The position numbers and the translations under genes were made by a program. From assembly GCF_011059105.1 (NCBI RefSeq), contig NZ_JAALLS010000005.1, positions 151,939 through 191,650 on the forward strand: a DNA stretch of 39,712 nucleotides, written 5' to 3'. Positions 1 to 39,712 of this stretch are shown here, one piece after another; position 1 is the first letter of the stretch, and every line of letters starts with the position of its first letter. The stretch comes from Fodinibius halophilus. Lineage in GTDB: Bacteria > Bacteroidota > Rhodothermia > Balneolales > Balneolaceae. The notes beneath the pieces are model-generated. The model searched no databases and was not told the DNA's origin. It worked only from the letters and a program-made list of their open reading frames with translations.

Positions 1-170
1 GAAACCGAGATCTTGAACTGATTACTACTACGCCAAGGTGTAATCTGCCGAAACCCTTAGGTGTAGGTATGGCTTCGTAGCACAGGTCCAGGATGACATG
101 CCGGGGTTTGCTACGCTCCCTAAAAGGAGGTAACAAATAAAAATTAGAGTTATAAGAAATTGCTCTCGGG

Positions 171-1190
171 CTACGAGATCATCGCTTGCACATCAAACTG
201 TCCCCAGTACCAAATGATGATTGCAAATACGACTAATAAGACGAACCAAGTTGCAAGAGCAATGCGAGATGCTTTGGTTGCCTTTTTCTCTTCCCACCAA
301 CCTCGAGGACGAACGCCCTGAATTAAAAAAGTTGAAATACCTGCCAAGTTAATACAGATCAGGTTTGTTAAGGTTAAGATACCTGCCCCAATAGCAAGTT
401 GTATATAACCGGCCCCAAGCAGTAATCCTACATCCACAAGCGGCGGCAGTAACGCTACCGCCACCATTACTCCTACAATTGCAGCCGGTACTCCCCGTGT
501 GAATGCTAACACTCCGGCACTTCCTGCAGCAAGAGCAATAATAATATGCTTTAGATTTACCATTGTTCGACTTAGTAACTCCTCGGAACCGGGATCAACG
601 GTAAGTATCAACCCCATTACAAATGCAACAGCCAAAGCTACTGCCAATCCTGCTGCATTGGCTTTTAATGAGCGCCAACCCAGCTCAACATCCCCCAGCG
701 TAGCTGCCAGTGCAAGTGCTACATTGGGAGCAAGCAACGGCGCAATCACCATTGCGCCAATGATCGTAGCAACGTCATCCAATATTAACCCAATACCTGC
801 AACTAAGGTAGAAAGAACGACCATTGCCAGATACACCGGCGTCAATTCTGAACCTGACGTTACATCAGCATATAATTCTTCACGACTTATCCGGGCAGGA
901 ACGTCATCCTCTTCTGCACTCTCCTGCTCTTCCTCGTTGATCTCAGGCTGAGGCAATGTAGCCTCTACCGAAAACAGCATGATCCTAAAATCTTCTTCAT
1001 TCCCAAACTGTTTACTCAGTGTGTCCGAAATGGTTTCTGTTTGATCCATATTCACCAACATCCGGAGAATGCCCCGGCCGTCATCAATCGTGTCGGACCA
1101 CACTCCCATAATATTTTCTTCGTCAACTGTTTTTCGCGCCTCTGTTAACGCCTCGGCGGGAGCGATCACTTCAATCATTCGTAGATTCAT
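171..1190 (-). CDS. DUF389 / TIGR00341 family integral membrane protein
   Basis: The protein has an N-terminal soluble domain of about 95 residues (a ferredoxin-like regulatory region in this family), an acidic linker rich in E and D, and then about six hydrophobic helices. The membrane part carries the family-typical segments GSELTPVYLAMVVLST, IIGAMVIAPLLAPNVA and GVMVAVALLPPLVDVG. DUF389 proteins are inner-membrane proteins of unknown biochemical role. I chose the Met at 1190 because the alignable domain starts at MNLRMIEVIAPAE. The reading frame extends 29 residues upstream to 1277, but that stretch looks like translated intergenic sequence. It is transcribed away from the chemoreceptor region, and nothing in the context shows a substrate. 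The family assignment is good; the function is unknown. Confidence 0.85.
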   Translation of the reverse strand: MNLRMIEVIAPAEALTEARKTVDEENIMGVWSDTIDDGRGILRMLVNMDQTETISDTLSKQFGNEEDFRIMLFSVEATLPQPEINEEEQESAEEDDVPARISREELYADVTSGSELTPVYLAMVVLSTLVAGIGLILDDVATIIGAMVIAPLLAPNVALALAATLGDVELGWRSLKANAAGLAVALAVAFVMGLILTVDPGSEELLSRTMVNLKHIIIALAAGSAGVLAFTRGVPAAIVGVMVAVALLPPLVDVGLLLGAGYIQLAIGAGILTLTNLICINLAGISTFLIQGVRPRGWWEEKKATKASRIALATWFVLLVVFAIIIWYWGQFDVQAMIS

Positions 1191-1592
1191 GAGAAATATC
1201 TGTATTAGGTGAAATCCACAATTATTTAATACAACTGAAAGGTAATAATTAATAATCCATAGTGAAGCACAAAACACGCTCCAGATAAATAACTTACCGA
1301 AATATTCTATCCCCTATTGGCTTTTTTCAATCAGCCTTAGCCAATCTAAACCATCTGCATAATTTTTTATACAGTCATTCATTTCAGTTTAAAACCGCAT
1401 ATAGTTATCCTAACGGCCTTTTTATCAAAAAATCATGTCACTGCCATCCTTATATATCACTATCAAAACAAGCAGGCTCTCAGATTTAAGTAAAATTTAC
1501 ATCCGACGATAAGTACACCTGACTAGTAGGGTATAACTAACATGCGTTCAATGTATCTCTGCACTAAAGGCTAACTATATAAAAATAAAACT
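1191..1592. other. Intergenic region between divergent DUF389 and porin genes
   Basis: About 400 bp, AT-rich, with no credible coding sequence. It must hold the promoters of both flanking genes. It contains the word TAGTAGGGTATAA (1524-1536), which recurs upstream of the chemoreceptor at 3290, and TAACTATATAAA (1572-1583), which recurs upstream of the second porin. I see no riboswitch or RNA gene. Confidence 0.5.
1524..1536 (+). promoter_or_regulatory. Shared 13-nt upstream motif, copy 1 (possible promoter or operator)
   Basis: TAGTAGGGTATAA lies 56 nt before the start codon of the porin-like gene. The identical 13-mer lies 20 nt before the chemoreceptor gene at 3290. A second shared word, AACATGCGTT, is nearby in both places (1539-1548 and 3242-3251) but on opposite sides of the first word. 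The TATAA end could be a -10 element. The function is inferred only from recurrence in front of two genes of one presumed module. Confidence 0.3.
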
Positions 1593-2711
1593 ATGGTGAA
1601 TAGAAAAATATCAATCTTAACATTAATCTTTGTTTTTCTCATTGGTACAAAGATTTCATTTTCGCAAAGCAATTGGGAACCAGAAACAAACATAACCGGT
1701 TATATCTCGACCGAAGTTAATTACTTTGACGAGCTGGATGGATATGATTTAAATTATTCTGCAGCAGTCTCAGAAGCAGGTATTTTAATATCATATCAGG
1801 TCAAATCCAATTTTAGGATAAAAGGGGTATTTGTTTATCGTCCCAAATTTGAAATTGACCAGATGCTTAATGAGGCTTTCGGTGAACTCACCTTCTCAGA
1901 AGAGGCTAAGTTTAAAGCCGGTCGATTTTTGCTGCCGTTAAGCCCCAGTAATACTTATTATTATGCACCTGTTAATACCAGTGCAACGCTACCTATATTG
2001 GTAACCAATCACGAGTTCTATCCCGTTACTATTGATGGTGCGTCCCTTAATGGATCAATCGGATCAGAATTCAAAGTCAATTATGATGTCTTTGCCGGTG
2101 GTTTTAATAACTCAACCTGGCTAAGAACCGGTGCTGTTCGTTTTTTCGGGGATGAAGTAAATTACTTCAAAAAACAAATTAACAGTTCTGCTACATTAGA
2201 TCCCTCATACAATAAAACCTACAACTTTGGGTATGGTGGTAGAGTAGGTTTTTCCTATAAATCAAATGTTGATGTTGGTTTTAGTGCATTCAAACCTAAT
2301 GATCAGGATGTTCCACTACTCGTTAACGTTCCGGCCGGTGTTGTTGGGCCAGATCCCGCACAAATAGTTCAAGAAAGTAAATTTGAAAAATTCAGCTACG
2401 GGGTTAACGTAAAGTTACAGTATAACAACACAAAGCTAGTAGGAGAATACTGGTATTCTGACCTCAAAATAGACGGCTCTGATACCGACTTGGAAGGGGG
2501 TTTTGTCGAGTTAAACCATCGCATCAATAAGGTTACTCCTTATATAAGATATGAGGATCAAAAAACCGCCGATGTTGACTACAAACGATATACCGCAGGA
2601 ATTAACTACAAGCCAAGCTTTAGAAAGACATTTAAGCTTGAATACTTGCGCTATGACCACTCTAGTGACCCTATCAATGGTTTTGTAGGTACATTAATTT
2701 ATTCATTCTAA
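1593..2711 (+). CDS. Outer-membrane beta-barrel porin-like protein
   Basis: A 372-residue protein with a signal peptide of about 24 residues (hydrophobic core ISILTLIFVFLIG, likely cleavage before QSNWEPE). It continues with alternating polar/hydrophobic strands rich in Y, N, G and F and ends in a C-terminal Phe (LIYSF), as expected of an outer-membrane barrel. Segments such as FGELTFSEEAKFKAGRFLLP and a long-range YIRYEDQKTADVDYKRYTAG pattern resemble phosphate-selective or carbohydrate porin-like barrels; I cannot assign a substrate. It lies 13 bp before the small periplasmic binding protein gene, and a terminator follows that gene, so the two probably form one transcript. The likely role is to let a solute into the periplasm for the binding protein and the downstream chemoreceptor. 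This functional link is inference. Confidence 0.75.
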   Translation: MVNRKISILTLIFVFLIGTKISFSQSNWEPETNITGYISTEVNYFDELDGYDLNYSAAVSEAGILISYQVKSNFRIKGVFVYRPKFEIDQMLNEAFGELTFSEEAKFKAGRFLLPLSPSNTYYYAPVNTSATLPILVTNHEFYPVTIDGASLNGSIGSEFKVNYDVFAGGFNNSTWLRTGAVRFFGDEVNYFKKQINSSATLDPSYNKTYNFGYGGRVGFSYKSNVDVGFSAFKPNDQDVPLLVNVPAGVVGPDPAQIVQESKFEKFSYGVNVKLQYNNTKLVGEYWYSDLKIDGSDTDLEGGFVELNHRINKVTPYIRYEDQKTADVDYKRYTAGINYKPSFRKTFKLEYLRYDHSSDPINGFVGTLIYSF

Positions 2712-2724
2712 AGGTTATAAGAAG

Positions 2725-3150
2725 ATGAAAAACATTATAACAACATTATTGGGCGTTTTCTTGATTGCCTTTGCTACAGAAGCTACGGCTCAGTCATATA
2801 AGGTGATCGTAAATAGCGCTAACAGTACAGAATCGATATCTAAGAAAAATTTATCTGAAATATTTCTTAAAAATAAAACTAAATGGGATGATGGGTCATC
2901 CATCAGTCCGGTTGATTTGAAATCTAGTTCCGCAACACGGAAGGCATTTTCAAATGACGTTCTTGGCAGAGATGTTGGTGCCATAAGAAGTTATTGGCAG
3001 CAAGCAGCTTTTTCCGGAAAAGGAACAGCTCCCGTCGAGCGCTCAAGTGATGCCGAAGTTATCACTTTTGTCAAAAATAATCCCGGAGCCGTTGGTTATA
3101 TATCCGAATCAACTGATGCATCCGGTGTAAAAGTGTTGACCATTAATTAA
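2725..3150 (+). CDS. Small PstS-like periplasmic substrate-binding protein (PBP-like, single lobe)
   Basis: A 141-residue secreted protein. It has a signal peptide of about 22 residues ending in ATA before QSYKV. The mature part has the short PBP_like (PstS-type) pattern: an SISKKNLSEIFLKNKTKW segment, PVDLKSSSATRKAF, SYWQQAAFSGKG, and the glycine-rich close NNPGAVGYISES. Full PstS proteins have two lobes and over 250 residues; at about 119 mature residues this one can form only about one lobe. Members of this short family are usually annotated as phosphate ABC transporter substrate-binding proteins, but no ABC transporter is present here. It sits between a porin-like gene and a chemoreceptor, so a sensory rather than transport role is plausible. 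Family confidence is high; the ligand is unknown. Confidence 0.8.
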   Translation: MKNIITTLLGVFLIAFATEATAQSYKVIVNSANSTESISKKNLSEIFLKNKTKWDDGSSISPVDLKSSSATRKAFSNDVLGRDVGAIRSYWQQAAFSGKGTAPVERSSDAEVITFVKNNPGAVGYISESTDASGVKVLTIN

Positions 3151-3163
3151 CACATTAGTATAA

Positions 3164-3208
3164 GCGAGTCATAAGAAATGGATACCTGTTTTTATGGCTC
3201 GCATTTTT
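3164..3208 (+). terminator. Rho-independent terminator after the binding-protein gene
   Basis: GCGAGTCATAA (3164-3174) pairs with TTATGGCTCGC (3192-3202): 11 bp with one G-U pair and a 17-nt loop. ATTTTT follows. It begins 14 nt after the stop codon and separates the porin/binding-protein transcript from the chemoreceptor gene. Confidence 0.75.
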
Positions 3209-3256
3209 ATAAGGAGGAATTAAAAAACTAAAATTCAGCAAAACATGCGTTTTTAG

Positions 3257-3269
3257 TAGTAGGGTATAA
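3257..3269 (+). promoter_or_regulatory. Shared 13-nt upstream motif, copy 2
   Basis: Identical to 1524-1536 (TAGTAGGGTATAA) and 20 nt upstream of the chemoreceptor start. Because a terminator lies just before it, the chemoreceptor needs its own promoter, and this motif is the best visible candidate. No convincing -35 hexamer was found at normal spacing. Confidence 0.3.
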
Positions 3270-3289
3270 AAAATTCAACTTGTCGAACA

Positions 3290-4897
3290 ATGAATATATT
3301 CAATCACATAAAACTCAGGTATAAAATTCTTGTTTTCCCTACCATATTTATTATGGTTGTAGGTGCGATATTTTATACCACTCGGTGGAGTAATGAAACG
3401 ATCAAAAAGGAACTGAATACGGTTCAGTATTCTTATATCCCGTATAATGACCTCACTAATCGCATGAGCTCAACTCAAGCGGCTATTGAGAAATCGTTCC
3501 AGGATGCGGTAGCGGCAAAAGATAAAGCCATGGTTGAAAAGACAACCAAATTGGCTACGCAGTTTAGGCAGCTGGCCGATAGTGCAAAATCGATAAAAGC
3601 GGATAACGATTATACACTGCTCAACAATACGATTCAGTCGTTTAATGATTATTACAGCCAAGGTGTTAAAGCCTCCGAAATGATGATTACACAAGATTTT
3701 TCGGAAGAGGTCAGTAATAATGTGCAGGCCATGATTGCCGAGCAAAAAAAGCTCAAAAAACTGCTAAATAAAGCATCTAGCCTGGAAGTTAATACTGCGT
3801 TTGACAATGCTCACCAGCAGTTAGCCGATCTAAAGGGAACAATTAATAAAGTGCTCTTAATTAGTCTAGGGCTATTTATAGGATTTTCTTTGTTGCTTTC
3901 GCACGCTATTGCCGGGGCAATACGCAGAATGGTAAAACGAATTAAAGAACTTGCTGATGGAGATTTAAGTATCCACATTTCTGAAAAAGATCTGAATCGA
4001 AAAGATGAAATTGGTGATATTTCAAAAGCTCTACATAGTCTAGTTGCTCAACTTAAAAATGTGATAAAGGGTGTGCAGCGCGAATCCAGTGAAATATCAA
4101 ATATAAGTGAACAACTCGAAGCTACATCCAACCAGTTGGCCCGCGGATCCAATGAACAAGCTGAGTTCGTGGATGAGATATCCAGTACGATGGAAGAAGT
4201 ATCGACTAATATTACCCAAAATGCCGAAAATGCTCAGCAAACGAATGTTATTTCCCGCAACGCTAATGAACAACTAAAAGAAGTAGGGAAAAAATCGAAA
4301 AAAGCTATTGAGGCTAACGAAACCATCACCAATAGAATTAATCAGATTAATGAAATAGCTTCGCAAACCAATATCCTGGCGCTTAATGCAGCTATTGAAG
4401 CAGCACGGGCCGGGGAAGCAGGCAAAGGGTTTGCCGTGGTAGCCAAGGAGGTTCAGGTACTGGCCGAGAAAAGCAAGAACGTTGGCGATGAAATTGTAGA
4501 ACTTACTAATGATGCCTACGAACTTTCATCAGAAGCCGGCGAAGTAATGTTCGAAACGATTCCCAAAATTAAAGAGACATCCGATTTGGTAAAGGAAATT
4601 TCTATTGCCAGTGATGAACAAAGCCAGGGAGCTAATGAGGTCAACCAATCCATACAACAGTTAAATACCCTTTCACAGCAAAGTGCAGCTTCCAGTGAAG
4701 AGTTGGCTTCTTCAGCAGAACAGCTTATGAACCAATCAAACCGTTTGAAGCAATCCATCTCTTATTATCATATGGATGATGAAGATCTACAACAGCAATC
4801 ACCGAATCCACAATCGTTTAGCGGGAATAATACAAACGGAAATGGAAACGGTCAAAAAGCTCAAAATGGAATGCACGCTGAAGATTTTACCCTATAA
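3290..4897 (+). CDS. Methyl-accepting chemotaxis protein with helical periplasmic sensor and HAMP
   Basis: A 535-residue transmembrane chemoreceptor. It has TM1 (about 12-30), a roughly 155-residue all-helical periplasmic domain of the four-helix-bundle type, TM2 (about 187-207), and HAMP (about 208-262, with [10 protein letters not shown] and [12 protein letters not shown]). A long coiled coil follows, with the signalling tip at about 355-395 ([19 protein letters not shown] and the [16 protein letters not shown] stretch). The tail is rich in N, G and Q and has no NWETF-like tether. It would signal to a CheA/CheW array, none of which is encoded in the window. It is downstream of the porin and the single-lobe binding protein, after a terminator. 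It is followed 66 nt later by the first copy of the terminator repeat. The ligand is unknown; docking of the small binding protein is possible. Confidence 0.9.
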
Positions 4898-4962
4898 ATT
4901 AGATTAGATCCTTAGTAACCATCCCTCAGGTTCTCTGTATCTAAATTTATTTGAACGCTATT

Positions 4963-5090
4963 GAATCCATACACATAGGCAATGTGTATGGATTTTTTAT
5001 TGCCCCTTCTCGGAGATCTCCAAAAATGTTTCATACTTCCTGGAGTGGTATAGATTCATCTATACCATTTGTCCCATCGTTGCCAAAGCT
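4963..5090 (+). repeat. Direct repeat copy A (two-hairpin element)
   Basis: A 128-bp segment matched at 8751-8878 with about ten differences. It contains a perfect 13-bp-stem terminator hairpin (4964-4994) and a second hairpin, TGGTATAGAT-TC-ATCTATACCA (5046-5067). Similarity fades after the shared end CCAAAGCT. The differences between copies fall in the loops and unpaired parts; the only change in a stem is a C to T that keeps a G-U pair. Copies A and B flank the second chemoreceptor and the second porin. Confidence 0.9.
4964..4999 (+). terminator. Rho-independent terminator (repeat copy A)
   Basis: AATCCATACACAT (4964-4976) pairs perfectly with ATGTGTATGGATT (4982-4994) across a 5-nt loop, followed by a T run. 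It lies 66 nt after the first chemoreceptor's stop codon. Confidence 0.85.
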
Positions 5091-5721
5091 TCTTACTCCC
5101 TATGGCACTATTTTAGGCATTGCTGTCATAGAACTTAAGAGGTTGACAATTCGTTTAGTATTTGAATGTAATGACTAATACATGACACTTCCCCTCTGTG
5201 CCCCCCCTATCCGGGGCAGTAACCAGCGTTGATCTGTCCACCGCCATATCAACCAAAATCCTGAGGGAAGGCCAGTCCACTACATGCGTAATAGTATCCT
5301 TTTACAACCCGAGTAATATATATTTAAGCCTTTCAATAATAGTCGGGAAGCTCAACTCTCATCAGGTCAGACTTTTAATCTGATCCATTGCAGAGAGTGA
5401 CAACATCTTACAGATCAAATTGATGTTGAAATTTTACCTACCTGATAAATTACCATAAATAGTCACAGAGAGTTACTGATCTCCTCCCTAATTCAAACCT
5501 ATCATCCAAAAAGTAGTAACAATAACGGAGAGCATGGGCAAATAACATCACAACGTATAAAACTGATCAATAAAATACCCCTTCCGTTTAAGAAATTAAT
5601 ATATCACTCCGATAACAATAAAAATTATGCCTGCTAGGTAACCCAAAAAAAGGGTAAATGCTGGCTGCTTATTGAAGGTGTTTAAAAACATTCAGGTGTA
5701 TAATTTTAAAAAAGGGGTTCT
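5091..5721. other. Gene-free spacer between the two chemoreceptor genes
   Basis: About 630 bp downstream of repeat A with no believable gene. Short open frames at 4951-5178 and 5198-5383 run through the repeat or have no protein-like composition or start signal. A TTGACA-like word at 5143-5148 has TGTAAT 18 nt later, but no gene follows closely. A TATAAT at 5699-5704 lies 17 nt before the next start codon without a good -35 partner. The region probably holds the promoter and leader of the next chemoreceptor and may be decayed sequence. Confidence 0.5.
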
Positions 5722-7296
5722 ATGTGGAGTAATACTGGGTTAAAAACCAAAATAACAACTTTGACTACCGGAATACTGGTAGCTTCCGGGATAATGATCA
5801 TCGTTGTAGGACTGTATTTATTGAACAATTCTATAATGAAAGAAAAGAAAACCCAAACCAAGGAACTGGTTAGGGTGGGACTGTCAACTCTGGAACATTA
5901 TTATAAAATGGAGCAATCTGGTGAGTTAAATCGCCAGGAAGCTCAGAAAATGGCAAAAGAAGCTATTAAAACCATGCGGTTTGGAGATAAGGGGAAAGAT
6001 TATTTTTGGATTAATGATTTTCATCCCAAGATGGTCATGCATCCGTTTCGCCCCGACTTGGACGGAAAGGATTTATCATCTGTAACAGATCCCAACGGCG
6101 TCAACATCTTCATCGAAGTTGTACGAGTCAGTGAAGAATCAGGGGGTGGATTTGTCCCATATCAGTGGCAGTATTATGACGATGAGGACAGGATTGAACC
6201 GAAGCTTTCCTATGTTTCTGAATTTGCTCCCTGGGGTTGGATCATTGGTACTGGTGTATATATCGATGATGTTAAATCAACGGTATGGTCTGCTGGATTT
6301 TTCTTAATGATAATTTCGCTTGTAGCAATTGGCCTTGGCACAGGTGCAACCGTTTTATTTTCTCGCAATCTAAGTGACCGACTGAAAGAGACCTCTTCAC
6401 ACATATCTTCGGTGTCGGATCAGGTTGCTTCAGCATCTTATCAAGTTTCCGGTGCTAGTCAATCGTTGGCAGAAGGCGCTAGTGAGCAAGCTTCAAGCAT
6501 ACAGGAAACTTCGGCCTCTCATGAGGAATTAGAGGTAATGACGAAACAAAATTCCAAAAATGCCCAAAAGGCGAATGACCTAATGGATATGACGAAGGAA
6601 TTATTGACTCAAACGCTGGATGAAATGGAGCGGATGAGCAAACAGATTTCATTAATAAGTGACTCGGCCAATCAGACGGCAGCCATTGTAAAAACGATTG
6701 ATGAAATTGCCTTCCAAACTAATCTACTGGCTTTAAATGCTGCTGTAGAGGCTGCCCGGGCCGGTGATGCCGGTAAAGGGTTTGCAGTCGTCGCTGAAGA
6801 AGTAAGGTCACTGGCAAAAAGAAGTTCGAAGGCTGCAAGTGAGACTACCGTATTGATAGAAGAATCTCAAGAGAATGCTGAATCCGGGGTAATAGTGACA
6901 GAATCACTTGCAGAATCTGTAGAAAATGTTGCAGAAAATGTTGAACAGGTAGCCACCCTGGTTACGGATATAGCAACAGCATCTCAAGAACAGACAACGG
7001 GATTGAGTCAGGTTAACACGGCTGTAATGAAAATTGACACGGTGGTACAGGCTAACGCTGCCAATGCAGAAGAAACGGCAAGTGCCAGTGAAGAGCTTTC
7101 ATCTCGGTCTAACGAGTTGAAAGCCATGGTTTCTAATCTCAGAGAAATTATAACGGGAACGCAATCAAATGAGCCTACAAGTACTAGCAGGTACAATAGT
7201 GGGCCTAATATGAATAATGGCTCTGAATCTAAGAATAATCGTCATACGGAAACGAATGGTTCAAGGAGTTCAGAAAAACAACCAGCCTTAAGCTAA
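5722..7296 (+). CDS. Methyl-accepting chemotaxis protein with single Cache (sCache_2) sensor, no HAMP
   Basis: A 524-residue chemoreceptor. TM1 is at about 11-34. The periplasmic single-Cache domain (about 40-187) has the strong sCache_2 signatures [32 protein letters not shown] and [17 protein letters not shown]2 is at about 189-212. The chain then runs directly into a coiled coil ([20 protein letters not shown]) without the P and E/GD pattern of a HAMP domain. The signalling tip has [19 protein letters not shown] followed by [17 protein letters not shown]. sCache_2 receptors with known ligands often bind small carboxylates, so that is a reasonable ligand class; the actual ligand is unknown. 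The tail is Ser/Asn-rich and lacks a tether pentapeptide. A porin gene follows 63 bp downstream, and no terminator was seen between them, so they probably share a transcript. Confidence 0.92.
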
Positions 7297-7359
7297 TCAA
7301 TACTTAGGGCAACCCTACTCAACTTTAAGATAACTATATAAATAATTTTGGAGAACAAG

Positions 7360-8601
7360 ATGAAACGTACACGATCAAACCATCGACTTATACAAGCCCT
7401 GTGTGTGATTATTTTTGGAGTTTGTGCAACAGGATTACCATTTAACAGTGCCTTAGCACAAGACACAAGTATTTCTTTTTCAGGATTTGTAAAATCCGAT
7501 ATCTATTCGGATACAAGAAATACTGTATCCGCACGAGATGGGCAATTTTTACTCTTTCCAGAGAATAAAGAGTTCAATGCGAACGGAACAGATATTAACA
7601 AAAACACTCAGTTTAATATGATTGCCCTGCAAACCCGAGTTCAAGCCCGGATAAGTGGTCCAAAGGCGTTTGGGGCAAAAACATCGGGAATGGTAGAAGC
7701 AGCCTTTTTTGGTTCTACAGAGGCCAATATAAATACGCTAAGACTGCGTCATGCCTGGCTCAAGCTTGATTGGACTAAAACCAGTCTAATTGTTGGCCAA
7801 ACATGGCATCCTTTGTTTGTAACACGATCATTCCCGGGAACGGTATCGTTTTCTACCGGCGTACCTTTCCAGCCATTTTCACGAAATCCTCAAATAAGGT
7901 TGACGCATAAGGAAGGTATCTTTACCGGAATCTTGGCAGCTATGTCGCAACGAGACTTCTCCGGGCCAGGTGGTACTGCTTCGCTTCGTAATGCTGTGGT
8001 ACCAAACCTGCATGCCCAGGTACAGGTTGGTACAGACGATATCTCAGGAGGAGTAGGAGTAGATTTTAAACGTTTAGACATAGATGCCCAAAAATATAAT
8101 CCCGTAAACAGTTACTCTTATTTCGGCTTTTTTCACCTGCCAGTAAGTATTTTCACCAGTAAAAGTTATATTCTATATGGAGAAAATATGCAGGACCAAT
8201 TAATGCTGGGGGGAGTAGCACGTGAGGCTACCGGCGGAAACAATAACTACAACCTTCTGCCTTACAAAACGATCAGTTTGTGGCATGACCTTACGACTGG
8301 TTTTCGAGGAGATCCTAACAAAATAACGTATGAGATAGGCTTGTTTACCGGATACTCCAAAAACCTGGGAACCGATCAAAATAATATTGTTACTATCCCA
8401 GGTTTTGTCCGTGGTGCAGACGTAGATTACCTCTATCGAATTGCGCCAAGAGTTCAAGCTCAATCAGGATCAATTCGATTTTCAGTTGAAGCAGATATTA
8501 CCGCAGCAGCATACGGAAGTATTGAATCTGATGGCACCGTGACCAATTCAGACCCAGTAACGAACCTGCGCCTGTTAATAGGAGCCTGGTTATTTTTCTA
8601 A
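7360..8601 (+). CDS. DcaP-like trimeric outer-membrane porin
   Basis: A 413-residue protein starting at the ATG at 7360, which has GGAG six bases before it. The frame also offers a TTG at 7348, but the ribosome-binding site favours the ATG. The signal peptide is about 33 residues (…FNSALA before QDTSISF). The mature protein begins FSGFVKSDIYSD and has LRLRHAWLKLDWTKTSLIVG and GQTWHPLFVTRSFPGTVSF, the pattern of DcaP/porin_5-like barrels, and it ends in Phe-Phe. In characterised relatives these porins pass small dicarboxylates or similar anions; that is family knowledge and not shown here. The word TAACTATATAAA precedes it at 7331-7342, as it precedes the first porin. It probably supplies the ligand sensed by the adjacent Cache chemoreceptor (inference). 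Confidence 0.75.
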   Translation: MKRTRSNHRLIQALCVIIFGVCATGLPFNSALAQDTSISFSGFVKSDIYSDTRNTVSARDGQFLLFPENKEFNANGTDINKNTQFNMIALQTRVQARISGPKAFGAKTSGMVEAAFFGSTEANINTLRLRHAWLKLDWTKTSLIVGQTWHPLFVTRSFPGTVSFSTGVPFQPFSRNPQIRLTHKEGIFTGILAAMSQRDFSGPGGTASLRNAVVPNLHAQVQVGTDDISGGVGVDFKRLDIDAQKYNPVNSYSYFGFFHLPVSIFTSKSYILYGENMQDQLMLGGVAREATGGNNNYNLLPYKTISLWHDLTTGFRGDPNKITYEIGLFTGYSKNLGTDQNNIVTIPGFVRGADVDYLYRIAPRVQAQSGSIRFSVEADITAAAYGSIESDGTVTNSDPVTNLRLLIGAWLFF

Positions 8602-8750
8602 TTGATTACAAAAAGAGGTAACCAAATTCGTAATGGAATTTATTGCTGACATATAGAAGAACTCAATCAAAGAGTTTTTACTATAGCATTCTACCTCGTG
8701 CCCGGCAATAATAGATAGTTAGGACTAAGAAATTTCAGCTCAGTTTATAA

Positions 8751-8878
8751 GAATCCATACACATGGGAATGTGTATGGATTTTTTTATTGCCCCCTCTCG
8801 GAGATCTCCAAAAATGTTTTACACTTCCTAGAGTGGTATAGATTCATCTATACTATTTGTCACATCGTTGCCAAAGCT
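8751..8878 (+). repeat. Direct repeat copy B (two-hairpin element)
   Basis: The second copy of the 128-bp element at 4963-5090, in the same orientation, 3788 bp away start to start. The 13-bp terminator stem is unchanged while its loop differs (GGGA instead of AGGCA). The second hairpin (8834-8855) has one C-to-T change leaving a G-U pair. The copy ends 66 bp from the encoded end of ssrA. Confidence 0.9.
8752..8787 (+). terminator. Rho-independent terminator (repeat copy B)
   Basis: AATCCATACACAT (8752-8764) pairs perfectly with ATGTGTATGGATT (8769-8781) across a 4-nt loop, followed by a run of T. It would end the chemoreceptor-porin transcript. Confidence 0.85.
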
Positions 8879-8901
8879 GTTACCCCTTTGCCAACCCAAA
8901 C

Positions 8902-8933
8902 AAAAAAAAGCCCAACCACTTGGTGGTTGAGCT
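8902..8933 (-). terminator. Rho-independent terminator of ssrA
   Basis: Read on the minus strand, AGCTCAACCAC and GTGGTTGGGCT form an 11-bp stem with one G-U pair and a 3-nt loop, followed by eight T. It lies about ten bases after the encoded 3' end of tmRNA. Confidence 0.9.
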
Positions 8934-8942
8934 TGATAATAT

Positions 8943-9308
8943 TGTGGAGGTGCGGGGAGTCGAACCCCGGTCCGAAATGGTATATCGTTCAAGCATCTAC
9001 ATGCTTATTTGCCGTTTAAAATTCGCCTGAAGCATCGCCCGGCAACTGGCAACTTCAGACTAGCCTGTTAAAGTTTTACGCAGGTTCGACAGACAGCGAA
9101 ACCTACGCTATCCTATCATAATCGGCGCTCCTTTCAGCACTGATAGGCAAGAAGCTGAAGGAACGGCTAAGCTGCGTTACGCAGCTAAGCTATAAGAATA
9201 GTTGTTGTCAACTATGTTTAATGCAGAATGATTATTTACGAGTGTCATTGCGAAAACTCGGCATGCAGCCTGCGATTCTACTCACTCCGTCGAATCCGGT
9301 ACACCCCC
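8943..9308 (-). ncRNA. ssrA: Transfer-messenger RNA (tmRNA)
   Basis: One-piece tmRNA of about 366 nt that rescues stalled ribosomes with SmpB. The 5' end GGGGGTG (9308-9302) pairs with the 3' CACCTCC (8952-8946) as a 7-bp acceptor stem. The T arm reads GACCGGGGTTCGACTCCCC, and the 5' part has the conserved GGATTCGACGG and GCATGCCGAG. CCA is not fully encoded (A then CAAT). Aligning the segment before the tag with E. coli (ATAGTC there, ATAGTT here) sets the resume codon at GAC, giving the tag DNNYSYSLAA followed by TAA. The last Ala codon and the stop sit in a 7-bp hairpin whose loop is the TAA itself. The resume codon is an inference from alignment by eye; the gene identity is certain. Confidence 0.97.
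9177..9209 (-). other. tmRNA tag reading frame (DNNYSYSLAA, stop)
   Basis: Ten codons plus TAA, the same length as the E. coli tag ANDENYALAA. The C-terminal LAA, which ClpXP-type proteases recognise in E. coli, is kept; the middle (NYSYS) differs. The frame stays open upstream, so the resume point rests on alignment with the conserved sequence before the E. coli resume codon. Confidence 0.75.
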
Positions 9309-9407
9309 AAATTGTGAAAGAACGTTTTTCTTTCTCAGCGTTAACTAAGATAACAAATTACTAACGGTTTATCATACTGTTTATTACCCTCAGACCAAAC
9401 AACATTC

Positions 9408-9477
9408 AGGATACAAGATACCGGAGGTTGGAAGTTGGATGTTAGAGGCTGGAAGCTAGATATTGGATGCCGGATGA
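9408..9477 (+). repeat. Degenerate GGATN/GGAAG short-unit repeat
   Basis: About 70 bp of near-tandem units of 7 to 10 bp built on GGAAG, TTGGATG, GCTGG and CTAGATA. It is similar to short Bacteroidota intergenic repeats built on GGATGCTGGAAG-like words. It is noncoding. Confidence 0.55.
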
Positions 9478-9706
9478 GCAGTTTAACGTATTTTTTGCTC
9501 TTATTGTTGGGTGTGTAAACTGAACTCTGTCCGGGCTGCGTTCTTTTCATGGTTATGGATAATTCCGGTGCCCTCCATATCCTTCTACTATGTTATCTTT
9601 TACTACTTTCATAGACCTCAAATCTGTGATCCTGTTTCATATAGCTCAAATGGGGAAGTAGTAAACTCATTATATGAATACTAATAACCAATTCTCTTGA
9701 TTACTG

Positions 9707-9734
9707 CCAGATATCCAGCATCTAGTCTCTAGCC
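9707..9734 (-). repeat. Inverted relative of the GGATGC-type repeat
   Basis: On the minus strand this reads GGCTAGAGACTAGATGCTGG followed by ATATCTGG, built from the same units as 9408-9477 but in the opposite orientation, about 230 bp away. It sits just after the stop codon of the lysine-pathway fusion gene and could form part of a long stem. Confidence 0.45.
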
Positions 9735-9747
9735 CCCCTACACTACC

Positions 9748-12333
9748 TTAAATAACCAACTCTCCGGCAGGCGGACGCAAGTTATAGTCCGAACTCATCA
9801 CCTGTCCATAAGCCCCGGCATTGGCAAGCAATACCACATCTCCTTCCTCTGATTCCGGGAACCTCCGGTCGATCCCCAGCTTATCGCCCGACTCACAGAT
9901 AGGTCCAACGATATTCACCGTCTGTACCAGCGGCTCATCCAGCTTATCCAGGTTTACAATAGTATGTCGAGCCCCATACAGTGCCGGACGTATAAAGGAG
10001 TTCATCCCTGTTTCTACCCCTATGTAACGCACATCGCCTTTCCCTTTCAGCTGCGTAATCTTGGTCAGTAATACACCCGCAGTCGCCACTAAAAAACGAC
10101 CCGGTTCTACCCAGAGTTCATATTCGGGGTGGGCCTCTTTAAATTGTTCGAGATAAGCTGCCACCTCACGGATATCCAAGCTTGCCTGGGTCTCATTCTC
10201 CTGAATTCCAAAACCGCCACCAAGATCAAGAATTTGAACACCCCCTAGCTCCTCAGCCACTTCATGCAGAATTATTCCAACGTCTTTCCATGAATGGGGA
10301 TCTTTGATACCGCTGCCAATATGGGCATGGAGGCCCTTCACCGAAATATCATATTGTTCGATAAGGTCCGCCACCTCCGGAATTTCAAAGCGTGGAATCC
10401 CAAACTTCGAATGTACGCCCCCGGTTTTCACATGCTTATGATGACCGTGCCCATGCCCGGGATCAATCCGCAAGAACACCTCTTCACCCTCAAACAGTTT
10501 TGGCCAGTGCTGTAGGGGGTAAATATTATCCAGTGTTACGTGTACTCCAAGCTCTAATCCTCGCTCATACTCCTCTTTGGGAGCAAAGTTTGGGGTAAAT
10601 AAAATCTCATCCCGATCAATACCGGGGAACAGCTCAATTACCTTCTCTACTTCACCGATAGAAACACACTCGAACCCAAGATCAAGCTCATTAACAGCAT
10701 GTAATAGTTCTTCGTTATCATTGGCTTTCATCGCATACAACGAACGATCTACAGCATCAATATCCTTAATAAAACCAGCATACTTTTGAAGCGTCTCCCG
10801 ATCATATACATACACAGAATCTTGTTCCTCCATCAGTGAAAGTAACTCCTCGCGCTTTCGCTTCCACCAGGCATCTTTGGTATGCTCCTCTGGTTGAGTC
10901 TCTTCCATCAGCTTCGGCCATGTACCGCCAAAAGACTGCTGGTTTCCAGACTGTAAAATTAACTGTTCATGCAGCTGTCGAAGTAACCGGTCTACCTGAT
11001 CGCTTTCCACCACAAAGGTAAAGTTAAGATCATTCGCAGCCTGGCTCACCAGATAAACCTGATGTTCCTCAAAAACCTCAAAGGATGTTCCCAGCTGGTG
11101 CAAAATCGTACGAATTTTGCGTCCCATCAGGCTCACTGCCGATACCGACTCAATTACCTCAACCTTGCAATATTCACTGAGCTCCTGCTCAAACTGGTCG
11201 CGCACATCCTCAAAATGATCGTTTAAGCCCGGATCCAGTGATACCGTCACATTCGACTGGGAAGTTGATACCAAATCAATAGATAGGCCATGCTCTTTAA
11301 AGACCTCAAAAGCATCTGCCAAGAACCCCACCTGTTGCCACATGCCCAGCGAATCCATACTTACCAAGATAATATCGTGGCGAACCGAAATTGCTTTTAC
11401 CAATGCCTCATTATCAGCTGCATCGCTCGAAATAACGGTCCCTGGCAGTTCCGGCTTCTGGGTGCAACGCACATTTATGGGGATGTTATGCTTCCGTGCC
11501 GGCATAATGCTTCGCGGATGTAATACCTTAGCCCCATTGGTTGCAATTTCCTGGGCCTCTTCATAACTGAGGTGGTTAAGCAACCGCGCCGATGGTACCG
11601 TGTGTGGATTTGCCGAAAACATGCCCGGTACATCCGTCCATATCTCCAGGTGATCTGCCCCAATATTTGCTGCAAAATAGGCAGCCGACACATCCGACCC
11701 ACCGCGTCCCAGCGTCACCGTTTTGCCTTCATCATCGCTACCAATAAATCCTTGTGTTACCACTAATGAACCGGCTTCATTTACCTTTTTTTGTACCCGG
11801 GGCTCATACTCAGATGAGCTCACCGCGGATAATACCTGTGCGCGCTCCGAAACATTTTTTTGCGGTACTGCTTTAATAAGATCGCGGGCATCCATCCAGA
11901 CTGCCGCACCAATTTCTTGCTCCAAGTACGCAGCACCTAACTTCGTTGCCATCAGCTCGCCCATCGCCAACAAACGGGCCTGCACCCGGTGGCTGGATTC
12001 TCCAATGAGCTCAATTCCTTTAACAATATGCTCTAATTCTTCAAAATCGTCCTGCAGTAATTCCTCTGCTGAAAGACCTAGGGTTGATGCTAACCGTTGA
12101 TGTTGCTCTTTAATACGCTCAACAAGCTCTGTCGCCTCTCCTTGAGGGGCACTAGCAATAATATCTTCCAGCAAATTTGAAATTCCGCTCAAGGCAGAAT
12201 GTACAATACATACCGAATACCCTTCAGATTTTCGTTTTTGTATAACCGAAACAATGTTCTTCCAATTTTCGTGAGAAGAAACGCTGGTTCCACCAAACTT
12301 TAATACAATCCAGTTCGAACTTTCTTTAGTCAT
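9748..12333 (-). CDS. Bifunctional aspartate kinase / diaminopimelate decarboxylase
   Basis: An 861-residue fusion catalysing the first step (aspartate to aspartyl phosphate) and the last step (meso-diaminopimelate to lysine) of lysine synthesis. The N-terminal half is an aspartate kinase with KFGGTS about 12 residues in and GFIGSDDEGKTVTLGRGGSD, followed by two ACT-type regulatory repeats (around VSMDSLGMWQQVGFLAD and VSAVSLMGRKIR). The C-terminal half is a PLP-dependent group IV decarboxylase, with the PLP lysine in YAMKAN (codon at 10728-10726), GHHKHVKTGGVHSKFG, ILDLGGGFG and the catalytic cysteine in CESGD (codon at 9897-9895). The Met at 12333 sits just before the kinase core; an in-frame ATG at 12357 would add eight residues, and neither has a clear ribosome-binding site. 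Similar fusions are known in Xanthomonadaceae. No lysine riboswitch is visible upstream. Confidence 0.95.
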   Translation of the reverse strand: MTKESSNWIVLKFGGTSVSSHENWKNIVSVIQKRKSEGYSVCIVHSALSGISNLLEDIIASAPQGEATELVERIKEQHQRLASTLGLSAEELLQDDFEELEHIVKGIELIGESSHRVQARLLAMGELMATKLGAAYLEQEIGAAVWMDARDLIKAVPQKNVSERAQVLSAVSSSEYEPRVQKKVNEAGSLVVTQGFIGSDDEGKTVTLGRGGSDVSAAYFAANIGADHLEIWTDVPGMFSANPHTVPSARLLNHLSYEEAQEIATNGAKVLHPRSIMPARKHNIPINVRCTQKPELPGTVISSDAADNEALVKAISVRHDIILVSMDSLGMWQQVGFLADAFEVFKEHGLSIDLVSTSQSNVTVSLDPGLNDHFEDVRDQFEQELSEYCKVEVIESVSAVSLMGRKIRTILHQLGTSFEVFEEHQVYLVSQAANDLNFTFVVESDQVDRLLRQLHEQLILQSGNQQSFGGTWPKLMEETQPEEHTKDAWWKRKREELLSLMEEQDSVYVYDRETLQKYAGFIKDIDAVDRSLYAMKANDNEELLHAVNELDLGFECVSIGEVEKVIELFPGIDRDEILFTPNFAPKEEYERGLELGVHVTLDNIYPLQHWPKLFEGEEVFLRIDPGHGHGHHKHVKTGGVHSKFGIPRFEIPEVADLIEQYDISVKGLHAHIGSGIKDPHSWKDVGIILHEVAEELGGVQILDLGGGFGIQENETQASLDIREVAAYLEQFKEAHPEYELWVEPGRFLVATAGVLLTKITQLKGKGDVRYIGVETGMNSFIRPALYGARHTIVNLDKLDEPLVQTVNIVGPICESGDKLGIDRRFPESEEGDVVLLANAGAYGQVMSSDYNLRPPAGELVI

Positions 12334-12497
12334 CTTTAATTCTATCAACTTAAACATTATCGGTTAGTGCCAAATGGCAAGCGATAAGATAATAATCTCA
12401 TAATCACTTTGTCGATAAAAAATATTTAACATTCGCTTCTGATTTTAAGCGACATTATTCTTTTATTCTCACATTCATCTAAACAAATAATCAAGAC

Positions 12498-14756
12498 GTG
12501 AAACGACACTTCGTATTAATAGCTCTACTTCTCTTTCCATTATTAACGCTCGCCCAACAAGACGCCAGCATCAGTGGTTATATTTCGGATGCTGAAACCG
12601 GTGAAACATTAATATCCGCGAACTTTGCCATTGCCAACTCGTCTAAGGGTACCTCAAGCAATACCTCAGGGTATTATACGCTCACCGATATTGAACCGGG
12701 TACTTATACCGTGGTGGCTACCTATATTGGCTATCAACGATATGAAAAACAGATCGAACTTACCCCCGGCGAAAACCTTCGGTTAGATATCAAGTTGAAG
12801 CCGGAAGGCTATCAGCTCGATGAAGTGGTTGTCACCTCAAAAAAAGAGCAAGACGAAAAACGCGATATCGGTCTTGCACAAGTAGAAACTGAATTTATTA
12901 AAAAGGTGCCCACAGCATTCCAGGCAGATGTTTTTCGCTCGCTACAGCTGTTACCCGGTGTTAAGGCGGCCTCCGACTTCTCTAGTGGGTTGTATATTCG
13001 TGGTGGCAGTCCCGACCAAACACTAATTCTGCTCGACCGTACTACTGTTTATAACCCCTCTCACTTTTTCGGCTTCTTCTCCACCTTTAATCCCGATGCG
13101 GTAAAAGATGTACGCCTGTATAAAGGTGGGTACCCTGCTAAATATGGAGGACGACTGGGATCTGTACTCACCATCTTTAATAAAGATGGAAACCGTAACG
13201 AATTCAAAGGAACCGTTTCGTTAGGATTACTGGCCTCTCGGGCCATGGTAGAAGGCCCCTTTAAAAATGGGTCCTATATGTTCGCCGTACGCCGTTCTAC
13301 CCTGGAACCGGTATTGGCAGTTCTTCGCAAAAATGTTGATAACATTCCGAATAGTTTTTACTTCCTGGATATCAATGGAAAAGTAAATTACGATTTAAAT
13401 GCCAACAACAAGTTGTCACTGGCGTTTTATTCCGGCATTGACGACCTCAGCTTCCCCTTTGCCAACGATGCAAATATTAGTCTCAATTATGGGAACCAAA
13501 CCCTTAGCACTAACTGGACGCATATTTTTTCTGACAAGCTGTTTAGCAATTTCACGCTTACCGGCTCACGGTACTTTAACTATCCCTCCTTTAATGTTGC
13601 CTCCACTCCTTTTGAGCGCTCTAACAATATCTATGACTTTTCTTTAAAAGGAGATTTTGAATACTTGCCCAACAACAGCCATGAGGTGTCTACCGGTTTC
13701 TGGACGGGCGTAATGACGCTCAAACTCCAAGATACATTTGACGAGCAAGATACCTTTAGTTCTCGAATTCACACGCAATATGGCTCATGGTACCTGCAGG
13801 ATAAATGGAACCTTTCTGAGCAATGGAGCATGACGCCCGGCATACGCCTCAACGCCTTTAGTGAAGGCAATTACCTCAGGGTAGAGCCCCGGTTTTCCCT
13901 TGAATACAAGCCAACCGATCGCATCCGCTTGCAAGCTGCTTATGGACGATATAACCAGTTTTTAACACTCATATCCAATGAGGCCTTCTCCGGTTTTGAT
14001 GTCTGGCTCACTACCGATAACGGCGTACCCCCATCCTACGGCGATCAGTATGTGCTGGGGGCCAAAACCATCCCCTGGAAAGGATATGGGCTGGACTTCG
14101 AAATATACTACCGATCCATGGAAGATCTGTTTGAGCTGGACCCTTTTCTACCCGATCAGGCCGGGCTACCGTACCAGGATATATTCCGATTTGGCAAAGG
14201 GTATGCCTATGGTGCAGAACTGTTTTTTGAACGCCGCGTAGGCCAACTTACCGGCTTCATGGGCTACACTTTTAGCCTGACCCGCCGCAAATATCCCAAC
14301 TTTAATGAACCACTTGCAGCGAACGGGCAACCGCGATTTTACCCTCCCAAGTATGATCGAATCCATGACCTGAATGTGGTACTGGAGTACAAAATTGATA
14401 AACGTTGGTCCGCAACCGCTTCATTTAATTACTCTACCGGCCAGGCATATACCAAACCACTGGGGCGTACAGCAGCCTTTGATTTTCCGACCTCTGGCAA
14501 TCCTCTTAACCAACTTATTGTAGGGCGTGTTAATGCCTCACGGCTGCCCGATTATCACCGGCTGGATCTGAGCTTTAGCCGTACCGGCACCTTTTTTGAT
14601 CTTGGAGAAGCCGAATGGCAGTTACAATTAATAAATGCCTACTCGCGACGTAATGTTTGGTTCTATAACTACGATCTCGAAAAGAATCCTGCTCAACGAA
14701 AAGAAGTTACACTTTTACCCATTTTACCAACAATCACCTATAGCATCGATTTTTAA
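12498..14756 (+). CDS. TonB-dependent receptor with CarboxypepD_reg-like N-terminal domain
   Basis: A 752-residue outer-membrane receptor. It has a signal peptide of about 19 residues, a carboxypeptidase-regulatory-like beta-sandwich (about 24-100: GYISDAETGETLISANFAI, GTYTVVATYIGYQRYEK), the DEVVVTS box, a plug (about 125-230, with LYIRGGSPDQTLILLDRTTV and GGYPAKYGGRLGSVLTIFN), and a 22-strand-type barrel ending SIDF. The start is GTG at 12498; no upstream ATG is in frame. It takes up an unknown substrate using the inner-membrane TonB-ExbBD complex, which is not encoded here. Three bp separate it from the DUF4249 lipoprotein gene, and DUF4159 follows, so the three genes form an operon. It is divergent from the lysine fusion gene across 140 to 165 bp. 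Confidence 0.92.
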   Translation: MKRHFVLIALLLFPLLTLAQQDASISGYISDAETGETLISANFAIANSSKGTSSNTSGYYTLTDIEPGTYTVVATYIGYQRYEKQIELTPGENLRLDIKLKPEGYQLDEVVVTSKKEQDEKRDIGLAQVETEFIKKVPTAFQADVFRSLQLLPGVKAASDFSSGLYIRGGSPDQTLILLDRTTVYNPSHFFGFFSTFNPDAVKDVRLYKGGYPAKYGGRLGSVLTIFNKDGNRNEFKGTVSLGLLASRAMVEGPFKNGSYMFAVRRSTLEPVLAVLRKNVDNIPNSFYFLDINGKVNYDLNANNKLSLAFYSGIDDLSFPFANDANISLNYGNQTLSTNWTHIFSDKLFSNFTLTGSRYFNYPSFNVASTPFERSNNIYDFSLKGDFEYLPNNSHEVSTGFWTGVMTLKLQDTFDEQDTFSSRIHTQYGSWYLQDKWNLSEQWSMTPGIRLNAFSEGNYLRVEPRFSLEYKPTDRIRLQAAYGRYNQFLTLISNEAFSGFDVWLTTDNGVPPSYGDQYVLGAKTIPWKGYGLDFEIYYRSMEDLFELDPFLPDQAGLPYQDIFRFGKGYAYGAELFFERRVGQLTGFMGYTFSLTRRKYPNFNEPLAANGQPRFYPPKYDRIHDLNVVLEYKIDKRWSATASFNYSTGQAYTKPLGRTAAFDFPTSGNPLNQLIVGRVNASRLPDYHRLDLSFSRTGTFFDLGEAEWQLQLINAYSRRNVWFYNYDLEKNPAQRKEVTLLPILPTITYSIDF

Positions 14757-14759
14757 GAC

Positions 14760-15659
14760 ATGAAGAAGTTATCACTCTTATTTTTTGCAATAATACTACT
14801 ATCTGGTTGTGCGCTCTATGAACAAGACAGCTATCAAGAGAACTATGTTGTAGAGTCTTACCTGGTTGCAGGAGATGAACTGCCGAAGGTTAGACTTTCG
14901 ACCACCTCTCCCATTAGTAAAAAGTACAAATTTGAAGACAATACTGTTAGCAATGCCAATGTAGAAGTTCGGCGTTTAACCCCCGATTCATCCGTCGCAG
15001 AAACCTATGCTTACCTGGAGCAAGAAAGCGGCATATATAAACCACAAAATAGCATTACCGTCCAAGATCATCAGCTGTATGGGCTCCATATTACCACTGA
15101 TAAGGGAGATGAAATAACAGCTACCACCTTTGTGCCGGGTAATTTTAAAACGGTTAACGAACTGCAAGAGGAGTATATGTACCAGGGCTCACAGCAGATT
15201 GAAGTAATAACCACCCCCAGCCAATACCTTACCAATCGACAAGCTTATTATATTTTTACCGTCAACGCTGTCAATCCCGATACCGCAAGTTTAACTCCCT
15301 TTTATATGGACCAGGTACTAAATGGGGATTCCGAAATTGAAGACTTTTACATCAATTCTTCAGGTATTATCAACGAAAAGAATTATGACCGAAACGAAAA
15401 TAATAACATCCAGTTAACTGTTCCCTGGCTGGCCATTGCATTTTATGATACCAATAATGTTGTGGCCAATGCCATTGACAATAATATGTATGACTTTCTG
15501 CGCTCTCAAGACGTGCAAACCGGAGGAAGCACCTTATCCCCTGGAGAAATCCAAAATATCAATTATAACATCAGCGGTGGAATTGGTATTTTCGGCAGTA
15601 TGGCAAGTGATACAAACCAAGTTGTAATTTCAAAACCCGATCAATCCAACGGATCATGA
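14760..15659 (+). CDS. DUF4249 domain outer-membrane lipoprotein
   Basis: A 299-residue lipoprotein with an 'LSGC' lipobox (Cys17) and the DUF4249 start pattern (ENYVVESYLVAGDELPKVRL, then NANVEVRRL). DUF4249 proteins are usually encoded directly after a TonB-dependent receptor, as here (3 bp gap), and are thought to be surface or periplasmic partners of that receptor; their ligand is unknown. The sequence is beta-rich with no enzymatic motif. The stop overlaps the next start by 4 bp (ATGA), which points to translational coupling with the DUF4159 gene. Confidence 0.85.
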   Translation: MKKLSLLFFAIILLSGCALYEQDSYQENYVVESYLVAGDELPKVRLSTTSPISKKYKFEDNTVSNANVEVRRLTPDSSVAETYAYLEQESGIYKPQNSITVQDHQLYGLHITTDKGDEITATTFVPGNFKTVNELQEEYMYQGSQQIEVITTPSQYLTNRQAYYIFTVNAVNPDTASLTPFYMDQVLNGDSEIEDFYINSSGIINEKNYDRNENNNIQLTVPWLAIAFYDTNNVVANAIDNNMYDFLRSQDVQTGGSTLSPGEIQNINYNISGGIGIFGSMASDTNQVVISKPDQSNGS

Positions 15660-16339
15660 ATCTGCGGAATACGCTTACTATTTTGGTGTTAGGATTGTTC
15701 ATGGCAGGGAACCTACCTGCGGTACAAGCCCAAGATGCTGATGCTTTTAAGCTGGCCCGAATTAAATACCGGGGTGGCGGCGATTGGTATAACGATCCCT
15801 CTTCGCTCAGTAATCTTGCGAAGTTCAGCACGCAACAAATTCCTATCGGTATCAATCCTGATTATGATGATATCCCGATTGGTAGTCCCGATCTGTTTGA
15901 GTACCCTTTTGCCTTTATAACCGGCCATGGCACTATTACTATCAACCAGTCTGAAGCCGCCAATCTACGAAAGTATCTGGAGAATGGCGGATTTCTCTAC
16001 ATTGATGATGATTATGGTCTTGATGACCACTTCCGACAAATAATTAAGAAAGTATTCCCTGATGAAAAGTTAGTAGAAATCCCCTTTGATCATCCGATCT
16101 ATCATCAGGTGTTTGATTTCCCAAATGGACTGCCAAAGATTCATAAACATGATGGCAAACCACCAAAAGGGTTTGGCGTATTTCGCGACGGTCGGCTTGT
16201 GCTTTTCTACACCTACGAATCGAACCTGGCCGATGGCTGGGCCAATCCCAAAGTTCATAAAGATCCGGAACCTATTCGGCAGAAGGCACTACAGATGGGT
16301 ACAAATATACTCGTTTATGCCTTAACCTTTGGTCGTTAA
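15656..16339 (+). CDS. DUF4159 domain exported protein
   Basis: A 227-residue protein with a signal peptide (cleavage about after residue 25, VQA before QDADAF). A single DUF4159 domain follows, showing KLARIKYRGGGDWYNDPSS, FITGHGTITINQSEAANLRKY, GGFLYIDDDYGLDDHFRQ and HPIYHQVFDFPNGLPKIHKH. DUF4159 has a class I glutamine-amidotransferase/ThuA-like fold but is not known to keep that chemistry; no obvious catalytic Cys is present. In many Bacteroidota DUF4159 genes sit near MoxR-type operons. Here it is translationally coupled (4-bp overlap) to a TonB receptor/DUF4249 pair, which suggests a periplasmic role in handling the imported substrate (inference). Confidence 0.88.
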   Translation: MNLRNTLTILVLGLFMAGNLPAVQAQDADAFKLARIKYRGGGDWYNDPSSLSNLAKFSTQQIPIGINPDYDDIPIGSPDLFEYPFAFITGHGTITINQSEAANLRKYLENGGFLYIDDDYGLDDHFRQIIKKVFPDEKLVEIPFDHPIYHQVFDFPNGLPKIHKHDGKPPKGFGVFRDGRLVLFYTYESNLADGWANPKVHKDPEPIRQKALQMGTNILVYALTFGR

Positions 16340-16434
16340 AAAAAACTCTCTCCCAGAAGGCTTTTGCGACTTTCCAATGAGGTGTAATTTACTGATATTA
16401 AGTACACATATATTTTCAACACTAAAATATAATT

Positions 16435-16878
16435 ATGATCATACCAGTTGCTAGCGATCATGCAGGATATGAGGCCAAAGAAAAAGTTAAAAAAATACTA
16501 GAAGATCTCGACCACATGCCTGTTGATTTTGGTACCCACTCCGATGAATCCGTCGACTATCCGGATTATGCTATTCAAGTAGCAGATAAAGTTGATGGCG
16601 GCGAACACGCCCTTGGCATCTTGGTTTGCGGGTCAGGACAAGGCATGTGCATGACGGCCAATAAGTTTAAAAATGTACGTGCCGCTCTTGTATATGATGA
16701 AAATTCAGCCAGAATGACTCGCCAGCATAATAACGCAAATGTATTATGCCTTCCCGGACGCAGGTTAGACAACAAAGAACTAAAGAAAATTATTACAACC
16801 TGGGTTGACACAGAATTTGACGGCGGGCGCCATGAACGAAGAGTTAATAAAATCCACGATTTAACCGAAAACAAATAG
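16435..16878 (+). CDS. rpiB: Ribose-5-phosphate isomerase B
   Basis: A 147-residue RpiB/LacAB-fold sugar phosphate isomerase interconverting ribose 5-phosphate and ribulose 5-phosphate in the pentose phosphate pathway. It has the N-terminal SDHAG phosphate-site motif (7-11), CGSGQGM with the expected catalytic Cys65, and ARMTRQHNNANVLCLPGR. Its length is normal for the family. It lies 6 bp before glyA and is presumably co-transcribed with it. The 95 bp upstream separate it from the DUF4159 gene; no clear terminator was seen there. Confidence 0.95.
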   Translation: MIIPVASDHAGYEAKEKVKKILEDLDHMPVDFGTHSDESVDYPDYAIQVADKVDGGEHALGILVCGSGQGMCMTANKFKNVRAALVYDENSARMTRQHNNANVLCLPGRRLDNKELKKIITTWVDTEFDGGRHERRVNKIHDLTENK

Positions 16879-16884
16879 TATTCC

Positions 16885-18183
16885 ATGAAATCACTCTCGG
16901 AACAAGACCCCACTATTTTTGACCTGCTCTCGGAAGAGAAAAAACGCCAAAATAATAATTTAGAACTTATCGCATCCGAAAATTTTGCTTCTCGTGCGGT
17001 CATGGAAGCAATGGGTTCAACCCTTACTAATAAGTATGCCGAAGGGCTGCCGGGCAAACGCTATTATGGAGGCTGTGAAGTTGTTGACAAGGTTGAGAAG
17101 ATAGCTCAAGAACGTGCCAAAGAACTATTTGATGCCGAATGGGTTAATGTACAACCCCATTCCGGTGCCCAAGCCAATGCTGCAGTGTATCTTAGCTTCA
17201 TGGAACCGGGAGAAACATTACTGGGCTTAGATCTTTCACACGGCGGCCACCTTACACATGGATCGCATGTGAACTTTTCCGGAATTCTATACAACTCCGA
17301 GTTCTATGGAGTCGACAAAGAAACCGGCCATATCGACATGGATGAAGTACGAAAAAAGGCAAAAGAGGTACAGCCCAAACTTATTTCCATTGGGGCCTCA
17401 GCTTATCCTCGCGATCTGGATTACAAAGCATTTCGTGAAATTGCCGATGAAGTAGGCGCCTACTTGTGGATGGATATGGCACACACCGCAGGCCTTATTG
17501 CAACAGGATTACTGAATAACCCACTCCCCCACTGTCATGTTGTAACTACCACCACTCATAAAACATTACGCGGCCCTCGTGGTGGTATGATACTATTGGG
17601 AGAAGACGGTAAGAATACTCTGGGTGTTGAAGCACGAAAATCCGGACGTACCAAGCAATGGAGCGAAGTATTAGACTCAGCGGTATTCCCCGGAACGCAA
17701 GGCGGTCCCCTGATGCATGTAATAGCAGCAAAAGCCGTTTCTTTTGAAGAGGCCTTACGCGATGATTTTACCGACTACCAAAAGCAAGTTCAGGAGAACA
17801 CTCAGGTGATGGGCGAAACCTTTTCCAAAATGGGATATAACCTGGTAAGCGGTGGAACCGACAACCATCTCATCCTTATCGACCTGCGAAACAAAGGCTT
17901 AACAGGAAAAATAGCCGAAGAATCCCTCGAAGAAGCTAAAATTACACTGAACAAAAACATGGTACCCTTCGATACCGAAAGTCCATTTGTAACTTCCGGT
18001 ATCCGTATAGGATCACCAGCTATGACAACCCGTGGATTTGGGAAAGAAGAGTTTAAGCGCGTTGCCCAGCTTATAGATCAGGTACTACAAGATCCGGAAA
18101 ACGAGGCTGTTATTGAAAAAACGAAGCACGAAGTTGAAGAGATGTGTGATCGTTTCCCACTTTATGATTTTGTAACAGCCTAA
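16885..18183 (+). CDS. glyA: Serine hydroxymethyltransferase
   Basis: A 432-residue PLP enzyme that converts serine and tetrahydrofolate to glycine and 5,10-methylene-tetrahydrofolate, the main source of one-carbon units. Signatures are [53 protein letters not shown] and [16 protein letters not shown], with the PLP lysine at 226. Its length is typical. It is second in an operon with rpiB and converges with tatA (1 bp between the ends), with no room for a terminator between them. Confidence 0.98.
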
Positions 18184-18184
18184 T

Positions 18185-18370
18185 CTACTTTGTGTGATCT
18201 GTCGATTCTGAGGAATCTTCATCAAGCTCTTTCTCAGAATCTTCAGTCGCATTTCGGAACTCACTTATTCCCTGTCCAATACCGCGGGCTAGCTCAGGTA
18301 TCTTTCTGGCACCAAAGAATAAAATAATTACAACAAGAATGATGAGAATTTCCGGTGCTCCAAAATTCAT
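18185..18370 (-). CDS. tatA: Sec-independent protein translocase subunit TatA
   Basis: A 61-residue TatA/E protein. It has one N-terminal transmembrane helix (about 7-21: EILIILVVIILFFGA), the FG hinge, and an amphipathic helix KIPELARGIGQGISEFR, followed by an acidic tail. It forms the pore-like oligomer of the twin-arginine export system that moves folded proteins across the inner membrane. It is encoded divergently from tatC, about 200 bp away, instead of in one operon. No separate TatB is visible, so this may serve in a TatAC-type system. Confidence 0.93.
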   Translation of the reverse strand: MNFGAPEILIILVVIILFFGARKIPELARGIGQGISEFRNATEDSEKELDEDSSESTDHTK

Positions 18371-18579
18371 GGTAATGTACGTTTACTGAAAATTAAGAGT
18401 TCTTTGACTGTTTTATATAAGTTGCCAGAAAATATTGTCAATTCAAACAAATTCTGCTGATTATCAACTATGTTGAAATCGAAGAATCGATACGGAAAAA
18501 ATAAAAATTATACGCTTTTTTTCTTACATTCATAGTTCTTTTGACCTAATCAATTATTGCAGTGCAGAAACGTGAAATT

Positions 18580-19401
18580 ATGACCGAAGATCCACCGAAG
18601 GCAACATCGCCAAAGGACCGGACCGCCAACATGTCTTTTCTAGACCACCTCGAAGAATTGCGGTGGCGGATCATAAAAGGTCTATCAGGAGTAGGCATTG
18701 GTATTATCATCGCATTCTTTTTAGGAGATTTTCTTGTTGACGAAGTAATGCTTGGGCCTACCCAATCCGACTTTTTTGTTTACAAGCTTCTGGGTATTGA
18801 GGCCATTGACCTCACTATTCAAAGCCGTAAATTACCCGGCCAGTTTTTTACTTACTGGGGTACCCTCATCGTCTTTGGCATTATCGTGGGCTCTCCCCTC
18901 TTTTTCTACCAGGTTTGGTCTTTTGTTGAGCCTGCAATGGACCGGGCTGAGAAGTGGAAATCAGTAGGTCATACTATTTTCATTACTTTCTTCTTTTTGT
19001 TGGGCGTAGCTTTCGGCTATTTCATTCTTGTGCCATTTGCTCTACAGTTTTTTAGTCAGTTTCAAATTTCCGATGCTATCCACAACGATTTCGATATCAA
19101 CGAATACTTTAGCTCATTAACAATGTGGGTGCTCTCCTGTGGGTTCATTTTCCAGTTACCGGTTATTAGCTATTTTTTATCCAAATTTGGACTTCTTACC
19201 CCCGAATTTTTAAAAACCTACCGGCGGCACGCTATTATTACCTGCTTTATCCTTTCAGCTTTCCTGACTCCCCCCGACCCTGTTTCACAGGTTCTTATTG
19301 CGATCCCCCTGATACTACTGTTCCAGCTTTCTATTTGGATTAGCGGCATTGGTGTTAGGAAGCGCAACAAATCACTGGAAAAAGCGTTTGGTAATGGATA
19401 A
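18580..19401 (+). CDS. tatC: Sec-independent protein translocase subunit TatC
   Basis: A 273-residue six-helix inner-membrane protein that recognises twin-arginine signal peptides. The N-terminus has the conserved MSFLDHLEELRWRIIKG. Later come YQVWSFVEPAMDRAEKW, FFLLGVAFGYFILVPFALQFF and the C-terminal FLTPPDPVSQVLIAIPL. I prefer ATG at 18580; an in-frame GTG at 18562 would add six residues. Two loop regions are slightly longer than in E. coli TatC. It is divergent from tatA across the presumed shared promoter region. Confidence 0.95.
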   Translation: MTEDPPKATSPKDRTANMSFLDHLEELRWRIIKGLSGVGIGIIIAFFLGDFLVDEVMLGPTQSDFFVYKLLGIEAIDLTIQSRKLPGQFFTYWGTLIVFGIIVGSPLFFYQVWSFVEPAMDRAEKWKSVGHTIFITFFFLLGVAFGYFILVPFALQFFSQFQISDAIHNDFDINEYFSSLTMWVLSCGFIFQLPVISYFLSKFGLLTPEFLKTYRRHAIITCFILSAFLTPPDPVSQVLIAIPLILLFQLSIWISGIGVRKRNKSLEKAFGNG

Positions 19402-19494
19402 AAAAACTAGAAGATCGCAAGTTTTTTGTTTTTAACTCTTAACAAATGCAGTATTTTTAACTACTTGCATAGTTTTTTGCAGATCCCAATCAAT

Positions 19495-19526
19495 AAAATA
19501 GATTACACCATTTTGTAATCTATTTT
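19495..19526. terminator. Perfect 13-bp inverted repeat between tatC and the FKBP gene
   Basis: AAAATAGATTACA (19495-19507) and TGTAATCTATTTT (19514-19526) are exact inverted repeats with a 6-nt loop. The element lies 93 bp after tatC and 54 bp before the FKBP start. The A/T ends fit a bidirectional terminator, but the stem is AT-rich and there is no T run beyond it, so an operator near the FKBP promoter is an alternative. A weaker AAAAAACT/AGTTTTTT pair at 19401-19427 follows tatC more closely. Confidence 0.5.
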
Positions 19527-19580
19527 CAGAATCGTCACTAAATTAGTTAAATAAAATTCAACGTTACAAAGAAGAATTCA

Positions 19581-20120
19581 ATGCGGTTATTTAATAGAAC
19601 TTTCTTATTGATCACAACATTCTGCGCAATACTTTTTTTACAAGGTTGTGGAGATGAAAAAAATCCGTTCCAGGTAACTTTCAATGCCCCAGAACCATAT
19701 GACCTATCTAAAGCTGATAGTTCCTATACAACGGAAGATGGTTTAAAAGTCTACATTATTAAAGAAGGGGTTGGGGACTTCAAAACGAACATCAAGAGTC
19801 AAATTGCCGTTTATTATACAGGACGTAAAATTGAAAATGGAAGCATAGGTGAGATCTTTGATACCACCTATAAAAATGAAAGAACTACTCCCGGTATTCT
19901 ACGAAATCTGACCCCAACAGACAAAAAAGGACCGAGTGGACCAATATCCCCCCTTATTGAAGGATTTCGAAGAGCTTTACTTGACATGCGCGAAGGCGGA
20001 AAACGAGTAGTCATCATACCGCCTTCCTTGGGTTATGGAGATGCTCAAGAAGGGACAAGTGGCTATAACTTGCGGAATGATACCTTACGTTTTGATATTG
20101 AGCTAGAAGAAATTCTATAA
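19581..20120 (+). CDS. FKBP-type peptidyl-prolyl cis-trans isomerase lipoprotein
   Basis: A 179-residue lipoprotein (LQGC lipobox, Cys23) with one FKBP domain (about 55-179). FKBP signatures are AVYYTGRKIENG, IFDTTY, LIEGFRRALLDMREGGKRVVIIPPSLGYG and the closing LRFDIELEEIL. It would catalyse prolyl isomerisation in the periplasm or at the outer membrane, aiding folding of exported proteins. The sequence before the domain (DLSKADSSYTTEDGLKVYIIKEG) is common in Bacteroidota lipoprotein FKBPs. It meets alr tail to tail with only 1 bp between stop codons. Confidence 0.93.
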   Translation: MRLFNRTFLLITTFCAILFLQGCGDEKNPFQVTFNAPEPYDLSKADSSYTTEDGLKVYIIKEGVGDFKTNIKSQIAVYYTGRKIENGSIGEIFDTTYKNERTTPGILRNLTPTDKKGPSGPISPLIEGFRRALLDMREGGKRVVIIPPSLGYGDAQEGTSGYNLRNDTLRFDIELEEIL

Positions 20121-20121
20121 C

Positions 20122-21186
20122 TCAAGATATATAGGTTCTTGGAATCTTAGGGTTTATACTAGTCAATATTTCATAGGGAATGGTGCCCACCTTTTGGGCC
20201 CATTCCTTTGCTGTATTTCCTTGGAACAACAGTTCAACCTTTTCTCCCACAGAATATTGATCGCTACGTAGGTAGACCATACAAAAATTCATAGTGATAT
20301 TGCCAACAACGTCATACCTTTTTCCCCCAATTAGAACAGTAAGATTGCCCGATAGATTGCGTTTAATACCATCCTCATAACCGACAGGGATAACTCCTAT
20401 ATATCCATCTTGGGGAGCTTGCCACTCGGCACCATAACTAATTGCATCCGTTGCCTGAATCTTTTTCACCTGTACTAACCTGGATTTCCACGTTAGAGCT
20501 GGCTGAATGCCTTCTATAACAGAATCACCCGGTGCATAACCATACATACCAATGCCTAAACGCACCATACTGAACTGGTCAAAATCATAAAAAACAGTTC
20601 CCCCGGTATTGGCAATATGAATCGTTAATTCTTGATTAAGATAAGATCGTATTTTTTTTACCAATTTATATTGCCGAATCACACGCTCTGAACCGGCTGT
20701 ATCGGCCGTAGCAAGATGGCTATAAACCCCGGTACAAAAAAGATCTGCATTGTTATCAACTAGCTCTGCGACTGTTTCCACTTGTTCCGGAAGAAACCCC
20801 AGTCTTCCCATACCGGTATCAAAATTTAAATGATATGAAGTCCCAGCCGGTAGCCAATCAAAGTGTTCGATAGCACTTACTGTAGCTGTTAAATTATGCA
20901 CGCGATATTCTGTCACAAACCTTTTTTCCGGAACGGCAAAAACCAAGATCGGCTTTGATATCCCATGCTCGCGTAATTCAATACCTTCCTCGATATCATT
21001 AACAGCAAAAGCATCAACCTGAGGCTGAATATATTCCGCTACTTCTGTGGCTCCATGTCCATAAGCATCCGCCTTTACAACCCCCATAATCCGAACATTA
21101 TCTTGAACATGGGTACTTAAGGTTTCAATATTTGAACCAATAGTCGAAAGGTTTACACTAACGGTAGAATTTGACTTCTGAATCAT
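20122..21186 (-). CDS. alr: Alanine racemase
   Basis: A 354-residue PLP enzyme making D-alanine for peptidoglycan. It has the PLP lysine K38 in VVKADAYGHG, FDTGMGRLGF, MVRLGIGMYGY, the second catalytic base Y251 in ISYGAEW, and DVVGNITMNFCMVYL near the end. Its length is typical for single-domain Alr. It is the downstream gene of a two-gene unit with the FAD oxidoreductase (8 bp gap). Confidence 0.96.
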   Translation of the reverse strand: MIQKSNSTVSVNLSTIGSNIETLSTHVQDNVRIMGVVKADAYGHGATEVAEYIQPQVDAFAVNDIEEGIELREHGISKPILVFAVPEKRFVTEYRVHNLTATVSAIEHFDWLPAGTSYHLNFDTGMGRLGFLPEQVETVAELVDNNADLFCTGVYSHLATADTAGSERVIRQYKLVKKIRSYLNQELTIHIANTGGTVFYDFDQFSMVRLGIGMYGYAPGDSVIEGIQPALTWKSRLVQVKKIQATDAISYGAEWQAPQDGYIGVIPVGYEDGIKRNLSGNLTVLIGGKRYDVVGNITMNFCMVYLRSDQYSVGEKVELLFQGNTAKEWAQKVGTIPYEILTSINPKIPRTYIS

Positions 21187-21194
21187 AAATCAAT

Positions 21195-22793
21195 TTAAAA
21201 ATTAAACCAGGTTGGCTTTAAATCTTCTAAAATAACTTTAGCGGCATTATAACCTGCTGCGCCAAATACTCCTCCCCCGGGATGACAGGAAGCAGAAGAG
21301 AGATATAAATTATCTATTGGAGTTTTATATTCGCTCATTTCGGGAATAGGACGAAACATAAACATCTGGTCAAAACTCATCTCAACATGCATCACATTTC
21401 CTTTAAGTAGCCCATGCTTGCGTTCAATATCCAATGGCGATTGGATATACCAATCGATGAGCTTACCCTCCATATTGGGAGCATATTTTGTAACTACATC
21501 ATAAATCTTTTGTGCTTCTTGCTCCCGAATATCATCCCAATGTAACCCATTCTGCAATTCATAGGGATGCCACTGGGCCCAGGCAAACAGCGTATGTCCT
21601 CCACTGGGTGCAACATCAGGATCTATATTTGAAAAAGTCATAGCGAGAACAGCCGGATCTTCAGGCGGCTTTTTCTGTAGATAATCTCCAATAGCATTAT
21701 TCATATATTGCACCGAAGGAGCCAAAAGCTGCATCCCGTTGTGTACATATGGATCATCAGGACAGGCCGTATAACGCGGCAACTCTTCAACCGCACAACG
21801 GATTACCATCCCAAAACCATTTCCTACATTGATATTTTCCACCTTCTGATAGGTCGAAGAAGGCAAATAGTCACGTCCTACCAACTTCATCATCGTTGTT
21901 TGCACGTGCGCATTTGAAACTACTGTATCTGCACGATATTCATTATCTGCTGTTTTTACCCCAACAGCGCTACCGTCTTCAATTAGAATACGTTCGACAG
22001 GTGAACCGGTGATAACCTTGCCCCCATGGGCCTCTAAAAAGCTTGCCATTGCCTGTGTCAGCATCCCACTGCCCCCTCTTGGATGCTTGGCCCCACTCTG
22101 GTGTAACATCGACTGCCAGCCGGCAAAATCCCCCGTTGCAGGATGGTCCGGGGTTGGTCCCGACTGAGCTGCAAACCACATAATAGCCGACTTCAAATAA
22201 TCACTTTCAAATGCATCGTCCACAACCTTACCGTAACTACTGAATATTTTTTGCAACCCATTCGCTTGCTCTCCTTTCTCGAACATTGACCCATTGCGTA
22301 TCTGACCTTTGGCCAGCTCGGTAACAATATTTTTACCGCTGGGCGGAACCATAAATGCTTTTAGCACCCCCTCATTAATCCGTCCCCAAAATTTCACAAA
22401 TTGCCGATAATTCTCCACATCTTCGGGAGCAACCTTAGCAATAGAATCGAGCGTCTTTTCAAGATCCTTAAAAAAGTGAATAACCCCTTTTCTATCAGGC
22501 AAAGGGTACGACATAATCGGATCCATCTCAATATAGTCCAGACCGTACTTTTCAAGCTCCAACTCTTCTAAGATACCCGTTTGGTGAATCATTATATGCA
22601 CAGAAGAGCCCACATCCATTCGAAAGCCCCGCGGATATTCTTCGGACTGAAACATGGTTTCGGTACTAACTGCACCTCCCAATTGCTCTTGACGCTCAAC
22701 TACGGTAACAGTATATCCCTCTTTCGCTAAATAACACGCTGTTACCAACCCATTATGGCCAGAACCGACAATGATAATATCCTGTTTAGACAT
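21195..22793 (-). CDS. FAD-dependent oxidoreductase, phytoene desaturase / PYROXD2-like family
   Basis: A 532-residue flavoprotein. It has the N-terminal dinucleotide-binding fold (IIIVGSGHNGLVTACYLAKEG with G10-G12-G15, then VVERQEQLGGAVST) and a C-terminal FAD-closing motif LYLSSASCHPGGGVFGAAGYNAAKVI. Overall it resembles the CrtI/CrtO/PYROXD2 superfamily more than dedicated phytoene desaturases. No carotenoid genes are near, so a carotenoid role is not supported, and the substrate is unknown. It lies 8 bp upstream of alr, presumably in the same transcript, and is divergent from sppA across about 100 bp. Confidence 0.88.
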   Translation of the reverse strand: MSKQDIIIVGSGHNGLVTACYLAKEGYTVTVVERQEQLGGAVSTETMFQSEEYPRGFRMDVGSSVHIMIHQTGILEELELEKYGLDYIEMDPIMSYPLPDRKGVIHFFKDLEKTLDSIAKVAPEDVENYRQFVKFWGRINEGVLKAFMVPPSGKNIVTELAKGQIRNGSMFEKGEQANGLQKIFSSYGKVVDDAFESDYLKSAIMWFAAQSGPTPDHPATGDFAGWQSMLHQSGAKHPRGGSGMLTQAMASFLEAHGGKVITGSPVERILIEDGSAVGVKTADNEYRADTVVSNAHVQTTMMKLVGRDYLPSSTYQKVENINVGNGFGMVIRCAVEELPRYTACPDDPYVHNGMQLLAPSVQYMNNAIGDYLQKKPPEDPAVLAMTFSNIDPDVAPSGGHTLFAWAQWHPYELQNGLHWDDIREQEAQKIYDVVTKYAPNMEGKLIDWYIQSPLDIERKHGLLKGNVMHVEMSFDQMFMFRPIPEMSEYKTPIDNLYLSSASCHPGGGVFGAAGYNAAKVILEDLKPTWFNF

Positions 22794-22897
22794 TGTTTAT
22801 ATTGCTCACTTTTAATAACATATTGAAAGATTTAACGTAACCTTGGTCTAACATGACTTTAGGTCATTTAATTCTGAACAATTCTTAGACACTCATC

Positions 22898-24688
22898 ATG
22901 AAATTTTTTAAGACGCTTATTGCTTCAACCCTTGGAATACTCCTTGCATTCGTTCTCATATTCTTTATTGGGTTAATTACAATATCCAGTACCGCCGAAG
23001 AACCCGAACCTTATATTAGAAGCAACTCGGTTTTAAAAATTTCTATGAGCGGGGCTCTGCCTACCAAGACTTCTTCCAATCCTATTGACGAGCTCATGAA
23101 TCCAGAGCGGAATAATAAGGTGTCCCTTGAAACATTAAAAGAAAATTTGTCAAAAGCTGAAGCCCATGATAACATTGCCGGTGTTTGGTTAGAAATCGAT
23201 TTTATGGGCGAAGGATGGGCAAACCTTCAAGAAGCTCATAAGATGATTCGATCATTTCGAGACAGTTCGGATAAATTTGTGTACGCCAGCACAAACGACA
23301 TCGGATATAATGAAAAAGGATATTACCTGGCAACCGCTGCCGACTCGGTCTTTTCTCCCCCGGAATCTTTCTTTGAGTTCGATGGCTTTTTCAGCCAAGT
23401 TACGTTCTATGACGGTGCTTTTGAGAAGCTTGGTATTGAAACAGAAATTACCCGGCATGGTAAATATAAGGGAGCAGTAGAGCCCTACTACCGCAAAGAG
23501 ATGTCCGAAGAGAATGAGTATCAGATGAGCCAAATTATTGGGCAGGTAAGTCAAACATTTTTAAGTGCTACAAGTAGTAAAAGCGGGAAATCTATTCCCC
23601 AGCTCAATGAACTCTTGAATGGCACTCCTACCCTTACCGCACAGTTTGGATATGAACAACAGTTTATTGATTCGCTGATGTACCCTGATGAAGTTGAGAC
23701 CCATATCAAAAAACAGATCGGTGTTAAAGAAAGTAGTTCTTTGCAGACCGTATCCAACAGCAGGTATGCGAAGGTATCAAAATCATCTGCAGGTATTAGC
23801 TCCTCCTCAACTTCTAATAAAATTGCTGTCATTCACGCTAATGGACCTATTGTCCCCAATACTTTCTCTGATTCTCCTTTCGGTAACCAGGATTTAATAA
23901 CCACTGACTTTTTCCAAGAACAGCTCAAAGATATTCGCGATGACGATGACGTAAAAGCACTTGTGGTTCGTATTAGCAGCCCCGGTGGTTCAGGAAGTAC
24001 TTCTGATCTTATTTGGCGCATGTTAAAAGAGACTCAAAAAGAAATGCCTGTTATTATCTCGATGGGAAATGTAGCAGCTTCCGGTGGATATTACATAGCT
24101 ATTGCCGGAGATAAAATTGTGGCCGAACCTACTACTATTACCGGCTCTATCGGGGTTTTTGGGACTAAGTTTAATATGAAGCAGCTTTTCAATGATAAGT
24201 TGGGGCTCACTTTTGATGAGGTAAAATCTCATGACCATGCCGATTGGCTTACGCAAACTCGTGAATTCACATCGGCTGAACAAAAAGCCTTTCAACAATA
24301 TATAGACACATTCTACCGTACGTTTGTAAATAAAGTAGCTAAGGGTCGAGATTTATCGTTTGAAGAAGCTGATGAAGTAGCCCAGGGACGTGTATGGACC
24401 GGAGCTGCGGCTCTTGAACAGGGATTGGTAGACGAGCTGGGTGGACTTGACAGAGCCCTGCAGTTGGCGGCCGAGGAGTCTGGTATTGATAATTACTCAC
24501 TGGACCAATATCCCAAACAAAAGTCATTTTATGACGTTCTTATGGGATCGGCAGGTGCACAGGCCAAAGCTATAATCGGCGAACAGTGGTTTACTAACCC
24601 GATGACACAAAAGATGCAGGAACACCTATCAATATTGAAACACCGAGATGCCCTGCTCTTTTTCCCATATGATATTAACATTCAATAA
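22898..24688 (+). CDS. sppA: Signal peptide peptidase SppA, long (67K) type
   Basis: A 596-residue membrane-anchored serine protease with one N-terminal transmembrane helix (about 7-29) and two tandem ClpP/crotonase-like domains. As in E. coli SppA the catalytic dyad is split. Lys191 in KYKGAVEPYYR (N-terminal domain) matches the general-base lysine, and Ser395 in NVAASGGYYIAIAGD (C-terminal domain) matches the nucleophile. It degrades cleaved signal peptides in the inner membrane. The MBL-fold hydrolase gene starts 6 bp after its stop codon, so the two are probably co-transcribed. Confidence 0.95.
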   Translation: MKFFKTLIASTLGILLAFVLIFFIGLITISSTAEEPEPYIRSNSVLKISMSGALPTKTSSNPIDELMNPERNNKVSLETLKENLSKAEAHDNIAGVWLEIDFMGEGWANLQEAHKMIRSFRDSSDKFVYASTNDIGYNEKGYYLATAADSVFSPPESFFEFDGFFSQVTFYDGAFEKLGIETEITRHGKYKGAVEPYYRKEMSEENEYQMSQIIGQVSQTFLSATSSKSGKSIPQLNELLNGTPTLTAQFGYEQQFIDSLMYPDEVETHIKKQIGVKESSSLQTVSNSRYAKVSKSSAGISSSSTSNKIAVIHANGPIVPNTFSDSPFGNQDLITTDFFQEQLKDIRDDDDVKALVVRISSPGGSGSTSDLIWRMLKETQKEMPVIISMGNVAASGGYYIAIAGDKIVAEPTTITGSIGVFGTKFNMKQLFNDKLGLTFDEVKSHDHADWLTQTREFTSAEQKAFQQYIDTFYRTFVNKVAKGRDLSFEEADEVAQGRVWTGAAALEQGLVDELGGLDRALQLAAEESGIDNYSLDQYPKQKSFYDVLMGSAGAQAKAIIGEQWFTNPMTQKMQEHLSILKHRDALLFFPYDINIQ

Positions 24689-24694
24689 AAAAAT

Positions 24695-25552
24695 ATGCAG
24701 ATAGGATCTTATACTGTTGAATTGCTTAGCGAGGGTCGGTTTGAGATCTTCAAGGATGGGCATATCAACAGATCCCTTAATGAGGTGAGCAGCTCATCGG
24801 ATATTGAAAATGCGATTACCCAGACACATCTGGAGGTTGGCATCAATCCGGTACTGCTCCAAAAAGGGGATTATAACATTTTGTTGGATACCGGTTTGGG
24901 ATGGGGACTAGACGCCGGTAGCAGCTATTCTAATATTTCTAATATCTGTACCAACTTGGCCATTTTTGAGCTCACTCCTGAAGATATTACCCACGTATTT
25001 TTAAGTCATCTTCATTACGACCATGTAGCCGGTAGCTCCTACACGGATGAAAACCAACAGACACAGCCTACTTTCCCAAATGCGCAGTATTATGTTCACC
25101 AAAAAGAATGGGAATATGCGCTTAGCCAAGTAGATGTCAATTCAGCATTTTATGATACCAACTATCAACTCGATGAGTTTTATCGGCTGGTCGCAGATGG
25201 ATATATCCACTTTTTAACCGGCCAAACAAATGAAATTATCGATGGGCTGCGGATCATACAAACAGGCGGACATACCCCGGGTCATCAAATTATTAAAATC
25301 AAGAGTGACGGAGAAATTGCCTATTTTCTGGGTGATCTTGTTCCCTCTTCAACACAGTTAAACCACCACAAGGTGAGTACTAAAGATACCAATGAGCTTG
25401 ATGTAAAAAGAGAAAAGGTACATCTACTAAATAAAGCCTACAAAGAAGAGGCCATTCTTCTTTTTTATCACTCTACCTTTGGGCGCGCAGGCCGGCTTAT
25501 ACGGGATGAGGATAAACGATTTATCTTGGGCGACATTCCCTTCAAAGGCTAA
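24695..25552 (+). CDS. MBL-fold metallo-hydrolase
   Basis: A 285-residue metallo-beta-lactamase-fold protein with the zinc motif HLHYDH (H105, H107, D109, H110), the downstream GGHTPGHQI histidine, the Asp in YFLGDLVPS, and a late FYHSTFGRAGR histidine. The layout is typical of soluble dinuclear-zinc hydrolases of the AHL-lactonase/glyoxalase II-like group, but specificity cannot be read from the motifs. It starts 6 bp after sppA and converges with rho across about 140 bp. Confidence 0.88.
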   Translation: MQIGSYTVELLSEGRFEIFKDGHINRSLNEVSSSSDIENAITQTHLEVGINPVLLQKGDYNILLDTGLGWGLDAGSSYSNISNICTNLAIFELTPEDITHVFLSHLHYDHVAGSSYTDENQQTQPTFPNAQYYVHQKEWEYALSQVDVNSAFYDTNYQLDEFYRLVADGYIHFLTGQTNEIIDGLRIIQTGGHTPGHQIIKIKSDGEIAYFLGDLVPSSTQLNHHKVSTKDTNELDVKREKVHLLNKAYKEEAILLFYHSTFGRAGRLIRDEDKRFILGDIPFKG

Positions 25553-25693
25553 CAACAGGCATATGCGACCTCCCTTTTTAACTCCTTGTTGAAGCTTTGC
25601 CCGGCTAGTTTTGAAAGGATACGCCTATATTTTGATCTAATAATAAACAAGGAACTATTACAGACCGATTTAAGCCTGCTATATCCAATCCCT

Positions 25694-27166
25694 TTATTTA
25701 TTCATTGAAATTAAGAACTCTTCATTATCTTCGGTTCCTTTCATTTTATCCAGCACAAACTCCATTGCCTCGAATGCGTTCATACGATTGAGGTAACGCC
25801 GCAATAACACCACTTTTTCGTGCTCTGTTTCAGGCACAATAAGTTCTTCTCGTCGGGTCCCACTCTTAAAAATATCCACTGCCGGATAGATACGTCGTTC
25901 AGATAAGTTACGATCTAATACGATCTCCATATTACCGGTACCTTTGAATTCTTCAAAGATAAGATCATCCATCCGAGAACCTGTTTGCACAAGAGCCGTA
26001 GCCAAAATAGAAAGGCTACCCCCGCCTTCCACATTCCTGGCCGAGCTAAACAGTTGTCGCGGCGCTTTAAGTGCTTCAGAATCCACACCGCCAGACATTG
26101 TTCGACCCGAAGAAGGCTGGCAAATATTGTAAGCTCGTGCTAAACGCGTGATTGAATCCATCAGCACCAACACATCATGGCCACTTTCGACCAATCGTTT
26201 GGTCTTTTCGAAAACGATCTCCGACAACCCAATATGATTTTCCGGTTTCTCATCAAAAGTAGAAGCCACTACTTCAGCATCATCTACATTGCGCTCCATC
26301 TCCGTAACCTCTTCCGGGCGCTCATCAATCAACAGAATAATCACCTTTGTTTCCGGATTATTTTGATTGACGGCATTCGCGATATTGCGGAGAATAGTGG
26401 TTTTACCCGTTTTAGGCTGGGCAACAATAAGGCCACGCTGGCCCTTACCAAGCGGAGAGAAAAGATCCAGAACACGAGTTGTATATTCTGTAGGATTGTG
26501 TTCCAGCGTAAACCGCTCTTCGGGATAGATAGGCAACAGATCTTCAAAGTCTTCGCGATTGTCCATATCCCGGGGAATCTTTCCATTTACCCCATCAACA
26601 CGAAGCAGGGCAAAATAACGCTCTCCTACTTTGGGTGGGCGAATAATACCTATCACACAATCGCCCTGTTTAAGCCGGAAGCGTTTTATCTGTGAAGGAG
26701 ATACATAAATGTCATCCGGACTGGCTTTGTAGTTGTAGTTCACAGAACGCAGAAATCCATATCCATCCGGCAAAATCTCAAGTGTTCCTTCCTGGATCAA
26801 ATAGGGCCCTAATTGCGGCTGAATCTCTGCCAGTCGTTCTTCAAGAGTATCAGCATCAGATTCGGGAAGAATATCGTGGACACTCTTCTTCTTTTTCTTA
26901 CTCTTATTGTCTGCCCCTTCAGAACGATTGCGCGTACGGCCATTTCTGTTGCCGCCAGTATTATCTGAATTTTGATCAAGTTCACCGCGAGCTCGTGCTT
27001 TATCACGTACTGACTGAGTGATTCGATCAATAAGTTCTTGTTTTCTCAGTCCTGAAACAGAAGAGAGGCCCTGTATTTGTGCTAAATTACGAAGTTCCTT
27101 AACAGTTTTTTCATGAAGAGTATCAATCTCTTCGAGGGAAACTCCATCGGTTTGATAATCCGACAT
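25694..27166 (-). CDS. rho: Transcription termination factor Rho
   Basis: A 490-residue hexameric RNA helicase. It has an N-terminal Rho_N helical domain (about 17-52: TVKELRNLAQIQGL), then an N/G/R/K-rich low-complexity insert (about 66-96, ending in six Lys or Ser-Lys residues), then the cold-shock-like RNA-binding domain (DGYGFLR 134-140), and the RecA-like ATPase with P-loop AQPKTGKT (249-256) and ILLIDERPEEVTEM. The R-loop region VDSEALKAPRQLFSSARNVE is complete. It is longer than the 419-residue E. coli Rho because of the insert, as is common in Bacteroidota. It is presumably a single-gene unit upstream of MBL on the other strand. Confidence 0.98.
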   Translation of the reverse strand: MSDYQTDGVSLEEIDTLHEKTVKELRNLAQIQGLSSVSGLRKQELIDRITQSVRDKARARGELDQNSDNTGGNRNGRTRNRSEGADNKSKKKKKSVHDILPESDADTLEERLAEIQPQLGPYLIQEGTLEILPDGYGFLRSVNYNYKASPDDIYVSPSQIKRFRLKQGDCVIGIIRPPKVGERYFALLRVDGVNGKIPRDMDNREDFEDLLPIYPEERFTLEHNPTEYTTRVLDLFSPLGKGQRGLIVAQPKTGKTTILRNIANAVNQNNPETKVIILLIDERPEEVTEMERNVDDAEVVASTFDEKPENHIGLSEIVFEKTKRLVESGHDVLVLMDSITRLARAYNICQPSSGRTMSGGVDSEALKAPRQLFSSARNVEGGGSLSILATALVQTGSRMDDLIFEEFKGTGNMEIVLDRNLSERRIYPAVDIFKSGTRREELIVPETEHEKVVLLRRYLNRMNAFEAMEFVLDKMKGTEDNEEFLISMNK

Positions 27167-27294
27167 AATATTCTACTTCTAAATATTTAGTTGAGTTGCG
27201 ATGAATAAAAAAAGTTATACAATCTTATCACTAAGCTGTATAGAGAGTTGATCTACGCTGCGATAAAGGGAGCAATTCAGGTAGATATGAAGAA

Positions 27295-28566
27295 TTAACG
27301 GTTATACAAATCTTGAACCCATTCCCGAACCGTTGCATAAAAGTAAAAACTTCCTGCAAAAATTACTAATTCCGAATTAAAATCGTTGTTAAAAAGCGTC
27401 TGACGATGTTTGTCCGAGAAGGGTGTTACTTGAGGTAACCATTGTTTAATATCGTCAAAACTAGCCGCCCGTTCAAGGCTTAACTGATAATAATAGATAT
27501 TTCTGAATTCTGAAAACTCTTCCATGATTTTTGGCCTTACTTTATCTTCCAATAATGATAATACCAGTGTTGTTTCCTCGAGATCACCTACACGGCATAC
27601 GGCTTGTTTTAACGCCCGTACTGCCTCAAGGTTATGCCCACCATCGAAATACCATTGTTGAGATTCTAGCAGCCGATTAAAGCGCCCCAGACCTAACTCA
27701 GCACTATTAATCCCCTTTTTAAACTCTTCGCAAGAAATCGGGAAGTGCCGATCCAATAATTGCACAACCTGCCATGCTATAGCAATATTTTTAGACTGCA
27801 CCGGTGCCAGCAACGAAGTGTCAAAAGTTATCTCTTTTTGCTCTGTTGAAATTTGATATACCCCTTGCCCCCTGCTTCGCGGTTGAAGGTTATCAATTTT
27901 GTTCACCGAACTGCCCTTTTGTTGTGCAATTTGCAGAACCTTTTCTTGTGCTTCCTCGGGCAAGTCGCCCGTTACCACCGGTGTTTCCGATTTAATAATA
28001 CCGGCTTTCTCATACGCAATTTCATGAATAGTTTCTCCCAAAATATCCGTATGGTCCAACGAAATACTGGTGATGACACTTACCAGGGGGCTAATGACAT
28101 TGGTAGCGTCTAGCCGCCCGCCAAGCCCAACTTCAATGATACCAAGATCAACCTTAGCCCTGGCGAACCACCAAAAGGCAATTGCTGTACTTATTTCGAA
28201 ATAGGTGAGTTTATACTTTTCTATATTCTCACGAAAGGAGTTAAAAAAAAGTGTGAGTTCGTCTTCTGATATCTCATTTCCATTGACGATAAAACGCTCG
28301 GTAAACCGATGAATATGCGGAGAAGTATACACGCCTACCTTACATTCGGCGTGCCGGTAGACACTCTCTAACAGGCGGCAGGTGCTTCCCTTACCGTTGG
28401 TACCCGCTACATGGATTGAAGAGAACTTGTCTTGGGGATCGCCGATGCTTTCACAGAAGCTTTTAAACCTTTCCAGGTTAAAGTCGGCCCCGGATGAGCC
28501 TACAGATTTAAACTTGGGAATCTGCTCTAAATAGGCCTCAACAGCTGAAAGCGAGGTAAATGGCAT
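27295..28566 (-). CDS. folC: Bifunctional folylpolyglutamate synthase / dihydrofolate synthase
   Basis: A 423-residue Mur-ligase-family enzyme that adds glutamate to dihydropteroate and folates. It has the P-loop VAGTNGKGST (53-62), GRLDATNVISP, SLDHTDILGETIHEIAYEKAGIIK and WYFDGGHNLEAVRAL. Its length is normal. It is divergent from pyrD across 86 bp. With glyA elsewhere in the window it serves one-carbon metabolism, but the two are not linked in an operon. Confidence 0.95.
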   Translation of the reverse strand: MPFTSLSAVEAYLEQIPKFKSVGSSGADFNLERFKSFCESIGDPQDKFSSIHVAGTNGKGSTCRLLESVYRHAECKVGVYTSPHIHRFTERFIVNGNEISEDELTLFFNSFRENIEKYKLTYFEISTAIAFWWFARAKVDLGIIEVGLGGRLDATNVISPLVSVITSISLDHTDILGETIHEIAYEKAGIIKSETPVVTGDLPEEAQEKVLQIAQQKGSSVNKIDNLQPRSRGQGVYQISTEQKEITFDTSLLAPVQSKNIAIAWQVVQLLDRHFPISCEEFKKGINSAELGLGRFNRLLESQQWYFDGGHNLEAVRALKQAVCRVGDLEETTLVLSLLEDKVRPKIMEEFSEFRNIYYYQLSLERAASFDDIKQWLPQVTPFSDKHRQTLFNNDFNSELVIFAGSFYFYATVREWVQDLYNR

Positions 28567-28652
28567 GAAAAAATTCGGAATCGGTTAAAATTTCGTTCTT
28601 AGTGATAAGCTCTTTACTTTATCAGCAGTAAAAAAATATACGGCTTTATTTT

Positions 28653-29744
28653 ATGATTTATAATTCGTTGGTAAAACCACTCCTGTTTCAGCTTGATGCA
28701 GAACAGGCACATACGGCAATACACAAGTTCGCCCAAACCGCCTCTCGGAGTTCCATGCTAAAGGCGTTGGCAAGCGTTATTTATGGGTACCAATCTCCCA
28801 TGCTAAACCAACAGCTATGGGGGCTGGATTTTGGCAACCCCATGGGATTGGCTGCCGGCTTCGATAAAAATGGGGAGATCCCCGAAATTATGGACGCTGT
28901 TGGTTTCGGTTTTGTGGAAATTGGCAGCATTACGGGGAATCCCAGTACTGGCAATCCCAAGCCCCGTGTTTTTCGATTGCCCAAAGACCATGCGTTAATA
29001 AACAGGATGGGCCTCAATAACGATGGAGCCAAGACCATCATAAAACGTCTTAAAAACAAGCAACTATCTATTCCACTGGGCGTGAATGTTGCTAAAACTC
29101 ATGATCCCAATATAATGGGAGACTTGGCGATCCGGGATTATGTTCACAGTTTCAATGAGGCCAAAAAAGTAGCTGACTATATTACCGTCAATATTTCTTG
29201 TCCTAATACCAGTGAAGGTAAAACCTTTGAAGATACAGCCGCTCTCGATGAACTGCTTTCTGCATTAGAAATACGAGAAGATGCCCGACTGGTTCCTACC
29301 CTCATCAAATTTTCCTCTGATCTCACAAAACAGGAATTACTCAGCTTACTTGAGGTATGCGAGAACCATCGTGTACACGGCTATGTGGCATGTAATACTT
29401 CTTCTGGCAGAGACCGACTCACTACTGACGCAAAAATACTAAAGAAAATTGGTCGAGGCGGACTCAGCGGAAGCCCCATTGCTCCCAAAAGCATCCAGGT
29501 TGTTGAGTGGATTAGTGAAGCTACCAACGGCCAAAAACCAATAATTGGGGTGGGTGGCATTGACTCTTTTGATATCGCACTAAAAATGATTCTTGCCGGC
29601 GCCGACCTGTTACAAGTTTACACCGGTTTAATCTATGAAGGACCCGGACTCATAAAATCAATCAACAGACAACTTGTTCAACAGATGAAAGAACTTAATA
29701 TAAGCTCCATCCATCAGCTTGTTACTGCGACTACTGCTGAATAG
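28653..29744 (+). CDS. pyrD: Dihydroorotate dehydrogenase, class 2-like, with Cys at the catalytic base position
   Basis: A 363-residue FMN enzyme of pyrimidine synthesis that oxidises dihydroorotate to orotate. It has the N-terminal helical membrane-association extension of class 2 (quinone-linked) enzymes (SLVKPLLFQLDAEQAHTAIH), NPMGLAAGFDKNGE, INRMGLNNDGA, and the C-terminal FMN phosphate site GVGGIDSF with AGADLLQVYTGLIYEGPG. In E. coli and human class 2 enzymes the base is Ser in 'N-[IV]-SSPNT'; here the segment is NISCPNT with Cys183, the residue used by class 1 enzymes. The last 14 bp overlap the convergent TPR lipoprotein gene. Confidence 0.95.
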   Translation: MIYNSLVKPLLFQLDAEQAHTAIHKFAQTASRSSMLKALASVIYGYQSPMLNQQLWGLDFGNPMGLAAGFDKNGEIPEIMDAVGFGFVEIGSITGNPSTGNPKPRVFRLPKDHALINRMGLNNDGAKTIIKRLKNKQLSIPLGVNVAKTHDPNIMGDLAIRDYVHSFNEAKKVADYITVNISCPNTSEGKTFEDTAALDELLSALEIREDARLVPTLIKFSSDLTKQELLSLLEVCENHRVHGYVACNTSSGRDRLTTDAKILKKIGRGGLSGSPIAPKSIQVVEWISEATNGQKPIIGVGGIDSFDIALKMILAGADLLQVYTGLIYEGPGLIKSINRQLVQQMKELNISSIHQLVTATTAE

Positions 29745-32343
29745 GAAAAGTTTTTGTACATCTAAGTTGCAGAGGAACTTCTTCACTTTCAAAAGCTTTG
29801 AACTGTAAGTTTTCATCAAAAGCCTTTTCAAAAGCTTCTTCTATCCCCAAAGAAGTTCTATTTGACATAAGTTTATATGATTCAATATTGCCCTTCTGAT
29901 CTACTAGAAAAGAGTATGTAACCTCACCGGACAGTGAACGCCCCTTTAACTCATCAGGAAAATTGACTTTTGACAAAAAGGCCTGCATGTTGGGTTTAAT
30001 TGTAAGTGAGAGCCCGAACTCTTCACAGGTTGCCACGTTCTCTTCTTTTGCCCTTCTATTTTCTAAGAACGATTTCAACTGTTTTACTTTTGAACGTTGT
30101 TTCGCATTGGTAAAAGTAGTATCAAATTCGTGCACGGCTATTCGCACACTGTCCCAATAAGTATTCTCCAATTCATCTCGTGTAGAATCAACATCAATAA
30201 CCGGTAACGTAGTGTCGAATCGGGTGCTATCAATAAAAGCTCTCTCCCCTGAGGAGATGGAATCTGACACGGTACGAGCTTGACGGGCATATCTCTTTAT
30301 TGCCTGGTAATAAATATACGGGGCCATTTTTGATGAGCGATGGGATAAAGCCAGCCTTCGCAACTGCCCCGGCGCAACCTTCTTCTCAGATGATATAAGC
30401 TGATGATACTGCTCTTTCAACCTTACTGTTGTTGAATCAGAAACATATTCGCTGTCAGCCTTTCTGTTACCGGAACGAATTATATAAGCATACCTTGATT
30501 GCGGATATTCTTTTAGAATCCGACTTCTCCAATATTTTAGGCTATCAGTTTGGCCCTCGGTGTTATAAATTTCATACAAAGAGTACATTGCACGGGGCCG
30601 AAGGTCAGCATTTACTCCACTGGCAATTACTTTACGAAAGTAACTGCTTGCACTGTCTGGCATTCCCAAATTCATAAATAGTAGATTTCCCATTTCATAT
30701 AGGGCAGTGGCTTGTTCTTTTCTTAGTTTCTTTTTGGCTTTTTTTGTCTGAGGTATTTCACTAATATCAATATTTAAGCCTGCCCTCTTGTCAGTATCCA
30801 AGGTGGCTGTTAATTGATTCTCCTGTTTAGAATCCCCGGCAAACACCTCATCCCGTGATTGCCCAACAGCTTGAATCCGGCGCCAGTTATCAGTTAGCGG
30901 GCGGTTACCCCAAATAATTTGAAATTCCTTTTTCCCACGAGCAATAAGCTCATTGTTTTTATGGTTTAAAAAACCATGGATAGATGACCGGGTTTCATTA
31001 TTATTTTTGGAGCTGGATATACCCCTGTTTATTAACCTTTCAGCTTTAGCATTATCTCTTTTTTTTAATAATGCTCTACGTTTTCGTTCTCTCTTCTCAG
31101 AAATTACTGAATCTAGTTGCTCGGGCGACAATGATCCCAGCCACAATAAACTATCGGTATGTGCTACTTTATGTTGTAACTGTGTATAGTCACCGTATGC
31201 CTCTGCTAATGTCTGTGCCGCCAATCCATTTTTACCGGTTTGTTGTTGACTTCCCATTGCAGAAGAAGAATCAAAATATGCCGCGGCAACATCAAATTTC
31301 TCATAAAAATTGCTATAGATCTTACCCAGCCGAAAGTATATTTTCCCCTTCAGCGTTCTTGGTATCGAGTTTTTAGATAATATTCTTTTGTAACTCTGCT
31401 CCGCTACTGAAATCCCTCCCTTCATTTCAATAGTTCGAGAGATCTTAAAGTTTAGCTCATCAATTCGTTCATAATTTTTGTCGTCCCGGCGTAATCTGGT
31501 GTATATAGAAATGGCTTGTGAGAGGTTCCCCATTTTCCTGGCTACATCGCCCTGTTTAACCCCTGCCCAGTAGACATATTCAAAATTTGGAAAATGCTCA
31601 GACACCTGTGAATAGGCATAAAATGCTTCACCGTAGCGTTCCAGCCTCTCTAAGAGCTGCCCATGTAAAAAGTAAGATCGGCCCAGGATTTTTTTCTTTT
31701 CTAAGTTAGTTATAGCCTCAGATAATATTTCTTCTGCTTGCTGCCAATTCTGTACCATTGCATAATGCTCGGCCAATAAAATATTTATTTCTGCTTTTTG
31801 TCTTATAGACCAGTCAGCAGGGTAGTTGGCGAGCTCACTTTTTAAAAAACTGATGCCCTCACTGTATTTTTTTAGCTCAAGTTGCGTTCGCCCCTTCCAA
31901 ATAATTGCAATTTGCTCCATCTTGGGTGATTCCGAAGCATTTAACAGTTCCTCAAATTTTTGTAATGCCCTATAAAACTCATGTCTGTAATAATATGATT
32001 TCCCTATAAGCAGTAAAGCATCATCCAACCATTTTGAATCTGGAAACTTGCGTAGAATACGGGCTCCTTTTTTAATAGCTTTTTTAAAATCATTATTCCC
32101 GGCTTGAACTGTTGGAGAATGAACGCGAACCGGCTCTTGAGGATTTATCTCAACAGATTGCTTTTTAACTTTGGTTAAACCTGCCCTATAATTTTGTTCT
32201 GCATTATAATAGGTATTGTAATATGCTCTAAAATTTAGCCACGAATTCTTAAGCGTTCCTCCACAGCCTGTCGCAAAAACCATCACCAATGACAGCATCA
32301 AGAAGTGCTTACTAATTGTATATAAGCGGTGATAAAAATTCAT
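29731..32343 (-). CDS. SprE/PorW-like TPR lipoprotein with C-terminal TonB-C-like domain
   Basis: An 870-residue lipoprotein (FATGC lipobox, Cys27). The start of the mature part, FRAYYNTYYNAEQNYRAGL, matches the pattern seen in SprE/PorW lipoproteins of the type IX secretion system. TPR-like helical repeats follow at about 80-400 (for example DDALLLIGKSYYYRHEFYRAL and YFRLGKIYSNFYEKF) and again at about 560-650. A Lys/Arg-rich middle is next. The last 100 residues (FPDELKGRSLSGEVTYSFLV, then DQKGNIESYKLM) resemble a TonB C-terminal domain. In Bacteroidota, SprE/PorW is needed for T9SS function; no other T9SS gene is present in the window. Family assignment by eye is moderate; it could be a general TPR outer-membrane lipoprotein. 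Confidence 0.7.
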   Translation of the reverse strand: MNFYHRLYTISKHFLMLSLVMVFATGCGGTLKNSWLNFRAYYNTYYNAEQNYRAGLTKVKKQSVEINPQEPVRVHSPTVQAGNNDFKKAIKKGARILRKFPDSKWLDDALLLIGKSYYYRHEFYRALQKFEELLNASESPKMEQIAIIWKGRTQLELKKYSEGISFLKSELANYPADWSIRQKAEINILLAEHYAMVQNWQQAEEILSEAITNLEKKKILGRSYFLHGQLLERLERYGEAFYAYSQVSEHFPNFEYVYWAGVKQGDVARKMGNLSQAISIYTRLRRDDKNYERIDELNFKISRTIEMKGGISVAEQSYKRILSKNSIPRTLKGKIYFRLGKIYSNFYEKFDVAAAYFDSSSAMGSQQQTGKNGLAAQTLAEAYGDYTQLQHKVAHTDSLLWLGSLSPEQLDSVISEKRERKRRALLKKRDNAKAERLINRGISSSKNNNETRSSIHGFLNHKNNELIARGKKEFQIIWGNRPLTDNWRRIQAVGQSRDEVFAGDSKQENQLTATLDTDKRAGLNIDISEIPQTKKAKKKLRKEQATALYEMGNLLFMNLGMPDSASSYFRKVIASGVNADLRPRAMYSLYEIYNTEGQTDSLKYWRSRILKEYPQSRYAYIIRSGNRKADSEYVSDSTTVRLKEQYHQLISSEKKVAPGQLRRLALSHRSSKMAPYIYYQAIKRYARQARTVSDSISSGERAFIDSTRFDTTLPVIDVDSTRDELENTYWDSVRIAVHEFDTTFTNAKQRSKVKQLKSFLENRRAKEENVATCEEFGLSLTIKPNMQAFLSKVNFPDELKGRSLSGEVTYSFLVDQKGNIESYKLMSNRTSLGIEEAFEKAFDENLQFKAFESEEVPLQLRCTKTFPIQQ

Positions 32344-32421
32344 TGTGGAGTATTAAGGCCTTATAAAAAATTTGACCGTAGTCTATCCAGTCATCCCAAA
32401 AAATTTATGTAGATGATACAT

Positions 32422-33855
32422 TTAATCAATGGTACTAACTTTAATCATGTTTGTACGCCCCCTCTTAGCAATCGGCATACCTGTTGCTATAATCACGCGC
32501 TCGTCACTATTGACAAGCCCGTGCTTTTGCAGGTATTCTTCCATCAGTTTAACACTTTTATCTGTATCAAAGATTTCATCAATCTTGACAGGTCGAACGC
32601 CCCAAACCAAGCCTAACTGCCTTCTCACCTTATTGCTCTCCGTAAACGCCACAATGGGTACTCCAGGGCGAAATTTAGCAATGCGTCGGGCTGTACTTCC
32701 AGAATGAGTAATGGTACTAATTACCTTTGCGTCAACATTCTCAGCTAACATCACACATGAATATGCCAATGATTCAATCACCTGTTTCTCTTTCCATTCA
32801 GGTTTACGATAGCTAAGACTACTATATAAGTGGGGAGCATTATTTTCGACAGATCTACAGATTTTATCCATTGTTTTAATCGACTCAACAGGATAATCAC
32901 CTGCTGCTGTTTCTCCTGAAAGCATCACCGCATCCGTTCCATCTAATACAGCATTTGCCACATCGGAGCTTTCGGCCCGGGTTGCCCTTGGGTTCTGTAT
33001 CATAGAGTCGAGCATTTGGGTAGCAGTAATTACCGGTTTGCCGGCCTGTCGACAGCGATCAATAATTTTCTTTTGAACCAATGGTACTTTTTCACTGGCA
33101 ATTTCAATTCCGAGATCTCCCCGAGCGACCATAATACCCGTTGATTCTTCGATAATTTCATCAATAACCTCAACAGCTTCAGGCTTTTCAATCTTAGCAA
33201 TAATCCCTGCATTTGAGCCCTCAGCCCGTACCCGTGATATTACCTCTTGGATATCATCTGCAGAACGCACAAAAGACATGGCCACATAGTCTACTCTTTT
33301 GGATACAGCAAATTCTAAATCTTTAATATCTTTTTCGGTGAGGGAAGCCATTGAAATATCTACATCGGGCAGGTTTAATCCTTTTCGGGATTTTAACAAT
33401 CCGCCAACAACCACTTGAGCTATCAAGCTATCTTTCTTTTTCTTAATTACTTTAAGCTCAAGCAACCCATCATCAATCAATAGTTTGTTGCCTTCAACCG
33501 CATCTGCGACAAGGCCTTTATAGTCAACCGGAACAACTTCTGGTGTTCCCTCAACCTCTTCTGTTGTCAAGGTAACATAATCTCCTTTCGTAACTTCTTG
33601 TCCCCCATTTTTCATAGTTCCGATACGAATCTTGGGACCTTGCAGATCTGCTAAAATGGGCAGGCTCACGTTATATCGATCTGCGACTTTCCGCAAATTA
33701 TTGATTACCTCTTCGTGCTGCTTATGTGTGCCGTGCGAAAAGTTAATACGAGCAATATTCATCCCATTACGAACCAGCTCATCTATCTTCTGTTCTGTAT
33801 TACTACTTGGTCCAAGTGTACACACTATTTTTGTTCGCCGTTCACCAATGCTCAT
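32422..33855 (-). CDS. pyk: Pyruvate kinase
   Basis: A 477-residue glycolytic enzyme converting phosphoenolpyruvate and ADP to pyruvate and ATP. It has TKIVCTLGPSS, MNIARINFSHG (substrate and K+ site), DLQGPKIRIG, IIAKIEKPEA (218-227, catalytic Lys221), GIMVARGDLGIEI, ATQMLDSMI and AVMLSGETAAGDYPVE. The C-terminal allosteric domain is present and ends with the usual nucleotide- or sugar-phosphate-binding region (TGMPIAKRGRTNMIKV). It is 78 bp from the TPR lipoprotein on the same strand; the genes are functionally unrelated. Confidence 0.97.
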   Translation of the reverse strand: MSIGERRTKIVCTLGPSSNTEQKIDELVRNGMNIARINFSHGTHKQHEEVINNLRKVADRYNVSLPILADLQGPKIRIGTMKNGGQEVTKGDYVTLTTEEVEGTPEVVPVDYKGLVADAVEGNKLLIDDGLLELKVIKKKKDSLIAQVVVGGLLKSRKGLNLPDVDISMASLTEKDIKDLEFAVSKRVDYVAMSFVRSADDIQEVISRVRAEGSNAGIIAKIEKPEAVEVIDEIIEESTGIMVARGDLGIEIASEKVPLVQKKIIDRCRQAGKPVITATQMLDSMIQNPRATRAESSDVANAVLDGTDAVMLSGETAAGDYPVESIKTMDKICRSVENNAPHLYSSLSYRKPEWKEKQVIESLAYSCVMLAENVDAKVISTITHSGSTARRIAKFRPGVPIVAFTESNKVRRQLGLVWGVRPVKIDEIFDTDKSVKLMEEYLQKHGLVNSDERVIIATGMPIAKRGRTNMIKVSTID

Positions 33856-34062
33856 TTAATCTAATCTATCTAAAATTTAAAATCATTAACTATTGATTGG
33901 GATAGTCTAAATTACCACATATATCCACAAAAGCTTAAATGTATAAAAATATCTTTTGAATAGTTATTGTTAAGTGGTTTTAAAGTAGGTCTTACAATTA
34001 ATGGCCAGTACTTCTATGACAAACAGAATTGTATAATGAGAGGAGAGCTATTTTAAAAAAAT

Positions 34063-34096
34063 AAAAAAGGGGAATAACCCAATCAGGTCATCCCCC
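34063..34096 (-). terminator. Rho-independent terminator of the SusCD operon
   Basis: Read on the minus strand, GGGGGATGACC pairs with GGTTATTCCCC (11 bp, two G-U pairs, 6-nt loop) and is followed by six T. It starts 26 nt after the stop codon of the last operon gene. Confidence 0.85.
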
Positions 34097-34122
34097 CATT
34101 TACACACAATAGAGTGTATCAG

Positions 34123-34947
34123 TTATTGAATTTTCTGCAACGTAAATGGATTACTGCCAAAACTTCCTGCAGAAACAGTATGTTCAGCATCTGCGCTTAT
34201 AACATAATTTTCAGCATCAAATGTACCTGAACCTTTCATTCTGACATCTCCATATGAACTATGAACCCAAGCCACTTCTTTATCAAAACTGACGGTGAAG
34301 TTTGCGGGATCAGAATCGTCCATATTCAATTTAATGTCTGTACCTGTTCCTAACATATTTTCGACTGTAAGGACCTGATCATTTTCGGGATCAGCAGAAA
34401 TAGATACAACCCGTGGGTTACTATCCCCAAACCACCAATTGTATACGAGGTTATAATCGCCAACCCATTCTTGCTGGTTGTATGGAAAGTACTGCCGTAG
34501 CGTTATTTCTACTAAAGCATTATAATCAGCAGCATTCTCTGAAGTAATCTTTAAGAAAAGCTGGGGATTGTCTTTTAAGCTTTCCTTAATAAGAGTTATA
34601 GGAATAGTGCCAATAGTACTATCAGCTGGGATAGTGAAACTATTTGAGGCTAATTCATAATCTTCTCCTTCTACAGCAACTGTCCCATTTTCCAGGGTCG
34701 TATCAACGACTGTAAAATTATAGGTTTTATCTTCACCAACTGGTTTTAATGCAGATACCCCAATAGTTTCCTCATCTTTGTCTTGCTGGGCAAACAAAGT
34801 CATTTGATCACTATTGAACTTTACGAGAAGTTCTCCGTCGTAAGTATCGGCATCTGCTGAGAAATCAACGACATCACAGCTAACCAATGTTACAGCTACT
34901 AAGAGAGTAGCTGTAACTAAACGTGTTAATTTAGAAATAATATACAT
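34123..34947 (-). CDS. SusCD-associated lipoprotein, DUF4843/Calx-beta-like N-terminal part
   Basis: A 274-residue lipoprotein (LVSC lipobox, Cys24). The N-terminal half is a beta-sandwich-like region with a Calx-beta/DUF4843 flavour (GELLVKFNSDQMTLFAQQ, VAVEGEDYELASNSFTIPAD, GTIPITLIKESLKDNPQLFLKI). The C-terminal half (YNLVYNWWFGDSNPRVVSIS and GSGTFDAENYVISADAEHT) resembles small beta-barrel domains of surface lipoproteins. It starts 2 bp after susD and sits in the SusE position of the operon, so it may be a surface glycan- or ligand-binding partner of the SusCD pair. The ligand is unknown. Confidence 0.7.
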   Translation of the reverse strand: MYIISKLTRLVTATLLVAVTLVSCDVVDFSADADTYDGELLVKFNSDQMTLFAQQDKDEETIGVSALKPVGEDKTYNFTVVDTTLENGTVAVEGEDYELASNSFTIPADSTIGTIPITLIKESLKDNPQLFLKITSENAADYNALVEITLRQYFPYNQQEWVGDYNLVYNWWFGDSNPRVVSISADPENDQVLTVENMLGTGTDIKLNMDDSDPANFTVSFDKEVAWVHSSYGDVRMKGSGTFDAENYVISADAEHTVSAGSFGSNPFTLQKIQ

Positions 34948-34949
34948 AA

Positions 34950-36362
34950 TTAATATCCAGGATTTTGTTCAATATTTTCGTTTGCAAATATCTCATCAAT
35001 TGGAATCGGCAACACAAACTTATAGCTGTCTGCCGCCAACCCATCAGAGGCTGTCTGTGCATCAATATCAGCAGGAATCCTTGTAATAGGAAGATTCGCT
35101 CTTTTTAAATCAAAAAAGTGATGACCTTCATACACTAACTCAAGACGGCGTTCTAATCGAATTGTATCCAAGGCATCTTGAGAGTCGCTAAATGAGGTTT
35201 GAGGGACAGTATCATAACGATTTGCCCTTAACTCTTTTATGTCATCTTCAGCAGCAGTTAAGTCTTGCTGAGGTCCTGGCTGTGCATATGCCTCTGCCCG
35301 AATAAGATACATTTCAGAAATACGCATCATTTTAATATCCGCAGTATTCTTCTGTCCGTTTCGCTTATTATATTTATTTACCTTAACGGTTTCAGAATCT
35401 ATCCTTTCAAAAAATGTATTGAACCGAATATCATTATCTCCTGAAGTATCATACAGGTTTGCCAATTCATTTGATGCATAGAAAAATACATCATCATTAG
35501 AAGCACGCTCGAAAATATCCACGGTACCACTACTTGGTAATGGTCGTAACAGTTTGAACATTACTTCTCCCTGTATGCTATCATCCCAAAGACCAGCATA
35601 ATTACTTCTCGAAGTTAAACCTGATGAGTTCGGATTATCTATAGCCTGTGTTGCATAATCAATGGCTGTTGACCAGTTACTCCTGTAAAGAGCTACTCTG
35701 GCCCGCAAACCTTGAACCGTACGAAGGTTAAGACGGTCATTATTGGTTGTTGCTTGCTGCCCCAACAAAGTAATTGCATTGTCGATATCTTCTATCAACA
35801 GATTAAAGAATTCAGCTTTAGGGGTACGAGCTGGACTACTTACTTTAGATTCTACCATATATGGTACGGCAGGTCCGCTATTATCATAGCTTGCAAACAT
35901 TCGAAAAAGATCGAAATGCTGATATGCTCGTAATGCAAGCATTTCACCTCTTATCTGTTTTAAGGTATTTTCCTGCTCAGTAGATTCAGTATTAAACTCT
36001 TCTGAAGCAGCTAATAAACGATTAACCCTATCAATCACGATATATGCATTTAGCCAAGCAGCACCGATAGTACCATCCCCGGCAATAATATTGTGATTGA
36101 ATATTTGCATTCCTTGACCAGTATTGGAATCAGCTCGTCTCAAATTATCAGTAATCCGAGCATTAATTCCATAAATATTCACCCCAGAAATGGCATTGTA
36201 TGCACCTAATGCTCCCTGTTCTAGGTCATCAACTGTTTCATAAGCTGTCTTGGAATCAATTGAATCATAAGGCGAAGTTGTCAACTGGTCATCACACGAC
36301 CAAATAGTAGTAGCTAACAACGCCAGTATTAATAGTTTGTTTAAATATCTCATAATATTCAT
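34950..36362 (-). CDS. RagB/SusD family nutrient uptake outer-membrane lipoprotein
   Basis: A 470-residue SusD-like lipoprotein with a signal peptide and lipobox (IWSC, Cys23). TPR-like helices follow (GALGAYNAISGVN, ALRAYQHFDLFRMF, NLRTVQGLRARVALYRSNW), with the C-terminal SusD region MRISEMYLIRAEAYAQ and ERRLELVYEGHHFFDLKR ending in PIPIDEIFANENIEQNPGY. SusD forms the lid over the SusC channel and captures substrate at the cell surface. The frame opens at 36362 (MNIM); the ATG at 36353 (MRYLNK) is an equally possible start. Nine bp separate it from susC. Confidence 0.95.
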   Translation of the reverse strand: MNIMRYLNKLLILALLATTIWSCDDQLTTSPYDSIDSKTAYETVDDLEQGALGAYNAISGVNIYGINARITDNLRRADSNTGQGMQIFNHNIIAGDGTIGAAWLNAYIVIDRVNRLLAASEEFNTESTEQENTLKQIRGEMLALRAYQHFDLFRMFASYDNSGPAVPYMVESKVSSPARTPKAEFFNLLIEDIDNAITLLGQQATTNNDRLNLRTVQGLRARVALYRSNWSTAIDYATQAIDNPNSSGLTSRSNYAGLWDDSIQGEVMFKLLRPLPSSGTVDIFERASNDDVFFYASNELANLYDTSGDNDIRFNTFFERIDSETVKVNKYNKRNGQKNTADIKMMRISEMYLIRAEAYAQPGPQQDLTAAEDDIKELRANRYDTVPQTSFSDSQDALDTIRLERRLELVYEGHHFFDLKRANLPITRIPADIDAQTASDGLAADSYKFVLPIPIDEIFANENIEQNPGY

Positions 36363-36371
36363 AAATACGTT

Positions 36372-39344
36372 TTAAAATTTAATATCTATACCTGCAGTAT
36401 ACATCCGTGGAAGCGGGTACGAATACTGTGCAATATTATTTCCTTCTTCAGGGTCAAAACCTGTAAATGCTGTCCAAGTATAAATATTTTGCCCTTGCAC
36501 AAATAGACGGACGTTATCAAAATATTTTCCAATTAAGCTGGTTGGTAATGAATAAGAAACCATCACATTACGTAACCGTAAATACGATCCATCTTCAATA
36601 TCTTTTGAAGAAAATTGACGTGCATATTTATTTGACTGTATCTCAGTAACATCACCCGGCTTTTGCCACATATCCAGCATAATTTCACGCTGATTGAACT
36701 GGGAAAACGCATGATTTTCCTGGAAGTAAGACTGGTTGTTAAATATCTTATTTCCGTAGGTATAATTAAACTGAGAACGGATAGACAGATTTTTCCAAGA
36801 GAAGTCAAAGCCAAATCCTCCAGTAACAGGCGGTAACCACGTTCCATGCTCAGCAACAGCATCACTACTCGAAAACTGAGTAGTTACATTACCCTCTTTA
36901 TCATAATATAAAGGAGCACCTGTGGCGGGGTCTACACCGGCCCATTTAACAACATAATGGCTACCTTTTGGAAGGCCTTCGCGAATTATTGAAGTACCAG
37001 TTTCGAACTCGTTTACCTGTCCTAAATCCAAAATCTCATTCTTATTTAATGAGTAATTTGCATTTAGAGATAAAAGAGTATTAGTGGTTTGTATAACATC
37101 TCCACTTAGGCTTACTTCAATTCCTCGATTACGCATCGAGCCAGCATTAATCTCCGTACTTGTAAACCCTGATGTTCTGGAAAGCTCTTGATCAATAAAG
37201 AGATCAGTAGTGCGTTCGTTATATAATTCAACTGTACCAGACAACCGATTATCCAAAAGACTAAAATCAACCCCTATATTAGCTTTATAGGCAGTCTCCC
37301 ACTTAAGCTGTGGATTACCCGGTGTACTTGGTCGAATAGTTGCTTGCCCGGCATAACTTCCCGTTCTAAACGTAGAAATACTTTGATAGTTACCGATACC
37401 AAGTTGGTTACCTGTTTTCCCGTAACTACCTCTAATAATCAAGTTATCTAAGAAATCCACATCTGAGAAAAATTCTTCGCTGGAAGCGATCCATGAACCA
37501 CCTAACGACCACAATAAGGCATATTTATTACCGGATCCGAAACGGGAAGAACCATCTCGACGAAGAGTAGCTTTTAAATTATATTTTTCATCAAAAGAAT
37601 AGTCAACCATACCTAAGACAGACCAGAGAATACTCTTGCTTTTTCCTCCACTGATTGTTGGAATCATATTGTTACTCGGACTACCCGGAGTAACACTAGC
37701 AGGAGTGGCTCCCAGTTTTCCATTCAAGCCAAAACCGGTATTACCAAAACTATCATAATGAGTTTTGAGAAATTCATTACCGAGATGGAGGTCTACCTGA
37801 TGTTTTTCTGCAAATTTATTCCTGTAATCTAAACTAGAATAGCTTCTAAACTCAGATAGTTTACTGGTAAAGTTATTTAATGAACCTTCACCACCTTCCT
37901 CTACATTTTGACCTGCATAACTATTGGGATCTACCCATCTGGTATAATCTCGCTCCCGATAATCAATTGACAGTTCTTGAGAAAGCTCAAAGTTGTTAAA
38001 TAAAAATGAAGCATAGGTTTTACCTACAAACTTAATCTCTTCTCTGTCATCAATATTTTTTTTCAGACGCTCATATGAATTTGCTCCAGTTTGACCGGCG
38101 CCAACATTTAAGTCCCCATTCTCATCTTTTAAACGCTCATATGGATTTGCGAGATAAGCAGCTGCAAATGGGTTTGCCAGCGATACTGATCCTTCTGATT
38201 CAATATAAGATGACTCAGAGTACCCACCTTGTCCTTTAAAACCTAATGAGAAATTTTCTGTAGCATTTATATCAGTGTTAACTCTCATCGAGTATCTATC
38301 TAGGGCAGAACGAATACCTATCCCTTCTTGCTCAAAGATACTACCAGAAACAAAGTATCGTGCATTTTCATTACCTCCGGAAACACTCAAATCATGTTCT
38401 TTTGAAACACCTTTCCGAAAAAATGTTTCAGACCAGTCACGGTCACGAGATAACAGTTCTTGACGGTCTAAGGTAGCATTTGGGTTTTGATCCGAAGAAG
38501 CCCATCCAGCTCCCGTTTCTAACATCTCTTCGAATTGAAGTTTTTCTGCAGTATTCATCATGTCAAATTTGGGATCACCAGAAACTGAAACCCCTACCTG
38601 ACTTGAATATTTAACTTGTGTATCGCCTGCTTTACCTGTTTTTGTATTTATTACTATAACACCATTTGAACCTCTTGATCCATACTGTGCTGTAGCACTT
38701 GCATCTTTAAGAATTGAGATGCTGGCAATATCATTAGAGTTAATCGAGGTAAAATCATTTTGGCTGATTGGTACCCCATCTAAAATATATAAGGGAGTAC
38801 TATTACCAGTTATTGAAGCTGACCCTCTAATACGAACGGTTGAGGACGAACCAGGTTGACCAGAACCACTTGTTATAAAAACTCCGGGTGATTTCCCTTG
38901 AAGCTTTTGCTCAAATGTTGCTACCGGTATGCTTTCAAGTTCATCAGCTTGGACAGTGGTTATTGAGCCTGTCAATCGTTTTCTACTTTGTTCAGTATAA
39001 CCTGTCACTACCACTTCATCTAATCCAACTGCATCTGTTTCTAAAACAGCATCATGAACAAGAGTTTCATTAGGAGAGATAGTAACTTCCTTTGAGTATG
39101 TTTTGTATCCCACAAATGTTATACGCAAAGTATAACTTCCGGCCGGGATATTGGATATTGAATAATTTCCATCAACATCAGTAGCAGTTCCTTTGTTTAT
39201 TTTTAATAATAAAACATTGGCTGCAGGTACTGTGTCACCTGTTTTTGCGTCCGTTACCGTTCCTTTTAGCGTACCTGTCTGTGCAAAAGCAAAAGCCACA
39301 GAGGTTACCATAAAAAGAAAGGTTATGAGTAACTTTCTAATCAT
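36372..39344 (-). CDS. SusC/RagA family TonB-linked outer-membrane protein
   Basis: A 990-residue TonB-dependent channel. It has a signal peptide (about 1-21), a carboxypeptidase-regulatory-like domain (about 25-105: GTLKGTVTDAKTGDTVPAAN, GNYSISNIPAGSYTLRITFV), the DEVVVTGY box (109-116), and a plug (about 120-235, with VRIRGSASITGNSTPLYILD and the SusC signature YGSRGSNGVIVINTK). The barrel ends GIDIKF. With the downstream SusD-like protein it imports an oligomeric nutrient, such as a glycan or peptide; no hydrolase in the window reveals which. It leads a three-gene operon ending at the terminator near 34063. Confidence 0.97.
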   Translation of the reverse strand: MIRKLLITFLFMVTSVAFAFAQTGTLKGTVTDAKTGDTVPAANVLLLKINKGTATDVDGNYSISNIPAGSYTLRITFVGYKTYSKEVTISPNETLVHDAVLETDAVGLDEVVVTGYTEQSRKRLTGSITTVQADELESIPVATFEQKLQGKSPGVFITSGSGQPGSSSTVRIRGSASITGNSTPLYILDGVPISQNDFTSINSNDIASISILKDASATAQYGSRGSNGVIVINTKTGKAGDTQVKYSSQVGVSVSGDPKFDMMNTAEKLQFEEMLETGAGWASSDQNPNATLDRQELLSRDRDWSETFFRKGVSKEHDLSVSGGNENARYFVSGSIFEQEGIGIRSALDRYSMRVNTDINATENFSLGFKGQGGYSESSYIESEGSVSLANPFAAAYLANPYERLKDENGDLNVGAGQTGANSYERLKKNIDDREEIKFVGKTYASFLFNNFELSQELSIDYRERDYTRWVDPNSYAGQNVEEGGEGSLNNFTSKLSEFRSYSSLDYRNKFAEKHQVDLHLGNEFLKTHYDSFGNTGFGLNGKLGATPASVTPGSPSNNMIPTISGGKSKSILWSVLGMVDYSFDEKYNLKATLRRDGSSRFGSGNKYALLWSLGGSWIASSEEFFSDVDFLDNLIIRGSYGKTGNQLGIGNYQSISTFRTGSYAGQATIRPSTPGNPQLKWETAYKANIGVDFSLLDNRLSGTVELYNERTTDLFIDQELSRTSGFTSTEINAGSMRNRGIEVSLSGDVIQTTNTLLSLNANYSLNKNEILDLGQVNEFETGTSIIREGLPKGSHYVVKWAGVDPATGAPLYYDKEGNVTTQFSSSDAVAEHGTWLPPVTGGFGFDFSWKNLSIRSQFNYTYGNKIFNNQSYFQENHAFSQFNQREIMLDMWQKPGDVTEIQSNKYARQFSSKDIEDGSYLRLRNVMVSYSLPTSLIGKYFDNVRLFVQGQNIYTWTAFTGFDPEEGNNIAQYSYPLPRMYTAGIDIKF

Positions 39345-39712
39345 AATTAGCTTTTAAGTTAAGTTTAGGTTAGTGATTCCCATTTTAACACACACCCAAT
39401 GCCATCACCTAGATTACAGGCATTAACTGCGAGTTTAAATGGGATTATTTGTTAAGAAATGAGTGTACTCATGATTATTTCATGAATAACCCAAATGCCG
39501 TATAAATAGAGATAAATTCCGTAATGCTTTAACCAACTGATATTTATTATTTGCACCCCTGAATGTATATATAGAAAATATCGCTTCCAATAATTATTTT
39601 GTGTTTTAAAACATTTAATATCTATAATTCTACTTTTTGGGGTGTCACTTAAGTAAGTATCCTTTAATACATAAGGAATGGAATTGCTACAAAAAAATGG
39701 ACAGTGAGTTAA
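39345..39712. other. Upstream region of the SusCD operon
   Basis: About 370 bp, AT-rich, with no gene. It must hold the susC promoter, but I found no convincing TTTG/TAnnTTTG pair on the minus strand and no regulator gene before the window edge. Confidence 0.4.

Follow-up and report, generated by a model that had tools for sequence, protein, structure and literature searches.

A chemoreceptor-porin segment between two copies of a terminator-bearing repeat beside ssrA in Fodinibius halophilus

Two copies of a repeat stand on either side of a chemoreceptor gene and a porin gene next to the tmRNA gene, ssrA, of Fodinibius halophilus, and the locus raises the question of whether this repeat is a mobile element or the trace of how the two genes were acquired. 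The window, i.e. the whole stretch of 39,712 nucleotides that was analysed, had been described in a first-pass annotation as holding two 128-bp copies in the same orientation, and alignment confirmed them as direct repeats on the plus strand at 4963-5090 (R1) and 8751-8878 (R2). The alignment has 129 columns with seven substitutions and two one-base indels, that is, nine differences rather than about ten as first estimated; the identity is 93% and the longest uninterrupted identity 24 bp. The local alignment score was 214, whereas 200 mononucleotide shuffles reached 30 at most. The match may continue weakly for 15 columns to 5108/8894 (37 of 1000 shuffles did as well), and the flanks upstream of R1 and R2 are unrelated (869 of 1000 shuffles were as good). 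As had been noted, the copies enclose one chemoreceptor gene and one porin gene.

Both R1 and R2 fold into separate hairpins, with no end-to-end fold. The first hairpin has a 13-bp stem followed by T and the second, also anticipated, a stem of 9 bp. The 20-bp palindrome GTATAGATNNATCTATAC, at 5047-5066 in R1 and 8835-8854 in R2, had exact matches only inside the two copies among 28 genomes. The sole stem change between the copies is a C to T opposite G, which keeps a G-U pair, as had been observed. The repeats had also been proposed to be structurally conserved, but this was not borne out: one of the nine differences lies in a stem, with 44 of 128 bases paired (binomial P = 0.13), and the apparent avoidance of stems is therefore no evidence of a conserved structure.

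R1 follows MCP1 (3290-4897, plus strand), a HAMP and MCPsignal chemoreceptor gene which is the last of an upstream three-gene module. The repeat starts at the base of the MCP1 terminator stem, and the native terminator of this gene accounts for the first 39 bp of the repeat; G010, the closest congener, has this terminator at the same place, together with an MCP1 orthologue that is 88% identical in amino acids. The 89 bp that follow the terminator in the repeat are absent from G010. The G010 match to R1 starts four bases (TATT) upstream of the repeat, whereas that to R2 does not. A terminator scan flagged R1 (4963-4995) and did not list R2, in which the stem is the same and GGA is followed by seven T; as the scan returned four sites against 3.8 expected, it proves nothing alone. 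The arrangement of a stem and then a T tract downstream of a gene is that of an intrinsic terminator, and conservation in G010 is stronger support for this assignment than the scan. Collinearity with G010 extends over the three upstream genes, the terminator and ssrA, but there a gene for a DUF285/PARCEL surface protein fills the interval that is occupied here by the cassette. The genes at the locus share 79-82% DNA identity with G010, against 93% between the two copies, a comparison that favours an event after the split from G010. Conserved non-coding DNA differs less (ssrA 96%, terminator 88% over 43 nt), and the dating is soft for this reason.

The interval between the DUF389 gene and ssrA (8944-9308, minus strand, Rfam match) is variable across the genus. 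It is 103 bp long in G003 and 383 bp in G002, ranges from 3.5 to 11.6 kb in G001, G006, G007, G009 and G010, and is 7.7 kb here. In four congeners (G004, G005, G008 and G011) a tyrosine integrase gene lies beside ssrA, with no DUF389 gene within the 13 kb examined, and in G008 a 38-bp copy (97%) of the 3' end of ssrA lies at a distance of 12.5 kb. G010 has, beside ssrA, a 57-nt match (75%) to the integrase-side end of G011; its interval has itself changed, and the ancestral state is thus inferred. A terminator-like hairpin of ssrA (8908-8934, minus strand) faces R2, and hairpin-like sequence is found at this position in several congeners.

A search of the host genome and of its relatives, as first suggested, gave two full copies of the repeat in the 4.19-Mb genome and none elsewhere. 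Otherwise the genome gave only four matches at E 0.47 and the match of the hairpin to its own reverse. No third full copy was found in relatives, a phylum sample, or phage, plasmid and viral sequences, nor were exact matches to a 20-mer and a 21-mer present in viral contigs, and a phage, plasmid or viral origin was set aside on the basis of these searches. The final 98 bp likewise gave no further full copy among the matches listed for 394 genomes, which included the host and partly overlapped the earlier samples, with at most two candidates scored per genome. With just two full copies, the repeat does not qualify as a dispersed REP or MITE family with many genomic copies. Direct repeats around genes were also considered as a genome-wide habit: a scan of 831,650 bp gave 28 rows, 26 of them direct, and the pattern mostly dissolved on inspection. 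Six rows belonged to a peptide array, two were N-joined contig ends and five were coding repeats; among the 13 remaining, 12 were checked for copy number, and those limited to two places were R1/R2 and two pairs on C2 (52794/54103 and 15743/17566).

Between R1 and the receptor gene lie 631 bp (5091-5721) in which stops interrupt all six frames; among the loci of other genomes compared, the only match was one of 43 nt (81%, E 0.001) in G008. The receptor, MCP2 (5722-7296, plus strand), has an sCache_2 sensor and a signalling domain, and matches 5g4y (E 6e-36) and 4k08 (E 2e-37). The ligand-contact residues that PMC5062169 names for PscD are Tyr90, Trp92, His103, Phe126, Tyr143, Trp145 and Lys156, and MCP2 has identical residues at all seven positions (counted by eye in the alignment), which suggests a putative C2/C3-carboxylate chemoreceptor. 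The porin gene (7360-8601, plus strand) is listed with a TTG start at 7348, the ATG at 7360 being likelier; the best Foldseek match of its model (pLDDT 63) was the DcaP structure 6eus (E 2.7e-10, 15% identity, TM 0.55). The cassette as a whole is probably one for the sensing and uptake of small organic acids. Base composition is no mark of a foreign cassette, as both genes have 42.6% GC and the neighbouring genes 37-47%.

Neither gene was detected in the 11 congeners, at E 1e-10 for the porin and E 1e-20 for the Cache part of MCP2. Of 16 more distant relatives, five gave a porin match at E 1e-10, and across the order 12 of 128 genomes did so at E 1e-60, the host included and no other congener among them. 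The MCP2 Cache part was present in 3 of the 128 genomes at E 1e-20, again counting the host; one genome (G117) has both cassette genes, on separate contigs. No MCP2 match lay beside the porin at any of 11 loci of the order, with flanks of up to 1.5 kb examined and one locus ending at the upstream side of the porin, and the searches gave no donor genome in which the receptor, the porin and the repeat occur together. lysAC could not serve as a measure of identity for other families, since its matches at E 1e-100 stay within the family (15 of 128 genomes). A contig scan for distant porin loci confirmed 550 stretches, and in the best 80 of these the Cache part of MCP2 matched in 24 and its signalling part in 3. 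Domain content was checked in 5 of the 24. In three of the best 80 (L125, L131 and L149) the porin family directly adjoins a gene with sCache_2 and MCPsignal domains, and the pairing therefore recurs; at two further loci, sCache_2 proteins with DUF294/CBS domains are encoded by the next gene (L118) or by a gene nearby (L124). The three pairs resemble the present one in family and adjacency, but the porin comes first and the receptor second, no repeat match is present at E 1, and the receptors are 34-42% identical in the Cache part.

The reading that we favour, with a probability of about 0.6, is that the cassette was gained at a hotspot after the split from G010, and that the MCP1 terminator spacer was duplicated on its far side. 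A 3.66-kb segment, comprising the non-coding stretch, the chemoreceptor and the porin, would have been acquired after divergence from this nearest known congener and would have landed in the variable interval between the DUF389 gene and ssrA. The spacer following MCP1, starting with the native terminator, would now stand on both sides of the segment. Gain and duplication may have been one event, either by recombination with a molecule that carried the repeat or by template switching within a spacer rich in hairpins. R1 would still terminate MCP1, and R2 probably keeps transcription of the porin from continuing antisense into ssrA. No relative was found that keeps a single full repeat without the cassette, a comparison that had also been proposed; in G010, where the cassette is missing, other DNA takes up the interval. 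As no genome was found with MCP1, one full repeat and ssrA in this order, the 89 bp downstream of the terminator may have arrived together with the cassette.

A simple local duplication of the MCP1 terminator spacer, independent of the arrival of the cassette, is an unlikely alternative. The full repeat was found only here and begins at the terminator stem, and R2 lies between the convergent porin and ssrA genes, whose need for insulation would explain why the second copy was kept. This account leaves unexplained the presence of copies at both borders of a recently gained segment, and 89 of the 128 bases are not conserved terminator. No MCP1 remnants, which a tandem duplication would be expected to leave, were seen upstream of R2. 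The first-pass annotation had named, as grounds against its own proposal, a repeat absent elsewhere and explained by such a duplication; no further full copy was found in the sequences searched, but the duplication alone is not the explanation preferred here. We consider it more doubtful still that the repeat is the core of a site-specific attachment site, R1 and R2 being attL and attR of an integrase-borne element that later lost its integrase. The repeat lies exactly at both borders, and integrase genes occur beside ssrA in four congeners, but no recombinase or integrase was found among the 26 window proteins scanned with Pfam, and no full repeat was found as a target in relatives. An ssrA attachment site was rejected since the ssrA 3' end, found once in the window by an exact motif search, is a different sequence from the repeat, and an integron attC cassette was rejected since neither RYYYAAC nor GTTRRRY occurs on either strand of R1 or R2 with 20 bp of flank.

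It is improbable that the repeat encodes a regulatory RNA or is a small mobile element. The 141-nt stretches containing the repeats do fold more stably than shuffled sequence, the strongest values being those of the minus strand (z -5.9 and -4.0, against -3.7 and -3.2 on the plus strand), but the full copies number only two, with which no covariation test is possible. Above its cut-off Rfam gave only ssrA in the window and, below it, only a trpB motif around R1 (30 of 59 bits); no sigma-70-like promoter was listed in either repeat, although promoters of this phylum may differ. Least probable of all is that an undescribed recombination system uses the repeat as its attachment core and lands at a chemoreceptor terminator spacer beside ssrA, the receptor-porin pair being an excisable cassette for sensing and uptake; if the cassette were excisable, chemotaxis and uptake would be lost together. 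Recombination between R1 and R2 that deletes the cassette is possible but not favoured, given the longest identity of 24 bp. Under the favoured reading of gain with spacer duplication, the locus resembles a rather commonplace scar left by acquired genes at a much-used insertion site, and the repeat does not look like a new mobile one. Of the interpretations first offered, an insertion or duplication scar is retained, and a mobile or amplifiable terminator-type repeat is not.

The locus would be a case in which a sensor for small organic acids and an outer-membrane channel to match it were gained in one place next to ssrA, with neither the integrase nor the tDNA scar that are usual there. The interval varies across one genus, and pairs of this porin family with sCache_2 chemoreceptors are present in distant bacteria as well. 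Islander-type islands at tRNA and tmRNA genes likewise place variable DNA beside ssrA, but their classical mark is a copy of the ssrA end, as in the 38 bp of G008; here neither an integrase nor a far-end tmRNA fragment was found, and the direct repeat is a terminator spacer instead. Integron attC cassettes also carry hairpin-bearing repeats of similar length after genes, and differ in their core motifs and end-to-end fold. The porin may be a candidate relative of the DcaP-type channels, to judge from its model. MCP2 resembles the C2/C3-carboxylate sCache receptors PscD, Adeh_3718 and McpP in sequence and in the seven contact residues; unlike theirs, its gene adjoins a porin gene, and its ligand is a prediction from sequence.

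Two 128 bp repeats on the same strand, R1 (4963-5090) and R2 (8751-8878), lie 3788 bp apart from start to start and bracket a cassette composed of the chemoreceptor gene MCP2 (5722-7296) and a porin gene (7360-8601), beside ssrA (8944-9308, minus strand). The copies differ by seven substitutions and two one-base indels, and their alignment score of 214 was far beyond chance (maximum of 30 in 200 shuffles), so the repeats themselves are real. The homology has an abrupt left edge at the base of hairpin 1, the terminator stem; the left flanks (65 bp before R1 and 149 bp before R2) showed no relatedness, with 869 of 1000 shuffles scoring as well, and a short, doubtful tail of homology was found on the right (37 of 1000). 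Hairpin 2 is a 20 bp palindrome. The 141 nt stretches bearing each copy folded more stably than shuffled sequence on either strand, with z-scores of -3.7 (plus strand) and -5.9 (minus strand) for R1, and of -3.2 and -4.0 for R2. The first-pass annotation had emphasised a conserved structure, but stem bases make up 44 of the 128 positions and one of the nine differences falls there (P = 0.13), which gives this argument little weight.

That annotation had also proposed a mobile or amplifiable element, and the copy number lends this no support. The host genome (4.19 Mb, 91 contigs) contains two full copies; the only other hits were reverse matches of the hairpin to itself and four at E 0.47. No further full copy was found in the 57 relatives searched, five of which gave a partial match (19-39 nt, E 0.01 or below). 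When the final 98 bp were compared with 394 genomes from the phylum at E 1e-5, the host itself was the one genome to match. There was no match in phages or plasmids, nor to two short exact patterns in viral contigs. As a background control, 831,650 bp (20%) of the host genome was compared with itself, keeping repeats of at least 60 nt and at least 80% identity within 30 kb. This yielded 28 rows, 26 of them direct; most were accounted for by multicopy families, contig ends joined through N, repeats within coding sequence or a peptide array. Just two places each were occupied by R1/R2, an attC-like pair (contig C2, 52794/54103) and a third pair (C2, 15743/17566); a local two-copy repeat is thus uncommon in this genome, but not unique.

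The 122 bp palindromic direct repeats at C2:52770-54250 flank small genes, carry GTTAGGT at one end of one copy and ACCTAAC on the other, and look like integron attC sites. The peptide array (C45:2100-8400) encodes short peptides with a common leader (MSFMKTLSRDEMKN...AG), interspersed with longer genes, and has repeats of 75-185 bp. The window begins one base past an N at C45:151938, and a 124 bp stretch (window 1-124) occurs at 98% identity on both sides of it (C45:151819-152062); this has the appearance of two overlapping contigs left unmerged where the scaffold was joined, rather than of a biological tandem repeat. A comparable N-joined duplication lies at C8:177-450.

The best available reading, to which we give a probability of about 0.6, is that the repeats are the scar of a cassette gain, as had also been suggested at first. 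The three upstream genes have counterparts in the closest congener, G010 (amino acid identities of 91, 86 and 88%), where a terminator and then ssrA follow in the same order as in the host. This terminator is 87% identical to R1 over 39 bp, and therefore R1 sits at the ancestral terminator; its remaining 89 bp are without an outgroup. G010 lacks the cassette and has in its place a gene for a DUF285/PARCEL-repeat surface protein (L075:11136-12767). R1 and R2 diverge by 7%; between the host and G010, divergence at the locus is 18-21% for genes, 4% for ssrA and 12% over 43 nt for the terminator. The upstream module (1593-4897; an unassigned 372-residue protein, a PstS-like short protein and a chemoreceptor) is at another place in congeners G003 and G004, beside what we take to be a catalase-peroxidase-like gene, and matches to the repeat there did not exceed 14 nt. 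Of 58 genomes, 7 (the host among them) carry its first gene, at several different loci, so this gene is patchy too.

The variable interval between DUF389 and ssrA, a likely insertion hotspot, is 103 bp in G003, 383 bp in G002, 3.5 to 11.6 kb in five congeners and 7.7 kb in the host. In G004, G005, G008 and G011, the fetched 13 kb contained no DUF389, and the 3' end of ssrA has beside it a gene for a tyrosine integrase (Phage_integrase, SAM-like and arm-binding domains). G008 also carries a 38 bp, 97% copy of the ssrA end about 12.5 kb from ssrA. A fragment copy of a tRNA or tmRNA gene end is the mark of a tDNA island (Islander, PMC4383910), and the G008 region is probably an ssrA island. No second ssrA end was detected within the stretches fetched from G004, G005 and G011 or in the host window, where none of the 26 proteins scanned was a recombinase. 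The gene adjoining ssrA in the host (9748-12357) is of a fused aspartate kinase-diaminopimelate decarboxylase type; among 128 genomes of the order, 15 had matches at E 1e-100, and these 15 belong to a single family.

The cassette porin matched no Pfam or NCBIfam family. Among the best 80 of 550 confirmed porin-family stretches, a match to the MCP2 Cache part was present anywhere in the fetched flanks of 24 loci, and matches to queries that we assume to be sodium:solute-symporter-like and DUF4212-like in 37 and 10, respectively. In three distant genomes an sCache_2 chemoreceptor gene directly follows the porin after 23 to 42 bp (L125:1178-4651, L131:486-3917 and L149:452-3759), and at two further loci (L118, L124) a gene for an sCache_2-DUF294/CBS protein lies next to or near it. 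None of the 11 porin loci from the order had an MCP2 match in its flanks (up to 1.5 kb). In another genome (G076), a porin relative lies downstream of two genes, presumably a lactate permease and an FAD-linked oxidase. The recurring receptor-porin pairs inform function and leave the odds of the repeat readings unchanged.

MCP2 comprises sCache_2 and MCPsignal domains, and its Cache domain matched PscD (5g4y, E 6e-36) and Adeh_3718 (4k08, E 2e-37); its match to the histidine kinase MctS was far under the cut-off (86 of 700 bits). Sensing and uptake of small carboxylates is the likely role of the cassette. A six-sequence model of the porin, of middling confidence (pLDDT 63), predicted a beta-barrel with an N-terminal helix and had the DcaP channel as its closest solved structure. 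MCP2 resembles PscD in that the seven propionate-contact residues given for PscD (PMC5062169) are all identical in its Cache domain, in an alignment read by eye.
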